Source: Campylobacter estrildidarum (GTDB lineage Bacteria; Campylobacterota; Campylobacteria; Campylobacterales; Campylobacteraceae). Taken from it: a DNA stretch of 64,000 nt. The translations under genes were made by a program, and so were the position numbers. Of the stretch, positions 1 to 64,000 are shown in pieces (position 1 is the stretch's first letter; each line of letters starts with the position of its first letter). The DNA is taken from contig NZ_NXLZ01000008.1 of NCBI RefSeq assembly GCF_005406205.1, positions 1-64,000 on the forward strand. The letters run 5' to 3'. Below the pieces are notes generated by a model. That model was not told the DNA's origin. It did no database searches and was given only the letters and a program-made list of their open reading frames with translations.

Positions 1-162
1 TATGACAATAATCCACAAAGAATAAAAAATAATATAGCTATTCCAAGCTCTTATGTTAAGATCTTAAAAGGCAATAATTTTAAAGAATGTTATCAAGTGC
101 CAAATCACGAAGTTGATGATGAAAGTATAAAAAGTTATAAGGTTGATTGTGATCAATTTTAA
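1..162 (+). CDS. C-terminal end of a probable prophage DNA/RNA non-specific endonuclease (partial)
   Basis: Only the last 53 codons are in the window, open from base 1 and ending in TAA at 160-162. The visible tail has an IPSSYVKILKG stretch and two cysteines. This resembles the end of the secreted DNA/RNA non-specific endonucleases (NucA/Dns type) carried by CJIE2/CJIE4-like C. jejuni prophages, which are known to lower natural transformation of the host. The catalytic DRGH region is outside the window, so the family call is inference from the tail and the location. It is on the plus strand, opposite to the late genes. Confidence 0.45.
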   Translation, partial: YDNNPQRIKNNIAIPSSYVKILKGNNFKECYQVPNHEVDDESIKSYKVDCDQF

Positions 163-243
163 TCGTTTTTAATGACATAAATTGTTTTATTGTAAATTAA
201 AAAAATAAACTTTTTTAAATTATTTAAATTAAAAGGAGTAAAA

Positions 244-531
244 ATGGGATTTGTAGGTTTGGCTTATTTTATTATTAGTTTTATTGGAGCAATTGAAATT
301 GCTAGAGATGCAAAGCAAAGAAATATGAGTGGTTTATGGTGGGGTATTGGCGCTTTTCTTTTAGGAATATTTGTATGGATTTTATATATCGCAGTTAAAG
401 AACCTTACAAAAGAGAACAAAAAATGTCTAAAATGAGAGATTTAGAATTTTTAAGAGGATTAAAAGAAAAAGGTGTTATCAGCGAAGCCGAGTATGAAAA
501 ACACAAAACAGAAGTTCTAGAATGGATGTAA
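244..531 (+). CDS. Small two-span membrane protein with C-terminal SHOCT-like domain
   Basis: A 95-residue protein with two hydrophobic segments (about residues 3-20 and 32-51) and a charged tail containing LRGLKEKGVISEAEYE. That tail matches the SHOCT short C-terminal domain, usually found at the end of membrane or oligomerising proteins. A strong AAAAGGAG Shine-Dalgarno lies 5 bases before the ATG. It lies between the nuclease tail and the convergent spanin genes and ends in a palindromic terminator. The function is unknown; its position beside the lysis genes suggests a lysogenic-conversion or envelope role, which is inference. Confidence 0.8.
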   Translation: MGFVGLAYFIISFIGAIEIARDAKQRNMSGLWWGIGAFLLGIFVWILYIAVKEPYKREQKMSKMRDLEFLRGLKEKGVISEAEYEKHKTEVLEWM

Positions 532-548
532 TGAGGATTAATCCTCAT
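531..548. terminator. Bidirectional palindromic terminator between the SHOCT gene and Rz1
   Basis: ATGAGGATTAATCCTCAT is a perfect 18-base palindrome placed exactly at the convergent 3' ends of the plus-strand SHOCT gene (stop 529-531) and the minus-strand Rz1 gene (stop 538-540). T-rich sequence follows on the plus strand. Confidence 0.6.
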
Positions 549-813
549 TTAACTCCTTAATCTTATTTATTTGTATCTCACACTGTTTATACTTGTAAAA
601 AAGTAAAGAATAAGCATTTATGATATCAAGTTCATTTTTGACTTGTGGTTTTTCAAGGGGGCTTATGGTTAGTAGCTCGTTTGGAATTTTCACTTTTTGA
701 ATTTGTATTTTGCTTATTACTTGTTGCGTTGTCGTCCCACAACCTATCAATGACATCGTTAAAAAGCTTAATAAGATTATTTTCATTGCTTTTATAGATA
801 TATTCTTTAACAT
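538..813 (-). CDS. Rz1-like outer-membrane spanin lipoprotein
   Basis: A 91-residue protein with a signal sequence and lipobox (MSLIGC, Cys about residue 25) followed by a short polar region. It overlaps the upstream Rz-like gene by 161 bases in a different frame. A lipoprotein overlapping an N-terminally anchored coiled-coil protein is the typical architecture of Rz/Rz1 two-component spanins, which fuse inner and outer membranes in the last step of host lysis. A GAAAGGATAAATT Shine-Dalgarno region supports the start at 813 over the internal Met at 786. The call rests on architecture, not on sequence similarity. Confidence 0.75.
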   Translation of the reverse strand: MLKNISIKAMKIILLSFLTMSLIGCGTTTQQVISKIQIQKVKIPNELLTISPLEKPQVKNELDIINAYSLLFYKYKQCEIQINKIKELNED

Positions 814-1072
814 AATTTATCCTTTCTTTGATCTGATTTTTTTGAATATAGCTTTCATTTAAGGCTTTGAGTTCTAGATTGTGTCTTTGTGTAAGTTCTT
901 GAATCTTTTCTTGATTGTTTTTATTAATCTCTAAAGCCAAAGCTAGATCGTTTTGGCTTTTTTCTAATCTTGATTTCGTGTTATCAAGTCTTAGATATAA
1001 ATAACCAGATAAAATAGCCATTAAAGCTAAAACAAAATAAAGTTTTACATTGCCAAATAAAAAGTTAAACAT
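653..1072 (-). CDS. Rz-like inner-membrane spanin
   Basis: A 139-residue protein from the chosen ATG at 1072: one N-terminal membrane segment (about residues 10-28) followed by a long, highly charged predicted coiled coil (RLDNTKSRLEKSQNDLALAL and beyond). This is the topology of i-spanins. The frame stays open up to 1141, but the extra 23 codons run through the strong hairpin at 1102-1139 and place a polar stretch before the membrane anchor. I therefore prefer 1072, although no strong Shine-Dalgarno precedes it. It pairs with the nested Rz1 gene and follows the endolysin gene. Confidence 0.7.
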   Translation of the reverse strand: MFNFLFGNVKLYFVLALMAILSGYLYLRLDNTKSRLEKSQNDLALALEINKNNQEKIQELTQRHNLELKALNESYIQKNQIKERINYVKEYIYKSNENNLIKLFNDVIDRLWDDNATSNKQNTNSKSENSKRATNHKPP

Positions 1073-1093
1073 TTGATATTTAAGAAGTTTAAA

Positions 1094-1099
1094 TATAAT
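1094..1099 (+). promoter_or_regulatory. -10 box (TATAAT) for a plus-strand transcript
   Basis: A perfect TATAAT preceded by an AT-rich tract lies 3 bases before the first arm of the 1102-1139 hairpin cluster. Campylobacter housekeeping promoters are defined mainly by this -10 and upstream T-richness, without a conserved -35. It would start an RNA near 1105 that runs over the 20-codon hydrophobic frame at 1168. Confidence 0.4.
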
Positions 1100-1101
1100 T
1101 T

Positions 1102-1163
1102 CAAAGGGTAGATGCCAAAGGTGGCTACCCTTTGGCATCAATCACGCCCAGAAAGGCGGTGAT
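1102..1163 (+). promoter_or_regulatory. Mutually exclusive hairpins and a sequestered Shine-Dalgarno
   Basis: CAAAGGGTAG (1102-1111) is perfectly complementary to CTACCCTTTG (1125-1134). GATGCCAAAGG (1111-1121) is perfectly complementary to CCTTTGGCATC (1129-1139). The two stems share bases, so only one can form. The next hairpin pairs ATCACGCC (1141-1148) with GGCGGTGAT (1155-1163) through a bulge, hiding AAAGGCGGTGAT (1152-1163), which differs by one base from the perfect 16S rRNA complement AAAGGAGGTGAT. CCCTTTGGC at 1266-1274 can also pair with the 5' GCCAAAGG, giving a possible 5'-3' lock. Confidence 0.5.
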
Positions 1164-1167
1164 TTAT

Positions 1168-1230
1168 GTGTCAAACAAAATTATAGTTATAATTATACTA
1201 CTTTGTATAATTATAGTCAAGTGTTCTTAA
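1168..1230 (+). CDS. Candidate 20-residue hydrophobic peptide (type I toxin-like)
   Basis: A GTG-started frame, VSNKIIVIIILLCIIIVKCS, ends in TAA at 1228-1230. It is almost entirely hydrophobic, like the very small membrane toxins of type I systems (Ibs and TisB classes are the closest in character; I claim no homology). The near-consensus Shine-Dalgarno AAAGGCGGTGAT ends 4 bases before the GTG and is locked in a hairpin. An overlapping ATG (1166) would give only a 6-codon frame. Three minus-strand TATAAT boxes lie inside it and could drive an antisense RNA over the leader. The frame may be a by-product of these repeated TATAATTATA boxes. Confidence 0.35.
   Translation: MSNKIIVIIILLCIIIVKCS
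1180..1215 (-). promoter_or_regulatory. Three minus-strand -10 boxes inside the small hydrophobic frame
   Basis: The minus strand reads TATAAT at 1215-1210, 1197-1192 and 1185-1180. The last is placed to start an RNA near 1173 that would be antisense to the sequestered Shine-Dalgarno and the hairpins at 1102-1163. Plus-strand TATAAT also occurs at 1188 and 1206, so the tract is repetitive and transcript direction cannot be settled by eye. Confidence 0.35.
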
Positions 1231-1239
1231 CATTTGATT

Positions 1240-1254
1240 CCCCTTTAAAAGGGG
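1240..1254. other. GC-rich hairpin, possible 3' end or attenuator
   Basis: CCCCTTTAAAAGGGG forms a compact stem of four GC pairs plus AT pairs in the gap between the endolysin gene and the spanin genes. No long T run follows on either strand, so it may be a processing or stability element instead of a strong terminator. It would be the 3' hairpin of the plus-strand RNA predicted from 1105. Confidence 0.35.
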
Positions 1255-1303
1255 AGCTATAATTTCCCTTTGGCTTTAAACTTCTTCACTCCTTTCTAAA
1301 AAA

Positions 1304-1693
1304 TTAAGAATAAGTCCATCTGGCTTTTTTGCCTCTGGTGTCTAAATGGACAAAACCACCAAAAGGATTCTTAGGGTTATGTTTTATAGCAATTCCAAAA
1401 GGTTTATCACCGTATTTTTCTAAAACGTATTGATGCACTTCTTCAGTTTTAACCCCTTTAACGACAAAATCAGCCGCACTGCCGATGGTGTGTTGTGAGC
1501 TTTTAGCTCCACCTACTTCTGCATTGTGCTCTTTGCAACGATAACCGCTATTTATGGTAATAGGTACGTTGTAATGTTCTCTGATCTCACAAAGCACATC
1601 GACTAACTCATCGCTTGGAACGTCTTTTGGTAATTCACACTTACCGCACTTGCATTTAAATTCGTCTTCTTTAAAATATTTGTTTTCTTTCAT
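1304..1693 (-). CDS. Endolysin, peptidase M15A (D,D-carboxypeptidase/endopeptidase type)
   Basis: A 129-residue peptidase of the M15_3 family. Visible features are the SGYRCKEHN segment, then SSQHTIGSAADF with the metal-binding His and Asp, and a C-terminal GGFVHLDTRG with the second metal His. The N-terminal CKCGKCELP is a short cysteine cluster. It cleaves peptide cross-links of peptidoglycan; with the holin and spanins in the same operon it is the phage lysis enzyme. There is no signal peptide, so release would depend on the holin. The length matches stand-alone phage M15 endolysins. Confidence 0.88.
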   Translation of the reverse strand: MKENKYFKEDEFKCKCGKCELPKDVPSDELVDVLCEIREHYNVPITINSGYRCKEHNAEVGGAKSSQHTIGSAADFVVKGVKTEEVHQYVLEKYGDKPFGIAIKHNPKNPFGGFVHLDTRGKKARWTYS

Positions 1694-1702
1694 TTTAGCT
1701 CC

Positions 1703-3025
1703 TTAAGAATTTAATATAGTCCAATCTGAATAATCTTTTACTTTTCTTGTAATATCTCCTCCTGTTGTAATATCAATCGCATAAATCATTGTTTTTGGAA
1801 TATCATCATTTTTTTTAGCAGTTTTTTCTAAACTAAATAAAGGCTCTAGCATATTTGCACAATATGCTTTTAGGATTAATTTTGGTGTCCAGTCTCTACT
1901 TGTTACGTTTCCATAAGGACGAACTCCAAAACCTTTTATATTCGCAGGTAATGGCTTGTCAAAACTTAAGGTGTATTCATAATTTCCATTATTTGACAAG
2001 GCACCACTTAATAAAGTTTTACTATCTCCACTAAGAATGTTGTATGTGTAAGAACTACTATAAATTGAAATTGTGCTTGATATAGTCGCTGTATAATCAA
2101 CGCCATCAATTTCAAAAATAGCCTTTCCACTTGGACTAGTTCCTATGTTAGAACTTTTAGCAAAAATAGCTTTTTCATTAAAATCTATTAAGCCAAAATT
2201 GCTTATTGTACATGCATTGTAAGAAACTGATATATTATTTCTACTGACTATTATGGAAAGTTTATTAATAAAATTTTCTTTGCCCAGATCCACTTTCTCC
2301 CATTGTGTTGTTTTACTTATGTAAATAGAATTTGGAATTGTAGATCTATCTATCCAGATAAAACCTTTAGGAAATCCTGTCATATTACCTTGTAGGGTTG
2401 GTGGTGTATTTGCTACATTACAAAGTATAGCATTTTTTTCCAAAGCGCTTAAAAATTGAGCAAGGCAATTATTTTCTATAGTTGAAATTCTAATCATATT
2501 TTCTTCGATTAAAGGTTTTGCTACTTCTTCTAAGCTTTGTGTTAATCTTTCATCACTTATTTTATCACCATCTTCTCCTTTTTCACCCTTTAAAGAAGCT
2601 AAAAATTCATCTTCGCTTTTGCCTGAATTTTGCTCATTATTAAGCCAAATTTCATAAGCACTTTTACCATTTTCTCCCTTTAGATTTTCTAATTGCTCAG
2701 GGGTAAAATCTTCATAAGTAAAGGGATCACCTTTGAATTTTTCTTTATTTTCTGAAAATATTTTTAAAATTTTTTCTTCTAACATTTCTTTATCAATGTT
2801 TAAATTTATATCAAGTTCTTTTAATAATTTTTCTAACTTTCCTTTTAGTTCATTTTCTTTAATAAAAGCATTTTTTGACAATACCTCATCGATGGCTTTT
2901 TTTATACTTTCTTCGCTCGGTGTTGCACCCTTGTCTAAAAGTTCTAATATTTTATATTTGATGATTTCAAAGTCTTTATTGATAGCTTTGGAATTTTCAA
3001 CAATAATTTTTAAGCTTTCATCCAT
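1703..3025 (-). CDS. Tail fibre-like protein with collagen-like linker
   Basis: A 440-residue protein. The N-terminal ~110 residues are charged and probably helical. A short collagen-like stretch follows (GENGKSAYEIWLNNEQNSG, then GEKGEDGDK), a motif common in phage fibre proteins. The C-terminal half is Ser/Thr/Asn-rich and probably beta-structured, as in receptor-binding regions. It sits between the DUF1353 gene and the endolysin at the end of the structural operon, where adhesion modules are common. The receptor cannot be read from sequence. Confidence 0.6.
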   Translation of the reverse strand: MDESLKIIVENSKAINKDFEIIKYKILELLDKGATPSEESIKKAIDEVLSKNAFIKENELKGKLEKLLKELDINLNIDKEMLEEKILKIFSENKEKFKGDPFTYEDFTPEQLENLKGENGKSAYEIWLNNEQNSGKSEDEFLASLKGEKGEDGDKISDERLTQSLEEVAKPLIEENMIRISTIENNCLAQFLSALEKNAILCNVANTPPTLQGNMTGFPKGFIWIDRSTIPNSIYISKTTQWEKVDLGKENFINKLSIIVSRNNISVSYNACTISNFGLIDFNEKAIFAKSSNIGTSPSGKAIFEIDGVDYTATISSTISIYSSSYTYNILSGDSKTLLSGALSNNGNYEYTLSFDKPLPANIKGFGVRPYGNVTSRDWTPKLILKAYCANMLEPLFSLEKTAKKNDDIPKTMIYAIDITTGGDITRKVKDYSDWTILNS

Positions 3026-3028
3026 CTT

Positions 3029-3400
3029 TTAACCCCTTATAAAGCATTTTAAAAAATGAAAAGTATTGCAAGCATGGTAAAACACAAAACATTTAATCTT
3101 AGGACATTTAAGCTCTTGCATTGCCTCTTTTAAAGCAAGATCGGCTAACTTGTAATCTTTTCTCGAATTGGCTTTTTCGCATAAATAATCGTGTATCACA
3201 CAAGCACTAAAATACTCACTCCTGTATGGTGGAAAAAAACTCCAAAATATACGAGGGATACTCGCTCCGTCTGTTATAAATCCTTTTGGCACTATGCCGT
3301 TAAAGCTTGGCAATATAAAAGTATAATCACTAACCACTTCGAATTTATCTTTATCAAAGGGTTTTACACAAACCCTTTTTAATTCATTTTTTATTGTCAT
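3029..3400 (-). CDS. DUF1353 family phage protein
   Basis: A 123-residue protein with the DUF1353 signature: an FITDGASIPRIFW segment near residue 40 and a conserved HDYLCEKA around residue 70. The family is widespread in tailed phages close to lysis and tail-fibre genes; its biochemical role is not established to my knowledge. It overlaps the end of the holin-like gene by 17 bases, which argues for coupled translation. Confidence 0.75.
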   Translation of the reverse strand: MTIKNELKRVCVKPFDKDKFEVVSDYTFILPSFNGIVPKGFITDGASIPRIFWSFFPPYRSEYFSACVIHDYLCEKANSRKDYKLADLALKEAMQELKCPKIKCFVFYHACNTFHFLKCFIRG

Positions 3401-3851
3401 TGTTATCCTCTATCTTTAGATATTTACTTGCTATTTTTTTAAATTTTTCAATAAAAATATTATAAAAATCTACTTCTTTTATATCTTCTTTTTTTCTAAT
3501 ACTTTGTATGCTGACCAAGAATGCAAAGAATTCTCCAATGGTTAAAAAGCTAAAAGAATAATCAACTAAATAATAAAAAACACTGATTTGTTTAGCCATA
3601 ACCGCCAAAATAAAAGGGATAAAAAATGCTAAAGTTTTGCTTAAAATATCTGTTGTCAAAAAAGCTCTAAGATTTTTATTTAAAGCCAAGATTTTAATAA
3701 TAGCAGCAATACCACTAAATGTAAAAACTATAAGCAAAACTATAACTTGTGCGATTTCAATTTTAAGATAAGCTAGAAATTGATAGATTAAAGCTAAAAT
3801 TACACTTCCAAAAATTAAAACAAAATTAGCATTATTTTCTAAATTATTCAT
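3384..3851 (-). CDS. Probable holin (multi-span membrane protein)
   Basis: A 155-residue protein with about four hydrophobic segments (near residues 10-28, 34-52, 70-88 and 95-113) and a charged C-terminal tail rich in Lys and Asp. The pattern, including the LTIGEFFAFLVSIQSIRKK segment, resembles the phage holin_4 (toxin secretion/lysis) family. Holins form the inner-membrane lesion that triggers lysis and lets the endolysin reach the wall. It overlaps the upstream DUF4376 gene by 4 bases (ATGA type). Fibre and DUF1353 genes separate it from the endolysin, so the lysis genes are not one contiguous cassette. Confidence 0.65.
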   Translation of the reverse strand: MNNLENNANFVLIFGSVILALIYQFLAYLKIEIAQVIVLLIVFTFSGIAAIIKILALNKNLRAFLTTDILSKTLAFFIPFILAVMAKQISVFYYLVDYSFSFLTIGEFFAFLVSIQSIRKKEDIKEVDFYNIFIEKFKKIASKYLKIEDNNDNKK

Positions 3852-4462
3852 TCTTTATTCTCCCATTGTATTTTTTTCAACTCTTCTGAAGAACTCGCAT
3901 TTTTAACTTCATTTCTAAGAGTATCATTTTTAAAAATAACCTCTTCAGTATATTTTGCAATGCTGATACCAAATTCTAAAAATTCACTTGCACTAAAGAT
4001 AATAATTTGATTATTCTTATCAATCCAATTAATATTCTCCAGCGTTTTTTGATTAAGTTGCGCCAACACAATTTCGCTTACTTTTCCGCTTATATTGATT
4101 TTGGCATCTGTATCAATTTGAAAAATTGTATTTTTATAAGGCATAAAGAGAAGTTTTTGCTCTTTAATGGTTTTTAATTCTTTTAATTTTAAATCTTTTA
4201 ACTGCTCTAAACTCTTCTCTTCTACTTTATAACTTATATTAAATTCATTTTTTAATTCATCATAATCCTGAACTAAATTTAAATTTTGTGTGTTTTTATC
4301 ATACTCTGGTATCTTATGTTCAATTACTTTTGCTAAACCTAATTTTCTTAAGTCTTCATTGTCGAGATTTTCTAAAATCCAGAAATTCTCGCCACCATTT
4401 TCTAATTCTTGACAAAAAATTTTTTCATAATAAAATTTTTTTTCCTTAATTAAATAAAACAT
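3848..4462 (-). CDS. DUF4376-like tail-associated protein
   Basis: A 204-residue protein. The middle contains LKDLKLKELKTIKEQKLLF, followed by a small beta-rich segment (TIFQIDTDAKINISG), which matches the DUF4376 domain found in many phage tail-fibre-region proteins. The N-terminal 90 residues look like a beta-sandwich adaptor. It is probably a tail-fibre assembly or baseplate-edge protein by location. It overlaps the holin-like gene by 4 bases. Confidence 0.6.
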   Translation of the reverse strand: MFYLIKEKKFYYEKIFCQELENGGENFWILENLDNEDLRKLGLAKVIEHKIPEYDKNTQNLNLVQDYDELKNEFNISYKVEEKSLEQLKDLKLKELKTIKEQKLLFMPYKNTIFQIDTDAKINISGKVSEIVLAQLNQKTLENINWIDKNNQIIIFSASEFLEFGISIAKYTEEVIFKNDTLRNEVKNASSSEELKKIQWENKE

Positions 4463-4478
4463 TTATTCTCCTTTATAT

Positions 4479-4943
4479 TTAAATCGAAAGATAAGCTAAG
4501 GCTTTTTCGACTGGAATTTCCTGCATAAAAACATCCTCATCATTATTTTTATACTTAAAAATCACTATTCTTAAAGATCCAAAATTATCAAAATTATTAT
4601 TTTTTTCTATATCTAATTCCCCACTAATAAATTTATTAGTATTATCTTTATCGCAAATTTTATTTAAAAACCATCCCTCTTTAATTGTGTCTTTATTTGT
4701 AGCATAAAGCCATAATTCAAATTTGTATTCATATGTTTCACTTATATGGGTATTAGGTTCAATACCATATGCGGTATGTTTTCCTATAGCAATTTCATAT
4801 TTTATTTTTTTAGCCACTTTTAACATTTGACTAGCATAAGAATAATCAGTCTGAGAAAATATATAAGATGTATCGCTAAACTCTAAATTTATAGGATTGT
4901 CATATACAATACTTTCACCTCCTAAAAGCATAGTATTAGCCAT
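4479..4943 (-). CDS. Phage structural protein of unknown function, probably tail tip
   Basis: A 154-residue soluble protein without recognised motifs. It is rich in aromatic residues and predicted beta strands (YEYKFELWLYATN). It lies 1 base upstream of the DUF4376 group and directly downstream of the large fibre gene, so a role in the fibre or baseplate is likely from position only. Confidence 0.6.
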   Translation of the reverse strand: MANTMLLGGESIVYDNPINLEFSDTSYIFSQTDYSYASQMLKVAKKIKYEIAIGKHTAYGIEPNTHISETYEYKFELWLYATNKDTIKEGWFLNKICDKDNTNKFISGELDIEKNNNFDNFGSLRIVIFKYKNNDEDVFMQEIPVEKALAYLSI

Positions 4944-4944
4944 T

Positions 4945-6240
4945 TTAACTCCTTACAAGTCTTATGTGAGAATTTGAAACTACAAAATAAGCAAAAATTT
5001 CAGTTCCACTAAAATTACTTTGCGTTGCCCTAAATTTAAAAGGTGCATTAAAAGCGGTTATATTATTAGCGTTATTTATCGTTATCGTTCCACTTTTTCC
5101 TATCAAAGAGCCCCAATTAGATACACTTATCGCAGATTTTGCACTCAAGGTTATATTAAAATGGACACCTTTTGTAAAATCAATTGCAGCAGCTGAAGTA
5201 ACTAAACCCCCTTGATGATCTGCATATTTTTTAGTCGCGGCCTGATTGTCAGCTTTTGGGTCATTAATTACAATCTCTTTTTTAAATGTTTTTGCCCCAT
5301 CGATTGTCTCATCACCTTCTAAACCTACCTTATTTTTAATTTCATCATTTATTGAATTGATTAAATCATCTATATATTTCTTATTTACTGCATCTGTAGG
5401 TTTTATGGGTTCTTTTTCTATACTCGGTGGCTCACTATAATTTGTTTCTGGCTTGTTTGTTTTTTGCCAAATATAAGCCTTTATTGCAAGATCTGTTTTT
5501 AAAACCCAAGTATTTGTATCAGTTACTCTCGCATAAACCAAATACTCTTTTGTATCGCTTTTATACCATACATCACCCAAATTTGGTTCTTGCGGTTTCT
5601 CTTCGGTGCTAAATTTAGCACTAAATGTACTTGGAATTTGCGGATTAGCCCAAAAATTACCGCTTGTAGTTTTTACATAGATTAAATATTCTTTTGTATT
5701 ATTTCTATACCAAATATCGCCTAATTCCGTCTCATCATCTTTTGGTTGTTCGCTTTGATTAAATTTAGCTTTAAAAGTTGCAGGTAAAGTAGGATCTATC
5801 CAAGCTTTTCCTTCCACGACTTGTTCTGCTACGTAAAATTGTCCCTCGTGAAAATCTTCGTCGTTTGTATTTTTAAACCAAATTTCACCTGTGTTTGAAG
5901 TTTTAGGCGTTTCTTTTCCAAAGTATGTAATATCTGGATTTTCTTTATAGATATAGATTTCGGCTGTATCTTTTTTAAACCAAATTTCACCCAAATTTGG
6001 TTTATAAGGTTCCAAATCACTTGAATAATCAAACGGATTAACCACTCGCTCGTAAAGTTTTCTAAGTTCTTCTATTTTTTGCTCTACTAAATCTTTATAT
6101 TCTTGTATAGTTGCATCTTTTTTCTCATTAATGAAAACTTCTAGTTCATCCATAATTCCATTTAATTTAAGTCTGATTGCTTGAATGTCTTGTGCTATTG
6201 GACTTAAAAATTTATATTCTTCAACGCTAGTTAATTGCAT
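4945..6240 (-). CDS. Tail fibre protein with repeated GxIWY modules
   Basis: A 431-residue fibre protein. An N-terminal coiled-coil stretch (~40 residues) is followed by four modules, each opening with a variant of LGDIWYKSDTKEYLVYV or GEIWFKN. A linker follows with the phage tail-repeat signatures DAVNKKYID and NQAATKKYAD, and then a beta-rich tip. The KKYxD motifs are typical of lambda-like side-fibre repeats. It is probably the host-recognition fibre. Module repetition could allow length change by recombination. Confidence 0.75.
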   Translation of the reverse strand: MQLTSVEEYKFLSPIAQDIQAIRLKLNGIMDELEVFINEKKDATIQEYKDLVEQKIEELRKLYERVVNPFDYSSDLEPYKPNLGEIWFKKDTAEIYIYKENPDITYFGKETPKTSNTGEIWFKNTNDEDFHEGQFYVAEQVVEGKAWIDPTLPATFKAKFNQSEQPKDDETELGDIWYRNNTKEYLIYVKTTSGNFWANPQIPSTFSAKFSTEEKPQEPNLGDVWYKSDTKEYLVYARVTDTNTWVLKTDLAIKAYIWQKTNKPETNYSEPPSIEKEPIKPTDAVNKKYIDDLINSINDEIKNKVGLEGDETIDGAKTFKKEIVINDPKADNQAATKKYADHQGGLVTSAAAIDFTKGVHFNITLSAKSAISVSNWGSLIGKSGTITINNANNITAFNAPFKFRATQSNFSGTEIFAYFVVSNSHIRLVRS

Positions 6241-6249
6241 ATTTTCTCC

Positions 6250-6735
6250 TTAACTTCTTTTCAATTTAATTAGATTGTTTTCAAACAAATGTCTCTCTAG
6301 CGATATAACATGGGCTATATTTTGACAAATCGCTATATAATCTGCCCCACTCTCATTATCTTGTATAGTTTGTAATGCTGAAAATTTTTGAGAATTTATT
6401 CTTTCGATGCATTCATTAGTATATTTTTCAAACTCTAATTTTGTTGTATTTAGCGTCTTTTGTTTTATCTTAAAACTTTCAAGTTCTATTTCAAAAATTG
6501 TGTCAATTCTTTCTTTTTTAATATCTTCAAAAAATAAATTAGACATATTTTGAATATTTTCACTAGAGCTTTGTATAAAAGCAATAAAGCCATTTAATTC
6601 TTCTATTAAGGCGTTTAATTCTTTTCCAAAAGGTGGTAAAGCTGCGACAAATCGATCGGCTTCAGCATCAAAATTTACCGGTTCTTGCATATTTGGAGCT
6701 TTTGGCAAATCGCTTATATGTATGGTTATTTTCAT
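6250..6735 (-). CDS. Coiled-coil phage protein of unknown function
   Basis: A 161-residue protein, largely helical, with long charged coiled-coil-like stretches (FEIELESFKIKQKTLNTTK). It lies between the head-tail adaptor and the fibre gene and overlaps the adaptor gene by 4 bases. No family is recognised. A fibre-base or trimerisation role is a guess from position and composition. Confidence 0.6.
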   Translation of the reverse strand: MKITIHISDLPKAPNMQEPVNFDAEADRFVAALPPFGKELNALIEELNGFIAFIQSSSENIQNMSNLFFEDIKKERIDTIFEIELESFKIKQKTLNTTKLEFEKYTNECIERINSQKFSALQTIQDNESGADYIAICQNIAHVISLERHLFENNLIKLKRS

Positions 6736-7046
6736 TGTAATCTCGCCTTAATTTTTAGAAATTGTTTATTTTGATCCATATCTTGTATACTTAAAATTTC
6801 ATATTTTCTATCCCTAAAAACTATAAAATAAGAAAAGTCAAGCTCTAAAAATCTAAGTTCAAATTCATGTGTAGCTATTTGACTTACTCCATCGTCTAAA
6901 TTTTTGCTTTCTACACTTAGATTTTTACAACTTGCATAAACTTCTTTAAAAAGTAATTCTTGGGTAAAATCAAGTTCATTAAATTCATTTTTGCTTTGCT
7001 CTTTTTTATAAATTTTAATTCGATGCTTAAAGGTATTTGCTTTCAT
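6732..7046 (-). CDS. Head-tail joining/adaptor protein
   Basis: A 104-residue protein resembling the Phage_H_T_join (SPP1 gp16/HK97 gp7-like) family: an N-terminal FKHRIKIYKKEQ strand, a central EVYASCKNLS segment and a C-terminal short strand pair (KYEILSIQDMD). Such proteins close the head-tail connector ring. It shares its start base with the end of the gp6-like connector gene, as expected for the pair. Confidence 0.7.
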   Translation of the reverse strand: MKANTFKHRIKIYKKEQSKNEFNELDFTQELLFKEVYASCKNLSVESKNLDDGVSQIATHEFELRFLELDFSYFIVFRDRKYEILSIQDMDQNKQFLKIKARLQ

Positions 7047-7483
7047 TAAAAAAATGCCACCTTGTATCTACTTACTAGTGCGTTTGAAATTTTTGGCATA
7101 CTCGCACCATCAAATGCCGTCAAAACATAATTTTTAAGCCAAAGCTTTATATCTTGTGGTAATTCTTCATAGCCTAATTTTACATCCATCTTTCCACTTC
7201 CTATACAATAAAGAATGTTTAAATTGGTTCTAAATTCTGCATTAAAATTGGCATTAATTAAGGTATCAAAAGGTGCCAAAATTACTCTTTCATTGTAAAA
7301 CTCAATCCTATAAATATTAGAGATTAAAATACGATTTGTTCTTGTTTGAAATTCACTTATTCCAGCTTTTAGAAATTGTTTTAAATTTTCATCAAAAACA
7401 TCACTATCTAATCTTAAAAAAGTTCTTAACTCTTCAATACTTATAAGATCTTTTTCACACTCTTCTAATACCTTAATAATCAT
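7046..7483 (-). CDS. Head-tail connector, gp6-like
   Basis: A 145-residue helical protein. The opening SIEELRTFLRLDSD, followed by about 30 residues later ISEFQTRTNRIL, is the usual signature of gp6-like DNA-packaging/connector proteins that form a ring below the portal. It lies downstream of the capsid and the repeat protein and upstream of the adaptor, the normal local order. It overlaps the upstream gene by 4 bases. Confidence 0.72.
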   Translation of the reverse strand: MIIKVLEECEKDLISIEELRTFLRLDSDVFDENLKQFLKAGISEFQTRTNRILISNIYRIEFYNERVILAPFDTLINANFNAEFRTNLNILYCIGSGKMDVKLGYEELPQDIKLWLKNYVLTAFDGASMPKISNALVSRYKVAFF

Positions 7484-7839
7484 TTTTTACCTTTATTGCC
7501 TTTTTTATTATTTTTGGCGTCTTTGTCTTCTGAATTTTCTTGTTTTTCTTGGATTTCTTCTTCATTTGTTTGATCTAGTTCTTCTTCTCGTTCTTCTTGG
7601 ATTTCTTCTTCATTTGTTTGATCTAGTTCTTCTTCTCGTTCTTCTTGGATTTCTTCTTCATTTGTTTGATCTAGATTTTCATTTTCTTGTTCTTGAATTT
7701 CTTTATCATCACTTGAAACAAAATCAACAATGCCTTTTTCTTTCAGTCTTAAGGCTTCACTAAGATTTAACAAAGCCTCATCGCCTTTTTTATAAAACAC
7801 GTTACCACTAAGGCAAGTTAAAAAAATAACTTTTTTCAT
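7480..7839 (-). CDS. Acidic repeat-containing phage head-region protein
   Basis: A 119-residue protein. Residues 1-45 form a small domain (KGDEALLNLSEALRLKEKGI) like those seen in short phage proteins placed between capsid and connector genes. The rest is a strongly acidic tail made of 16-residue repeats (LDQTNEEEIQEEREEE) and a final lysine-rich end (KNNKKGNKGKK). The role is unknown; a capsid-decoration, internal or scaffold-like function is possible. The tail is coded by a 48-bp tandem repeat that could change length. Confidence 0.7.
   Translation of the reverse strand: MKKVIFLTCLSGNVFYKKGDEALLNLSEALRLKEKGIVDFVSSDDKEIQEQENENLDQTNEEEIQEEREEELDQTNEEEIQEEREEELDQTNEEEIQEKQENSEDKDAKNNKKGNKGKK
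7549..7674. repeat. 48-bp tandem repeat, about 2.6 copies
   Basis: The unit beginning TTCATTTGTTTGATCTAG occurs at 7561-7608 and again at 7609-7656 without mismatch, with partial copies at 7549-7560 and 7657-7674. The unit length is a multiple of three (16 codons), so copy-number change keeps the reading frame of the acidic repeat protein. Confidence 0.9.
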
Positions 7840-7849
7840 TTTTTATCCT

Positions 7850-9013
7850 TTAAGCTGGACAAGAAATTTTACAAACTGCCAAATCATCCATAAGTTTTGC
7901 ATCTAGTCTTAGACGAACTTTAATTCCTATAAGATCATTTTGTGCGTAAAGCTCATTTAATCTTGTAAAACTCATGTTTGAACGATCCCAGATTTCATAA
8001 AAGCTAAAATCTCCAAAGAAAGCAGGAATTTTATTAGCTCCAAATCCATCTAAAGCGGAACAATACACTACTTTTTTACCTAGTATAGTGTCATATCCTC
8101 CAGCACTCAAAGCAGGTAACCATAAAGGACGCCCATCGTTATCGGTAAGCTTATAAACCCCTTTCATAAAATCATCACTTACAAGCCAACAAGCATTTTT
8201 TCTATAAGCACTATCTAGATTAAAAAAAGCATCGATTAAATCATTACTTGTAATTCCTGAGTTGGAGACTAATTTAAATTCTTTTTTAGCATTGATCAAA
8301 CCAGTTGGTTTTTTGTCTCCATCTCCTCTTATAAAGGCGTCTTCTTCGGCCTTAGATATCTTTTCGGCAGCTTTTCTAACTATAAAACTTTCAAGGTTTA
8401 AAATATTATCACTTAGAAGTTCTTCGCTAATCTTAATAATCCCTCCGAGTTTATAAGCTCCTATACTTAACTTTGTAAAGTTTGCTGATACTTCGTTAAA
8501 AGTTGCCATTTCATCAATCCAAGAAAAATCACCCATTCCATCAAATACAGGTATAGTTTGATTGCTTGAGCTTTTTTGTATGGTTGCTATTTTTCTAATC
8601 ACACTTAAATCTGTAAGTTTTTCTCTGATCTTGCTTTGTAAAATAGTAGGAACTAAAACCCCACCTTTTTCTGCGGTAGTCTCATTAAGAACATCTCTTT
8701 GTAAATTTTGATCTATAAGACCATTTCTTAGATAATTTACAAAAGAACGCATATATTCTTCTTCATTTGCTTGTCTTTGATCTTGTGGATTTTCTGTTAA
8801 AATTGGACTAATGACTTGATTTAAATACTTTTCTCTTTCAGCTTCAGCCTCCAATCTTGAAAGCTCGTTTCTTTTTTCTTCAAAATCCTTAACTAAAGAT
8901 TCATATTTGACATTTTCTTCAGCACTAAAGCTTCTTTGCTCATTTTTGGCTAAATTAGATAAAGCCACCATTTGTTCATGAATGTTTCCAATTTCTTGTC
9001 TTAATTTTTGCAT
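7850..9013 (-). CDS. Major capsid protein, HK97 fold
   Basis: A 387-residue protein of the phage_capsid (HK97 gp5) family. Residues 1-70 are a charged coiled coil of the delta-domain type, expected to be removed by the prohead protease. The rest carries family-like segments such as GGVLVPTILQSKI, ISEELLSDNILNLESFI and a C-terminal IGIKVRLRLDAKL. It forms the icosahedral shell. It follows the protease gene by 11 bases, the normal pairing. What is unusual is that the pair lies downstream of the tape measure gene instead of the portal. Confidence 0.92.
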   Translation of the reverse strand: MQKLRQEIGNIHEQMVALSNLAKNEQRSFSAEENVKYESLVKDFEEKRNELSRLEAEAEREKYLNQVISPILTENPQDQRQANEEEYMRSFVNYLRNGLIDQNLQRDVLNETTAEKGGVLVPTILQSKIREKLTDLSVIRKIATIQKSSSNQTIPVFDGMGDFSWIDEMATFNEVSANFTKLSIGAYKLGGIIKISEELLSDNILNLESFIVRKAAEKISKAEEDAFIRGDGDKKPTGLINAKKEFKLVSNSGITSNDLIDAFFNLDSAYRKNACWLVSDDFMKGVYKLTDNDGRPLWLPALSAGGYDTILGKKVVYCSALDGFGANKIPAFFGDFSFYEIWDRSNMSFTRLNELYAQNDLIGIKVRLRLDAKLMDDLAVCKISCPA

Positions 9014-9024
9014 TTTTTTTCTCC

Positions 9025-9579
9025 TTAAAAAATTGATTTTCTTAAAAGTTCTATTTCTCTTTCTCTTGCTTCTGTTAAAGCTTTAATTTTTCTTTTTTCG
9101 TTATCCTCTTCAAAACGTTTTTTAGCGTTTTTGTCCGCACCTTTCCAAACTGCACTAAGCTCAAAAATATCAAATTCGGTTACAACAACTCTTTTGGGTG
9201 TGCTTTGTTTATCGATATTGTGTTTTAAAATGCGATATCCAATCGATACATCGCTTAAGATTCCATCTTGATATTTTTTAAAGATTTCTTGGCTTTTTTC
9301 ATCTTTAGCAAATACACAATCACAAACAAGCTCATCATTTTCTATCCTTATATTTTCAATTCTAGCAATAGCATTATCTACGCTAGGATTATGATCTTTA
9401 AAAAGAGTTTTTAGTCCTTCAAATTTTGCCCCTTTGACGTCTAATTCTTCTATGTAATCTCCTAATTCCCAATCAAAACGCTTACAAGCGTTAGAATTAG
9501 AAACCATAACAAAACTTAAAGTGTTATTTTCTTCGCTTATGTTTCTTAATCTTGCAGCATCAGCTCTAATAAAATTCAT
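9025..9579 (-). CDS. Prohead maturation protease
   Basis: A 184-residue protease of the HK97 prohead protease (U35/S78) type. Visible landmarks are LFKDHNPSVDNAIARIENI with the catalytic His, DGILSDVSIGYRI with the expected catalytic Ser, and FELSAVWKGADKNA near the end. It cleaves the capsid delta domain and itself during maturation. It is the first gene of the displaced head block and is preceded by a copy of the 37-base promoter-like element and a start-proximal hairpin. Confidence 0.9.
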   Translation of the reverse strand: MNFIRADAARLRNISEENNTLSFVMVSNSNACKRFDWELGDYIEELDVKGAKFEGLKTLFKDHNPSVDNAIARIENIRIENDELVCDCVFAKDEKSQEIFKKYQDGILSDVSIGYRILKHNIDKQSTPKRVVVTEFDIFELSAVWKGADKNAKKRFEEDNEKRKIKALTEAREREIELLRKSIF

Positions 9580-9609
9580 TCTAAAATCCTTATTTTTATA
9601 GATTTTAGA
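9580..9609 (-). promoter_or_regulatory. Start-proximal hairpin before the prohead protease gene
   Basis: TCTAAAATC (9580-9588) and GATTTTAGA (9601-9609) are perfect 9-base complements that directly abut the ATG at 9579, with a 12-base AT-rich loop. The Shine-Dalgarno AAGGA sits at the loop-stem border, so pairing could limit ribosome access. A comparable stem lies at the same place in front of the other element-linked genes. Confidence 0.5.
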
Positions 9610-9610
9610 A

Positions 9611-9647
9611 ATTTTAAAAAAAGTTTGAGGCGTTAAAGTGCGTGTTA
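9611..9647 (-). promoter_or_regulatory. 37-base late element, copy D (prohead protease)
   Basis: Read on the minus strand it starts TAACACGCACTTTAACGCC and ends in a T run plus TAAAAT. It is identical to copy B over all 37 bases. It lies 31 bases before the protease start codon and 23 bases after the end of the preceding gene. The ending resembles a Campylobacter -10 box; the upstream CACGC...AACGCCTCAAAC part has no housekeeping counterpart and may bind a phage activator. Confidence 0.75.
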
Positions 9648-9670
9648 GAAGTTTTTTTGAGTTTTTTTGA

Positions 9671-10540
9671 TTAAATTAATCCTTGAACATTTAATTTATA
9701 TTGAATATAATCTTCAACTTCTAAAGGTGCGGAGTAATCCTTTAAAATGCCAAATGTAGTAAGTTTTTTAAAGCCCAATTCACTTTCATCACCTATAAAT
9801 AAAGCTTTAACGTTATAGATTTCAGATATTAGCTCATCATAATAATCAAAATCCTTTTTTTGTATAGCTACAACAAATTCTAAATATTTTGCTTTCTTTC
9901 CTGAAACAACGTTAGTGATACCCCATTCGTTCGTTGAAGTTTTTGAGTAGTTTAAATAAGTGCTGCTTGCTGGATAAATTGTAATCCCTGCAAATTCTTT
10001 TTTTCCTATTAAAATATGCCCTACATCGCACCCTGTTTTTGCAGGTTTAAAACTAATCAAAATTTCACTATTGATCGGATAAGGTAAAAAAACAAAATCT
10101 TCTTTATTGACCTTAAATTTTCCAAAAAAATATTCCCACCATGTTTTTGTTTTTTTATAATACATTGATTTTTCATAGATTATTTTTTTGTCTATTGTTT
10201 GAATTTTTATTTTTGAAACATTTAAATTTAAAAAAGCTAAGGTGTCAAAAACGCCATCTATTTTCAATTGAATACTCCAAGCTTTATCACATTTGGTTTG
10301 TGTATTTACCTCATCATCAAAAAAAGCATTTTCATTTACAGGAGCAAATTTTACCCATTTATCAAAATAAACATCTGGTTCTTCGTGTGTATCTTCATCA
10401 CTTGCACTTACCCAAATAAAGCCTTTAAATTGAACTTTTTCATCACTCTTATACGTTTTTTCTTTAACCCATAAAGGCGTTTCATCTTTAGTTGCTGAAT
10501 TTTGCAAGACTTCAAATTCTAAGGGTTTTACTATAGTCAT
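9671..10540 (-). CDS. Tail protein with N-terminal carbohydrate-binding-like module
   Basis: A 289-residue protein directly downstream (11 bases) of the tape measure gene. Residues 20-70 (WVKEKTYKSDEKVQFKGFIW, with a final WVKF) follow the aromatic spacing of small CBM5/12-like chitin-binding folds often fused to phage tail proteins. The remainder is beta-rich with no recognised family. By position it corresponds to a distal tail or tail-tip protein. I see no clear homologue. Confidence 0.6.
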   Translation of the reverse strand: MTIVKPLEFEVLQNSATKDETPLWVKEKTYKSDEKVQFKGFIWVSASDEDTHEEPDVYFDKWVKFAPVNENAFFDDEVNTQTKCDKAWSIQLKIDGVFDTLAFLNLNVSKIKIQTIDKKIIYEKSMYYKKTKTWWEYFFGKFKVNKEDFVFLPYPINSEILISFKPAKTGCDVGHILIGKKEFAGITIYPASSTYLNYSKTSTNEWGITNVVSGKKAKYLEFVVAIQKKDFDYYDELISEIYNVKALFIGDESELGFKKLTTFGILKDYSAPLEVEDYIQYKLNVQGLI

Positions 10541-10551
10541 ATTTTTTCCTT

Positions 10552-13500
10552 TTAGATATTTTCTGCTATTTCTCTTGTTTGCTTGGTTAAAATGCTTAAA
10601 TCCATATTAGATCTTTGAACGCTTTTATTGACATTATCTGTTTTTGAAATGATTAAATCTAATTTTTCTTTTAAACCTTCAAAACCTTTTTCTATAGCTT
10701 TTTCAAAGGCATTTCCTATTTTGTCAAAAACTCCACTTGTATCTATTTTTACACCTTTTCCATTTTTTAAAGGAATAACTGCTTCTGGATAGCCATTCTC
10801 TCCTATTAAAGCATTTGTCGGACGTGTAACTATGCCTCCATCTGCAAAAGCTCTAGTGTTGCTTAAAGCAGTATTTAGATCTTTATTTGCTCCATTGTAA
10901 TTATTTTGGTATTGTAAAATCGCATAGGTTAGATTTTTTAATGCCGCATCACTTAGCTTAGTTCCATTTTTAATTTCTTTTAACATATTTTCTAAATATT
11001 TTGCTATAGGTGAATTTGTTCCTAGATATTTAATCATAGCGTCGATTTCTTTTTGACTTTCGTTGATTAAAGTTTCCCTATAAGTTTTTAATTCTTCTAA
11101 GGACATTGAGCTTGTATCTTTTATAGTTTCTTGCAATTTCTCTTGTAGTTTTTCATTTTCTTCAGTAATTTTTTTAATCTCATCTTGTATAGAATTAAGA
11201 TCAGCTTCTCCTCCTAAATCTTTCATTTCATTTGCCATTTTTAACATTTCAAGCTGATAAGAGGCATAATCACTAGCAGAACTTTTGATTTCATTAGCCT
11301 TTGAAGTAGCAGCATTTTGTAATGCACTAAAGACTGAAGAACTAAAATTTTTATCTTTATAAGCTTTTTGTGCTTCTTTTAAATATTTATCATAGTTTTT
11401 ACTGATGCTTTCGCTTGTTCCTATGGTTTGATTTATAAGATTGGTGCTAAAATTTCCTAAAGAACTTAAAATGCTTTGTTGCGAATTTAAAGTTTGCAAT
11501 AAAGTATTGTTTTCGTTAAGTTTTACCTGTGCATATTCTTTTGAATTCTCATCTTTTTTTTCATAAGCTGCGATAAGTTTATCTACCTCAGCTAGTTTGC
11601 TTAAATGTTCGCTTGAAAAAATTAAACCTCCTTGAGCATCAATACTTTGCTTAAATTGAGTCAAAATTTGAATTAATTGCTGTCTTACTTCAGTATTTCC
11701 AGTGCTTAAAAAATCATTTAAAGCATTAAAACCACCTTGTAATAATTTATCATTAGCACTAAAAATATCGCTTAACATTTCTTTTTCTTTGGAACTTAGA
11801 TCATCTGAAAGTTTATTCATAACCACTGCATATTGATTAATAAGATCATTAATTGCAAAAATGTTTCCTTGTAAATTATTCGCATTTGCGAAATTCTGGC
11901 TTATTTGCATGATTTGGCTTGTTTTTTGAATTATAGTATTATATAGATTTTCGATTCCTTCTTGTGCTTGATTAAAAATTTGTATTAAGTTTTGCCAAAG
12001 ATCTAAATTCTCAGGTGTGAAATTATCTCTAAGACTATCATTAAAAGCTTCATTTAATTTATCGACTGAAATCTGGGTTATGCTCGTAAAATTATCCTCG
12101 CTCAATCCGAAACGTTCAAATCCTCCATCTATATTTCTCATAAGTGTTTTAAGTGTAAAGGTTAAATCTTCTAAATTTTGTTTGGCCACCTTTACCGGAT
12201 CACCCTTATACATTTGATTTAAAATACTAGATTGTAGATTAATGAAAGTTGTAAATTGATTTCCTAGCTGCTCAGCATAGCTTATATTATTTTCCTTTGC
12301 CTTCTCATAAATAGAACTGATTTGTTCTGCGATTTTAGAAGGATCACTTATATTTAAAAATGCGCTTAGCATTGCGTTTGGAATGGCAGTATCTATTAAA
12401 GAATTTCCAGAGTATTTGCCTGCATTAATATTAAATTTATCAATACTTACGTTTAATTTTTCTAAAACCGAAAATTGATTAGATAAGTAAAGATTTAATT
12501 TTTTTAATTGTTCATTATTAATGCTTTGATATTCACTCCAATCTTTTTTAGAAAACCAACCTTTCTTTTGATAATCCACATAAGAACTTAAATCACTACT
12601 ACTTAAATAATTACCCCCATTTAAATTCCCCCAAAGTTGCAAACCGCTTCCTGTTACTTTGGTTTTTCCAAAAATACCGCCAATTACCGATCCTAAAAGA
12701 CCGCCTACTATAGTTCCAATACCAGGTAAGATTAAAGAGCCTAACGCTCCACCAATCGCACCGCCTGTTCCTGCATGAGTATCTGCCTTAAAAAGCCAAT
12801 CGCCTAAACTTCCTATACCATAACCTAAAAGCCCACCCATAGCAGCATTAGCAACCAAACCACCCGCATATCCAAGTCCACCACTTAAACCAAAAGAAAA
12901 GACACCATTAGCACCACTTAAGCCCATCCCTGCTAAAGATGCACCGGCACTAAAATTTCCACCTAATCCGATTAAATTTGCAAGGTAAGCCGATGAATTT
13001 GCTAAAAGATTGCTTCCAAAAGTTCCGATTGAATTTATATAACTTTGTAAGTTTTCAAACAAAGAATTAAAACCATTTCCTATACTATCTATTACATTTG
13101 AACTTGAACTTTCAATTGTTGTGCTTATGTCACTTGACCCTAAAAAGTCGCTAAAACCATCCGCATTTAAAGCATCACTAAAGTTTGCATTTTCACTGCC
13201 CCCAAACCAATCCATTACTTTATCATAAGTAGCGTTTGCTTTATCTATCCAATCTCCGCTTACAATGCCTTCTAATTTATTTGCATTATCTATAATATTA
13301 ACTACGTCGTTAAAAGCACTATTTCCTTTTTCTATAGTGCCTGTTTTATCCATAACTACCTCAACACCATTAACCACACCTTGATATTTACCATCATTAT
13401 TTAAACTTAAGCCTTGATCTTTTGCAAAATCTACAACAGAGTTTAAAACATTGCTTTTGTGTGTAGTAGTGGATGCTCCTGCAAAACTTGGCATAAGACC

Positions 13501-15948
13501 ACCTAAAACACCAGCTCCAGCTTTGGATAAAAACCCGCTAAGAGAAGAAATATAAGGGCTTAGAAAATCTTGTAAAATCGTTTTTCCTAAATCCTTAAAT
13601 AAATCCTTTAAATCTTTAATCTTTCCATTAATAAAATCAAAAAAACTGCTTTCTATGGTTTTTTGCATATTTGCAATCATTTTTTCATAATATACCCTTG
13701 TATCATCCATTGCATTTTTAGCATCTTTGTTGATTTGCAAATAACTTTCTTTGCTAGCTTTAACCATCTTTTCAAAATCTTCTTCTTTAATAAGATTTTC
13801 ACTTAAAAGCTGAGAATATTTTTCACGCAAATCAATTTCTTTTAAAGCCCAAGCTTCTTGTTTGTTTCCTATGCTTTCATAGTATTCTAACATTAAGTTT
13901 TTTGTTTCGTTAAAATCCTTATTGGATTGATCTAAATCGAGTTTGATTTTTAGGCTTTCTTCTGCTTGTTTGATTTTATTTTTATCTAGTCCTAATTTTT
14001 TCCATTCTTTTAATTTTTCATTGATTTCACTTAATTTTTTATCATATTCACTCATTCCAATTTGTGAAATTTCTTTTAAGGCTTCGTTTTGTTCTTTGAG
14101 ACGTTCTATATACTCTCTTTTAGCCTCTTCTGCTTTTTTCTCTGCTTCCAATCTCTTATTTGCTTCTTCATAAGCATTGGCATTTGCTAACGCATTTGAA
14201 ATAATATTTACCTGTTCAACTAAAGCGTTATTATTTTCCCAACCTTCCATGCTAACAAGGCTAAGCAATTTTTGATTAAGATCGGCAATTGCTTTGCTTG
14301 TTTTTTCTATTTTATCACTTTCAAATTCTGGCACTTTTAATGATGAAACCAAAGAAACAGCATCGCTTAATTCTTTATTTAATTTTTCTATATTTTGTAA
14401 TTTAAAATCATTTTTTTCAGTTTCTTTGATTTTTTCATTAATCAATGCTAATTTCTGTAAAGCATTTCCTTCTGCTACAATACTACTTAAGCTTTTTTCT
14501 CTTTTAAGACCTATTTCATCGTAAAAACTTGAAACACTCTTGGCAAATGCTCGATGGGCATCTCCTAAAAATTTAAAAGTATACTCATCTAAAAAATTAC
14601 CAAATACATTATTTCCTTGTCCTATTTTATTAATATTATCAATCTCTTTTTCAAGATCATCTCTATATTTTTTTAACTCATCTTTATCCATAAAATCTAC
14701 TTTTCTTTTAAAGGCAGAATCTAATTTATCGGTTTTTTCATAAGCTTTATCTAAAGAACTTTCTATATTTAAAAGCCTGTCTATTAAGATTAATGGTATG
14801 GCACCTTTTGTAAGATTTCCTAATCTTTTAAAGCCTTCGCCTAAAAGTAAAGTTTTTTTATTAATTTCGGTAATGCTTTGAGTATTAGAAAGCATTTGAA
14901 CTCTTTGTTTATAAAGTGCATTTGTGCTTTCTATAATTGCTAATTTAAAATCATAATATCCTTTAGTTAAAATATTAATTATTTTTAATCCCGCAAAAGC
15001 CAATCCTAAATTTACTATTATAGGAGTAATATTGCTTAATGTTTTCATTAAATCTTTTATCTCTTTCTCATTATCTTTGATATAAGTATTTATATCAATG
15101 AGTGAGTTTTTAAGAGCATCAAAAATAGGTTTTGATAGTTCAGCCTGTAACATTTGGATATTGGCTTCAAATTTTTGCATTTGCTTTTCATAGGTTTGGG
15201 TGGTGTAATCTGTATATTTTGTGAGTTCTTTTGTTTTTTCTATGAAAAGATCATAAAGTTTTCCATTTTTCTTTGCCTCAGCCATTGCCTCGTTGGTAAT
15301 TCCTAAGCTTTCAGCAAAACGTCTTAAATCTCCACTTGCACTAAATACACCCGCTCCTAAGCTATCTATAGTCATTGAAAGTTGCTCTGTGCTCATGGAA
15401 GTATTTGAAGTTGCTATCAAAATACTTTCAAAAGCTTTTTTAGCTTCATCAAAATTCATATTATTCATAGCTGTGGAGGCGAAGGATTGAAACATACTTG
15501 CTAAATCTTGCAAAGAATAGCCCGTTTTAGTGTGCAAATCGTTAAATTCTTTAAAGGTTTGTTCACTGCTTTTTGTAGCGGCTTGCCATTTTTGAAGTTG
15601 TGAAATCGCTTTGCCTGTAGCATCTACGTTTGCGTGTGTGGTTGCTGTAATGAAAGCGAGTTGTGTTTTTGCTGTTTCAAAGGATTTACTCGCATCAATA
15701 AAAGAACTTCCAAAATCTTTTATATCTAAAAATAAATTTTTATAACCTTGATAAGCTTGAACTAAATGTGCATTCATGTCTAAAATACTTTTTGAAAGAC
15801 CTAAAAAGCTTTGTTCTGTTTGTTTTAAATATTTTCTTGTGTTTTGTGTTGTTTGGTTTAATCCACTAAAACCTTTATTGAGTTTTTGAACACTAACAAC
15901 GCCTTCATTTGTATCTACACTAATACCGACTTTAACATTCTTTGCCAT
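10552..15948 (-). CDS. Tail tape measure protein
   Basis: A 1798-residue protein, the longest in the window. The N-terminal ~330 residues match the TP901-type tape measure core (SKSFETAKTQLAFITATT, then FASTAMNNMNFDEAKKAFES). Long coiled coils follow. Around residues 970-1100 there are Gly/Ala-rich hydrophobic stretches (GGAIGGALGSLILPGIGTIV) able to enter a membrane. Near residue 1706 is the conserved C-terminal motif FADGGIVTRPTNALIGENG. It sets tail length and probably helps DNA cross the membrane. At the usual ~1.5 angstrom per residue it predicts a tail near 270 nm, so a long-tailed phage; a long non-contractile (siphovirus) tail fits the absence of a sheath gene. Confidence 0.93.
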   Translation of the reverse strand: MAKNVKVGISVDTNEGVVSVQKLNKGFSGLNQTTQNTRKYLKQTEQSFLGLSKSILDMNAHLVQAYQGYKNLFLDIKDFGSSFIDASKSFETAKTQLAFITATTHANVDATGKAISQLQKWQAATKSSEQTFKEFNDLHTKTGYSLQDLASMFQSFASTAMNNMNFDEAKKAFESILIATSNTSMSTEQLSMTIDSLGAGVFSASGDLRRFAESLGITNEAMAEAKKNGKLYDLFIEKTKELTKYTDYTTQTYEKQMQKFEANIQMLQAELSKPIFDALKNSLIDINTYIKDNEKEIKDLMKTLSNITPIIVNLGLAFAGLKIINILTKGYYDFKLAIIESTNALYKQRVQMLSNTQSITEINKKTLLLGEGFKRLGNLTKGAIPLILIDRLLNIESSLDKAYEKTDKLDSAFKRKVDFMDKDELKKYRDDLEKEIDNINKIGQGNNVFGNFLDEYTFKFLGDAHRAFAKSVSSFYDEIGLKREKSLSSIVAEGNALQKLALINEKIKETEKNDFKLQNIEKLNKELSDAVSLVSSLKVPEFESDKIEKTSKAIADLNQKLLSLVSMEGWENNNALVEQVNIISNALANANAYEEANKRLEAEKKAEEAKREYIERLKEQNEALKEISQIGMSEYDKKLSEINEKLKEWKKLGLDKNKIKQAEESLKIKLDLDQSNKDFNETKNLMLEYYESIGNKQEAWALKEIDLREKYSQLLSENLIKEEDFEKMVKASKESYLQINKDAKNAMDDTRVYYEKMIANMQKTIESSFFDFINGKIKDLKDLFKDLGKTILQDFLSPYISSLSGFLSKAGAGVLGGLMPSFAGASTTTHKSNVLNSVVDFAKDQGLSLNNDGKYQGVVNGVEVVMDKTGTIEKGNSAFNDVVNIIDNANKLEGIVSGDWIDKANATYDKVMDWFGGSENANFSDALNADGFSDFLGSSDISTTIESSSSNVIDSIGNGFNSLFENLQSYINSIGTFGSNLLANSSAYLANLIGLGGNFSAGASLAGMGLSGANGVFSFGLSGGLGYAGGLVANAAMGGLLGYGIGSLGDWLFKADTHAGTGGAIGGALGSLILPGIGTIVGGLLGSVIGGIFGKTKVTGSGLQLWGNLNGGNYLSSSDLSSYVDYQKKGWFSKKDWSEYQSINNEQLKKLNLYLSNQFSVLEKLNVSIDKFNINAGKYSGNSLIDTAIPNAMLSAFLNISDPSKIAEQISSIYEKAKENNISYAEQLGNQFTTFINLQSSILNQMYKGDPVKVAKQNLEDLTFTLKTLMRNIDGGFERFGLSEDNFTSITQISVDKLNEAFNDSLRDNFTPENLDLWQNLIQIFNQAQEGIENLYNTIIQKTSQIMQISQNFANANNLQGNIFAINDLINQYAVVMNKLSDDLSSKEKEMLSDIFSANDKLLQGGFNALNDFLSTGNTEVRQQLIQILTQFKQSIDAQGGLIFSSEHLSKLAEVDKLIAAYEKKDENSKEYAQVKLNENNTLLQTLNSQQSILSSLGNFSTNLINQTIGTSESISKNYDKYLKEAQKAYKDKNFSSSVFSALQNAATSKANEIKSSASDYASYQLEMLKMANEMKDLGGEADLNSIQDEIKKITEENEKLQEKLQETIKDTSSMSLEELKTYRETLINESQKEIDAMIKYLGTNSPIAKYLENMLKEIKNGTKLSDAALKNLTYAILQYQNNYNGANKDLNTALSNTRAFADGGIVTRPTNALIGENGYPEAVIPLKNGKGVKIDTSGVFDKIGNAFEKAIEKGFEGLKEKLDLIISKTDNVNKSVQRSNMDLSILTKQTREIAENI

Positions 15949-16002
15949 TTATACTTCCTTTAGTTTGGTTTTGTTAGAATTTATAAAAGGAGTTTGAAAA
16001 AT

Positions 16003-16341
16003 ATGTTTTATAGTTATACACCCCTTAGTTTTTGTGGTTTTGTATTTTTGCTGTTTGTCTTTTTTCTTATGCGAAAAAAAAGTAAAAGACTTTTTAAAAT
16101 CCAAGCTTTTAATGAAGAATATGAAAAATACAAAGATGAACTTTATAAGTTTAAAAATGCGGTAAATGAATTTGCAAAAACAAAACAAACAAAAAGCGTT
16201 CTTATGAGTGCGTCCTGTTTGGAATTTGCGGTGCAAAATAATTTTTTTAACAAAGATTTCACAAAACAATTTAAACAAATCTTGCAAGATTATCCTAATG
16301 AAAAAGAATTTAATATAGAAATCAATCATTTTTTATCCTAA
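16003..16341 (+). CDS. Plus-strand membrane protein inside the late operon (moron-like)
   Basis: A 112-residue protein with one N-terminal membrane segment (FCGFVFLLFVFFLM) and a basic, helical cytoplasmic tail. The start at 16003 is chosen because AAAAGGAG lies 10 bases upstream; a TTG at 15994 is too close to it. It is divergent from the tape measure gene and convergent with the tail chaperone extension frame, overlapping its end by 9 bases. A solitary opposite-strand gene between tail genes is typical of morons expressed in the lysogen. Function unknown. Confidence 0.7.
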   Translation: MFYSYTPLSFCGFVFLLFVFFLMRKKSKRLFKIQAFNEEYEKYKDELYKFKNAVNEFAKTKQTKSVLMSASCLEFAVQNNFFNKDFTKQFKQILQDYPNEKEFNIEINHFLS

Positions 16342-16596
16342 AAATTTCAAAACATCTTCTTGAAGTTTTTTAATGTCTAAATTCTCTTTGTTATTTTGCT
16401 GGGTATGTTCTGATTTTAAATGAGTGCTTAGTAAAAATTCATCTTGATTGCATTTAACACCCATAAATGAAGCTAACATACTCAGCAAAATATTCATTTG
16501 AATTTCATTTTTTTCACTTGCTAAGGGTTCATGGCTGAAAAAATACATCCACTCATTAAATTCAGCTTGTGTGATGGTTCTTTCTAATTCGCCCAC
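16333..16596 (-). CDS. Tail assembly chaperone C-terminal frame (gpT-like)
   Basis: The annotated frame opens at GTG 16596 (VGELERTITQAEFNEWMYFF), 87 residues. The same frame continues upstream without a stop through KYRLALALGRS to about 16659. Such a VGEL...EWxxYF domain is the typical T extension of siphophage tail chaperones, normally made by -1 frameshifting from the upstream gene. No convincing Shine-Dalgarno precedes the GTG. The relative frame to the upstream gene is -1, as in lambda G/GT. Confidence 0.7.
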   Translation of the reverse strand: MGELERTITQAEFNEWMYFFSHEPLASEKNEIQMNILLSMLASFMGVKCNQDEFLLSTHLKSEHTQQNNKENLDIKKLQEDVLKFLG

Positions 16597-16628
16597 GCTA
16601 CGCCCAAGAGCAAGGGCGAGGCGATATT

Positions 16629-16994
16629 TTAATCGTCCTTGCTCTCTTGCTTTGGTGCTTCATTTGTGAATTTTAAAATCTCATCTGCAAGTTGTGCAAA
16701 AACTTTTAAGCCCTCTTGATTTAGATTGTCGATAATTTTTTTATCTACCTTTGGATCAAGCAAAGCGGTGAGTATAATATCTTTTCTAAAATTAGAATTT
16801 TTCTTGATAAGATCAAGGCTTATTTCTTGATTTTTTTCTTGATTTTGATCTTGCAATTCGATTTTATTTTTTTCCATAATCTCTAATTGCTCTACCATAG
16901 AAAGCTGACGGATTTTAAATTTTTCATCTATGCCTTCAATTGAAATTTCTTTTTCTCCTAAAGAGTGTTGTTTTAAAAAGTCATTGAATTTCAT
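16629..16994 (-). CDS. Tail assembly chaperone (gpG-like)
   Basis: A 121-residue protein between the tail tube and the tape measure, the standard location of the tape measure chaperone. It begins MKFNDFLKQHSLGEKEISIEG and is followed by a predicted helical body. Its start overlaps the end of the tail tube gene by 4 bases. The C-terminal codons after 16662 overlap an open -1 frame leading into the gpT-like domain. Confidence 0.7.
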   Translation of the reverse strand: MKFNDFLKQHSLGEKEISIEGIDEKFKIRQLSMVEQLEIMEKNKIELQDQNQEKNQEISLDLIKKNSNFRKDIILTALLDPKVDKKIIDNLNQEGLKVFAQLADEILKFTNEAPKQESKDD

Positions 16995-17965
16995 TTTTTA
17001 ACCTTTTGTTTTGATGTGGTAGTAAAGGTATTGTTTAAAAAGCTTTGCTCTTCTGCTTCACTGGCTACGCCTGAGGTTGCATCTATGGTGTATTTTTTAC
17101 GCGTGTCGCCATTAGCTGGATAGGTAAGACTTAAAGGATTTGGATAAAAATAAATCGTTTTACCTTTTTTATCTTCATAGGTTTGATCTTTTATAGGTTC
17201 ATTCTTAGTCTCATGGATAGCATCGCTTTCTTTTTGCCATTTAGCTTCTGCTTCTTTTGTTGTAACAAACTCTTCTTTTTCATTAAAAGTTTGTGTGCTA
17301 GGATTTGGTACAACTCCGCGAATAGCATCAAAAACATAAACCAATCTTTTATCGTTTATTTCAGGTTTAGTTAGTGTGCTTTCTTTGATATAATAATAAA
17401 CTATTTTGCCTTTTTTATCCTCCAAAACATCTCCTACTTTTAAAGCTTTTGTAGTGTGTTCTACCTCTTCACCTTCTTCAAATCTAAAAGGCGTGATATC
17501 TTTTGCTTCACCGATTTTTTCAGCGGTAATATTTGCACTGAATTTGTTATTTGCTTCGCTTTGAAGTTCAAAACCTGTGAGTTTCATTTTTATTTTAAGC
17601 GTAGTTTTTCTCTCATCATTGACCTCAACTATAATAAATACTTCTTCGTTATCTTCAAAGGCTTTTTCAAGATAATGCACCCCTTCATAACTTTCAACTT
17701 TGCCATCTTTTACAAATTTATAAAGTAAATTTAAATTGATGGTGGCTGAAGTTTTTTTACCTACTGAATTAATCTCTTCATAGTCTCTATCATTTATAGG
17801 GCTTAGCTTTTGACTTTCTCTTGTTCCGCCTTTAAGTCCTGAAATGCTTGTTAGAAATCCTGCTTGAATAGGTTCTTTGTCTGCAGCTTCCATTGCACGA
17901 GATAAAACTAAAATTCTAAGTCCCTGCACGTCTGGGGCGTCTGTAACGATTTTGTCTTTTGACAT
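16991..17965 (-). CDS. Major tail tube protein with two C-terminal repeat domains
   Basis: A 324-residue protein. Residues 1-165 form a tail-tube-like domain (VGKKTSATINLNLLYKFV, KIKMKLTGFELQSEANNKF). The C-terminal half contains two related modules of about 70 residues, around 175-245 (LEDKKGKIVYYYIKE) and 253-320 (YEDKKGKTIYFYPNP), each followed by a TKPEIND/TYPANGD-type turn. Extra domains on tube proteins usually decorate the tail surface. No tail sheath gene is visible. A 37-base late element and an RBS-sequestering hairpin precede it. Confidence 0.82.
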   Translation of the reverse strand: MSKDKIVTDAPDVQGLRILVLSRAMEAADKEPIQAGFLTSISGLKGGTRESQKLSPINDRDYEEINSVGKKTSATINLNLLYKFVKDGKVESYEGVHYLEKAFEDNEEVFIIVEVNDERKTTLKIKMKLTGFELQSEANNKFSANITAEKIGEAKDITPFRFEEGEEVEHTTKALKVGDVLEDKKGKIVYYYIKESTLTKPEINDKRLVYVFDAIRGVVPNPSTQTFNEKEEFVTTKEAEAKWQKESDAIHETKNEPIKDQTYEDKKGKTIYFYPNPLSLTYPANGDTRKKYTIDATSGVASEAEEQSFLNNTFTTTSKQKVKK

Positions 17966-17971
17966 ATTTTT

Positions 17972-17995
17972 CTCCTTATAAATAAATATAAGGAG
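17972..17995 (-). promoter_or_regulatory. Hairpin that sequesters the tail tube Shine-Dalgarno
   Basis: On the minus strand CTCCTTATA (17995-17987) pairs perfectly over 9 bases with TATAAGGAG (17980-17972) across a 6-base loop. The right arm contains the whole AAGGAG ribosome-binding site, 6 bases before the ATG. In this form the site is fully paired, which predicts translational control of the most abundant tail protein. Confidence 0.6.
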
Positions 17996-18032
17996 ATTTT
18001 ATAAAAAGTTTGAGGCGTTAAAGTGCGTGTTA
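17996..18032 (-). promoter_or_regulatory. 37-base late element, copy C (tail tube)
   Basis: Same 37 bases as copies B and D, except that the T run ends TATAAAAT instead of TTTAAAAT. This makes an even better Campylobacter -10. It lies 30 bases before the tail tube start and directly borders the RBS hairpin. Confidence 0.75.
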
Positions 18033-18057
18033 GCGTGTTTTACTATTAATAATTAAG

Positions 18058-18156
18058 CTACTCATTTTTTATCCTTTTCTCAAGTTTATTAATGCGTATC
18101 TCACACACTCCTACCCAAGCAGCCAAAATGATAATAAGCAAAAAATCGAAATTCAT
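18058..18156 (-). CDS. Small single-span membrane peptide, 32 residues
   Basis: ATG at 18156, stop TAG at 18058-18060. The peptide starts MNFDFLLIIILAAWVGVCEI, and its end is basic (about 12 residues). A good AAAAGGA Shine-Dalgarno lies 5 bases upstream. It follows the 26-residue peptide gene in the same direction and precedes the tail tube. One membrane span with an N-terminal hydrophobic and C-terminal charged part resembles small phage membrane peptides; the function is unknown. Confidence 0.5.
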   Translation of the reverse strand: MNFDFLLIIILAAWVGVCEIRINKLEKRIKNE

Positions 18157-18173
18157 TTTTAATCCTTTTATGG

Positions 18174-18179
18174 TATAAT
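18174..18179 (+). promoter_or_regulatory. -10 box (TATAAT) for the antisense RNA
   Basis: A plus-strand TATAAT in the context TATGGTATAATAG, placed to start an RNA at about 18186, immediately before the CCCCC hairpin. It points against the direction of the neighbouring late genes and towards the 26-residue peptide gene. Confidence 0.45.
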
Positions 18180-18185
18180 AGTTTC

Positions 18186-18296
18186 AAAGATGAAAACCCC
18201 CTCGCACTGGGGGTTACTTTAGCTTGTTAAAAGCTTTAGTAAAGCTACAATATAAAATATTGTTTGTAAGATTAGTGCGAGTAATCTTAGCTTTTT
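18186..18296 (+). ncRNA. Predicted ~110-nt antisense RNA over the 26-residue peptide gene
   Basis: The predicted RNA starts downstream of the TATAAT at 18174-18179. It begins with the stem AACCCCC/GGGGGTT (18195-18201 with 18209-18215) and ends with the 8-bp stem TAAGATTA/TAATCTTA (18267-18274 with 18282-18289) followed by GCTTTTT (18290-18296), a rho-independent terminator shape. It is fully complementary to the peptide reading frame on the opposite strand. The two hairpin loops are complementary to each other over 8 bases (18201-18208 with 18274-18281). Existence of the RNA is inference from promoter and terminator features. Confidence 0.45.
18195..18215. terminator. GC-rich hairpin after the 26-residue peptide gene
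   Basis: AACCCCC and GGGGGTT flank the 7-base loop TCGCACT. On the minus strand it follows the peptide stop codon by 3 bases and is followed by TTTTCATC, so it can end or attenuate the leftward transcript. On the plus strand it would be the 5' hairpin of the antisense RNA. Confidence 0.55.
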
Positions 18297-18299
18297 CAT
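18219..18299 (-). CDS. 26-residue hydrophobic peptide, candidate type I toxin
   Basis: The frame starts MKKLRLLALILQ and continues as a single hydrophobic helix ending LLKLLTS; stop TAA at 18219-18221. The Shine-Dalgarno AAAGGAG with 6-base spacing is excellent, so translation is likely. A short basic N-terminus plus one membrane helix is the common shape of type I toxins (AapA, Fst, TxpA classes), though no homology is claimed. An internal hairpin (18268-18288) and the downstream hairpin have complementary loops, and an antisense RNA is predicted opposite. It could alternatively be a phage membrane peptide of the early lysis region. Confidence 0.5.
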   Translation of the reverse strand: MKKLRLLALILQTIFYIVALLKLLTS

Positions 18300-18336
18300 C
18301 TTTTACTCCTTTCTTTTTGATTTGTTTTTAGTTATC

Positions 18337-18409
18337 TACTAAAAACTTAATATAATTATATAGTATTTTACTAAAAAAGTCAAGTATATTTTATGTTATT
18401 TACTAAAAA
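18337..18409. promoter_or_regulatory. Three phased operator boxes TACTAAAAA
   Basis: TACTAAAAA occurs at 18337-18345, 18369-18377 and 18401-18409, that is, with exactly 32 bp between starts each time. This is close to three helical turns and places all boxes on one face of the DNA. Divergent TATAAT-like -10 boxes lie between them (plus strand 18351-18356, minus strand 18360-18355). The likely binder is the Cro-like product of the gene at 18450, controlling itself and the leftward peptide/tail transcript. Confidence 0.65.
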
Positions 18410-18449
18410 TATGTTATTATTTTTATATAAATAACATAAAAGGTATTAA

Positions 18450-18662
18450 ATGACAAGATTAGAATTTGATAAAAAAATCAAACAATTAGGTTTAACAAGA
18501 AAAACATTTGCAGATATAGCAAAAGTAAGCTATAGTGGAATTTCTACAAATTGGAAGGATGATAAAGAAATTCCCGCTTGGGTTGAACCTTTTTTATATT
18601 ACTACGAAAAAAGCTTAGTTTTAGATGAAATTTCAAAATCTATAAAACCTTTTATAAAATAA
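18450..18662 (+). CDS. Cro-like helix-turn-helix regulator
   Basis: A 70-residue protein with an HTH pattern at residues 12-34 (GLTRKTFADIAKVSYSGIST), then NWKDDKEIPAWVEPFLYYYE, typical of small Cro/XRE-like phage regulators in epsilonproteobacteria. The gene is alone on the plus strand between the tail terminator and the tail tube genes, preceded by AAAAGG and by three phased TACTAAAAA boxes. It probably represses the divergent promoters. A regulator inside the structural operon is unusual. Confidence 0.75.
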   Translation: MTRLEFDKKIKQLGLTRKTFADIAKVSYSGISTNWKDDKEIPAWVEPFLYYYEKSLVLDEISKSIKPFIK

Positions 18663-18676
18663 TTTTGTTATAATCT

Positions 18677-19027
18677 CTATAAATAATAAGTAAGAAAAAC
18701 ATCACTACTATAAAATCCGCTTTCCTCGTCTTTATCTTCTGTGTTAAATAATATTTCAATCGGTTTTTTTTGAAATTTTAAAACAAAGATTTCTATTTTG
18801 TGTTTTAATTCTCTTAATTCTTTGTATTTTGGAGTATAAAGGGTTAAATTAATTTCTAATTCTTTGTTTAAAATCCTATCATCTATGCTTAAATTTAATT
18901 CTTCATTGCTTATTTCATAGATTAAAAATGCCTTTTCTAATTTATCTTTAGCTCTGGAAATAGGATATATTTCAATATCTAAAAAGTCTTTTAATTCTTT
19001 TAAAAAATGACTTAAAAAATCTTGCAT
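18677..19027 (-). CDS. Probable tail terminator protein
   Basis: A 116-residue protein one gene downstream of the HK97 gp10-like protein, the usual place of the tail completion/terminator protein. It has an N-terminal helix (FLSHFLKELKDFL), central strands and a C-terminal FYSSDVFLTYYL, consistent with the gpU/DUF3168-like fold, though I cannot prove the family. It ends 14 bases from the end of the convergent regulator gene. Confidence 0.6.
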   Translation of the reverse strand: MQDFLSHFLKELKDFLDIEIYPISRAKDKLEKAFLIYEISNEELNLSIDDRILNKELEINLTLYTPKYKELRELKHKIEIFVLKFQKKPIEILFNTEDKDEESGFYSSDVFLTYYL

Positions 19028-19028
19028 C

Positions 19029-19571
19029 TTAAAAACCTAATTTATTTAATTCAACATCTAATTTAATCTCTACAAGCTTATCTGCTTTTGGATCTACTTT
19101 ATCTCTTGCATTTTGCATAGTGTAAGTTCCTTCTACAAAGGTTGTTTTACCACTTGTATTGGTTTTACCTTTTTGGCTCTTTTTTATCCCACCTTTATGG
19201 TAAAATCCATATTCTATAAACCTAGCATAATAAGCACTTGCGAAATAATCTATTCTTTGTTTTTTATCATTTTTCTTTTTTTGTATCCATTTTTTCTTTT
19301 TTGCTAATTTTTCATAACGTTTTTGAGATACTTTTTTCATTCTAAAAACAACCGAAGCGGCACGATAGACACCTTTTTGTAAAGTATAGCTTGGAACTGC
19401 TTTTACACTTTGTTTTAAAAGTCCTGTATCTTTTGGGATATTGCGTTTATATTCTTTGGTGATTTCTTTTGCAACTTCTAAAGCGGATTTTTTAGCAGCA
19501 TTGGGTAAAGCTTTTTTATTTATATTTGCTAAACCTTGCATTAATTCATTTAAACCTTCTACCTTAAGCAT
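19029..19571 (-). CDS. HK97 gp10-like head-tail protein
   Basis: A 180-residue protein of the HK97 gp10 family: GLNELMQGLANINKKALPNA near the N-terminus, RNIPKDTGLLKQSVKAVP around residues 60-75 and the ARFIEYGFYH segment near residue 120 are the usual marks. It is strongly basic in the middle. These proteins act at the head-tail interface. It overlaps the portal gene by 8 bases. Its 5' end is also present in the broken copy at 24.7 kb. Confidence 0.85.
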   Translation of the reverse strand: MLKVEGLNELMQGLANINKKALPNAAKKSALEVAKEITKEYKRNIPKDTGLLKQSVKAVPSYTLQKGVYRAASVVFRMKKVSQKRYEKLAKKKKWIQKKKNDKKQRIDYFASAYYARFIEYGFYHKGGIKKSQKGKTNTSGKTTFVEGTYTMQNARDKVDPKADKLVEIKLDVELNKLGF

Positions 19572-20745
19572 TATCTTTTTCCTTTTGAGTGTCTTTTTGA
19601 TCTATTTTGATAAGATTTAGCGGTATAAGATGATCATTTCCATTGTCGATTGGGTTCATTTCCTCTAAGGCTCTTACTTCATTTATACTCATCACACCAT
19701 TACTTAAAGCTTTGGTGTAACTTTCCCATCTTGAAGAACTATCAGCTCTTAAAATGGCATTGATATTGAATTTAAAATAAAATCTACCCCATTCTTCTTT
19801 GCTTAATAAAAAACGATTTAAGGCTTGTTCTATTTTAGTGGTTAAAGGAGTGATGGTTTGCACCATATAATTGGTTTCTTGTTGCTCGATATTTGAAAAA
19901 GTTGCTCTTGAAAGATCTCCTAATTTGTGAGGTGGGATATTAAAAAGCCTTGCAATTTCTATCACTTGAAATTGTTTGCTTTCTATGAATTGACTATCTT
20001 TATTTGCACTTGTAGTTTGTGCGTAAGTAGCTCCGCTTTCTAAAATAGATATATTGTAAGCCTTTTTTTGATTGTAATTTTCTTTAAATGAGGTTTTTAG
20101 TCTTTGATAAGCTTCATCACTTAATTCTGTTGGGATGGAAATCACCCCACTTGTAAAACTTCCATTTTTAAAAAAACTTAAGCCGTGTTGCTCTATGGCT
20201 GATGCGAGTTCGGCGGTATTTTTGCTTTTTCTGAGTGGTGCTATACCTAAAACACCATCTTTTGTATGATAAGGAACATTAACAACCTCATCGTAATTTA
20301 ACACTATACTTTTATTATTAGAATAAGCTTGATAATAATACTTTCCATTTTGTTTAAAAAGGTTTATGTCTTTGTGTTCTAAAAGCTCTATAGAGTGAAT
20401 TTGTCCGTTTCTTTTTCTAAGTGGATATAAAAAGCCATTTCCATAAATCAGCATTTGCACCATAAAGGCTTCAAAAAGTGTAAAAGGTGTCATTTTTTCA
20501 TTTGGTGCTATTTTTATAAGATGAAACAAGGGGTGATTTGTAGCAAGTTTTGATCCATCGCTTGTTTTTTGATATAAATTTAAAGGAAGACTTGCTATGG
20601 TTTCGCTTATATTTGAAATCGCAGCAATGACTGCTGAAAGCTCCTCGGCTTTTATTTTGTCATTCAATAAAAAATCAATTCCATTTACAAGCTCATCGCT
20701 TCTTTTTTGTTTTTTTAAAAATAATGATCTTAATTTATCAAACAT
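19564..20745 (-). CDS. Portal protein, HK97 family
   Basis: A 393-residue portal protein. Family segments include ISETIASLPLNLYQKT, ATNHPLFHLIKIAPNEKMT, VQMLIYGNGFLYPLR and a C-terminal IARLFNIPPHKLGDLSRAT. It forms the dodecameric DNA channel at the capsid vertex and docks the terminase. A 37-base late element and an 8-bp hairpin precede the start. A degraded second copy of its 3' region lies at 24734-25300. Confidence 0.92.
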   Translation of the reverse strand: MFDKLRSLFLKKQKRSDELVNGIDFLLNDKIKAEELSAVIAAISNISETIASLPLNLYQKTSDGSKLATNHPLFHLIKIAPNEKMTPFTLFEAFMVQMLIYGNGFLYPLRKRNGQIHSIELLEHKDINLFKQNGKYYYQAYSNNKSIVLNYDEVVNVPYHTKDGVLGIAPLRKSKNTAELASAIEQHGLSFFKNGSFTSGVISIPTELSDEAYQRLKTSFKENYNQKKAYNISILESGATYAQTTSANKDSQFIESKQFQVIEIARLFNIPPHKLGDLSRATFSNIEQQETNYMVQTITPLTTKIEQALNRFLLSKEEWGRFYFKFNINAILRADSSSRWESYTKALSNGVMSINEVRALEEMNPIDNGNDHLIPLNLIKIDQKDTQKEKDNA

Positions 20746-20769
20746 GTAAAAAACCTTTTACTTTTTTAC
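20746..20769 (-). promoter_or_regulatory. Start-proximal hairpin before the portal gene
   Basis: On the minus strand GTAAAAAA (20769-20762) pairs perfectly with TTTTTTAC (20753-20746), directly touching the ATG. The 8-base loop GTAAAAGG holds the Shine-Dalgarno AAAAGG, so this form displays the ribosome-binding site in a loop. Confidence 0.5.
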
Positions 20770-20771
20770 AT

Positions 20772-20808
20772 ATTTTAAAAAAAGTTTGAGGCGTTAAAGT
20801 GCGTGTTA
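20772..20808 (-). promoter_or_regulatory. 37-base late element, copy B (portal)
   Basis: Identical to copy D. It lies 26 bases before the portal ATG. Its first three bases on the minus strand (TAA, 20808-20806) are the stop codon of the large terminase, so gene end and element are fused, which points to fixed evolutionary use of this site. Confidence 0.75.
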
Positions 20809-22437
20809 CAAAAACCTTATACCTCTTGTTTCATAAACGCTTGATTTTGGTTTTTCTATGCTGTTTTTAGTGGCGATTGCAGTTACTAGAGCTGAAATTG
20901 CGTCTATTCTTTCACTCGATCTTTTCTTATCAGGTTTTATGTTTTCTCTTGCGTCTTTATCTACAACTAAATTTGAGTTACACCATCTTAAAATGGGGTT
21001 TGCATTATGATTTAAAGTTTGTTTTAAAACTCTGATTTGATACTCTTTTAAAGGTTCACTAATGGTAGCAAAACCTTGTCTTATTTGAACACATTCTAGA
21101 TTTTCTTCGGCTAGTTTTTTGGCTACCTCGTGAGAATTCCATGGATCATAACCTATCATTTTGATTTTAAGTGTTTTATTTAAAGCTATAATATCCTCAA
21201 TCAAATAATCATAATCGACACTATTGCCTGGTGTTAGGGTTAAAAATCCTTGTCTTGCCCATTCTAAATAATGGACTTTATCTCTTCTACTTCGTTCTCT
21301 TGCACTAAGTTCTGGAGCGTAAAATTTAAAATCTATGTGTAAAATTTTATTCACCTCACAAATCATAGCAAGAGCGGTTAAGTCAGTGGTTGCTGAAAGA
21401 TCTATTCCTAAATAAACATCTTTGCTTAAATCAAGATCTCCTAAATTGCATTTTATAAAATCATCATCTTTGACAAAAGCTCCTGCATTTGAAGTCCAGA
21501 TATTTAAATGTTTTGTTTTAAAACTTACCTCATCTTCTGCGTTATTTTTGGCTTTTTCAAAATATTCTCTTAATTTTTCAATTTTTACTCCATAGCCCAA
21601 AGCGGGATTTACCTTTATCCAGGTTTTCTCATCTTGCCAATTATCATTTTTATCAGGTTCATAAATTTTGGCATAAGTTGAAGGATCGTTTATAATCCCA
21701 CTTTGGACTTTTTTACAATAATCGTATTGTTTTTTCATTTCTCCGTTTTGATTATAACCCGCAGTTGAAATGACTATGCAAAGCGAATTAGATCTACTTG
21801 CTGTGCCTTCTTCTAAAACTTTATATAAACTTCCATCCTTTGCAGCATGAAGCTCATCATAAATAAAAACATAGGGTCTTAAGCCGTCCTTTGTCTCACT
21901 TGATGCAGTTAATACCTTGATAAAATCTTCAAATTTGGCATTTTTTTTGCGTATTTCTCTATAGGTTTTGTATTGATAGCAAATTTCATTAAGTTCTTTT
22001 TCTTGACTGACCATAGAAGAGGCAGCGTTAAAAACTAATTTTGCTTGTTCGGTTTCATTTGCTGCACAATATATTTTTTTACCTTTTTCTTTATCTATAA
22101 AAAGAAAGTAAAGTAAAATAGCACCTATAAGTTCTGTTTTACCATTTTTACGTGGTATAAAAAGCAAAGCATAAGAATAACGCCTTGCTTTTTTCTCTTT
22201 AGAATAAGTAGCGATAATATCTATGATAAATTCGATTTGAAAATCTAAAAGTTGAAAAGGTTTACCTGCAAGATCTCCATCGGTATGTTTTAAAAGTGAG
22301 ATAAATAAAACGGCGTTTAGTGCGGTTTTTTCATCGATATAAAAGGGTGAGTTTTGAAATTCATTATTTTTTATTTTTATGTATTTTTTTGCGTATTCTA
22401 ATATGTTTTCTCTTGATCTTAATTTGATTTCATTCAT
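20806..22437 (-). CDS. terL: Terminase large subunit
   Basis: A 543-residue packaging motor of the Terminase_1/YmfN-like group. The ATPase has Walker A LLFIPRKNGKTELIG near residue 125 and Walker B YVFIYDELHAAKDG near residue 200. The C-terminal nuclease has DLSATTDLTALA near residue 348, MIGYDPW and a final DAISALVTAIA acidic site. It cuts and pumps phage DNA through the portal. It overlaps the small subunit gene by 8 bases. Confidence 0.94.
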   Translation of the reverse strand: MNEIKLRSRENILEYAKKYIKIKNNEFQNSPFYIDEKTALNAVLFISLLKHTDGDLAGKPFQLLDFQIEFIIDIIATYSKEKKARRYSYALLFIPRKNGKTELIGAILLYFLFIDKEKGKKIYCAANETEQAKLVFNAASSMVSQEKELNEICYQYKTYREIRKKNAKFEDFIKVLTASSETKDGLRPYVFIYDELHAAKDGSLYKVLEEGTASRSNSLCIVISTAGYNQNGEMKKQYDYCKKVQSGIINDPSTYAKIYEPDKNDNWQDEKTWIKVNPALGYGVKIEKLREYFEKAKNNAEDEVSFKTKHLNIWTSNAGAFVKDDDFIKCNLGDLDLSKDVYLGIDLSATTDLTALAMICEVNKILHIDFKFYAPELSARERSRRDKVHYLEWARQGFLTLTPGNSVDYDYLIEDIIALNKTLKIKMIGYDPWNSHEVAKKLAEENLECVQIRQGFATISEPLKEYQIRVLKQTLNHNANPILRWCNSNLVVDKDARENIKPDKKRSSERIDAISALVTAIATKNSIEKPKSSVYETRGIRFL

Positions 22438-23068
22438 TTTCCGTCTCGTTTAAAAGAATATCAAAGGTTGAATTTTGTTTGTTTTCTTTTGGATTTACTC
22501 TTACTCTATTTGGTGCTCCAATTCCCAAATTTTTTGCTAATCCTATAATGTTTTTTGTTAAAGAATTAAAAGCGGTAAATTCGGGTGAAATTATAGGTGT
22601 TCCTTTATCGCTTGTAACATAAAAACCTTTATTTTCTATCTCTTTACTAGAGCATTCAAACAAAATAAGATTTTTAGCATAAACCTTGATGATGTCATTT
22701 TCCAAAGGATCATAAATTCCCAAATTTTCTAATTCATTAATAGTTTTTTGCGTTAATTCCTGCTCAATGTCACTTAAATTTAGTTCTTTTTGAGGTGTGG
22801 TTTGTTCCTGTGCTTTTTTAGTTTGCTTTGATTTTTCTTTGATAGTATTATCATCAATATATAAAATCACCTTGTTTTGTTTAGAATTATGATGATTTTC
22901 TTCTTGTCTTTTTTTAGCTAGTCTTAAAATCTCATCTTTTGGGTAAGGTTTAGCTTTTCCTTTAAAAACCTTAACACCATTTTTCTTTAAATAACGACTT
23001 AAATATTCTTTGGATTTAATATTGAGTATTTGTAAAACCTCATCAATATTTAAAAATTCTTTTAGCAT
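22430..23068 (-). CDS. terS: Terminase small subunit, P27-like
   Basis: A 212-residue protein. The N-terminal 50 residues look like a winged or HTH DNA-binding module (DEVLQILNIKSKEYLSRYLK). A Lys/Gln-rich linker follows, and the C-terminal ~110 residues resemble the P27/Terminase_4 small-subunit domain (YAKNLILFECSSKEIENKG, NIIGLAKNLGIGAPNRVRV). It selects phage DNA at the packaging site. It lies directly upstream of terL and downstream of the HNH gene. Confidence 0.8.
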   Translation of the reverse strand: MLKEFLNIDEVLQILNIKSKEYLSRYLKKNGVKVFKGKAKPYPKDEILRLAKKRQEENHHNSKQNKVILYIDDNTIKEKSKQTKKAQEQTTPQKELNLSDIEQELTQKTINELENLGIYDPLENDIIKVYAKNLILFECSSKEIENKGFYVTSDKGTPIISPEFTAFNSLTKNIIGLAKNLGIGAPNRVRVNPKENKQNSTFDILLNETENE

Positions 23069-23088
23069 TTTAAACCTTTTTTATTTGA

Positions 23089-23125
23089 ATTTTAAAAAAA
23101 GTTTGAGGCGTTAAAATGTGTGTTA
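23089..23125 (-). promoter_or_regulatory. 37-base late element, copy A (terS)
   Basis: Matches copies B and D at 35 of 37 positions; the two differences are in the CACGCAC part (CACACAT). It lies 20 bases before the terS start. A weak AT-only stem (23068-23074 with 23091-23097) can form between the element end and the start codon. Confidence 0.7.
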
Positions 23126-23327
23126 GTCAAATAGAAATAAAAAATTAAGCTTTTTTTGAATTTTTTAAAAAAACTATTGGTAAAAAATAAAGATTTTGCA
23201 AGGGTTGGATAAAATTTTCATTAGTTAATTTGTTAGTTAAGTATAACGTAGTGTAAAAATTTAGCTCACATTTTTTCAAGTCTGCCGTTTCGGTGTATTT
23301 TTTTTGACTTCATAGAGATTTACACCC
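23126..23327. other. Non-coding gap between terS and HNH genes, possible cos region
   Basis: About 200 bases without a credible gene. The right part changes from AT-rich to a more mixed composition (AAGTCTGCCGTTTCGGTG near 23278, then CACCCCTACCCCTTAAG). In HK97-type phages the HNH gene, the cohesive-end site and terS lie together, so this is the natural place for cos. I cannot identify the nick site. Confidence 0.3.
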
Positions 23328-23669
23328 CTACCCCTTAAGCTCTTTTTTAGTTTTTTCATTATGACATTTTATACATAGACTTTGAAGATTGTCTTGATTT
23401 AACCTATCGCCACCCTGCTTAATTGGAATGATATGATCTACAATCTTAGCAAGTTTTCCACAATTGAAACAAAAAGGATTTTTATTTATAAAAATTGTTC
23501 TTAACTTTCTCCACTCTGAACTATTATAAAATTTTGCACTCTCTTTATTTCTTTTAAATAAATCATAATTTTTATTTGTAATCATCTTATAAGTTTTATC
23601 ACAATCTTTACATTTTCTTAAATGAGTTTCTATTTTTTTTCCACACTTACAAAGCTTATAAATTATCAT
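23328..23669 (-). CDS. HNH endonuclease associated with DNA packaging
   Basis: A 113-residue protein with two zinc-type cysteine pairs (CKCGK and CKDC near the N-terminus; CFNC and CIKC in the core). The HNH motif is split over VDHIIPIKQGGDRLNQDN and LQSLCIKCHNEKT. Stand-alone HNH proteins beside the terminase assist cos cleavage in HK97-like phages. The start overlaps the upstream gene by 4 bases. It is upstream of terS in transcription order, which fits this role. Confidence 0.85.
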   Translation of the reverse strand: MIIYKLCKCGKKIETHLRKCKDCDKTYKMITNKNYDLFKRNKESAKFYNSSEWRKLRTIFINKNPFCFNCGKLAKIVDHIIPIKQGGDRLNQDNLQSLCIKCHNEKTKKELKG

Positions 23670-23947
23670 TTTTTATAAAATCCTATTTCGGTTTTTTTGG
23701 TAATCTTTACTTTAAATTCATAATTAAAACTTTCATAAGGTTTTATTACATAGCAATCGTAGTTAATCTCTAATAATTTAACAAACCATTCAGGTAGTAA
23801 AACAAAATAATTGTTCCCTACCTGTTTAATTTTGAAACCACTTCTAATATCATTTACATTTCTGTAAAAATTATCATACAAACCTATATTAGTTGCAAAA
23901 GTTTTTACTGGAATTGCATTATTAATAATATCATCTTTGTTAAACAT
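23666..23947 (-). CDS. Small phage protein of unknown function upstream of HNH
   Basis: A 93-residue soluble protein, first of the leftward late genes in the window. It has no recognised motif; the C-terminal half is beta-rich and basic (FNYEFKVKITKKTEIGFYKK). The 4-base overlap with the HNH gene suggests translation coupling. Weak Shine-Dalgarno. Confidence 0.55.
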   Translation of the reverse strand: MFNKDDIINNAIPVKTFATNIGLYDNFYRNVNDIRSGFKIKQVGNNYFVLLPEWFVKLLEINYDCYVIKPYESFNYEFKVKITKKTEIGFYKK

Positions 23948-24364
23948 TTTATATTCTTTGATAAGTTGAAAGGTAGCTTAATAAAGTTCTTCTTAGATCG
24001 ATAATTTTAAAATAAAAAAACTAATAAAAATATTAATCCAAAATAAAAATTTATTTATTTATGGAACACTTATTGCTCTTACTAAGAAACTAAAGTTTAA
24101 AAAATACTTTGATAGCTTTTTTCTAAAAATCTATTTGCAAAAGCTAACTGATAAAATTTATCCTACTTAATTTCATCGGATTTTAATAATTTAAGCTATT
24201 GTTTTTCATCGGATTTTAAGCAATAAAAAACATACTTATTTTAATCGGATTTTAATTTTAGAAAAATTATTGCTTTTATTTTTAAAAATCTATTGACCTA
24301 TTTATTGACTTTAATTAATTTATAAAAATTAAAATATTGTTTTATAATATTTAAATAGATATTA
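23948..24364. other. Non-coding right end of the prophage
   Basis: About 420 bases of very AT-rich sequence with no credible gene on either strand. It contains three direct copies of an ATCGGATTTTAA motif and ends at the tRNA-derived attachment core. Composition and repeats are those expected of an integrase-binding phage arm. Confidence 0.5.
24171..24255 (+). repeat. Three direct repeats TTTCATCGGATTTTAA near the attachment site
   Basis: Copies are at 24171-24186 and 24204-24219 (identical) and 24240-24255 (one change, TTTAATCGGATTTTAA). Starts are 33 and 36 bases apart, and the last copy is 110 bases from the tRNA-derived core. Direct repeats at this distance from an att core are typical integrase arm-type or excisionase sites; that role is inferred. 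Confidence 0.6.
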
Positions 24365-24387
24365 TTCAAATCTCGCTAACCGCACCA
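24365..24387 (+). other. attR: Prophage attachment site attR: 3' end of a tRNA gene (probably tRNA-Leu)
   Basis: TTCAAATCTCGCTAACCGC followed by ACCA reads as a tRNA 3' end: T-loop TTCAAAT, T-stem 3' strand CTCGC, acceptor TAACCGC, discriminator A and CCA. The matching acceptor 5' strand GCGGTTA suits tRNA-Leu. Bases before it do not form the T-stem, so the rest of the tRNA is absent. A duplicated 3' end is what integration at a tRNA leaves at the distal end. Phage genes are on the left, so the intact tRNA and integrase should lie left of the window. Confidence 0.72.
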
Positions 24388-24444
24388 ATTTTCACATAAG
24401 ATGATTTATTTTTAATAAATAAAGAGTTTAAAGGGTGAAGTTAT

Positions 24445-24732
24445 GTGGGAAATAAAAATTATATTTTAACAAGAATATTGAAAATTACCCTATTATTAGT
24501 ACTAATTATAATTATTGATTTAGCGTGTGGTGCTGCTTTTTTAAATTTAAAAAGTTATTCTGAAAAAATTGGGATTAATCTAGAAACACTTTATTTTATT
24601 ATTATATTTATTATAGTGATTTCAATCATTTGCATAATTAAATTGCTTTTTATAATATTTAAAAAAATCATAACTAAAAAAACGCTAATATATTTTTCTT
24701 TAAGAATATTGGATAAAGCTTTTTTATATTGA
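24445..24732 (+). CDS. Small two-span membrane protein outside attR
   Basis: A 95-residue protein starting at GTG with AAAGGGTGA upstream. It has two strongly hydrophobic segments (about residues 10-33 and 47-72) and a basic tail. Its last codons run directly into the broken portal copy, so the original C-terminus may have been lost in a fusion. Function unknown. Confidence 0.5.
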   Translation: MGNKNYILTRILKITLLLVLIIIIDLACGAAFLNLKSYSEKIGINLETLYFIIIFIIVISIICIIKLLFIIFKKIITKKTLIYFSLRILDKAFLY

Positions 24733-24733
24733 T

Positions 24734-25300
24734 ATTTACTAAACCTTGCATTGATTCATTTAAGCCTTCTACCTTAAACATTATCTTTTTTCCTTTTGAG
24801 TGTCTTTTTGATCTATTTTGATAAGATTTAGCGGTATAAGATGATCGTTTCCATTGTTGATTGGGTTCACATTTCTTCTAAGGCTCTTACTTCATTTATA
24901 CTCATCACACCATTACTCAAAGCTTTGGTATAACTTTCCCATCTTGAAGAGCTATCAACTCTTAAAATGGCGTTGATGTTAAATTTAAAATAAAATCTGC
25001 CTCATTCTTCTTTGCTTAATAAAAAACGATTTAAGGCTTGTTCTATTTTAATGGTTAAAGGAGTGATGGTTTGCACCATATAATTGGTTTCTTGTTGCTC
25101 GATATTTGAAAAAGTCACTCTTGAAAGATCGCCTAATTTGGTGAGGTGGGATATTAAAAAGCCTTGCAATTTCTATCACTTAAAATTGTTTGCTTTCTAT
25201 GAATTGACTATCTTTATTTGCACTTGTAGTTTGTGTGTAAGTAGCTCCACTTTCTAAAATGGATGATTTGTAGCAAGTTTTGTTCCATCGCTTGTTTTTT
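24734..25300 (-). pseudogene. Remnant of a second portal gene with the start of gp10
   Basis: The segment follows 19521-20047 closely, with scattered substitutions, and so carries the gp10 start and portal 3' end. It then jumps at about 25263 to a stretch matching 20533-20570, an internal deletion of roughly 485 bp. In-frame stops have arisen (TGG to TGA near 25011, CAA to TAA near 25183), as have single-base insertions (near 24871 and 25141). It is a decayed piece of a related prophage, not a functional gene. Confidence 0.9.
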
Positions 25301-25302
25301 AC

Positions 25303-25856
25303 CATAAAAAATACTATAGAGCTATACAAAATATCTTTAAAAGCGAAATAGAAAATTCAAGTGATGAATTTATAAGTTTTTTTGCCAAACAAATGACAGA
25401 AAAAAGAATAGCTAGTGCTGTTTTAGAAGAATTTAAAATTATATTAAAAAATCTTTTACAAGAAATTATTAATGATTTGGTTTATGATAAAAAATCACAA
25501 ATATAAAAAATAATCTCCAAGCCATCAATGATGATGAAGATAATGAGCAGATTAATGAAAGTAGAGATATTGTAACATGTAACAACAGAAGAAGAATTAC
25601 AAGGTTTCTATATAGTAAAATCAATACTTGCGAGTGCTGGAGCTAATCTTGAAGATATAAATTATAAAGATACTTTAAGTTATTTTGGTATTTTGTATTA
25701 AGGTAAAGTTACTGAGTGGATATGTCGATTATATTTTAATACAGCTCTAAAAAGTCTATTGGTTTTCCAGATGGAACAAATGTAAATATAGAAAAATTGG
25801 AAGATATTTATCAATATAAAACAGATATTATCAAAGCTTTTGAAAGTAGAAAATAA
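25303..25856 (+). pseudogene. Decayed HsdR_N-type restriction protein gene (C-terminal part)
   Basis: The plus strand codes pieces such as SEIENSSDEFISFFAKQMTE and EEELQGFYIVKSILASAGAN, DTLSYFGILY, GKVTEWICRLYFNT and LEDIYQYKTDIIKAFESRK, interrupted by a stop (25504-25506), a frameshift near 25580, a stop at about 25700 and a further shift near 25750. The order of these blocks matches the C-terminal half of the type I restriction enzyme R-protein N-terminal-like (HSDR_N_2) family found in Campylobacter phages and islands. The N-terminal nuclease part is missing at the portal fusion. Confidence 0.72.
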
Positions 25857-25874
25857 GTTAAAATTTTGCATTAG

Positions 25875-25905
25875 AAATCAAAGTCAAAAAATATGACTTT
25901 GATTT
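25875..25905. terminator. 12-bp hairpin terminator after the tautomerase gene
   Basis: AAATCAAAGTCA (25875-25886) and TGACTTTGATTT (25894-25905) are perfect complements with a 7-base loop. It lies 26 bases beyond the 3' end of the tautomerase gene and also just after the broken restriction gene on the other strand, so it may serve both directions. Confidence 0.65.
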
Positions 25906-25931
25906 GAAAAGCGGTTTTATATATAGCAAAT

Positions 25932-26147
25932 CTAATTTTTACCCTGCTCTTTTCTTGCTTCGGTGATAGTTTTTCCACCTAAGCCATAATTATCTGTTTC
26001 AATCTCATCAATAATTACAACAGTGGAAGCCTTATTTTTATTTAAAACCTTAGCAAGTAAATCTGTAACACCTTCAATTAATTCTTGTTTTTGTTTAAGT
26101 GTCGGTTCACCTTTTTCTTTTGTGATTCTAATATTAACAAAGGGCAT
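25932..26147 (-). CDS. 4-oxalocrotonate tautomerase family protein
   Basis: A 71-residue protein that keeps the catalytic N-terminal proline (MPFVNIRITKE) and the family length. The tautomerase superfamily uses Pro1 as a general base. The physiological substrate in Campylobacter is unknown. The Shine-Dalgarno AAGGAGATGTT is good. From memory the NCTC 11168 copy (Cj0270) is near ilvE, not beside the Cj0941 homologue, so the gene may be a second or relocated copy. Confidence 0.85.
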   Translation of the reverse strand: MPFVNIRITKEKGEPTLKQKQELIEGVTDLLAKVLNKNKASTVVIIDEIETDNYGLGGKTITEARKEQGKN

Positions 26148-26216
26148 AACATCTCCTTAATTTTGGTTTTTTATATTCTAATATTTCTAGATAAACTCAA
26201 TTCTTTTTATAAAAAT

Positions 26217-27422
26217 CTATTCATTTCTCAAAGTATCTAAAACATTGATTTGAGTTGCTTTTTTAGCTGGATAAAAAGATGATAAAGCAATAATAACTAA
26301 AGCTCCAACCACTGTTAAAGAAAAATCCATAATCGATAAGTCAAGTGGCAATTTACTTGTACCATAAACATCTTCTGGTAAAGTAATAATATCAAAATTT
26401 CCTAAAAGCCATAGAGCAATAAAAGCAAGTAAAATACCCACTATCATACCACTACCACCTATTAGCATTCCCAAAGCAAAAAAACTTTTTTTAACTTCTG
26501 CTTTACTTGCACCTAATGCAAATAAAAGAGCAATTTCACTGCGACGATTCATTACTATCATTAAAAGAGAACTAACTATATTTAAACTGGCAACCAAGAT
26601 AATAAGCATCAAAACTATAAAAAGAGCACGTTTTTCAAGCTTTAAGGCTGAAAAGAAATTTTTATTTTGTTCCCACCACCCTATAACAGCATAATCATCC
26701 TTTAAATATGCTCTTAATTTTTCTACATCTTTAAAAGCATCATTGCTATAAACATGTATTCCATCATAGCCCTGTTTTTCACTTACCCCAAGAACTTTTC
26801 TTAAAGCCTTAACATCTGTATACATATATGCCTTGTCATAAAAAGCAAGTCCGGAAGCAAAGCGTGCTTTAACTTTAAAGCGTTTTGTCTGAGGAATTAA
26901 AGAAAAACCGCTAGGATTAAAATTTGAAAAAATAAGAGAGATCATATCGTTTTTATGCAAGTTATATTCATCTACCAAGGCTGATCCTACAAGAATATCA
27001 AAACCGCTTAAATTTTCATCTTTAATAGCTTTAGCCACCACTTCATTAATCTTAGTTTCATCATTAAAATTTACACCAAAAAGTGCTCCGCCTTCAAAAC
27101 GATTATCTCCTTTTATAACAACTTGAGTGCTAATATAAGGACTAAAAAGCAATTTAGGAAATCTTTCTTTAAGTTCATTAACTAAATCATCGTTAGCTGG
27201 AGCATAAAATTTTGGCATTATAGTGATAGGGTAATTCATTATAAAAAAACGTTTTTCAAATTCCTTATCAAAACCATTCATAATAGCCATCGCTACAAGC
27301 AAAACGCAAAGTCCTACACATACTCCTAAAAAAGCTAAAAGCATAGACAAATTAATAAAGGGCTGCTCTTTATCAAACCTTAAATATTTGAAAAGTAAAT
27401 ATTTTAAAACACTTTTATTCAA
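26217..27422 (-). CDS. LolC/LolE-like lipoprotein-releasing ABC transporter permease
   Basis: A 401-residue inner-membrane protein with four spans, one near residue 25 and three in the C-terminal 150 residues, and a large periplasmic domain between, as in LolC/LolE/MacB permeases. The segment [20 protein letters not shown] with ALGAS is the usual cytoplasmic coupling motif. It extracts lipoproteins for LolA. The start overlaps the secA stop by 4 bases, so the two are coupled. Homologue of Cj0941c. Confidence 0.88.
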
Positions 27423-29998
27423 GCTAAAATTCCTTGTTTTGGACCACTTTTACCATGGCATTCTTTAAATTTTTTTCCACTCCCACACGGACAAGGTGCA
27501 TTACGAGGAACTTTTTTAATATCTAATCCATCTTCACTAACACCTTTTTCTGTAGAATTTTCGAGCATCTTATCATTCTCTTTGTTTGCTTTATTTTCCA
27601 AATCTTTTACTTCTTCTTGGTTAAATCTTACGCTAAAAAGCAATTTAATACTATCGAATTTGATACGATTAACAAGTTCTAAAAAAAGATCATAACTCTC
27701 TTTTTTATACTCAACAAGAGGATCTTTTTGATTGTATCCACGAAGTCCTATACCTGTTTTTAAAATATCCATTTGATACAAATGATCTCGCCAAGCATTA
27801 TCTAAAACTTGTAAATATAAAATACGTTCTATATTATGCAATTCTTTTTCATCAAGCTTTTCCATTTTTTGATTATAAGATTGCTCCAAAATTTCACTTA
27901 ATTTATCTTGCATTTCAATCATGCTAAGATTTTCAAAATCGCTTTCTTTAATTTCAGTAGAACATTCGTCAAAAATTTTATTTTTCAAAGTTTTAAAATT
28001 AACTTCCCCATTACTTTCATCAAGCATAAATTCGCTCATTACACTCGCGCAATATTCTGCAATATTTTGTGATATTTTCGCTTTTATATCATACTCTTCA
28101 TCTAGCAATTCATTGCGATAACGATAAATTGTTTTTCTTTGTTCATTAGCAACATCATCGTATTCTAACAAGTGTTTTCTGCTTTCAAAATGCAAACTCT
28201 CAACCTTTTTTTGTGCATTTTCGACCGCTCTTGTAACTATACTTGATTCAATATGTTCGCCTTCTTTTATACCTAAACGTTCCATAATTCCTTTAATACG
28301 ATCTCCACCAAAAATTCTCAGTAAATTATCTTCTAAGCTAAGATAAAAACGACTAGTCCCTGGATCCCCTTGACGCCCTGCACGACCACGAAGTTGATTA
28401 TCAATACGACGGCTTTCATGCCTTTCAGTTCCTATGATATAAAGTCCTCCCAAAGCTCTTACTTCATCATCTATTTTGATATCAACTCCACGTCCTGCCA
28501 TATTTGTCGCTATGGTAACAGCTCCTTTTTTACCAGCATCTTGGATGATTAAAGCTTCTTGTTCGTGATTTTTAGCATTTAAAACATGGTGTGGAATTCT
28601 TTCTTTTACAAGCATATTGTGAAAAACTTCACTTCTTTCTATACTTGCAGTTCCCACAAGAACAGGCTGTCCTTTTTTATTTGCTTGTTTAATTTCTTCA
28701 ATTACAGCTTTAAATTTTTCATTTTGTGTTTTATAAATTAAATCATCCTTATCTTGTCTTTTGATGGGAATATTAGTTGGAATTGAAATAACGTCCAAAT
28801 TATAAATTTGTGAAAATTCTGTAGCTTCAGTTTGTGCTGTTCCTGTCATACCCGCGAGTTTATTATACATTCTAAAATAATTCTGAAAAGTAATATCTGC
28901 TAGAGTTTGGCTTTCTTCTTGAATTTTTACATTTTCTTTAGCCTCTAAAGCTTGGTGAAGTCCTTCACTAAAACGACGACCTTCGCTTAAACGCCCTGTA
29001 AATTCATCAACAATAATAACTTCTTTATTTCTAACAACATAGTGTATATCTTTTTCAAAAAGATTGTGCGCCTTTAAAGCTTGATCGAGCTGATGCGCTA
29101 AAATAGCATTGTCAAGACTATATAAATTCTCCACTCCAAAAAGCTTTTCAGCCTTAGCAATTCCTGCTTCTGTGATCAAAATATTTCTATTTTTTTCATC
29201 CACTACAAAATCACCTTCAGGCTTGGCAGGAGGTAACACCGCTTCACCTCTTTTCATTTTTTTTGCCACTTCATTGGCTTTTATATAACCATCTAAAGTT
29301 CTATTAGTAGGCCCACTAATAATCAAAGGAGTTCTTGCTTCATCGATTAAAATACTATCTACTTCATCTACAATTACAAAATTATGCCCTCTTTGAACCT
29401 TTTCAGCCTTTGAAAATTTCATATTATCACGCAAATAATCAAAGCCAAATTCATTATTTGTCCCATAAGTAATATCGCAATCATAAGCTTTTTTATGCTC
29501 TAAGTCATTATTTTGAGATGAAAGCACAACCCCGACACTAAAACCTAAGAAGTTATAAATCGCACTCATTTGCTCTGCATCTCTTTTAGCTAGATAATCA
29601 TTCACAGTTACAACATGAACGCCTTTTCCACTCATAGCATTTAAAACAACAGGTAAAGTCGCCACAAGGGTTTTTCCCTCCCCTGTTTTCATTTCTGCAA
29701 TCTTACCTTCGTGCAAAACCATACCGCCGATTAATTGCACATCAAAATGACGCATATTTAAAGTTCTTTTACCTACTTCTCTTACTATAGCAAAAACATC
29801 ATTTAAGATTTCATTTTCTTCTTTTTCACTCTTAATAATTTGCTCTTTAAATTTTAAAAATTCAGCTTTAAGCTCTTCATCGCTTAAATTTTGATATTTA
29901 GGCTCAAGCATATTAATCTGTGCCACTCGTTTAAAATATTTTTTTACTTCGCGATCATTTTTTGTTCCAAATATGGCCCTTAAAGCATTTAAAAACAT
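27419..29998 (-). CDS. secA: Preprotein translocase ATPase SecA
   Basis: An 859-residue motor of Sec export. It has Walker [16 protein letters not shown] near residue 100, [20 protein letters not shown] near 210, and the helicase motifs [13 protein letters not shown] and RGRAGRQGD in the second RecA-like domain. The C-terminal zinc-binding [14 protein letters not shown] contacts SecB or lipids. Length is normal for Campylobacter. Divergent from lolA and followed by the LolC-like permease, so export and lipoprotein sorting genes cluster. Confidence 0.98.
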
Positions 29999-30090
29999 TT
30001 TTAAAACCTTTTGCTAAAATTTCAAGCTATCATTATAGCTATTGTTTAATTAAAGTTAGCTAGAATTAATAAAAAATTTTAAGGAAAATA

Positions 30091-30600
30091 ATGAAAAAAA
30101 TTTTTATATTTTTTTTAATTGCTGTAGTTAAAATTTGGGCTATTGATCTTGATTTTAATACTTATTCAAGCAATTTCACTCAACTGGTTAAATCCAAAAA
30201 TTCAACGCTTCGTTATAGCGGATATTTTATCATAAGCAAAGATAAAGCATTTTGGGAATATACCACACCCAATAAAAAAGAAATTTATATCAATAAAAAT
30301 CAAGTTGCGATCATAGAACATGATTTAGAACAAGTGATCTTTTCAAAACTCGATAACATACCTAATCTTAATCAAATTTTTAAAAATGCTAAACAAATTT
30401 CAAAAAATAAACTTTTAGCAAAATATGAAAAGATTGATTACACTCTTATTTTAGACCAAGATAAAATTCAGTCTATTTCTTATAAAGATGAATTTGAAAA
30501 TGACGTAACAATAACCTTAAGCAATCAAATCAAAAATCCTAAAATTGATCCTAAAATTTTTGAATTTAAAATTCCAAAAAATTACGATGTAGTTCGTTGA
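30091..30600 (+). CDS. lolA: Outer-membrane lipoprotein carrier protein LolA
   Basis: A 169-residue periplasmic protein with a signal peptide of about 18 residues (MKKIFIFFLIAVVKIWA). The following SSNFTQLVKSKN and YSGYFIISKDKAFWEY match LolA. It takes lipoproteins from the LolC-type transporter across the periplasm. It starts after AAGGAAAATA, 92 bases from divergent secA. Confidence 0.88.
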   Translation: MKKIFIFFLIAVVKIWAIDLDFNTYSSNFTQLVKSKNSTLRYSGYFIISKDKAFWEYTTPNKKEIYINKNQVAIIEHDLEQVIFSKLDNIPNLNQIFKNAKQISKNKLLAKYEKIDYTLILDQDKIQSISYKDEFENDVTITLSNQIKNPKIDPKIFEFKIPKNYDVVR

Positions 30601-30610
30601 GATATTGATT

Positions 30611-30640
30611 TTCTACAAAATATTAATTTATTTTGTAGAA
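30611..30640. terminator. Bidirectional terminator between lolA and the Cj0944c homologue
   Basis: TTCTACAAAAT (30611-30621) pairs perfectly with ATTTTGTAGAA (30630-30640). It lies across the convergent gene ends and overlaps the last codons of the minus-strand gene. Confidence 0.65.
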
Positions 30641-31362
30641 TTGTTATCCAATTTCAAATCAAAACCTATACTAGAATTCTCTTCGGGAGAAGTTTTTGTT
30701 ATATTTTTTTCTTGAAAAATTTTTGGTGGATTTTTAATCAAATCTTGTTTGATTTTTTCCTCAAGTTCTGAAGGATTGATCTTAGGGATATTAAGAGAAT
30801 CAGAACTGATCTCACCATCATCTTTTTTATCTTCATTGCCATCGCCAAAAAGTTGCCCTATTTGCTTTGCTTCAGGTATATTAGGAATGCTGATATTATT
30901 TGGAGTTTTAACCTGTGGAACTTCGGGAACACTTAAATTTTCTAAAACTTTTTTGACTTCACTACTCGCATTTTTTTTCTTAGCTTCTGTGCTTTGTAAA
31001 AACCTTTTAAATTCTTCTAAATCAAATTTTTCAACTCCGCTTAAAGATAAAATGTAAATTTCATTAATATTCATTTTATATTTTTTCTCTATAAATTTTT
31101 TCAAAACTTTTTTAAAATTATCTTTTCCAATCTCAGTAAATAAATCCTCGTAAAAAAAGCCAGAAATAACAGTATTAATAGAATCAATCAGCTTAAGCTC
31201 ATTTTCTTTTAAATTTTCTCCTTCAAAATCTAAAGAAATTTCAACTTTTTTAAGAATATTTGCTCCGCTTTTAGAATATAAATCTGTTCTTAACTTAGAT
31301 ATTTCAAGACTTTGTGCATTTAAATTTAAAAATAAAAAAATCGCAAAAAATATTTTTTTCAT
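30628..31362 (-). CDS. Periplasmic protein of unknown function (Cj0944c homologue)
   Basis: A 244-residue protein with a signal peptide (MKKIFFAIFLFLNLNAQS), a first domain to about residue 130 and a Pro/Glu-rich low-complexity tail. The first domain (VEISLDFEGENLKENELKLI, then a helix and IYILSLSGVEKFD) vaguely resembles periplasmic FliL-type domains, but I do not call it. It lies 14 bases after the helicase gene in one transcription unit. Confidence 0.8.
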   Translation of the reverse strand: MKKIFFAIFLFLNLNAQSLEISKLRTDLYSKSGANILKKVEISLDFEGENLKENELKLIDSINTVISGFFYEDLFTEIGKDNFKKVLKKFIEKKYKMNINEIYILSLSGVEKFDLEEFKRFLQSTEAKKKNASSEVKKVLENLSVPEVPQVKTPNNISIPNIPEAKQIGQLFGDGNEDKKDDGEISSDSLNIPKINPSELEEKIKQDLIKNPPKIFQEKNITKTSPEENSSIGFDLKLDNNSTK

Positions 31363-31376
31363 TTTATTTCCTTTTA

Positions 31377-32714
31377 TTAAGCAATATTATCTTCAAATTC
31401 AAGATCTAAAAAAGCATTATCTTTATAAAAATCGATAACCCTAGGATCGAATTTTAAAATATTTGTAAAATAATTTTCAAATTTTACACCCTTGGTAAAA
31501 TAAATTTTTAAAGTATCAGGATTGATCGCTCTTGATAATGCCACATAAAGTTGTCCATTTTCAAAAATATGATCTATATCACAAACCAACTTTTCAATAC
31601 TCATACCTTGAGATTTATGTATGGTAATAGCATAGGCCAATTTTATAGGAAACTGACTCACACTTGCTAAAGTATTAACAATCAATTCTCCATTATTTTG
31701 CTCAATCTCCTCCATAAAAAAAACATAAGGTTCGAGCGTAATATTTATCCCATTATTTTTCATAATACTGATATAAATTTTATCTTCATCATAAATAATA
31801 TCTTTAACCACTCCTTGTTCTCCATTATAGTAATTTTTATCCCAATTATTAATACAAAAAATAATGCGAGCCCCTATTTTAATCTTAAGATCTTCTAAGA
31901 TATTTAAACCTTTAATCCAATTTTCTAATTTACTATCCTCAAGTTCTTTATCTTCTTTTTGAATTTTAGCCTTAAAACTTACCAAAGGAGTTGATAAACG
32001 ATTAAGTTTATTTTCATTGATTTCATTTACTTTTTTATTTATTCCACAAAGCAAAGTATAATCATCTTCTAAGCCTTCTAATTCCTTCGTGTTAATACAC
32101 ATTTGTCTAAATTGACTTATGATTTTTTCGTTTAAAACACCTTGTCTTATTAAAGATAAATTTTCATAAAATTCTAAATTTTGAGTTCTTTTAGGTTGTG
32201 AAAGTTTAACATTTTTAAAATTTAAATCTTTCCAAAAAAAAGAAGAAAAAGCATAATAAGAATTTAAAAAAAGCGTTTCTTTTTTTTCTTTAATCACAGG
32301 GGGTAATTGAAAAAAATCTCCTACGACTAAAATTTTTCCATCAAATCTTGAATTTTTTATTCTAAAACCTATCATTTCAAAAATATTAGCACTCACCATA
32401 GAAATTTCATCGATAATAATAAGATCGATTTTCTTTAAATTTTCATTTAGCTTAGCAATTTTTTCTTTTTGTTTGCGATCAAAAACACTTAAAGCCATCA
32501 TATCTTCACAATAACCTAAACAAAAAAAACTATGCAAGGTGATTCCGCCGATATTAAATGCAGAAAGTGCACTAGAGCCTAAGGCGACTACAAATTTACC
32601 TTTTTTTCTATAAGCTTTCATTAAATTATTAGTTAAAAAACTCTTTCCAACTCCAGCACCACCGCTTAAAAAAACATTATCATTGACTAAAATTTTTTCC
32701 AGTTTATCAAGCAT
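31377..32714 (-). CDS. PIF1/RecD-like DNA helicase (Cj0945c homologue)
   Basis: A 445-residue SF1 helicase. Walker A is DNVFLSGGAGVGKSFL at residues 12-27, Walker B IIDEISMVSA near 100, and the C-terminal motif AYAITIHKSQGMSIEKL with LYVALSRA is of UvrD_C_2 type. This is the PIF1 layout, with 5'-3' polarity expected and a role in DNA repair or replication fork handling. Length is typical for the short bacterial PIF1-like proteins. Confidence 0.9.
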   Translation of the reverse strand: MLDKLEKILVNDNVFLSGGAGVGKSFLTNNLMKAYRKKGKFVVALGSSALSAFNIGGITLHSFFCLGYCEDMMALSVFDRKQKEKIAKLNENLKKIDLIIIDEISMVSANIFEMIGFRIKNSRFDGKILVVGDFFQLPPVIKEKKETLFLNSYYAFSSFFWKDLNFKNVKLSQPKRTQNLEFYENLSLIRQGVLNEKIISQFRQMCINTKELEGLEDDYTLLCGINKKVNEINENKLNRLSTPLVSFKAKIQKEDKELEDSKLENWIKGLNILEDLKIKIGARIIFCINNWDKNYYNGEQGVVKDIIYDEDKIYISIMKNNGINITLEPYVFFMEEIEQNNGELIVNTLASVSQFPIKLAYAITIHKSQGMSIEKLVCDIDHIFENGQLYVALSRAINPDTLKIYFTKGVKFENYFTNILKFDPRVIDFYKDNAFLDLEFEDNIA

Positions 32715-32762
32715 TATACTTCCTTGGCTTTAATTATAACGATTTTTTGTAAAAGGTTGATT

Positions 32763-34112
32763 ATGCGATATATTTTAATTTTTTCTCTATTGTTTTTTAC
32801 AGCTTGCTCCTTTAAAAACTCAACAAATAATAATCTTGCTTTTAAGGAAGATAATAATCAAAGCACACATTATGCAAAATTAGAATTTGAACAAAGTGTT
32901 GATATATTGCCCAAATTTAATCAAAATATCAATTTCAATGCTACAAACTATAAAAAAATGTTTTTTAAACCTTGGCATTCTTCTTTTAAAAACTATAAAA
33001 ACCAAAATTTATTTTGGGCTTTTCCTATTTATCTTAATCCAAAAAATAAATACTATTTTTTTAACAAACAAGAAATTCCTAAATCTTGGTTTAAAGAACA
33101 AATCGAAAATGCCAATACAAACAATATAGGAAAATTAAATCAAAAAGCTTTAGTTATTCAAAACACTCTGTTGAAAAATTTTCCGACACAAAATGCAATA
33201 CTTAAAAATCCTTTCCAAGAAAACGAAGGTTTTCCATTTGACTACGCAAATGATGCTGTTTTAAATATTGCTACACCTGTTTTAATCTCTCATTATACCA
33301 AAGATAAACGATATGCTTTTGTATTGAGCGAAACAGGATTTGGCTTTGTGGAGAGTAAAAATTTAGAGATATTTTCTAATTCTAGAGCAAAAATTTATGA
33401 AAAACTCCATTTTATTACACCACTTAAAGAAAAAGAAGTAGTTTTTAGCGAAGATCATCGTTTTTTCTTTGAAACTAGAATTGGTGCGATTTATCCATAC
33501 TACGAACAAGATGAAAAATATTTTTATGGAAAAATTGGTTCAAAAAAATATAGAATTTTAAAAAAAGACGTGGCTAAATTTCCTTTAAAATTAAATGACG
33601 CTAATTTAAAAAATCAATTAAGCCAAATACTGAGTTTGCCTTATGGTTGGGGTGGATACAGCTTAGAAAGGGATTGTTCTTTATTTACTCGGGACGTATT
33701 TTCAGCTTTTGGGCTTTATTTGCCAAGAAATTCAGCTGCACAAAAAAATGCTTTTTATCATTTTGATATCAGTATGTTAAATAATACTCAAAAAAAAGAT
33801 TTTTTAAACCAATTTGGAAAAGCTTATACAACCTTGCTCTATATCCCAGGACACATTATGCTTTATGCTGGAAAAGTTACAGATAATGACGTGGTTATAC
33901 ATAATATATGGGGATTAAGAAAAGGAGAAACTCAAAGACTGATCATAGGAAAGAGCGTTATCACTTCTTTAGAAATAGGAAAAAAAGAAATTCTAGAACA
34001 AAATTTATTACTTTCAAAAATCAAAGAGGTTGGTTTTATTAATTTAAATCAAAAAGAAATAGATGAAATAAATAATTATTTAGAAAAAATCAAAGATTTA
34101 CCTAATCAATAA
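32763..34112 (+). CDS. NlpC/P60-SH3 lipoprotein, peptidoglycan endopeptidase
   Basis: A 449-residue lipoprotein from the chosen ATG at 32763 (AAAAGG 6 bases upstream; an earlier frame start at 32724 has none). Lipobox LLFFTACS near residue 15. SH3-like domains follow, then an NlpC/P60 catalytic domain with GGYSLERDCSLFTRDVF (Cys nucleophile) and GHIMLYAG (His). It probably cuts peptide stems in the cell wall. Homologue of Cj0946. Convergent overlap of 11 bases with aguB. Confidence 0.87.
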   Translation: MRYILIFSLLFFTACSFKNSTNNNLAFKEDNNQSTHYAKLEFEQSVDILPKFNQNINFNATNYKKMFFKPWHSSFKNYKNQNLFWAFPIYLNPKNKYYFFNKQEIPKSWFKEQIENANTNNIGKLNQKALVIQNTLLKNFPTQNAILKNPFQENEGFPFDYANDAVLNIATPVLISHYTKDKRYAFVLSETGFGFVESKNLEIFSNSRAKIYEKLHFITPLKEKEVVFSEDHRFFFETRIGAIYPYYEQDEKYFYGKIGSKKYRILKKDVAKFPLKLNDANLKNQLSQILSLPYGWGGYSLERDCSLFTRDVFSAFGLYLPRNSAAQKNAFYHFDISMLNNTQKKDFLNQFGKAYTTLLYIPGHIMLYAGKVTDNDVVIHNIWGLRKGETQRLIIGKSVITSLEIGKKEILEQNLLLSKIKEVGFINLNQKEIDEINNYLEKIKDLPNQ

Positions 34113-34974
34113 ATCTTTTGCTTAAATCGTGAAAATATTCTATACGCCTATCTCTTAAAAATGGCCACCAGCGTCTTACATTTTCACTTCTTTTTTTATC
34201 AATCTCTATAACCTTTACGCATTCATTTTCATTATCTAACAAGCAAAGCTCTTCTCCTTGAGGACCAAAAACAAAAGAATTTCCCCAAAATCTTATTCCA
34301 TCCTCTACTCCACTTGCATCTTGTTCGAATCCAACACGATTAATAGCTACTACAAATAAGCCATTAGCGATAGCATGTCCTTTTTGAACACCTAGCCAAG
34401 CATTAAGTTGTTTTTGTTTTTCTTCCTCTTCATCCTTATCAAACCAACCAATAGCTGTAGGATAAATAAGTATTTCAGCTCCTTGTAAAGCCATCAATCT
34501 TGCCGCTTCAGGATACCATTGATCCCAACAAATCAGCACTCCAAGCTTACCCACACTTGTTTGAATTGGTTTAAAACCTAAATCGCCTGGTGTAAAATAA
34601 AATTTTTCATAAAAACAAGGATCATCAGGTATGTGCATTTTTCGGTACTTTCCAGCTATACTACCATCTTTTTCGAAAACAACGGCTGTATTATGATAAA
34701 GTCCTACACTGCGTTTTTCAAAAAGGGAAGTTAGTAAAACTATATTATATTTTTTAGCTATATCTGACCAAAATTTAACATCTTTTTCATAATCATTTGC
34801 GTAATCAAAATAAGAGACATTTTCACTTTGGCAAAAATATTCGCTTTGATGAAGCTCTCCTAAACATACAAGCTCAGCTCCCTTTTTTGCCGCCTCTTTT
34901 ATGAATTCGCAAGTTTTTTTTATTGTTTGTTCTTTATTGGAATGAAATTTTTGTTGCACAAGAGCTATTTTCAT
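34102..34974 (-). CDS. aguB: N-carbamoylputrescine amidohydrolase
   Basis: A 290-residue nitrilase-superfamily enzyme with the Glu-Lys-Cys triad visible as CLGELHQSEYF (about residue 41), KYRKMHIPDDP (about 120) and VLICWDQWYPEAAR (about 155). It hydrolyses N-carbamoylputrescine to putrescine. The agmatine deiminase gene is two genes upstream in the same operon, with 4-base overlaps between genes, so agmatine is turned into putrescine by this cluster. Confidence 0.92.
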   Translation of the reverse strand: MKIALVQQKFHSNKEQTIKKTCEFIKEAAKKGAELVCLGELHQSEYFCQSENVSYFDYANDYEKDVKFWSDIAKKYNIVLLTSLFEKRSVGLYHNTAVVFEKDGSIAGKYRKMHIPDDPCFYEKFYFTPGDLGFKPIQTSVGKLGVLICWDQWYPEAARLMALQGAEILIYPTAIGWFDKDEEEEKQKQLNAWLGVQKGHAIANGLFVVAINRVGFEQDASGVEDGIRFWGNSFVFGPQGEELCLLDNENECVKVIEIDKKRSENVRRWWPFLRDRRIEYFHDLSKRFID

Positions 34975-35858
34975 TGTCTTTGCCTTTCTTGTTCTTGATC
35001 ATCATAAGGATCTAAATGAATTTGTATATCCCATTTTTCATTGCAAAACATTACTCGAATACTATTTTCAATTTCATCGGAAATTTTATGAGCATTCAAA
35101 AGCGAAATTATAGGACAAAAAACCAAATGCACGCTTAAGTAATTACAACTTGGAGTTTTTCTCGTTTTTAATTCGTGATAAGAAATGATTTCAGGATTTT
35201 TAGAAATTAAGGTGCAGATTTGATCAACTTGTTCTTTTGGTAAGGCTTGATCCATTAAAAATGACAAAGCTTTTTTAATGATTTTAAAAGCGGAAAAAGC
35301 TGTATAAAGGCTAATCACTATCCCAAAAATAGCATCAATAATATATAAATTTGTAAAATAAATCAGCACTAAAGCAAGTAAGGTGCAAATATTGGTTAAA
35401 AAATCACTCCTATAATGCAAAGCATCACTTTCAATGATTAGATTTTTTGTTTTTTTTGCCACATAATTTAAAAAAAGAATAAGAAAAAAGGTTACAATAA
35501 TGGCAAAAATCATTACAAAAATACTTAAATTTAAATCAATAATTTCTTTTTTATAATAAATTTTTAAAATACTTTCATAAAAGATAAAAATACCCACACA
35601 TACAATAAAACCACCCTCAAGAAGCCCCATTAAAGCTTCGATTTTAGAAAAGCCAAAATTATAGTTTTCATTTGCTTTTTGCGAACTTTTTTTAAGAGCC
35701 AAAAAATTAAAAGCTGAAATTGCAAAATCCATTAAAGAGTCAATCGCACTTGAAAGAACAGCAACAGATCCACTCATTAAGCCAACTATAAATTTAACAC
35801 AAGCTAAACCAAGAGCGCAAATACTCGCAACTATAGTAGCTTTTTTTTGCAAGCTCAT
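34971..35858 (-). CDS. Cation diffusion facilitator (CDF) efflux transporter
   Basis: A 295-residue inner-membrane protein with six spans. The metal site residues are visible as SAIDSLMDFAISAFNF (helix 2) and SDALHYRSDFLTNI (helix 5), followed by a C-terminal cytoplasmic domain. Such proteins export Zn, Fe, Mn or Co. The start at 35858 gives a 4-base ATGA overlap with aguA and has AAAGG upstream; the frame extends 11 codons further but without support. Homologue of Cj0948c. Its place inside the agmatine operon is odd for a metal exporter. Confidence 0.88.
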   Translation of the reverse strand: MSLQKKATIVASICALGLACVKFIVGLMSGSVAVLSSAIDSLMDFAISAFNFLALKKSSQKANENYNFGFSKIEALMGLLEGGFIVCVGIFIFYESILKIYYKKEIIDLNLSIFVMIFAIIVTFFLILFLNYVAKKTKNLIIESDALHYRSDFLTNICTLLALVLIYFTNLYIIDAIFGIVISLYTAFSAFKIIKKALSFLMDQALPKEQVDQICTLISKNPEIISYHELKTRKTPSCNYLSVHLVFCPIISLLNAHKISDEIENSIRVMFCNEKWDIQIHLDPYDDQEQERQRQ

Positions 35859-36832
35859 CTTAAACCTTTGAAGCGATTCTGACATGAACAATGCAAAGAG
35901 CCATTTTGACGCACAAATACTCTCGCATCTATACCTATAACTTTTCTATCAGGCAAGGCTTTAGAAAGTCTTTCAATAACAATATTGTCATTATCATCTT
36001 TATATAATGGGACAATTAAAGCATTATTAACAAAAACAAAGTTTGCATAAGTAGCACCCATTCTACGATTATCATAAAAAAAAGGCTTAGGCAATGGTAA
36101 TGGTAATAAATTAAATCCTGTTCTTTCAAGCTCTTCTTGCATTTTCTTTAAAGGTAAAAAATGTTCATCTTTTTCATCTTCACAAACACAATATGCTATC
36201 GTATTTTTATCGATAAATCTAGCCAAAATATCCACATGAGAATCCGTATCATCGCCTTTTATAAAACCATTTTCTAGCCAAATAATATGTTTTAATCCAA
36301 AAATTTCTTTTAATTTTTTATCAATTTGAGTTTTATCTAAATGAGAATTTCTATTTGAATTTAGCAAACAATTTGCCGTTGTAAGCATAACACCATCTCC
36401 ATTAAAATCGATACTTCCACCTTCCAAGATCATATTAATTTTTTGAAGTTTTTCTTTAAATTTATCTTTAAAAAGCTTAGAATTTACAGCATTATCTAAC
36501 TCACTTTGAAATTTATTTCCCCAAGCGTTAAAAGTAAAATCAAGAGCCTGCAAACGATTATCTTTAAAAATATCTATAGCACCAAAATCTCTTATCCATG
36601 TATCGTTTGTATCACATTTAAAAAATTCAACATTTTCTATATCCTTAAAAGGGATAAAATCTTGATCTTGCGGAGCAATCAATAAAACTTTTTGAAATTG
36701 ACTCACAACCCTTACAAATTCATGATAGCTTTTTAAAATTTCATCTAAATATAATCTCCAATCTGTTTTTTTATGAGGTAAAGCGAGAATTAAATATTCT
36801 TGTTCATTCCATTCTGGAATAGATTTCACCAT
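35855..36832 (-). CDS. aguA: Agmatine deiminase
   Basis: A 325-residue member of the peptidyl-arginine/agmatine deiminase family. Conserved parts are TNDTWIRDFGAI, NMILEGGSIDFNGDG, GDDTDSHVDILARF and the C-terminal SLHCSCQ with the catalytic Cys. It converts agmatine to N-carbamoylputrescine, the substrate of the aguB product in the same operon. Homologue of Cj0949c. Confidence 0.92.
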   Translation of the reverse strand: MVKSIPEWNEQEYLILALPHKKTDWRLYLDEILKSYHEFVRVVSQFQKVLLIAPQDQDFIPFKDIENVEFFKCDTNDTWIRDFGAIDIFKDNRLQALDFTFNAWGNKFQSELDNAVNSKLFKDKFKEKLQKINMILEGGSIDFNGDGVMLTTANCLLNSNRNSHLDKTQIDKKLKEIFGLKHIIWLENGFIKGDDTDSHVDILARFIDKNTIAYCVCEDEKDEHFLPLKKMQEELERTGFNLLPLPLPKPFFYDNRRMGATYANFVFVNNALIVPLYKDDNDNIVIERLSKALPDRKVIGIDARVFVRQNGSLHCSCQNRFKGLR

Positions 36833-36909
36833 TTTAAACCTTTAAAACAACTGATTTTTATTTTTTGAAATTTATATTATTAGAAAGTAGCCCAAAAAAG
36901 GGCTAAAAA

Positions 36910-37347
36910 TTATTTAAAAAAGATTTTCATTTTACCATTGTTTAAGATAAGCTTTCCGTTTTCGTTTGAAATTTTAAAAGTTCCATTGAAATTAGAAAGA
37001 AAAGAATTTTCAAAATCCATCACATCTAGAGGATGACAAAGCATTTGGGTTGAAGCTGCACGATCTCCTTCGATTTTTAAAGTATTTCCATTATTCTTGT
37101 AAGAACCAAAAAAACGATTACATCCTGCATAACCATAAAATTTGTCTTTATCAAAGCTGATATTTGGAGTTTCTTCTGCATTTCTAGGATCAAACGTTTT
37201 TCCATTTACGACAATTTTCTCTATTTTTAATAATTGATTTTGCATAAACTTTCCTTGAATATCTGAAGTAGAATTTGAAGATACAGAAGTACTCGCACAA
37301 CCTGCAAAAAAAGCTGTAGCTAAAACGATTTGTAATGTTTTTTTCAT
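36910..37347 (-). CDS. META-domain (HslJ-like) lipoprotein
   Basis: A 145-residue lipoprotein with lipobox TAFFAGCAS near residue 18 and a META domain: PNISFDKDKFYGYAGCNRFF and RAASTQMLCHPLDVMDFENSF. META/HslJ proteins are small outer-membrane-associated proteins of unclear role. Homologue of Cj0950c. Confidence 0.87.
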   Translation of the reverse strand: MKKTLQIVLATAFFAGCASTSVSSNSTSDIQGKFMQNQLLKIEKIVVNGKTFDPRNAEETPNISFDKDKFYGYAGCNRFFGSYKNNGNTLKIEGDRAASTQMLCHPLDVMDFENSFLSNFNGTFKISNENGKLILNNGKMKIFFK

Positions 37348-37357
37348 ATTTTGTCCT

Positions 37358-38950
37358 TTAAATTTGAAATTGCTTTAATTCGTTTTCAAGATTATGACAT
37401 ACTATTTTTAACTCATCAGCAACTTGAAGTAAAATTTTTGAAATTTCTTCATTTTTTTCACTTACTTCAACATTTTCTTGCATTCTCATTAGCAAATCTT
37501 GTATATTCTCTTGACTTACTTTTATTTTTTGAGTGCATTGATGAACAAGATTTTTTGCATCTTGATTACAAAACTTAACCTCATTTGCACTATTAACCAA
37601 TACACTTGTATCTTCGTTTAAAGAATAAATTTTCTGAGAATTATCCTTAAGTTCATTAGCTACTTTTTCTATGCTAATTAATAATTCTTTTGTAATGACT
37701 GCAACACTATTTAAAAATTCTTCACTATTACTAGCAAGCAATCTTATATCCTCAGCAATAACAGAAAATCCTTTCCCATAAGCTCCAGCTCTTGCAGATT
37801 CTATACTTGCATTTAAAGATAAAAGATTGGTTTTATCGGCAATTTCATTCATCATTTGAGTTGCTTTTTGTATATTTTTTGCTTGTTCAACCATGCTTTC
37901 AATTTTTTTAGCCAAACTACTCTCACTTTCAGCTATATCTGTAACTTTTTGCGCTACTGAAAATAAAGATTGAAGCATTTGTTCTAGCAACTCATAAGAT
38001 TTGTCATTAGCAGTATTCGCATCACTTGATAAATTTGCTAATTCTCTCAAATCTGAACCTATATTCGCTCCAAGATGAAAACTTGAATCAATCTTTTTAT
38101 GGTTTAATTCAGTAATTTCATTTAGAGAAGTTGCATTCGAATTTAAAAGAACACTTTGTTGTTCAACATTTTTAGAACTTAAACTTGCTCCGCTTACAGC
38201 CTTATGAGTTTTCTCAATAAATTGATTTATATACCCACAAGTAACTGCGATTTCATCCTGACCTTTTACACGAATTCGTGCTTTCAAATTTCCACTACCT
38301 TGTGCTAATTCTTTTGCGTGATTTAAAAGCTCTAAAATAGGTTGTCCTATGACAATTTTTAGTATAAAAAGCACGACGGCTAGAGTTACTATTAAAGCGA
38401 TTGTAAAAATTACTATATACGTTTGACTTGTCCTTGAAATATCTTTTTCTACGCTTTCTAAAGAATGATAAACATCCATAACTCCTATTACATCACCCTC
38501 TTTGACATTTGTATGACAAGCTATGCAAGTTTTATTTGCAACCAAAGGACGGACAAGTCTTAAATGATCTATTCCATTAATGCTTTGTTCTAAAGAAACT
38601 AAATTAGGATTTGAAAATTGATCTAATATAATATTTTCGTTAGAAATTATAGGATTTTTAATATCAAAAAGCTCTATAGTTTCTTTTGATGGATAAATTT
38701 TTATATCGCTAATTCCTTCAATAGTCTTAGCATCATCAATAGCCTCTTTTATTTTATCTGGATCTCCTAAATTCATAGCCATTCTCATAGTTTGGAAAAC
38801 TAAATTACTAGCCGTATTGAGATTTTCTTTGCTCATTTGGTTAGCTGTATTTTTAAAATCAAAACTAACTATAATTTGCATAATCACAAAACTAAATAAT
38901 AAAACAATAAAAACAGCTGAAGAAACTTTAAATCCAATAGTCTTAAACAT
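37358..38950 (-). CDS. Methyl-accepting chemotaxis protein, Tlp7-type, intact, with CXXCH motif
   Basis: A 530-residue chemoreceptor: membrane span at residues 10-30, periplasmic sensor 31-180, second span about 182-205, HAMP to about 260 and a signalling hairpin with [19 protein letters not shown]. The sensor has a CIACH haem-attachment motif at residues 142-146 (38513-38527) within a Tll0287/DUF3365-like domain. From memory the NCTC 11168 homologue (Cj0951c/Cj0952c, Tlp7, linked to formate taxis) is split in two by a stop; here it is one gene. Confidence 0.93.
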
Positions 38951-39062
38951 TTACATTACTTTCAAAATAAAATCTTAAAAATCATTGTACTCAAAGATTA
39001 TTTAATTTTTATTAAATCGTACTTATAAACAAACAAAATTTCAGATTAATATCTAATAAATA

Positions 39063-40595
39063 TTAATGCAAAAAATGTCTCACTCCTGTAAAATAAAGAG
39101 CCATAGCGTATTCATCCGCAGCCTTTATCACTTCATCATCCCTTATGCTTCCACCAGGTTCAACTATAGCTTTAACTCCAACTTTACTTGCTTCATCTAT
39201 GCTATCTCTAAATGGAAAGAAAGCTTCGCTTGCCAAAACACAACCTTGCAAATCAAGTCCCATTTCTTTAGCCTTAGCAATAGCTGCTTTTGCAGCATCA
39301 ATTCTACTCGTCATTCCCATACCTATAGCCACCATAGCTCCATTTTTAACATAGACAACATTATTTGATTTTGTAAAAGCTGCAATTTTTAGAGCTATTT
39401 CTAAATCTTGAAGTTCTTCCTTGCTCGCTTCTCTTTGAGAAACAAGTTTTGCGTTTTTAAGCTCATTGATACTCACTTCATCACTATTTTGATATACAAA
39501 TCCACCATCAACATGTTTAAAATCATACGCATCAAAACTACGCACCAAATAAGGATTTTCTTGAGTAAAAATTTTAATACGCTTTTTACTCTCAAATACG
39601 GCTAAAGCTTCTTGAGTAACATTTGCTGCAATAATCACTTCAACATAAATTTCATTTATTTTTTCAGCCAAAGTTTTATCAAACATTCCATTGATCGCAA
39701 CCACTCCACCATAAGCACTTACACTATCACATTTTAAAGCACTAATATAGCTTTGTAAAAGATTTTCTTTGATTGCAAAACCACAAGGATTTCCATGTTT
39801 AACTATACAGACAGCTGGAACTTCCCCGAAACTACTAGCTAAATTTAAAGCCGCATTGATATCGGTAAGATTGTTAAAACTAGCCTCGCCTTTAAGAGCT
39901 TTAAAATTGGTACTAAAAAAGGAATCAAACTCATATAAAGCACCTTTTTGATGAGGATTTTCCCCGTATTTGGTATCAAAAACCTTTTGACCTACTATAA
40001 ATTTACTTGCTCCAAATCCTCCGTTAAAGCGTTCATTCATATAATTTGCTATATAAGAATCATAATTTGCCGTATGCTCATAAGCTTTTATCATTAAATT
40101 TAAGCGAAATTTTTCATCATTTTTTTTATTTTTTAAAGCCTCAATAACCTCTTTATAATCAAGTGGATCACAAATCACCATCACATCTTTATAGTTTTTT
40201 GCTGCAGATCTAATCATCGCAGGCCCACCTATATCGATATTTTCTATGATTTCATCAAAATCATCGCTCATAATAGTAGTCTTTTTAAAAGGATATAAAT
40301 TCACACACACTAAATCAATACCTAAAATTCCATTTTCTTTGGCTTGTTTAACATGATTTTCATCATTTCTTTTATGTAAAATCCCTCCATGAATTTTAGG
40401 GTGCAAGGTTTTTACTCGCCCTTCAAAAAGTTCAGGACTTTTTGTAAAATCACTCACTTCTACAACTTTTATCTCATTTTCTTTTAAGATTTTAAAAGTT
40501 CCACCCGTTGAAAGAAGTTCAAAGCCTAAATTTTCAAGTTCTTTAGCAAATTCTACTATACCTTCTTTATCGCTGACACTAAGCAATGCTCTCAT
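39063..40595 (-). CDS. purH: Bifunctional AICAR transformylase/IMP cyclohydrolase
   Basis: A 510-residue enzyme of the last two steps of IMP synthesis. The N-terminal MGS-like IMP cyclohydrolase domain (residues 1-150) has [15 protein letters not shown] and [13 protein letters not shown]; the transformylase domain has [11 protein letters not shown] and the final [15 protein letters not shown]. Length is normal. It is followed in the operon by DnaJ-like and purL genes reading the same way. Confidence 0.97.
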
Positions 40596-40641
40596 TTTTT
40601 CTCCTTATGCACTATCTGGCTAAAAATTCATAAATTCAAAA

Positions 40642-41412
40642 TTATTTTTCCAAATGCTTTTTGATTTTTTCATAAGCTTCGTTTATTTTTTGGAATTTTT
40701 CTACTCCTTTTTTGATTTCTTCCTCGCTAACATTATTTGCATTTAAAATATCAGGATGGTATTTTTTCGCTAAATTTCGGTATTGTTTTTTTACAGCATT
40801 GATATCAGCATTTTTTGGTAATTCTAAAATTTCAAAAGCCTCATCTAGACTTATTTGTTGTTTAGAAGTATTTAAATTTGAAAAATTATTGATAAAATTC
40901 TCTAATTCACTTTGACTTATATCAAAAGCCTGTGCAATTTGTCCTAAAATTTCTTTCTTTTTAGGGCTAAATTCTGCATCAATAAAAGCCATAAAAACAA
41001 GCACTCTAAGTACATTAAAACGCTCACTTTTTGGTAAAGGGACTTCTCTTAAAAAGTCTTTTGCAACCTCAAAAGCATCATTTAAATTTTCTTTATGCTC
41101 ATTAAAACTTGCTTTTAAAAATTCTCTTTCTCGCTTATCTTTTGCATTTGCATCTAAAATTTGAGTGATCATATCGGCTTCATCTTGACTGATTCTGCCA
41201 TCACTTTTCGCAATTTTTGCCAAAAGTGCGATTACATAATAATTCATCCGTCTTTTAATTTCATCCATTCTTTCTTCAACCACTCCACGCATAAAGCCTT
41301 TTGCAAAACCTTTAGCACCACGTGCAGCCAAATTTAAAAAACCTTGTTTTTCCCAAGTTTTATAATACCAATAAAAAACCAAGATAACTAAAATGATTAA
41401 AATTAAACTCAT
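40642..41412 (-). CDS. DjlA-like membrane DnaJ protein
   Basis: A 256-residue protein: one N-terminal membrane span ([14 protein letters not shown]), a TerB-like helical domain around residues 50-165 ([19 protein letters not shown]) and a C-terminal J domain with KKYHPDIL (HPD motif) near residue 222. It is expected to recruit DnaK at the inner membrane. It overlaps the purL end by 4 bases. Homologue of Cj0954c. Confidence 0.9.
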
Positions 41413-43595
41413 TGGATTTGCTCTTTAAAACTTTCAAAATAAAGATTTTCAAGCTCTTTTTTACTTAAATTAATTTCATCGAGTCTAAAACAATCCTCAT
41501 CAGTGCTTATGCCTAATTTGTAAGCTTTTATATTAAATTCCTTAATTAATTGCAAAAATTGTTCTTCATATGCTTCATCAACGCCTATTATAGCACGACT
41601 AAAACTTTCATCAAAAATCATTTTTTTATCACTAAAGCCACTTTCTAAAATCGTACCTTTTTTAGAAATAGCGCACATTTTTGCCAAAGTTATAGCAATA
41701 CCGCCTACTCCTACACTATTTGCACATTCAAGTAAAGATTCTTGATTTGCCCTATAAAGAAAATTCCAAAGCGTTAATTCTGCTTTATAATCTATATTTT
41801 TAAGATTTCCTGCTACTTTTTTATCTTGAATTTTCATCACTAAAGAACCACCGAAATTACCCGAAGTTTCTCCCAAAAGATAAATTCTAACCCCGGCCTT
41901 ATCAAAACTTGCCTTTAAAACACGACTAGAATTTTCTAAAACACCAACATTTACAATGGTAGGACTTGGATAAATACTCACTCCTTCTGTTTCATTATAC
42001 AAAGAGACATTACCGCTAACCACAGGAGTATTTAATTCCTTACAAGCTTCCTTAATCCCCTCGCATCCTTGTGCAAATTGCCACATCACTTCAGGATTTT
42101 GTGGATTCCCATAGTTTAAACAATCGCTAATTGCTAAAGGTTTTGCTCCTGTACAAGCTACTTTCCTTCCAGCACTTGCTACAGCAGCACTTGCTCCAAC
42201 TTTTGGATCAATATAATTTAAACGAGAATTGCACTCTATAGCCATTGCTATAGCTGCATTATTTTCTTTTACGCGTATAACACTCGCACCTAATTTTCCA
42301 TCAGCTTTAATTGTATTAGTTTGCACACTAGAATCAAATTGATCATAAATAAAAGCCTTATCATTAACATTTTCATTTTTCATCATCTGAATGAATAAAT
42401 CTTGTATATCACTTTTTAACTCAAACTGATAATCTTTAATATTATCTAAATACTTTGGCTTACTTATTGGACGATCTAAAATAGGTGCTTTCTCGCTTAA
42501 AGGTTCAATAGGTATCATTCCTACAAGCTCATTATTCCAAAAAAGCTCCATATTTCCCGTATCTGTTACTTCACCAATCACAACAGCATCCAAATCCCAT
42601 TTTTTAAAAATTTCTATAACTTGATTTTCGCAACCTTTTTTTGCACAAATAAGCATCCTTTCTTGAGATTCACTAAGCATTAATTCATAAGGCGTCATAC
42701 CACTTTCACTCATAGGGGTTTTTTCAAGATAAAGCTTCATTCCGCTTCCACTTCGCCCTGCCATTTCAAAAGAACTTGAAGTAAGCCCAGCCGCTCCCAT
42801 ATCTTGAATTCCTATAATAAAATCGGTTTTAAAAAGCTCTAAACACGCCTCCATTAAAAGTTTTTCACTGAAAGGATCTCCTATTTGCACTGTTGGTCTT
42901 AAACTTTTATTTTGCTCATTAAAGCTATCGCTAGCCATAACAGCACCACCAAGCCCATCTCTACCCGTTTTTGATCCTACATAAATTACAGGATTTCCTA
43001 CCCCTTCAGCTTTGGCATAAAAAATATCTTCTTTTTTGCAAATCCCTAATGCAAATGCATTGACTAAAATATTTCCATTAAAACATTCATCAAAAGAGCA
43101 TTCTCCACCTATGGTTGGAACACCCATACAATTTCCATAATGAGAAATTCCACTTACAACACCTTTTACAAGATATTTTTGATGATTTCCATATTTTTCA
43201 TCATAAATATTTCCAAATTTTAAAGAATTAAGTCCAGCAACAACTCTTGCACCCATAGTAAAAACATCGCGTAAAATTCCACCTACTCCAGTTGCTGCCC
43301 CCGCAAAAGGTTCAATAAAGCTAGGATGATTATGACTTTCAACCTTAAAAACCGCTGCCATATCTTGACCTATATCTATCACCCCTGCATTTTCACCAGG
43401 ACCTTGAATTACCCAAGGCGCTTTGGTTGGAAAACCATTAAGGTATTTTTTACTTGATTTGTAAGAGCAATGCTCACTCCACATAGCAGAAATAACGCCT
43501 AATTCAAGTAAATTAGGTTCTCGTCCAAGAATTTCTAAAATTTGATCATATTCTTCATCGCTGATTTTATGTGCTTTTATAATTTCTTTATCCAT
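41409..43595 (-). CDS. purL: Phosphoribosylformylglycinamidine synthase II
   Basis: A 728-residue small-type PurL from the chosen ATG at 43595 (AAAGGTAACAAT directly upstream). The frame extends 9 codons into the mnmE end but without a better signal. Visible motifs are [32 protein letters not shown] and [17 protein letters not shown]. It makes FGAM in purine synthesis with PurQ and PurS, which are not in this window. Confidence 0.96.
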
Positions 43596-43606
43596 ATTGT
43601 TACCTT

Positions 43607-44935
43607 TCATTTTCCTAAACAAAAATTACTAAACATTTCATCTAAAATTTCATCTCTTTCAAAATCTTTAGTAAATTTAGAAAGTTCGCCTATTGCCAAA
43701 TTTAATTCAAATGCAAAAAGCTCTAGAGAACTTTCTTTTAAAAGATCCCTTGCTCTTGATATATCCTCACTTGCAATTTTGCAAGAATTAATTAACTCCA
43801 AAGAACTTACCATAGTATCTTCAGCATCAAAAGAATTGAGATATTTTTCCAATTCCTCTTTAAGCAAATTAATATCATTTTGAGCACTTAACCTTATAAA
43901 ATCTATATTTTGACTATTTTCAAAAACCTCACACAAATCAGTTTTGTTTAAAATCCAAAATACCTTTTTATCGCTATCTTGCAATAAATTATAAATTTCT
44001 AAATCTTCTTTATCTTCTTTTCTAGAAGAATCAAAAACAGCCAAAATGATATCCGCATCTTTTAAACTTTTTTTACTTAACTCTACACCTATTTGTTCTA
44101 TTTTATCTTTACTTTCTCTAATGCCTGCTGTATCGATAATGCGAAGCAAATAAGAACCTAATTTAAAATTTTCCTCTATGGTATCACGAGTTGTCCCTGC
44201 TATATCTGAAACTATGGCTCTTTTATAAGAAAGTAAAGCATTTAAAAGAGAAGATTTTCCAACATTTGGTTTGCCTACTATAGCTATTTTAAAACCTTCT
44301 ATAAGTCCTTTTTTGCTTTGAGAAATCGTATAAATTTCTCTTAAAATTTTAGCATTATCTTGACACATAAGGCTAATTTGCTCTAATAAATCAGGTGGCA
44401 AATCATCATCAGCATAATCAATACTTGTTTCTACAAAAGCCAAAGTTTTAACCAAATCGGTGCGAATTTTTTCTAAAAGGTCTCCTAAATCACCTCGCAT
44501 ATTTCTTGCGATAACTTTAGCTGCAAGAGCAGATTTTGAAACGATTAAATCTTGTATATTTAAAGCCTTTAAAGGAGTCATTTTTCCATTTAAACATGCT
44601 CTTTTGCTAAATTCTCCAGCTTGAGCTAATCTAGCTCCTAAATTTACAAGCTCATCGAGCAAAATCTCACTCACGCTAAAACCACCGTGAATTTGAAATT
44701 CCACTATATCTTCACCTGTAAAACTAAAAGGCGCTTTAAAATATATAACTATAGCCTCATCTAAAAATTCATCTTTGTGATTATAAAGCTTGGTAAAAGT
44801 AGCATAACGCGGAATTAATTCTTTTTTTTTGCTTATTTTTGATGCAATTTCTAAAGCTCTTTCTCCGCTTAATCTTACAATGGAAATCGAACCTATTCCG
44901 TGTGCTGTTGCAATGGCTACTATAGTATCATTCAT
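43607..44935 (-). CDS. mnmE: tRNA uridine-5-carboxymethylaminomethyl modification GTPase MnmE
   Basis: A 442-residue protein: N-terminal formyl-THF-binding domain ([21 protein letters not shown]), G domain with [29 protein letters not shown] and NKTD, and the C-terminal CLGK tail with its catalytic Cys. With MnmG it modifies U34 of several tRNAs. It overlaps the end of the jag gene by 8 bases. Confidence 0.96.
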
Positions 44936-45755
44936 CTTTTTTTAGAAAATCATTAATAACTACAAATCTTTGATTGTTATTTTGTTTAATGCCTACATAT
45001 TTATTTGGAAATTCACTTCTTAATCTTTCTAGAGCAATTTTAATTAAAACTCCGTCTAAAGGTTTAGTTTGGCCACTTCCATTCATTTTAACCTTTTTAA
45101 TTACATCTTGAAGATAAAATTGCATATTTTGAATTTGATTCTCTAAAAATTGAGCTATTTCAAGACGAACCAAAAGATCATATTTTGCATTAATCCAGCT
45201 ATGCAAAAGATAAGAAATAGCCTTGTAACGATGTGCTTCTTTGCCGATAAGCAAAGCAGCATCTTCTCCATCTAAATAAATAAAAACGCTATCTTCATTA
45301 TACATTTTTAATTCCATTACAGAAATTTTAAAATGAGTTGATGCAAGTAGTTTTTCAAGCTGAATACGAATTTCATCTAAAATATCTTGAATATTGCGAC
45401 TATCTTTACTTTCGCGATGAAAATTATCGAAAATTTTATCATTTTTAACGATATATTCTTCTTTTTTTATTTCTACAATTTCTTTTGCTTTATCTATTTT
45501 TACATCTTTTTTAATATTTTCAAACCCAGAAGATATTTTTTCATAAGACTTGCTTGAGTGGAAGTTCTTTTTTGCATTCTTCTTATAATATTTCTTTTTT
45601 GCCCTTGCTTCAATAATAGCATTTTTACGTCCAAAACCTAAAAAACCTTTTTTTGGATATTGGATAACTTCATACTCTAAATCAATCACCGAGCATTCAA
45701 GATTCTTTGAAGCTTCGGTTAATGCAGCTTGAAGATCTTTAGCTTCGATTCTCAT
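44928..45755 (-). CDS. Jag/KhpB-type RNA-binding protein
   Basis: A 275-residue protein from the ATG at 45755 (GGAGTAAAAAT upstream; the longer frame would overlap yidC). Jag_N domain at residues 1-55 ([15 protein letters not shown]), basic linker, KH domain near 150-215 ([19 protein letters not shown]) and C-terminal R3H-type region. Jag/KhpB binds RNA and links to cell envelope growth in other bacteria. The yidC-jag order is widely conserved. Confidence 0.9.
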
Positions 45756-45759
45756 ATTT

Positions 45760-47337
45760 TTACTCCATTTGTTTTTTGTGATGCTCTTTAGCAAAAATTT
45801 TATTGATCACCCATTGTTGTATTAAAGAGCAAAGATTATTTACAAACCAATAAAGGGTAAGTCCCGCTGGAAAAGTAATGAAGAAAAATGTAAATATAAC
45901 TGGTAAAAATTTCATAATTTTTGCTTGCATAGGATCTTGTATAGTCATTGGCGTAATAAGTTGTTGCACAAACATTGTTGCACCCATTAATATTGGAAGT
46001 ACAAAATAAGGATCCATAACTGATAAATCGTGTATCCAAAACGCCCAAGGCGCAGCTTTAAGTTCAATTGCGTTTAATAATACGCGATAAATTGCAAAGA
46101 AAATAGGAATTTGTAAAAGTATAGGCAAACATCCACTCATAGGATTTGCTCCGTGTTTTTTATAAAGTTCCATCATATGAATATTCATTTTTTGAGGATC
46201 GCCTTTATAACGCTCTCTTAATTCTTTCATTTTTGGAGCTAGATCTTTTAATTTGTTCATAGAAATCATAGATTTGTAAGTTAATGGAAATAAAATAATA
46301 CGAATAATAAGCACCATTACTACTATAGACCAACCCCAATTCCCTATATGATTATGTAAAAAATCCAAAAATACAAACATAGGCTTTGCAATAAAGGTAA
46401 ACCAGCCATATTCTACTACTGCTTCAAGACGTGAATCTATACTTCTTAAGATCACATGTTCTTTAGAACCTATATATCCACCTGCTTCAAATTTATTATC
46501 ACTATATGCAAAAATCAAAGGATTTTCTTGATTGTCTCTACTAATAGCTATATTTAATGGTTTTTGGAAATTATAAAAAAACGTTGCATAATATCTATCA
46601 AAAGCAGATGTCATCCAAACATTTTGCATATTTTCTTCTTTATCGGTTTTACCATCTTCAAAAGTATGAATGGTTTCTTTATCGTCCATAGTTAAAGCTC
46701 CATGCACCGTATAACTATCTACCGCTACATCTGGACGATAACCAGGGCTTATAAAATAATGTGTATTTTTATTGAGATTTACTTCGATTTTATAGTTTCC
46801 CTTAGGATAAAAAGTGATATTTTTTTCAATAATCAAATTTGAAGGAAGTGTTTGAACAAGTTTAAGTGCCTTGCTACCGTTTTCATCAATAAAAAGTTCT
46901 TTAAAATTTGAAACATATGCAGTATTAAAAGCTTCTTCATTGATTTTGTTGTCACTAAAACGCATTTCTAAAGGATAAGGAAATTTACTTTTTGAAATTA
47001 AATTAATCGATTCTCCTTTTTCATTTTGATATTTTTTATCCTTAAGATAAAAACTAGAAATTCTACCCAAAGCATCAATTTTTGCCTCAAAATGCTCCCC
47101 TTTAACATCAGCTATAATACTATCTTGCAGTACATTTTCTTTAGAGATTTCTAAAGGTTGCATATTTGCTTGAGGAGCGCTATTTTGAGATTTAACTTCG
47201 GATTTAGTAATATTTTGACTTATTTTAGAAGGATTTTTTGGTATAAAAAAATAATCATACACAATAAAAAATAAAAAAGAAAGCACTACGGCTAAAAGTA
47301 TACGTTTTTGTTGAAATAAATTATTTGTATTATTCAC
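45760..47337 (-). CDS. yidC: Membrane protein insertase YidC
   Basis: A 525-residue inner-membrane insertase: N-terminal span, large periplasmic P1 beta-domain (residues ~60-320) and a five-span core starting WGWSIVVMVLIIRIILFPL with the positively charged KMKELRERYKGDPQKMNIHM loop and GCLPILLQIPIFFAIYRVL. It helps membrane protein insertion with or without Sec. It ends 4 bases before jag and begins at the yidD end. Confidence 0.97.
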   Translation of the reverse strand: MNNTNNLFQQKRILLAVVLSFLFFIVYDYFFIPKNPSKISQNITKSEVKSQNSAPQANMQPLEISKENVLQDSIIADVKGEHFEAKIDALGRISSFYLKDKKYQNEKGESINLISKSKFPYPLEMRFSDNKINEEAFNTAYVSNFKELFIDENGSKALKLVQTLPSNLIIEKNITFYPKGNYKIEVNLNKNTHYFISPGYRPDVAVDSYTVHGALTMDDKETIHTFEDGKTDKEENMQNVWMTSAFDRYYATFFYNFQKPLNIAISRDNQENPLIFAYSDNKFEAGGYIGSKEHVILRSIDSRLEAVVEYGWFTFIAKPMFVFLDFLHNHIGNWGWSIVVMVLIIRIILFPLTYKSMISMNKLKDLAPKMKELRERYKGDPQKMNIHMMELYKKHGANPMSGCLPILLQIPIFFAIYRVLLNAIELKAAPWAFWIHDLSVMDPYFVLPILMGATMFVQQLITPMTIQDPMQAKIMKFLPVIFTFFFITFPAGLTLYWFVNNLCSLIQQWVINKIFAKEHHKKQME

Positions 47338-47681
47338 TACTTATCCTTTTTAATATATTTTACAAGGTAGAAAACTTTATCATTATAGGGTATGTAAAAA
47401 TAATGGAATTTTTTACGGACTAAATAAATAGGCTTGAAGCAAAAATTACAAGAAATTATCTTTTTTTTAATTTTTGGATAATCAAACCCGCCTTTAAAAA
47501 ATGGATTACACCTTAAAATTCTAAAGAATGTTAAAAAAAATGCTGAAAAAAAATTCTTTTTTTGAAATTGCCAATAAGCATACTCTGAACAAGATGGATA
47601 AAATCTACATACTGAAGACTTAAGGGGACTTATAAATTTCTGATAAATACTGAGTAGTTTTAAACATATTATTTTAAACAT
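47337..47681 (-). CDS. yidD: Membrane protein insertion efficiency factor YidD
   Basis: A 114-residue member of the YidD (DUF37) family with the family blocks [20 protein letters not shown] and [15 protein letters not shown]. It lies between rnpA and yidC as in most bacteria. The ATG at 47681 puts the family N-terminus ([16 protein letters not shown]) in the right place and overlaps the rnpA end by 13 bases. The C-terminus is longer than usual by about 35 residues, as in other campylobacters. Confidence 0.92.
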
Positions 47682-47995
47682 TCCAACTTCTTTAATCCCC
47701 ATTTTAAGCTTTTTTCTAATCTAGAAAAAGAAAATTGAATAATTTCACTTTTTGCAACAAAAATATACTTCCCATCACAAATTTCTGTTTCAATTTTAGA
47801 AAATAATGCTCTTAAGATGCGTTTAGAACGATTTCTAATCACTGCCTTTCCAACCCTTTTACTAGCAACAACCGCTGTTTTTCGTTCATTACACTTAAAA
47901 TAAAAAATAATGATACCATCACAATACCATCTTTTTCCAAATTTATATACGGCTGAAAATTCTTCACTTGTGTTTATTTTATCAAAAATTTTCAC
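47669..47995 (-). CDS. rnpA: Ribonuclease P protein component
   Basis: A 108-residue basic protein with the RnpA signature [16 protein letters not shown] around residues 62-78. It binds the RNase P RNA and helps mature tRNA 5' ends. It starts at GTG, overlapping the rpmH stop codon by 4 bases (GTGTGA), which means translational coupling to ribosomal protein L34. Confidence 0.94.
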
Positions 47996-48126
47996 ACAGC
48001 AAGTCTTTTTCTACCTTTAGAACGTCTTGCATTGATTACCTTGCGACCATTTTTACTTTTCATACGAACACGAAAACCATGAGTACGCTTCCTTGGAGTA
48101 CCATGTGGCTGATAAGTTCTTTTCAT
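47992..48126 (-). CDS. rpmH: 50S ribosomal protein L34
   Basis: A 44-residue highly basic protein, [18 protein letters not shown] then [20 protein letters not shown], the invariant L34 pattern. Stop TGA at 47992-47994. It is first in the conserved rpmH-rnpA-yidD-yidC-jag-mnmE run. There is no dnaA or origin next to it, unlike in many other bacteria. Confidence 0.97.
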
Positions 48127-48288
48127 AAAAATTCCTTAAATTTTATTCAATAAAATAAAAGCGAATTGTATCTCAATCTTACTTATAAATTGCTTTTATG
48201 TGAAAATTGAATAAACTTTTAATTTAATTATTAGCAAGATTTAATTATACTATAACTTTACAGATTTATTTAGAGATAAGTTATTTTA

Positions 48289-48897
48289 ATGATAAGAAGT
48301 TTGCATTATTTAAAAGCTATTGGTTATAATTTTACAGACGAAATAAGAACAAAAAAATCCAAGGTGCAAAATTTTGAAGATTTGAAAAAAAATATACAAA
48401 AATGTACTTTATGTCATTTTTCAAAATTACGCCACTTTACCCTTATGGAAACCAAGCTAAAAGATGCTAGTTTAATGATTGTAGATACTTTGGGACAAAA
48501 AAGCGAAAATGAAAGCGGTAGTATCTTAGAATCCAAAAAAGGAAAAAAACTACAAAATTACATTTATAATATTTTAGGGCTTAAAAAAGAACAATTTTAT
48601 TTTTCTTATCTTTTTAAATGTTATTCTAATAGAAAATTTGATGATTTTTCGCTACAATCTTGTTTGCCATTTTTTTGGAACGAAGTAGAATTACTTCAAC
48701 CTAACCTTATCCTTTGTTTAGGAGAATATACATTCAAGGGTTTAGGTTTTTCAAATTTTAACGCCTTAAGAGGAGAAATTTTTACTTATAAAAATTTATT
48801 TTTTATAGCAAGTTTTGAACTTGAATTTATAGAAAAAAATCCAAGTTATGAAAAAAAATTTATAGAAGATTTACAAAAAATTAAAGGATTTTTATGA
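48289..48897 (+). CDS. Uracil-DNA glycosylase superfamily protein
   Basis: A 202-residue protein resembling family 4/5-type uracil-DNA glycosylases. A CTLCHFSKLRHF cysteine pair near residue 38 fits two of the iron-sulfur ligands, and QPNLILCLGEYTFKGLGF near residue 143 fits the family core. The usual N-terminal glycine-rich GEAPG motif is degenerate here (MIVDTLGQKSENESGS), so catalysis is not assured. Homologue of Cj0963. It overlaps the next gene by 4 bases. Confidence 0.75.
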   Translation: MIRSLHYLKAIGYNFTDEIRTKKSKVQNFEDLKKNIQKCTLCHFSKLRHFTLMETKLKDASLMIVDTLGQKSENESGSILESKKGKKLQNYIYNILGLKKEQFYFSYLFKCYSNRKFDDFSLQSCLPFFWNEVELLQPNLILCLGEYTFKGLGFSNFNALRGEIFTYKNLFFIASFELEFIEKNPSYEKKFIEDLQKIKGFL

Positions 48898-50084
48898 AAA
48901 AAATACTTCTAATATTGAGCTTATGTTTTTGCTGTCTTTTAGCCAAAGAGCAAAAATTGGTAGATATACCCCCTTCTGAAAATTTCTATCCTAATCTTAA
49001 CACGCAAGAATGTAGCATAAATTGTCTTTTTGAACTTTTAGAATCAAGGCTTTATCTTAGTTTTTTAAGTGAATTTACAGACCAAAAAGACCAATTTTTA
49101 TCAAATGTATATGCAAAACTTTTAAATTCTATTACTGACTTTGATCAAGCGGTGCAAAAAATTACTGCAGTAAAAATGGCAATCATTATTCCTGAAAAAA
49201 CCGTTAAAAGCTATTCTAATATTATTGTTAATTCTAGTATTGCTTATCTTTTAAGACAAAGAGCAGATATTAAAGTTAAAGTATTTTTAATAGGTACCGA
49301 AAATGAAAATAAAATACGCCAAACTCTTGATTTAATTGAAAATCAAGGCTATCAATATGTTATTGCAGCTCTCACACTAAAAGGAGCTTCAGCGCTTAAA
49401 GATTATTCTAAAAATATGAAAATATTTATTCCAACCCTCCATAAAAATTTTGCTTCTAATCCTAATCAAAATATAATTTTTGGCAGTATAGATTATGATG
49501 CACAAATTGCCACTCTTTTGGAAAAAACCAACTCAAATATAGCAGTTTTTAGTGATAATTCTACTTTATCTAATAACTTAAACTCGCGAATACTTGAAAA
49601 AAATCGTGATGCAAAGATTTATAAAATTGGTGGAGATAAACTCAATTTTTCTAAACTTTTTAATTCTCAAGGAAGTCTTAACCACACTTCAATCTTCTTT
49701 AATACACCATTAGTTAAAACAGCACTTACAAGTTCTCAATTGCGTGTTCATGATATATATCCTTATGTATTATTATCCACTCAAATCAATTACAATCCTG
49801 CCTTTTTAAGTCTCACTCAAGAAGCCGATAGAAAAAAATTTATTATCGCTAACTCTATAAATAATCATGACGATAACTTATCCTATTTGAATGAAATTTT
49901 TAATCAAAATATAGATTACAATTGGGTAGCTTATGCGACAAGTATTGGAACTGATTATTTTTATACAAATTTCTTAAATCAAAATAGCAAAAGTATTTTT
50001 GATGAAAGAATCGAAAATTCTCAAGTCATATATAAAGTTCGACTGATGCAAGGAATAAAAGCTAGCTTTGAAGAATTAAAATAA
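48894..50084 (+). CDS. Periplasmic protein with LpoA/binding-protein-like fold (Cj0964 homologue)
   Basis: A 396-residue protein with a signal peptide (MKKILLILSLCFCCLLA). The alternating segments MAIIIPEKTVKSYSNIIVNS, YQYVIAALTLKGASALKDY and SNIAVFSDNSTLSNNLNSRI look like a type I periplasmic-binding fold, as in LpoA-type penicillin-binding protein activators. The specific role is unknown. Convergent overlap of 9 bases with the thioesterase gene. Confidence 0.75.
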   Translation: MKKILLILSLCFCCLLAKEQKLVDIPPSENFYPNLNTQECSINCLFELLESRLYLSFLSEFTDQKDQFLSNVYAKLLNSITDFDQAVQKITAVKMAIIIPEKTVKSYSNIIVNSSIAYLLRQRADIKVKVFLIGTENENKIRQTLDLIENQGYQYVIAALTLKGASALKDYSKNMKIFIPTLHKNFASNPNQNIIFGSIDYDAQIATLLEKTNSNIAVFSDNSTLSNNLNSRILEKNRDAKIYKIGGDKLNFSKLFNSQGSLNHTSIFFNTPLVKTALTSSQLRVHDIYPYVLLSTQINYNPAFLSLTQEADRKKFIIANSINNHDDNLSYLNEIFNQNIDYNWVAYATSIGTDYFYTNFLNQNSKSIFDERIENSQVIYKVRLMQGIKASFEELK

Positions 50085-50450
50085 TTCTTCAAAAAGCTTT
50101 TTAATTTCTGGCTCCATTCTAGCAGGTTTTTCTTTTTTAACATAAGCAAGAGTTCCAATAAGTTTAAAAATCTTATCTTTATCCTTATAAATTTCTTGCA
50201 AAATTTCTATAGAAACATTTTTAATTTCTAAAATTTTTGTTTCAACTTCGATTATATCACCGAGTTTAGCAGGTTTTATAAAATTACAATTTGCTTTTGT
50301 AAGCAAAAAATGGCCATTGGTAGCATCAAATATCAAAGCTTTTTTAGAAAACAAAACTTCACTTCTAGCCCTTTCACAAAATTTTAAATAATTGCTATGA
50401 TAAACCACTCCACCAGCATCTGTATCTTCATAATAAATTCTTATTTTCAT
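50076..50450 (-). CDS. ybgC: YbgC-like acyl-CoA thioesterase
   Basis: A 124-residue hot-dog thioesterase starting MKIRIYYEDTDAGGVVYHSN; the family motif YEDTDAGGVVYHSNYLKF includes the catalytic Asp. The ATG at 50450 has AAGGA 7 bases upstream and gives the usual family N-terminus, so the 7 extra upstream codons are dropped. Homologue of Cj0965c. The next gene is cmoB; from memory NCTC 11168 has several decayed genes in this gap. Confidence 0.9.
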   Translation of the reverse strand: MKIRIYYEDTDAGGVVYHSNYLKFCERARSEVLFSKKALIFDATNGHFLLTKANCNFIKPAKLGDIIEVETKILEIKNVSIEILQEIYKDKDKIFKLIGTLAYVKKEKPARMEPEIKKLFEELF

Positions 50451-50547
50451 TAATATATCCTTGAAAATCAATAATTTTGGAATTATATCATTAAATATTT
50501 TTTTAAAAAATAAATGCTAAAATTTTAATTTTTAGGATAAAACATCT

Positions 50548-51423
50548 ATGCAAAAAAATACTTTAGAAAATCAATTATTAAAACACCCTTTATACTCCAA
50601 AATTCAAAAATTAAAAGAATTAAATTGTGAAAATAAGCTTTATTTAAAAAATAGCGTGATCTTAAATACAAACAATACTCAAAAAAATGAAATTTTAGAA
50701 ATTGCAAAAGAATTAAAACCATGGAGAAAAGGTCCTTTTCAGATAGATGATCTTTTTATTGATACCGAATGGCAAAGTTTTATAAAATTCAATATTTTAA
50801 AGCCTTTTATGAATGAGATTTCAGGAAAAACCGTAGCAGATATTGGATGCAATAATGGTTATTATATGTTTAAAATGCTTGAATTTGATCCAGCATTATT
50901 AGTAGGTTTTGATCCTTCGATAAAATATCGGTTGCAATTTGAACTCATCAATGTCTTGGCCAAAACCTCAATAAGATATGAGCTTTTAGGCGTTGAAGAT
51001 CTTCCAAAATATCCGCTTAAATTTGATGTGATTTTTTGCCTTGGAGTTATTTATCATAGAAGCGATCCAGTTAAGATGTTAAAAGAATTAAAATCAGGAC
51101 TCAATAAAAATGGAGTGGTTTTTTTAGATACTATGTATATAGAAGATGAAAGAGAAATTGCACTTGTTCCAAATAAAACCTATTCAAAAATTCCAAATAT
51201 TTATTTTATTCCAAGCATAGGTGCTTTAAAAAATTGGTGCGAAAGAGCGGGTTTTAAAGATTTTCAAATTTTAAGCACCAAAAAAACCGATGAAAATGAG
51301 CAAAGAAAAACAGAATGGATTGATTCTTATTCTTTAAATGATTTTTTAGATCCAAACGATAAAAACCTTACCGTGGAAGGTTATGAAGCTCCAAAAAGAG
51401 TTTATATAAAAATAAAGATATAA
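50548..51423 (+). CDS. cmoB: tRNA U34 carboxymethyltransferase CmoB
   Basis: A 291-residue SAM-family enzyme. The binding motif is VADIGCNNGYYMFKML near residue 98, followed by FDVIFCLGVIYHRSDP. The N-terminal WRKGPFQIDDLFIDTEWQS is the CmoB-specific part. It transfers carboxymethyl from carboxy-SAM to form cmo5U34 in tRNAs. Homologue of Cj0976. Confidence 0.93.
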   Translation: MQKNTLENQLLKHPLYSKIQKLKELNCENKLYLKNSVILNTNNTQKNEILEIAKELKPWRKGPFQIDDLFIDTEWQSFIKFNILKPFMNEISGKTVADIGCNNGYYMFKMLEFDPALLVGFDPSIKYRLQFELINVLAKTSIRYELLGVEDLPKYPLKFDVIFCLGVIYHRSDPVKMLKELKSGLNKNGVVFLDTMYIEDEREIALVPNKTYSKIPNIYFIPSIGALKNWCERAGFKDFQILSTKKTDENEQRKTEWIDSYSLNDFLDPNDKNLTVEGYEAPKRVYIKIKI

Positions 51424-51447
51424 ATTATTTTTATTTTTTGCCGATTT
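51421..51447 (+). promoter_or_regulatory. Sigma28 (FliA) promoter of the Cj0977 homologue
   Basis: TAAATTAT (51421-51428), 11 bases, then GCCGATTT (51440-51447) matches the flagellar sigma28 consensus TAAAGTTT-N11-GCCGATAA with exact spacing. The -35 begins on the cmoB stop codon. The distance to the Cj0977 start is about 53 bases. Confidence 0.8.
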
Positions 51448-51500
51448 GGTTGTAAAAATATTTTGGAATATATTGAATCATTCAAATTAAAAGGTATAAA

Positions 51501-52076
51501 ATGGCAAAAAAAGATAATTTTGAAGAATATGCACAACTTGAAGAATATGCTTCACAAGAAGAAATATCAAGTATAAAATCAGAACTTTTAACTTGTCCAG
51601 AACTTAACACTTCAATAACTGGAACTATTATTAAGCTTGATAAAAATTTTGCAAAATCTATTTTAGTTGCTACAAATGATATGGTAGTAGATGAACAAGG
51701 CCTTGTTTTCGATGCTTTTATTTTTGCTGCTGCAAATTACGTTGCACAAGCTGCAATCAATAAAGAATTTTCTGTTGTTATAGGTTCAAAATGTTTCTTT
51801 TATGCCCCTTTAAAAATAGGTGATATTTTAGAATTAGAAGCTCACGCTCTATTTGATGAAACCTCAAAAAAAAGAGATGTTAAAGTGGTTGGATATACCA
51901 AAGAAATTAAAATGTTTGAGGCTACTATACAAATAGTTAATACAGAAGAACATATTTTTAATTTAAAACGCCCTCCGCTCACCACAGCTAAACCTGCTGA
52001 AGATCCAAATGCTCCAGCAACTATAGCTAGTCCAGAAGCAATGGCATCAGCGCTTATTGCATCAATGGGTAAATAA
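51501..52076 (+). CDS. Flagella-coregulated hot-dog fold virulence protein (Cj0977 homologue)
   Basis: A 191-residue cytoplasmic protein with a hot-dog domain (FAAANYVAQAAINKEFSVVI, KCFFYAPLKIGDILELEAHA) and a Pro/Ala-rich C-terminus. In C. jejuni Cj0977 is known to be sigma28-dependent and needed for epithelial cell invasion without affecting motility. The fold lacks a clear acyl-CoA thioesterase catalytic set, so binding more than catalysis has been proposed. The sigma28 promoter is directly upstream. Confidence 0.9.
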   Translation: MAKKDNFEEYAQLEEYASQEEISSIKSELLTCPELNTSITGTIIKLDKNFAKSILVATNDMVVDEQGLVFDAFIFAAANYVAQAAINKEFSVVIGSKCFFYAPLKIGDILELEAHALFDETSKKRDVKVVGYTKEIKMFEATIQIVNTEEHIFNLKRPPLTTAKPAEDPNAPATIASPEAMASALIASMGK

Positions 52077-52250
52077 TCAAGGAGTCATTTTAATATTTAT
52101 CCAATTTTTAGGACAATCTTTATGATACATCCCACTTGCATCATAATATTCCCTACAATCATCATAAAAGCGATTTGACATTCCTCTTTCGTTAACAAAA
52201 CATCCAGAAAATCCCAAAAGTAAAGCTATAATTAATATATATTTTTTCAT
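52077..52250 (-). CDS. Small lipoprotein, 57 residues (Cj0978c homologue)
   Basis: MKKYILIIALLLGFSGCF gives a lipoprotein signal with Cys17. The mature part is short, with two further cysteines (DDCREYYD and HKDCPKNW) that may pair. It follows the nuclease gene by 9 bases with GAGGG upstream. It begins at its stop the base after the Cj0977 stop codon, convergent. Function unknown. Confidence 0.85.
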   Translation of the reverse strand: MKKYILIIALLLGFSGCFVNERGMSNRFYDDCREYYDASGMYHKDCPKNWINIKMTP

Positions 52251-52259
52251 AATTTACCC

Positions 52260-52820
52260 TCAAAATCTATTTTGCTTACGCCATTTATAAGGCTCAATAG
52301 GATTTTTTTCTCGCCAAAGTCCTAATTTATATTTTTGTGCAATTTTTTGCTCTTTAATATACACATTTGTATAATAAGTATCAGCCCAAGCATAACCTTT
52401 GCTCACTAACCAACAATTGATATCTATATTATTAAGCTTGACAACAGCAACAATTCTACCATAAATATCTTTATTTTTATAAAAAATTTCCACTTCTTTA
52501 TTTTTTAAAATTTGATTTAAATTATTTTTAGCTTCTTTTCCAAAATTTTGCCGAATTTCAGGCGCATCTATGCCATAAAATCTTACTTTTTTAATTTTAT
52601 TAGAATCTAAAATTTCTATAGTATCACCATCAACAACTCTTACAACCTTAGCTTTAAAGTTTGGAGTTTTTGCCATATAATTTTGAATAAAAACAACTAC
52701 AAAAGAAAAAATTAAAATTGCTAAAAGTTTTTTAGGATCGCTTAGAATATTTCTTAAATTTAAGATTTTATTATAATTTATCCTCAATTTTATCCTTGAT
52801 TTTTTAAAAAAATATGTCAT
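52260..52820 (-). CDS. Thermonuclease-like (SNase) membrane-anchored nuclease
   Basis: A 186-residue protein with an N-terminal membrane anchor (residues 33-49) and a staphylococcal-nuclease domain: KVVRVVDGDTIEIL near residue 60, KVRFYGIDAPEIRQNFG and YGRIVAVVKLNN with the catalytic Arg, then the closing KYKLGLWREKNPIEPYKWR. It degrades DNA or RNA outside the cytoplasm. Homologue of Cj0979c; divergent from pepD. Confidence 0.9.
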   Translation of the reverse strand: MTYFFKKSRIKLRINYNKILNLRNILSDPKKLLAILIFSFVVVFIQNYMAKTPNFKAKVVRVVDGDTIEILDSNKIKKVRFYGIDAPEIRQNFGKEAKNNLNQILKNKEVEIFYKNKDIYGRIVAVVKLNNIDINCWLVSKGYAWADTYYTNVYIKEQKIAQKYKLGLWREKNPIEPYKWRKQNRF

Positions 52821-52846
52821 AATTTTAACAAAGAAAAGGAGATAAA

Positions 52847-54115
52847 ATGCAAAAAGTTATAGATAATTTTAAAGATTTGTGCAAAATTCCACATTGTAGT
52901 TATGAAACAGAACAAATGAAAGAATTTTTAGTCAATTATTCTAAAGATAAAAATTTTATAGTTAATATAGATAAGGCTGGAAATATCCACGCTATCAAAG
53001 GCAATCCTAAACTTTGCTTGCAAAGTCATTATGATATGGTGTGTATGGGAAATGCGCCTAAAGTGGATGTTTATGAAGAAAATGGATATTTAAAAGCCAA
53101 AAATTCAAGTCTAGGCGCAGATAATGGCATAGGAATAGCGATTATGATGAGTGCGATGAATCAGTTTGAAAATTTAGAATGCCTTTTTACCAACAATGAA
53201 GAAGTTGGCCTCATGGGAGTAAATTCTTTAGAACATACTATCAAATCAGGCATGCTTTTAAATTTAGATCATGAGAGCGATAATGAAATCATGATAGGTT
53301 GTGCCGGTGGTGTCGATATAGAAGCGACTTTGCATTATGAGAATATAAAAAGCAAAGGTAAAATTTATGAATTACAAGCGCAAAATTTTAAAGGCGGTCA
53401 TTCAGGAATTAATATCATAAACAACGAAAAAAGCTCCATTAAAGAAATGGCCAAATTTATAAAACAAAATCATGGAAAAATCATATTTTTTGAAGGCGGA
53501 GAAAGGGTTAATTCTATACCAAAACACGCTAAAGCTTTAGTGTGTTTTGAAAACGAAGTTAAAAGCAATGAATGGATAAAATGTGAATTTAAAAGCGAGA
53601 AAGAATTTGAAATTTGCAATCAAAGCGACAAGCTTTTAGATACTATCAACAGCTTTTCGCATGGAGTTAGGGCTTACGATAAAAATTTAGGTATAGTTCA
53701 AACTAGTATCAATCTTGCAACCTTAAAAATGCAAAACAATAAAATAGAATTTGGGCTTTTTGCAAGATCAAATACCTTAGACGGATTAAAAACAATTGAA
53801 TTTGAAACCTTGGAATTTTTCAAAACTTTTGGCTATCAAAGTAAAAGTTTTAATTTTTATCCTCCTTGGGAAGGCAAACCAAATGCACTCAGCGATTTGG
53901 TTTTAAAAGCTTTAAAAAAAGTATCTCCAGAAGCTAAAATTTCAGCCATTCACGCAGGACTTGAGTGTGGAATCATAGAGAAAAAACAAAAATTATTATG
54001 TGCTTCTATAGGTCCAAATATTTACAATCCTCACTCTACAGATGAACATTGCGAAATAGCTTCTATAGAAAAAATTTCTAAAGTTGTTTTTGAAGTCTTA
54101 GAAAATCTTAATTAA
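52847..54115 (+). CDS. pepD: Aminoacyl-histidine dipeptidase (M20 family)
   Basis: A 422-residue cytosolic metallo-dipeptidase. Metal ligands are seen in LQSHYDMVCMG, NSSLGADNGIGIAIMM and LFTNNEEVGLMGVNSLEHTI, and a lid region AQNFKGGHSGINI follows. PepD cuts Xaa-His dipeptides such as carnosine. Homologue of Cj0980. The AAAGGAG Shine-Dalgarno is strong. Confidence 0.92.
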   Translation: MQKVIDNFKDLCKIPHCSYETEQMKEFLVNYSKDKNFIVNIDKAGNIHAIKGNPKLCLQSHYDMVCMGNAPKVDVYEENGYLKAKNSSLGADNGIGIAIMMSAMNQFENLECLFTNNEEVGLMGVNSLEHTIKSGMLLNLDHESDNEIMIGCAGGVDIEATLHYENIKSKGKIYELQAQNFKGGHSGINIINNEKSSIKEMAKFIKQNHGKIIFFEGGERVNSIPKHAKALVCFENEVKSNEWIKCEFKSEKEFEICNQSDKLLDTINSFSHGVRAYDKNLGIVQTSINLATLKMQNNKIEFGLFARSNTLDGLKTIEFETLEFFKTFGYQSKSFNFYPPWEGKPNALSDLVLKALKKVSPEAKISAIHAGLECGIIEKKQKLLCASIGPNIYNPHSTDEHCEIASIEKISKVVFEVLENLN

Positions 54116-54117
54116 TC

Positions 54118-55335
54118 CTAAAGCTCCTTGTGAAAAAATTTCTTTAATAAAAAAATACAAAATAAGGAGCATAAACCTACAAATAAAAAATAAAATCCCA
54201 AATATTTTTTATACAAAAAATCAATCATAAAAGGTGTCAAAAAAGCTAATATGGCATATGAAATATTATAAGCAAAGCTCAAACCACTAAATCTAAGCTC
54301 ACTTTTGAAAATTTGAGTCATAAAAACTGGAGCAAACGTAATGATACCTTGCGAAAAACAAACAATGAAAAAATACCGTTGTTGATTATAAAAACTAAAA
54401 AAGATTCCAAAAATCATAAATAAAATACTAAATAGAGTGCAAATTTTATAACTTCCCCATTTGCTAGCCAAAACTCCTTGAATAAAGGATCCAAGAACTA
54501 CAGCCAAAATACCAAAATTTTGCATCCATAAGGCTTCTTTAGTATTCATATGTAAAAGTTCTTTAAAATGCATAGGCAAAATCATCAAAGTTGCCACTCC
54601 GCTTGTTAGAACTATAGTCATTAAAAAACAAATAAACATACTCATTTTATGCGTTTTTAACGCTTCTTGTAAAGGAAATTTTAAAAGTTTTTTTTGCACT
54701 TGTAATCTTAAAAATTCCGGAGTTTCATTTATCTTTTTTCTTAAAAATAAAACAAAAATTCCAAATATTCCACTTAAAATAAAAGGAAATCTCCACGCAT
54801 ACTGCTCTATTTGATCTTTAGAAAAATATGCATCTAAAATCAAAGTTGTAAAGCTTGCAAGCAATAAACCCGAAGTTAAAGTAGCAGAGGCAAAACCAAG
54901 TACAAATGGAATTTGACGCCCTTTTGCAAATTCGCTAATATACACCCAAGATCCACTCACTTCAGCTCCTATGGCTAAACCTTGAAAAATACGAATTAAA
55001 AACAAAACAAAAGTGGAATATAAACCTATTTTCTCATAAGTTGGTAAAAAGGCTAAAATTAAATTGGGTATAACCATAAGAAATATAGATAAATAAAAAG
55101 CATTTTTACGCCCATATTTATCTCCAAAATGTGCCATAACTATAGCACCAAATGGACGTGCTAAATATGCTGCTCCAAATGCTATGTAAGAGTTTATTTG
55201 AGTCCAAAAAAAGTCATTTTGTGGAAAAAAAATTTTAGAAAAAACACCTAAAAAAAATACAAAAAGAACAAAGTCGTAAAATTCTAATATACCTCCCAAA
55301 GACGCATAAATAATATTTTTGTATTTTTTTTGCAT
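54118..55335 (-). CDS. cjaB: MFS transporter CjaB (MHS subfamily)
   Basis: A 405-residue 12-span transporter of the metabolite:H+ symporter type, with LARPFGAIVMAHFGDKYGRK between spans 2 and 3 and LFLIRIFQGLAIGAEVSGSW in span 4. The start at 55335 is chosen over a TTG at 55347, which lies in the terminator stem. Known as CjaB next to cjaA; the substrate is not settled. An intergenic hairpin separates it from cjaA. Confidence 0.9.
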   Translation of the reverse strand: MQKKYKNIIYASLGGILEFYDFVLFVFFLGVFSKIFFPQNDFFWTQINSYIAFGAAYLARPFGAIVMAHFGDKYGRKNAFYLSIFLMVIPNLILAFLPTYEKIGLYSTFVLFLIRIFQGLAIGAEVSGSWVYISEFAKGRQIPFVLGFASATLTSGLLLASFTTLILDAYFSKDQIEQYAWRFPFILSGIFGIFVLFLRKKINETPEFLRLQVQKKLLKFPLQEALKTHKMSMFICFLMTIVLTSGVATLMILPMHFKELLHMNTKEALWMQNFGILAVVLGSFIQGVLASKWGSYKICTLFSILFMIFGIFFSFYNQQRYFFIVCFSQGIITFAPVFMTQIFKSELRFSGLSFAYNISYAILAFLTPFMIDFLYKKYLGFYFLFVGLCSLFCIFLLKKFFHKEL

Positions 55336-55343
55336 ATTTTTAT

Positions 55344-55368
55344 ACAATAAAGGAAAAACCTTTATTGT
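55344..55368 (-). terminator. Hairpin between cjaA and cjaB
   Basis: ACAATAAAGG (55344-55353) and CCTTTATTGT (55359-55368) form a perfect 10-bp stem with a 5-base loop. It covers the cjaA stop codon and ends 9 bases before the cjaB start, so it may attenuate read-through into cjaB. Confidence 0.6.
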
Positions 55369-56198
55369 ATCTTACCGCCTTCAATAACTACATCATCAGC
55401 TTGAATATCATCGCCAAAATGCTGTTTTAAGGTTTCATCATAGGCTTTATGAAAAAAATGTTCCTCGCCTAGCTTGATAATTAAATTATCAATAAATTCC
55501 TTAAGTTCCTTGTCTCCTTTTTTAACTGCAGGAGCTATTACATCTTTATTTCCTAACTCTTTGATTGCCATTGTAAATTGAGGATGATCTTTTACCCAAG
55601 CAAAAAGTAAAGTATTATCGTGACTTAACGCATCACCTCTTTTGTCTATTAAAGCTGCAAAAGTTTCTGTATTTTGATCGTATTTTAGAGTTTTTATATC
55701 AGGATAATTTTTTGTAAAATACGCATCTGCTGTTGTTCCCTTATTTATAAGTAAGATTTTATCCTTTAAATTTTCTATATTATGAATAGTACTGTCCTTT
55801 GGTGTAACAACCCCTAAAGCCACTTTCATATAAGGCAAACAAAAATCCACCTGCTCTGCTCTTTCTAGAGTTTGAGTAAAATTAGCCAAAATAATATCAA
55901 CCTTGTTTGATTTTAAAAATTCTACTCTATTAGCAGCCTCAACAAGCACAAATTGAACCTTATTTTCATCTCCTAAAAGTTCTTTTGCTATGCGTCTAGC
56001 TAAATAAACATCATAACCTTGATTTTTGCCTTTTTCATCTACATAACCAAAAGGAGGCTTATCGCCAAAAACACCTATTCTTACTACTCCATTTTGCTTT
56101 ATTTTTTCAAGTGAATTTATATAATTTGAATTTTCCCCACAAGCACTTAAAAATATAGCTACTATAGTAGCAAAAAAGCTTAAAAATATATTTTTCAT
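55362..56198 (-). CDS. cjaA: Cysteine-binding lipoprotein CjaA (ABC solute-binding protein)
   Basis: A 278-residue family 3 solute-binding lipoprotein: signal with lipobox FLSACGEN (Cys about 20), then GVVRIGVFGDKPPFGYVDEK and NKVDIILANFTQTLERAEQV. In C. jejuni CjaA is a known surface antigen that binds cysteine. The -10 TATAAT on the minus strand (56246-56241) gives it its own promoter. Confidence 0.95.
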   Translation of the reverse strand: MKNIFLSFFATIVAIFLSACGENSNYINSLEKIKQNGVVRIGVFGDKPPFGYVDEKGKNQGYDVYLARRIAKELLGDENKVQFVLVEAANRVEFLKSNKVDIILANFTQTLERAEQVDFCLPYMKVALGVVTPKDSTIHNIENLKDKILLINKGTTADAYFTKNYPDIKTLKYDQNTETFAALIDKRGDALSHDNTLLFAWVKDHPQFTMAIKELGNKDVIAPAVKKGDKELKEFIDNLIIKLGEEHFFHKAYDETLKQHFGDDIQADDVVIEGGKIQ

Positions 56199-56302
56199 TT
56201 TATCCTTTCTTTAATCATTTTTAAAAATTTTAAGAAAGGTATTATACTTAAAAATTTTTATTTTTTATTCTGTTTTTTGTATAAAATCAAAAAGTTTCTT
56301 GT

Positions 56303-56308
56303 TATAAT
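56303..56308 (+). promoter_or_regulatory. -10 box (TATAAT) of jlpA
   Basis: TATAAT in the context GTTATAATTTTC, 32 bases before the jlpA start, with upstream T-rich sequence. The divergent cjaA -10 lies at 56241-56246, so the two surface genes share one intergenic promoter region. Confidence 0.5.
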
Positions 56309-56340
56309 TTTCTTTATTAAAAAATTATTAAGGGATGTTT

Positions 56341-57411
56341 ATGAAAAAAAATCTCATACTTAGTGCAAGTTTAATTTTCTTTACAGCATGTAGTAGTAAT
56401 TCACTAGATCAATCCATCACAAAAAAATTTGAAAATGCTTTAAATGCACAAATTCGAGAAGAACAAAACTCATCTGAAATTAATCTGAATTTCAATGATT
56501 TTAAATGTCAAAACGATGGTAATTTTATAAAATGCATGAGTCCCAATTTAGAAGTTTTTAATCCTGAAAATCATAAAAAAATATTTGGAATTGAAAATGT
56601 AGAATATAAATCTAATGTAATTTATACAGGAGATAAAAAAGGCCTAATTTCCTTTCGAGAATTATTAAATTTTTTGTTTTCTAAAAATGAAAAATTACAA
56701 GATGAAGTCACTTTTAAAAACATAAAACTCGGTGATGAAACGATTAGTGAGTTAGATAAAATAAATTTAAATAAAAATCAAAAAATCAATGATTATCTTA
56801 AAGAATTAATCTCTAATCCTTTTACAATATCATTTAAAAATTTAAACACCAAAAAGAATAGTGAAAATAATAATTATCTTTCTAGCATAAATATCCAAAG
56901 CAATGATCAACTCAATCTAAATCTTAGCGCTAATATAGATTATAAGCTTGAATTATTAGATATACTAGATTCTTATGGCTTTAAATATGATATAGATTCA
57001 ATTTCGGTTAAAAATGTCGATGAAAATAATACAAATAAAATCGATCCAGATTCTACACTCTCTCAAATATTAGACAATATTACCATTCATGATGCAAAAC
57101 TCACATTTTCTTTAGATACTAAAGAGGTTTTTAAAGATTATATTGAAATGGCTAATTCTATGCTTAAAATAGCTAAAGAAAACAGTAAAGATGAAAAACA
57201 AACTTTAGTCATAGATAAAGCCCTAAAAGCACTTGAAAAAATTACTCAAAATCCAACCTATAAACTCAATATAGAAGTATTTTTTAAAGATGCTCCTTTA
57301 AGTGTATATTCTAAGGAAAAGGAAAAAGTTATAGAAAAATTAACTATTAATGGCGAAGATTTCACTGAAGTTGTTTCTATTCTTGGTGATTCTTATATGC
57401 CGCTATATTAA
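56341..57411 (+). CDS. jlpA: JlpA-like surface lipoprotein, divergent
   Basis: A 356-residue lipoprotein with lipobox FFTACSSN (Cys about 18). The start at 56341 is chosen with AAGGGA upstream. JlpA is a known C. jejuni adhesin at this position between cjaA and the Cj0984 homologue. The pattern NLNFNDFKCQNDGNFIKCMS is similar to the JlpA N-terminus as I remember it, but the rest looks clearly different and shorter than the usual 372 residues. The identity is mainly positional, so it may be a divergent allele or an exchanged paralogue. Confidence 0.75.
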   Translation: MKKNLILSASLIFFTACSSNSLDQSITKKFENALNAQIREEQNSSEINLNFNDFKCQNDGNFIKCMSPNLEVFNPENHKKIFGIENVEYKSNVIYTGDKKGLISFRELLNFLFSKNEKLQDEVTFKNIKLGDETISELDKINLNKNQKINDYLKELISNPFTISFKNLNTKKNSENNNYLSSINIQSNDQLNLNLSANIDYKLELLDILDSYGFKYDIDSISVKNVDENNTNKIDPDSTLSQILDNITIHDAKLTFSLDTKEVFKDYIEMANSMLKIAKENSKDEKQTLVIDKALKALEKITQNPTYKLNIEVFFKDAPLSVYSKEKEKVIEKLTINGEDFTEVVSILGDSYMPLY

Positions 57412-57433
57412 AATGGAGAAAAATCTCCATTTT
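57410..57433 (+). terminator. jlpA terminator
   Basis: AAAATGGAGA (57410-57419) and TCTCCATTTT (57424-57433) make a perfect 10-bp stem with a 4-base loop and a T-rich 3' arm, beginning at the jlpA stop codon. Confidence 0.7.
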
Positions 57434-57453
57434 AATGATCTAAAAGGATCATG

Positions 57454-58194
57454 ATGAAAATTTTATTCTCTCCAAGTGAAAGTAAAAATGAAAATTGCAC
57501 GCAAAATCCAATCAATGAAAATTCTTGCATCTTTAAAGAACTATTCACCTTTAGAATGCAGGTTCTAAGCAAGTATGAAGAATATACTCAACATTCTAGC
57601 TTAGAGGATTTAAAAGAACTTTTTGGTATCAAAAATGAAAACGAGATAAATAAATTCAAACACGATTTAAAAAAAGCATCTACACAAAGTGCTATAACGC
57701 TTTATAATGGCGTAAGCTATGAGTATTTGAATTTCAATTCTTTATCCCTTGAAAGTCAAAATTATATTCTAGAAAATACCCTTATATTTTCCAATCTTTT
57801 TGGAGTTGTAAAGGCTAGTGACGCTCTTCCTTTTTACAAATTTAAACAAGGTGCAAAACTTGGAAATTTTAATATAGAAAAATTTTACAAAGAACATTTT
57901 AGTGATACTTTAGATGAGTATTTGCAAAATGAAGAAATTCTTGATTTAAGAGCAGGATTTTATGATAAATTCTATACTCCTAAAAAGAAATTTTTTACCT
58001 ATAAATTTATAAAAAATGGAAAAATAGTGAGTCATTTTGCAAAAGCTTATAGGGGAATTTTGCTCGCTTTGTGTGCAAATATAAAAGCCAAAAACAATCA
58101 AGAAATATTAGACAATCTTCCTTCAAACCTTAAACTCAAAGAAATTCAAATCAAAGGTTTAAAAGAAGAAATTACACTTGAAATATTAAATTAG
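57454..58194 (+). CDS. yaaA: YaaA family (DUF328) peroxide-stress protein
   Basis: A 246-residue protein starting MKILFSPSESKNEN, with QSAITLYNGVSYEYLNF near residue 85 and the C-terminal GKIVSHFAKAYRGILLALCA. These are typical YaaA features. YaaA proteins lower free iron and DNA damage under peroxide stress in E. coli. The ATG at 57454 fits the AAAAGGA spacing better than the one at 57451. Homologue of Cj0984. Confidence 0.87.
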   Translation: MKILFSPSESKNENCTQNPINENSCIFKELFTFRMQVLSKYEEYTQHSSLEDLKELFGIKNENEINKFKHDLKKASTQSAITLYNGVSYEYLNFNSLSLESQNYILENTLIFSNLFGVVKASDALPFYKFKQGAKLGNFNIEKFYKEHFSDTLDEYLQNEEILDLRAGFYDKFYTPKKKFFTYKFIKNGKIVSHFAKAYRGILLALCANIKAKNNQEILDNLPSNLKLKEIQIKGLKEEITLEILN

Positions 58195-58198
58195 AATT

Positions 58199-59351
58199 CT
58201 ACTTAAGGTATTTTAAAACCAAGCTCGCATAATAGCTCGCTGCTCTAGGTAAAAGCTCATCATTAAACACATAATGAGAATTGTGTAAGTATATATCGTT
58301 TTCGTTTTCTAAAAACGCATAAGCACATTTTTTCATTTCACAAAAAAAATCCAAAATCTTCACTTCCCATTAAAGGCTGATGATTAAATTCACAATTTTC
58401 TTCACCAAAAATTTCTTTAGCAACTTCTGATGCAAATTCCACCGCTTCATCGTTATTGATAGTTATAGGAGCTATAACTTCTTTTGAAATTTTAATTTCT
58501 ATATCATTTGCATCCGCTATTCCCTGACAGATTTTACGAAGTTTTTCTTCAGTTAATTTTCTAATTTCATTATCAAGCGATCTAATACTAACTTTTAAAA
58601 TGGCATTATCTGGGATGATATTAAAAGCATGGCCCGAATTAAAAGCACCGATGCTTACAACGGCAGAATTTTGTGGAGCGACATTCCTAGATACTATACT
58701 TTGCAAAGCTATCACTAATAAAGAAGCCACATAAATAGGATCTTTAGTCTTTTCAGGGGCACTTCCATGCCCTCCTTTACCAATGACTTCTAAAGTGTAA
58801 CTATCAGAAGAAGCCATCATGGCACCTTTTTTTAAATAAAATTTCTTAGATGATCCAAAAGGCATATTATGCCATCCAAAGATAAAATCGCTATCAAATT
58901 TTTCAAATAATCCATCTTTTATCATTTCATTTGCACCGCCTAAACCCTCTTCAGCAGGTTGAAAATAAAGATTTAAAGTTCCATTGAAATCTTGATTTGC
59001 TAAATATTTTGCAGCGAGCAATAAAGAACTTGTATGTCCATCATGTCCGCAAGCGTGCATTACATTTTCTTTTTTACTTTTGTAATTTAAATCTGTGCAT
59101 TCTTGCATAGGTAAAGCATCCATATCCGCACGAAGTCCAATTTTTTTAGAGCTATTTCCTTTTTTAAGAACTCCAACGACACCTGTTTTTCCAATGCCTT
59201 CATAAACTTCATAACCCAATTCTTTTAATTTTTCAGCCACTAATTTTGCAGTTTGAATTTCATCAAATCCCAATTCTGGGTTTTCATGAATTTGATGACG
59301 AATTTTTATAAATTCATCTTTTAAATCTACAATTTCTGGTATTAATCTCAT
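58199..59351 (-). pseudogene. hipO: Hippuricase gene hipO with a 1-base frameshift near its end
   Basis: A M20D amidohydrolase: LRADMDALPMQECTDLNY, HACGHDGHTSSLLLAAKYL, FQPAEEGLGGANEM and GSAPEKTKD give the metal and substrate sites. The frame stops at 337 residues after GSEDFGFFL. A T8 run (A8 on the plus strand, 58342-58349) shifts the frame; with T7 the frame continues CEMKKCAYAF to LVLKYLK and a TAG at 58199, giving 383 residues, the normal HipO length. The lost part carries the last structural strands, so the protein is probably inactive. Last gene of the abgT-pepT-MFS-hipO operon. Confidence 0.93.
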
Positions 59352-59352
59352 T

Positions 59353-60576
59353 TCACCTTCCTCCTTCTACAAAATGATCTTTTTTAGGTAAGATAAATTG
59401 CGATACAATAGCCGAAATAAAAATTAAAGTAAAAATATAAATAAAACCCAAAGTAAAACTATGAGTTTTATCAACACTAAGCGATACAAGCTCAAGATTT
59501 AAAGCCAAAAGTATAAAAGTGACACTCCAAAAAGTACTCATAATATATGCGCTACGCTGTGGATTTGCATCTTTTAATTCTGAAGGAAGATTAAAGAAAA
59601 AAGGCCACCATAAAGAAAAAAATAAACCTGATAAAATAGCAAAAATTCGTATCATAATTAATTTATCTAGAAAAAGCATACAAATTCCACTTATAAGCAT
59701 ACACAAGCTTCCCGTCAAAAGCATTATTTTAAAAGAATAACCTCTTCTTTTAAAATAAAGTCCTATAAAAGGTCCAAATATCATAGCAAAATTGGCTAAA
59801 GCTGGAATTTCTTTTTTAGCAATGTCGGCTAATTCTTTAGTAAAACCGGCATACTCTGCATAAAATGTAGGTAAAAAAGTAAAAATAGAATTTAAAAATA
59901 AAACAGGACCTATATAGAAGATAATCATACCCCAAGTTAGACGAGACTTAAGGGCAGATAAGTATTCTTTTTTATCAGTTTTTTCTTGTTTTCTATCCGT
60001 TTTTTCATCTTTCCCTATAAAAATCCAAAGAACTATTAAAGCTAAATTAATCCAAGCATAAAAAGATAAAGAATAACGCCAATTTCCGAAATAATTTGAA
60101 ATACTTTCAGCAAAAAGAAGTGCAATGATATAACCAACTATATTTGAATTAGTATTAATACTGATCATAAAATGCAAACTTTTCTTTTCAAACCATTGTT
60201 GGGTAATAGGCACCAAACATACCAACGCACAAGCGGATCCAAGTCCCATCAAAAAACGTATTGCTAAAATTGCAAAATAACTTTCCACAAAAGTCAAAAA
60301 TATACCTGAACTGATCAAAAGACAACCTAAAAAATATCCCTTCTTAAGTCCAAATTTATAAACTAAAAAAGCTGTAAAAGAGGCTCCAAAAACTTTTGCA
60401 ATAATAATAATACTTGTGATTAAAGTTGCTTGCTGATTATCTAAACCCAAATCCACCTTTATAAGAGGCATCAAAGATCCTGTAGAAGCCCAAGATGCAC
60501 TACAAGCAGCATAAACGCTAAATATAATAAAAGAAACTCCGATACGTTGCAAATTAAATAAAAATGAATTTTGCAT
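59353..60576 (-). CDS. MFS transporter (Cj0987c homologue)
   Basis: A 407-residue protein with 12 predicted spans and a typical loop after span 6 rich in Lys/Asp. Motifs such as IRFLMGLGSACALVCLVPITQQW resemble nitrate/organic-anion MFS carriers, but the substrate is unknown. It lies between pepT and hipO (1-base gap to hipO), so transport of peptides or N-acyl amino acids is a reasonable inference. Confidence 0.88.
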   Translation of the reverse strand: MQNSFLFNLQRIGVSFIIFSVYAACSASWASTGSLMPLIKVDLGLDNQQATLITSIIIIAKVFGASFTAFLVYKFGLKKGYFLGCLLISSGIFLTFVESYFAILAIRFLMGLGSACALVCLVPITQQWFEKKSLHFMISINTNSNIVGYIIALLFAESISNYFGNWRYSLSFYAWINLALIVLWIFIGKDEKTDRKQEKTDKKEYLSALKSRLTWGMIIFYIGPVLFLNSIFTFLPTFYAEYAGFTKELADIAKKEIPALANFAMIFGPFIGLYFKRRGYSFKIMLLTGSLCMLISGICMLFLDKLIMIRIFAILSGLFFSLWWPFFFNLPSELKDANPQRSAYIMSTFWSVTFILLALNLELVSLSVDKTHSFTLGFIYIFTLIFISAIVSQFILPKKDHFVEGGR

Positions 60577-60606
60577 TATAATCCTTTAAAATATAAATTA
60601 CATTTC

Positions 60607-61827
60607 TTATACAATTTCTACTATATTTTTAGCTACTTCAAAACTTCTATAAAAAGATTTAAGTGGTAAAAACTCAAATGCTGAGTGAAAATTATGTGCC
60701 CCTGTAAAAAAATTTGGCACAAATAATCCTTTAAGTGCTAAAGCACTTCCATCAGTTCCTCCTCGCATAGGAAAGGTTTTTGGTTTGATATCGCATACAC
60801 AAAAAGCTTGTTCAAGAACTTCTAAAGCGATTTTATTGTTTTCATTTATACTATCTTTTAAATTAGAATAAGTGTCTTCAATTTTTAAAGAAATCTTTGC
60901 TCTTTCATAACGTTTTTGCATAAATTCTACCACCTCTTTAATATAAGCTTTTTTCTTTTCATACTTTTCTTTGTTGTGATCTCTTATATTTAAAAGTAAA
61001 TTAGCACTGATCTGATTAGAATGAAATTCTTGCACCCAAATATAACCTTCATCATTTTCTGTATTTTCTGGAGTTTGCAACCTATCAAAACAATTAGCTA
61101 TATCTATTCCTATTAAAGTAGGATTTAAAAGCACTCCTTTAGCACTCATAGGATGAGCACTAATACCTTGTATTTCTATAAAAGCCGATCCTGCATTAAA
61201 GGTTTCAAAGACCAATTCTCCGAGTTCGCAGCAATCAATCGTAAAAGCAAATTCAGGATTAAAATGCTTTAAATCCAACATTTTAGATCCCCTAAGCCCT
61301 ATTTCTTCATCAGGAACAAAGCTTACATAAATATCTCCATGTTCACATTTTTCTTCAACTAGATACTGAAGTAAAGTCATAATAGTTGCAATTGCTGCTT
61401 TATTATCGGCACCCAAAACACTAGTTCCATCTGAAAAAATAATCTCTTCATTTATATATTTTAAAAGTTCAGGATGCTCTTTAGGATCGCATATGATATT
61501 TTTTTCTTTATTTAAACATAAAGCTTTGCCTTCAAATTTTAAAATTTGAGGTTTTACAATATCGCTAAGACCTACATCTACTGTATCTAAGTGAGCGCAA
61601 AATCCTATACTTTTTTTATTGGAATTGCCTTTTAACTTTGCAGTCAATATAGCATTATCCTGCAATAAAATATCATTTAAGCCTAATTTTTCAAGTTCTT
61701 TTTTTAATAAAAGCGCTAAGTCATATTGTCCTTTAGAGCTTGGCAAAGTTTGCACTTTAGCATTGCTTTGAGAAGGTATGGCTAGATACCTAAAAAAATT
61801 GTTAATTTGAATTTGTTTATAATCCAT
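60607..61827 (-). CDS. pepT: Peptidase T (tripeptidase)
   Basis: A 406-residue M20B peptidase: GFCAHLDTVDVG, SVLGADNKAAIATIMTLLQ, SFVPDEEIGLRGSKML and ISAHPMSAKGVLLNPT are PepT-like. It removes N-terminal residues from tripeptides. It starts 2 bases after the transporter gene end, with AAAGGATAAGA upstream. From memory NCTC 11168 has only remnants here; this strain keeps the full gene. Confidence 0.92.
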   Translation of the reverse strand: MDYKQIQINNFFRYLAIPSQSNAKVQTLPSSKGQYDLALLLKKELEKLGLNDILLQDNAILTAKLKGNSNKKSIGFCAHLDTVDVGLSDIVKPQILKFEGKALCLNKEKNIICDPKEHPELLKYINEEIIFSDGTSVLGADNKAAIATIMTLLQYLVEEKCEHGDIYVSFVPDEEIGLRGSKMLDLKHFNPEFAFTIDCCELGELVFETFNAGSAFIEIQGISAHPMSAKGVLLNPTLIGIDIANCFDRLQTPENTENDEGYIWVQEFHSNQISANLLLNIRDHNKEKYEKKKAYIKEVVEFMQKRYERAKISLKIEDTYSNLKDSINENNKIALEVLEQAFCVCDIKPKTFPMRGGTDGSALALKGLFVPNFFTGAHNFHSAFEFLPLKSFYRSFEVAKNIVEIV

Positions 61828-61829
61828 TC

Positions 61830-63356
61830 TTATCCTTTCATAATATAATTATAAGAGCTTTCAAAACCTAGCGGAATATCAAGCATCCAAAACAGATATA
61901 AAGTCAAAGTTAAAGCTATCATCAAAGCTATACTATAAGGTATCATAATAGAACAAAGAGTTCCAACTCCAGTTTGAGAACTATATTTTCTACAATACAT
62001 AATAATAAGTGGATAAAAAGGAAATAATGGAGTCATGACATTGATCGCACTATCACTAACTCTAAAAGCAGCTTGAGTTAATTCAGGAGCAATTCCTAAA
62101 AGCATCAACATAGGCACAAAAATAGGAGCTAAAACTGCCCATTTTGAAGTAGCAGATGTCACAAACAAATTTAAAAATCCTGTGAAAACAATAATTCCAA
62201 AAATTGTTATACCGCTTGGTAAAGCTAAAGATTTTAACAATTCTGCTCCGCTAACTGCAAGAAGTTTAGATAAATTAGATTCGTTAAATACATACAAAAA
62301 TTGCCCACAAATAAAACAAAATACCATAAAATTTATCAAAGGCTTTAAGGCATCACTCATTGCTTCCATAACTTGACCTAAATTTTGAAATTTTTTAGAT
62401 ACCTTGCCAAAAACAAACCCTGGAATAGCAAAAAAGAAAAACAAAAATGCAACAAGCCCTTTCATTAAAATAGCATCTTTTTCGCTTAAACTTCCATGCG
62501 GACCTCTCAATAAAGACTCATCAGGATATGCTAAAATAACCAATATAACTAACATTATAATTAAAGTTGCTATAGCAAATACAAATCCTTTATTTTCATC
62601 TTGAGTAATACAATCTTTGGAAAAATCTTCATAATTTTGATCTATAGGTAAATATTTTTTCAAATAAGGTTCTACAATTTTTTCACACACAAACCAGCAA
62701 AATAAAATAACACTTATTGTTCCAGCTAAAGAAACAAAATAATTACACAGAACATTAATATTGACACTAGGATCAATAATATGAGCAGCTTTTTCCGTAA
62801 AACTTTGCATAATAGGATCAATAACTGATGGGGTAAAACTTGCCGAAAATCCTCCGGCTAATCCAGCAAAAGCTGTAGCTATACCCGCAACAGGATGCTT
62901 TCTAGCAGATATAAAAAGCATAGCCACTACGGGCATTAAAAATACATAGGCACCATCTCCTATAATATGACTTGCAACTGAAATGACTAAAACAACAGGC
63001 ACAACAGCTTTTTGTGGAATAATTAAAGAAAGCTTAATCAAAGCAACTCGTAAAAACCCACTTTGCTCGACTATTCCTATTCCTAAAGCAACCACCAAGG
63101 TAATTGCTAGAGGAGGAAAATTGATAAAATTAGTGATCATTTTACTAAGTAATTCTAAAAAATTACCTAAGGATAAAAAATTTTTAACTATTATTTGTTC
63201 GCTACTTCCATCAGATCTTATTAAAAAATAATCAAAATCAAAAAAAGATAGAAAAAAAGATATAATCAAAACAAGTAAAAACGCATAAAAGAAAAGTATG
63301 GTTACATCAGGAATTTTATTGCCAATTTTTTCTATGTTTTTTAAAAAAATATTCAC
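61830..63356 (-). CDS. AbgT-family transporter
   Basis: A 508-residue membrane protein with about 12 spans, of the AbgT family (aminobenzoyl-glutamate or antimetabolite carriers). Marks are LVVALGIGIVEQSGFLRVAL, HIIGDGAYVFLMPVVAMLF and the near C-terminal TSATSKWAVLAPIFVPMLM. The start is GTG 63356 behind GGAGG with 7-base spacing; a TTG three bases earlier is less likely. First gene of a four-gene operon with pepT, MFS and hipO, so imported N-acyl-glutamate or dipeptide-like compounds are plausible substrates. Confidence 0.9.
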   Translation of the reverse strand: MNIFLKNIEKIGNKIPDVTILFFYAFLLVLIISFFLSFFDFDYFLIRSDGSSEQIIVKNFLSLGNFLELLSKMITNFINFPPLAITLVVALGIGIVEQSGFLRVALIKLSLIIPQKAVVPVVLVISVASHIIGDGAYVFLMPVVAMLFISARKHPVAGIATAFAGLAGGFSASFTPSVIDPIMQSFTEKAAHIIDPSVNINVLCNYFVSLAGTISVILFCWFVCEKIVEPYLKKYLPIDQNYEDFSKDCITQDENKGFVFAIATLIIMLVILVILAYPDESLLRGPHGSLSEKDAILMKGLVAFLFFFFAIPGFVFGKVSKKFQNLGQVMEAMSDALKPLINFMVFCFICGQFLYVFNESNLSKLLAVSGAELLKSLALPSGITIFGIIVFTGFLNLFVTSATSKWAVLAPIFVPMLMLLGIAPELTQAAFRVSDSAINVMTPLFPFYPLIIMYCRKYSSQTGVGTLCSIMIPYSIALMIALTLTLYLFWMLDIPLGFESSYNYIMKG

Positions 63357-63489
63357 CAAAAATCCTCCGAATTTTATAAAATTAAATAATAAGTATTTTT
63401 AATTTTAGCTTAAAAATATATCTTTATTAAAAAAATCATTATTTTTTTAAGAAAAATGTTATAGTATTACACAAAAAAAGGAGATAAGG

Positions 63490-63696
63490 ATGCAACATTT
63501 ATTATTTGTATTTTTAATCATTATTTTTTTATTTGCAATTTTTATTGTTATTACGCGTTATGAAAAAAAGATCAAGCTCTTAAATCAAAACATTCAAAAT
63601 ATAAAAGATGACATTGTGGAACTTAAAGAAGCAACTAAAAAAAATCGATCCTTAATTGAAAAAAATAAATCCAATATAGAAAATATATTAAAATAA
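63490..63696 (+). CDS. Small membrane-anchored coiled-coil protein (Cj0989 homologue)
   Basis: A 68-residue protein with one N-terminal membrane span (LLFVFLIIIFLFAIFIVI) and a C-terminal coiled coil with heptad spacing (KIKLLNQNIQNIKDDIVELK). Strong AAAAGGAG Shine-Dalgarno. No function known. It is convergent with the next gene with 1 base between them. Confidence 0.8.
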   Translation: MQHLLFVFLIIIFLFAIFIVITRYEKKIKLLNQNIQNIKDDIVELKEATKKNRSLIEKNKSNIENILK

Positions 63697-63697
63697 T

Positions 63698-63979
63698 CTA
63701 AATAAAAGAAACTTCGAGTTTATAAATTAATCTATGATTAAATGTTAAGATAAATATTTTATTGCAGCTTTGTTCGTTTTTATTTTTATAAACAAAACTT
63801 TTTAAAAAGTTAAAAAGAGAAACACTAGACATCTTTCCTTGTAAGATTACATACATGGTATTCTGTGAAATTCCATATTTATAACTTGCACCACTTGGGA
63901 ACATTTCAAGGTTAAAATTTAAACTATCGTTAACATTATCATAATTAAAAATTTCAATCTTAGCAAAACTAATCTCCAT
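63698..63979 (-). CDS. Conserved protein of unknown function (Cj0990c homologue), possibly partial
   Basis: 93 residues from the ATG at 63979. The frame stays open upstream to the window end, so the true start may lie beyond base 64000. It is a soluble, beta-rich sequence (EISFAKIEIFNYDNVNDSLN) without a recognised family. The cysteine QSCNKIFIL is the only one present. Confidence 0.65.
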   Translation of the reverse strand: MEISFAKIEIFNYDNVNDSLNFNLEMFPSGASYKYGISQNTMYVILQGKMSSVSLFNFLKSFVYKNKNEQSCNKIFILTFNHRLIYKLEVSFI

Positions 63980-64000
63980 ATCTTTACATTCTAAATTTTT

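What the first reader, a model, noticed from the sequence alone, without database searches (positions are those of the whole stretch)
18174..18360. Candidate type I toxin-antitoxin locus with self-complementary (kissing) loops inside the phage tail operon
Seen: a 26-codon hydrophobic peptide frame on the minus strand with an AAAGGAG site; a plus-strand TATAAT at 18174-18179; a plus-strand terminator-like stem plus T5 at 18267-18296. A ~110-nt RNA would therefore be antisense to the whole frame. Two hairpins on the same RNA (stems 18195-18201/18209-18215 and 18267-18274/18282-18289) have loops CTCGCACT and AGTGCGAG that are complementary over 8 bases, so each RNA can fold on itself and both RNAs can meet loop to loop. 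Known: AapA/IsoA-type systems in Helicobacter and Campylobacter use small hydrophobic toxins, overlapping antisense RNA and loop-loop contacts. Inference: this is a new family member or a new family that would stabilise the prophage. The alternative is an attenuator in front of a phage membrane peptide.
Basis: partly seen in the sequence, partly recalled or inferred. Interest (0 to 1): 0.86.

Follow-up and report, generated by a model that had tools for sequence, protein, structure and literature searches.

The report
Prophage toxin gene locked by RNA
A tiny membrane-peptide gene in a Campylobacter prophage carries a conserved RNA lock over its start codon and an opposing antisense promoter, and the same cassette recurs with different peptides across Campylobacter and Helicobacter, so it looks like a widespread family of phage-borne, RNA-controlled toxins that has not yet been tested at the bench.

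Summary
The minus-strand 26-codon membrane peptide (18219-18299) recurs in about 24 loci of Campylobacteraceae and Helicobacteraceae under purifying selection (pN/pS 0.39). The plus-strand TATAAT is an extended -10 (TGnTATAAT), kept just beyond the helix in 23 of 24 loci. A blind scan for short ORF + start-codon helix + antisense -10 finds this locus alone in the window, none in 3.1 Mb of shuffled DNA, and 51 modules in related DNA, carrying about 47 different membrane peptides, sometimes in tandem arrays, all with a second small membrane ORF. The kissing loops are supported only in a Campylobacter subgroup. It works like H. pylori AapA/IsoA but is not a member by the features tested: no toxin similarity, antisense promoter outside the ORF, start-codon rather than SD lock, extra ORF2. 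Toxicity and the antisense transcript are untested. Verdict: new variant of a known kind.

The parts
18355..18383 (-). toxin promoter: TTGACT, 17 nt, TATAAT; predicted transcript start about 18348
   Evidence: 11 of 12 consensus matches; TTGAC-N17-TATAAT type promoter in most homologues
18324..18346 (-). 5' stem-loop of the toxin mRNA (GTTTTTAGT/ACTAAAAAC)
   Evidence: a hairpin of unrelated sequence stands at the same place in most homologues
18306..18312 (-). Shine-Dalgarno AAAGGAG
   Evidence: GAAAGGA kept in the six-sequence set
18219..18299 (-). 26-aa membrane peptide, putative toxin MKKLRLLALILQTIFYIVALLKLLTS
   Evidence: pN/pS 0.39
18293..18303 (-). 5' strand of the start-codon helix (AAAGATGAAAA)
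18186..18196 (-). 3' strand of the start-codon helix (TTTTCATCTTT), overlapping the terminator U-tract
18267..18289 (.). hairpin inside the toxin codons, 7-nt loop complementary to the terminator loop
18195..18215 (.). C5/G5 hairpin, intrinsic-terminator-like on the minus strand, 7-nt loop
   Evidence: loop pairing
18171..18179 (+). extended -10 (TGGTATAAT) of the antisense RNA
   Evidence: an extended -10 stands at this place in 23 of 24 homologues
18186..18303 (+). predicted antisense RNA (antitoxin), start about 18186; 3' end not determined
   Evidence: inferred from the -10; fold z -5.2
18058..18156 (-). ORF2, 32-aa membrane peptide with charged tail, constant partner of the cassette
18450..18662 (+). 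divergent 70-aa protein of PHROG 8898 (unknown function); its relatives in sister modules also match PHROG 4779, transcriptional regulator, so probably an HTH regulator
18389..18441 (.). 21-nt imperfect inverted repeat between regulator and toxin promoter, possible operator
   Evidence: 86% complementary; role inferred

Best explanation
This is a prophage-borne type I toxin-antitoxin cassette. A strong promoter makes a minus-strand mRNA for a 26-aa membrane peptide. In the full-length mRNA the start codon is locked in a helix with the 3' end, so it is not translated; 3' trimming (inferred from AapA and hok) would open it. A convergent extended -10 promoter just beyond the helix makes an antisense RNA over the whole toxin message, which would pair with opened mRNA and lead to its decay by RNase III (inferred). 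In a Campylobacter subgroup, pairing between the toxin-codon loop and the terminator loop further closes the fold. If the antisense is shorter-lived than the mRNA (inferred), loss of the prophage or of antisense transcription would release the peptide, which attacks the inner membrane: prophage addiction. A second membrane peptide (ORF2), always next to it and class-matched, belongs to the unit; my best guess is a co-toxin or membrane partner. A neighbouring HTH-type protein probably controls the toxin promoter (inferred). Shown here: the sequence features, their conservation and covariation, and predicted folding. Not shown: transcripts, toxicity, antitoxin activity.
For: The peptide is conserved in about 24 loci of Campylobacteraceae and Helicobacteraceae, some in named Helicobacter prophages, pN/pS 0.39. 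Start-codon helix: 22 of 24 loci, which were chosen by peptide or DNA similarity and not by the helix, have an 8-14 nt perfect run; own-pair mean 10.0 nt against 6.9 for cross-pairs, maximum of 10,000 permutations 8.5; counting only bases upstream of ATG, 4.3 against 1.5. Pair types change on both sides (position -4: A-U 19, U-A 13, C-G 11, G-C 1; position -2: A-U 32, C-G 17). Removing the 3' strand raises predicted start-codon openness from 0.09 to 0.68 on average over 21 loci. Antisense extended -10 in 23 of 24. Blind scan: 0 in 3.1 Mb shuffled, 51 modules in related DNA, all with a small hydrophobic peptide (filter applied; nearly all hits are such peptides without any filter) and ORF2. L046 has frameshifts in both toxin and ORF2, as a costly gene may decay.
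Against: No transcript data for either strand and no toxicity test. The 3' end of the mRNA is uncertain: U-tracts after the hairpin are weak in Helicobacter members, so mRNAs may read through into ORF2. The antisense 3' end is unclear. A -10 alone is weak evidence of a promoter in AT-rich DNA; its conservation is what counts here. L048 lacks the helix at the start codon (at best shifted to codons 2-5).
Confidence: 0.78

Rival explanations
1. [quoted passage not shown]
For: Same phylum, 5' stem-loop, SD, 25-30 codon membrane peptide, 5'-3' end pairing that blocks translation, antisense RNA. The AapA authors report that the mRNA folding is conserved at various loci in related species (PMC6733600); from memory, the abstract of the 2017 AapA1 paper says similar systems occur in many Helicobacter and Campylobacter genomes, so some of these loci may already be in their lists.
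Against: No similarity to AapA1. AapA-type loci were found only in one Helicobacter genus group, g47, where the new family has no strong match. IsoA -10 inside the ORF at one fixed place in AapA loci, and downstream of the ORF in the new family. Helix over the start codon with the SD mostly free. ORF2 in 23 of 24 new loci against 0 of 16 AapA loci.
Confidence: 0.1
2. An attenuator or leader peptide that controls ORF2 or downstream phage genes.
For: A terminator-like hairpin sits between the peptide and ORF2, and ORF2 always follows.
Against: The conserved helix closes over the start codon of the peptide itself; the peptide is a conserved membrane sequence under purifying selection rather than a run of regulatory codons; a conserved convergent promoter has no part in attenuation.
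Confidence: 0.04
3. A small membrane exclusion protein or antirepressor-control element of the phage immunity region, with antisense RNA control of the c4/sar type, not a toxin.
For: Lies beside regulator genes, and beside genes annotated as putative antirepressors in BK070157 and BK070158.
Against: The cassette also stands away from antirepressors (window, BK070152 array); varied peptides on one RNA chassis with a start-codon lock fit toxins better.
Confidence: 0.07

Closest known systems
AapA/IsoA (Helicobacter pylori)
   Same: Small membrane peptide, 5' stem-loop, full-length mRNA locked by 5'-3' pairing, antisense RNA opposite the toxin gene
   Different: No toxin sequence similarity; antisense promoter downstream of the ORF, not inside it; helix covers the start codon rather than the SD; class-matched ORF2; prophage-borne with a regulator gene
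Fst/RNAII (par of plasmid pAD1)
   Same: Convergent promoters flanking a small membrane toxin on a mobile element (own knowledge)
   Different: No Pfam match of any new peptide to Fst or Ldr models; lock by a start-codon helix with the 3' end; ORF2
yonT-yoyJ/SR6 (prophage SPbeta of B. subtilis)
   Same: Prophage type I toxin followed by a second small toxin ORF, with antisense RNA (abstract of PMC5848175)
   Different: yonT toxin is 58 aa and SR6 overlaps the 3' end of yonT and yoyJ; no sequence relation was tested
Hok/Sok
   Same: 5'-3' end pairing keeps the full-length toxin mRNA silent until 3' processing (as described in PMC6733600)
   Different: No overlapping mok-type ORF noted; different peptide; antisense predicted to cover the whole ORF

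Membership tests
type I toxin-antitoxin (general) | small hydrophobic peptide under coding selection | tested here: met
type I toxin-antitoxin (general) | antisense RNA overlapping the toxin mRNA | tested here: inconclusive
   extended -10 conserved in 23 of 24; transcript not observed
type I toxin-antitoxin (general) | peptide is toxic and the antisense RNA suppresses it | not testable with these tools
   needs expression assays
AapA/IsoA | toxin similar to AapA | tested here: not met
   (probability 0.8%); AapA1 search finds loci in only one genus group
AapA/IsoA | translation blocked by 5'-3' long-distance pairing in the full-length mRNA | tested here: met
   covariation and predicted folding; the place differs (start codon, not SD)
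AapA/IsoA | antisense promoter inside the toxin ORF | tested here: not met
   all 16 AapA control loci have TATAAT at the same codons inside the ORF; the new family has it downstream of the ORF in 23 of 24
AapA/IsoA | 3' trimming activates the mRNA; loop contact with the antisense RNA; RNase III decay | not testable with these tools
   needs RNA biochemistry

The most novel reading that the evidence does not exclude
A modular three-component system: one RNA chassis (start-codon lock plus convergent antisense promoter) carries different membrane peptides, each together with a class-matched second membrane peptide (ORF2) that is an obligate partner, either co-toxin or protein immunity, often with an HTH regulator and in tandem arrays of four or more. 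That would be a type I system with an added protein partner.
Probability: 0.3. Interest if true: 0.8.

Novelty: new variant of a known kind. Interest (0 to 1): 0.64.

Why it matters
Campylobacter and Helicobacter prophages would carry a widespread RNA-locked toxin cassette that standard annotation misses (no significant Pfam or NCBIfam match for the peptides tested and no Rfam match for the RNA). The split between one RNA chassis and many peptides makes it testable how RNA locks evolve apart from the toxins they hold, and the constant ORF2 raises a new question about type I systems. Such modules may stabilise prophages in this phylum.

Tried and rejected
Rfam search: nothing. Pfam, NCBIfam and PDB searches of the peptides: nothing significant. 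The search for related loci refuses queries this short. Plasmid collection: no relatives of three peptides. MAFFT on the DNA does not align the helix strands, so covariation was measured with anchored strands and permutation, and no covariance model was built. Kissing loops as a family-wide feature: rejected. The 51 modules were found by the helix itself, so their pairing percentages are biased; the 24 loci were chosen by peptide or DNA similarity and are the fair set. Literature: the 2017 AapA1 paper is not held, so overlap with its list could not be checked; searches for Campylobacter type I systems gave nothing on this family.

Full report
Observation. The window belongs to Campylobacteraceae: a genome of the same family group (G531) carries the same locus sequence as the named record of Campylobacter gastrosuis. 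Portal, terminase and tail-completion genes lie close by, so the prophage setting is right. The most important feature was not in the finding: AAAGATGAAAA around the start codon (18293-18303) is fully complementary to TTTTCATCTTT after the terminator hairpin (18186-18196). The full mRNA folds with this helix closed, z -5.0; the antisense strand folds as the mirror image, z -5.2.

Homologues. DNA similarity found the locus in one same-genus genome and in Helicobacter prophages BK070157, BK070151 and BK070152, with a weaker match in BK070158 whose peptide differs. A peptide profile found it in 7 of 153 Campylobacteraceae genomes (strong matches) and 11 of 121 Helicobacteraceae genomes, some with several copies. 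Consensus M-K-K-L-R-L-x-A-L-I-L-Q-I-x-F-Y-x-x-A-I-x-K-L-L-x-S; pN/pS 0.39 over pairs.

The lock. In 22 of 24 loci the start-codon region pairs with that locus's own 3' UTR over 8-14 nt. Own pairs average 10.0 nt; swapping 3' UTRs between loci gives 6.9, and no permutation out of 10,000 exceeds 8.5. Counting only bases upstream of ATG, 4.3 against 1.5. Examples: AAAGATGAAAA/TTTTCATCTTT (window), CACAATGA/TCATTGTG (BK070157), AGATAAGATGAA/TTCATCTTATCT (BK070151), CGATACAATGA/TCATTGTATCG (L056). Over 51 modules position -4 shows A-U, U-A, C-G and G-C pairs and position -2 shows A-U and C-G (these modules were chosen by the helix, so only the diversity of pairs counts). Predicted openness of the start codon goes from 0.09 to 0.68 when the 3' strand is cut away, while the SD is mostly open in both states (0.69 and 0.60), so this is a start-codon lock. 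In the window the U-tract after the terminator hairpin doubles as the 3' strand (inference on function).

The antisense promoter. An extended -10 (TGnTATAAT or a close variant) stands on the opposite strand 5-11 nt beyond the helix, and is present in 23 of 24 loci; the exception is L046, whose toxin is frameshifted. In 16 control AapA loci the same scan finds the IsoA -10 at the same codons inside the ORF, as published (PMC6733600), and nothing consistent downstream.

Kissing loops. The 8-base loop complement of the window is kept in L062, with 7 in L066; L061 and L083 carry TAGCGG/CCGCTA, and L082 ATCGCG/CGCGAT, changed on both sides, while swapped combinations of these three types give only 2-4. 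Shuffle probabilities are 0.0008, 0.026 and 0.025 for the three types. Helicobacter members, L037 and L039 lack it. So it is an accessory contact of a Campylobacter subgroup, probably within one RNA, since the two hairpins flank the closing helix.

A larger family. A scan for short SD-led ORF + helix over the start codon + antisense extended -10 recovers the known loci plus modules with quite different peptides. It finds none in 3.13 Mb of shuffled sequence and none in 173 kb of control loci. A motif search of 153 genomes and a sample of 40 loci added 18 loci with modules, among them one in the window's own genome (G000 contig C22, about 4932-5009: MQRLDLLIKLAVLIYLICKIIQLWI). In all there are 51 modules with about 47 different peptides, all with ORF2, and toxin types tend to travel with matching ORF2 types. 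ORF2 follows 23 of 24 homologues of the window locus and 0 of 16 AapA genes. BK070152 carries four modules in a row, each followed by a 73-81-aa protein (the three tested match PHROG 4779, transcriptional regulator), and contig L059 carries seven; the window's own regulator type sits beside a different toxin in BK070152, so regulator and toxin are exchanged.

Interpretation. [quoted passage not shown] It is not filed as AapA/IsoA because toxin similarity and antisense-promoter position were tested and not met. Whether earlier structure-based searches by the AapA authors already list some of these loci could not be checked, which is why novelty is held at a new variant of a known kind. Toxicity, transcripts and the role of ORF2 are open.

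Noticed in passing
L059 (IMGVR_UViG_2881310535_000001) 632-10219; L138 (BK070152) 1412-3475: Arrays of seven and four different toxin-ORF2 modules, several followed by an HTH-type gene, in DNA of Helicobacter sp. 13S00477-4.
   Followed up: partly
G000:C22:4932-5009 (L177 1533-1610, minus strand): A second module of another toxin type (MQRLDLLIKLAVLIYLICKIIQLWI) in the same genome as the window.
   Followed up: partly
L049, L050, L054 near the middle of each locus: Degenerate relatives in a 2.5-Mb Helicobacteraceae genus where the region after the peptide holds a run of 11-13 G of differing length, possibly phase-variable.
   Followed up: no
L046 (G483:C1:1744844-1744919): Frameshifts in both the toxin ORF and ORF2 while the start-codon pairing sequence remains: a decayed copy.
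   Followed up: partly
window 17971-17996: 10-bp inverted repeat TCTCCTTATA/TATAAGGAGA whose one arm holds the SD of the 324-aa phage gene 16991-17965: possible translational control of that gene.
   Followed up: no
L137 (G532:C18:27700-31700), upstream of ORF2: Another peptide (MEAFILVVDLMSAIIKLITLYLLIKQIKQ) with GGCAAAGC/GCTTTGCC pairing and TGATATAAT nearby, not reported by the scan.
   Followed up: partly
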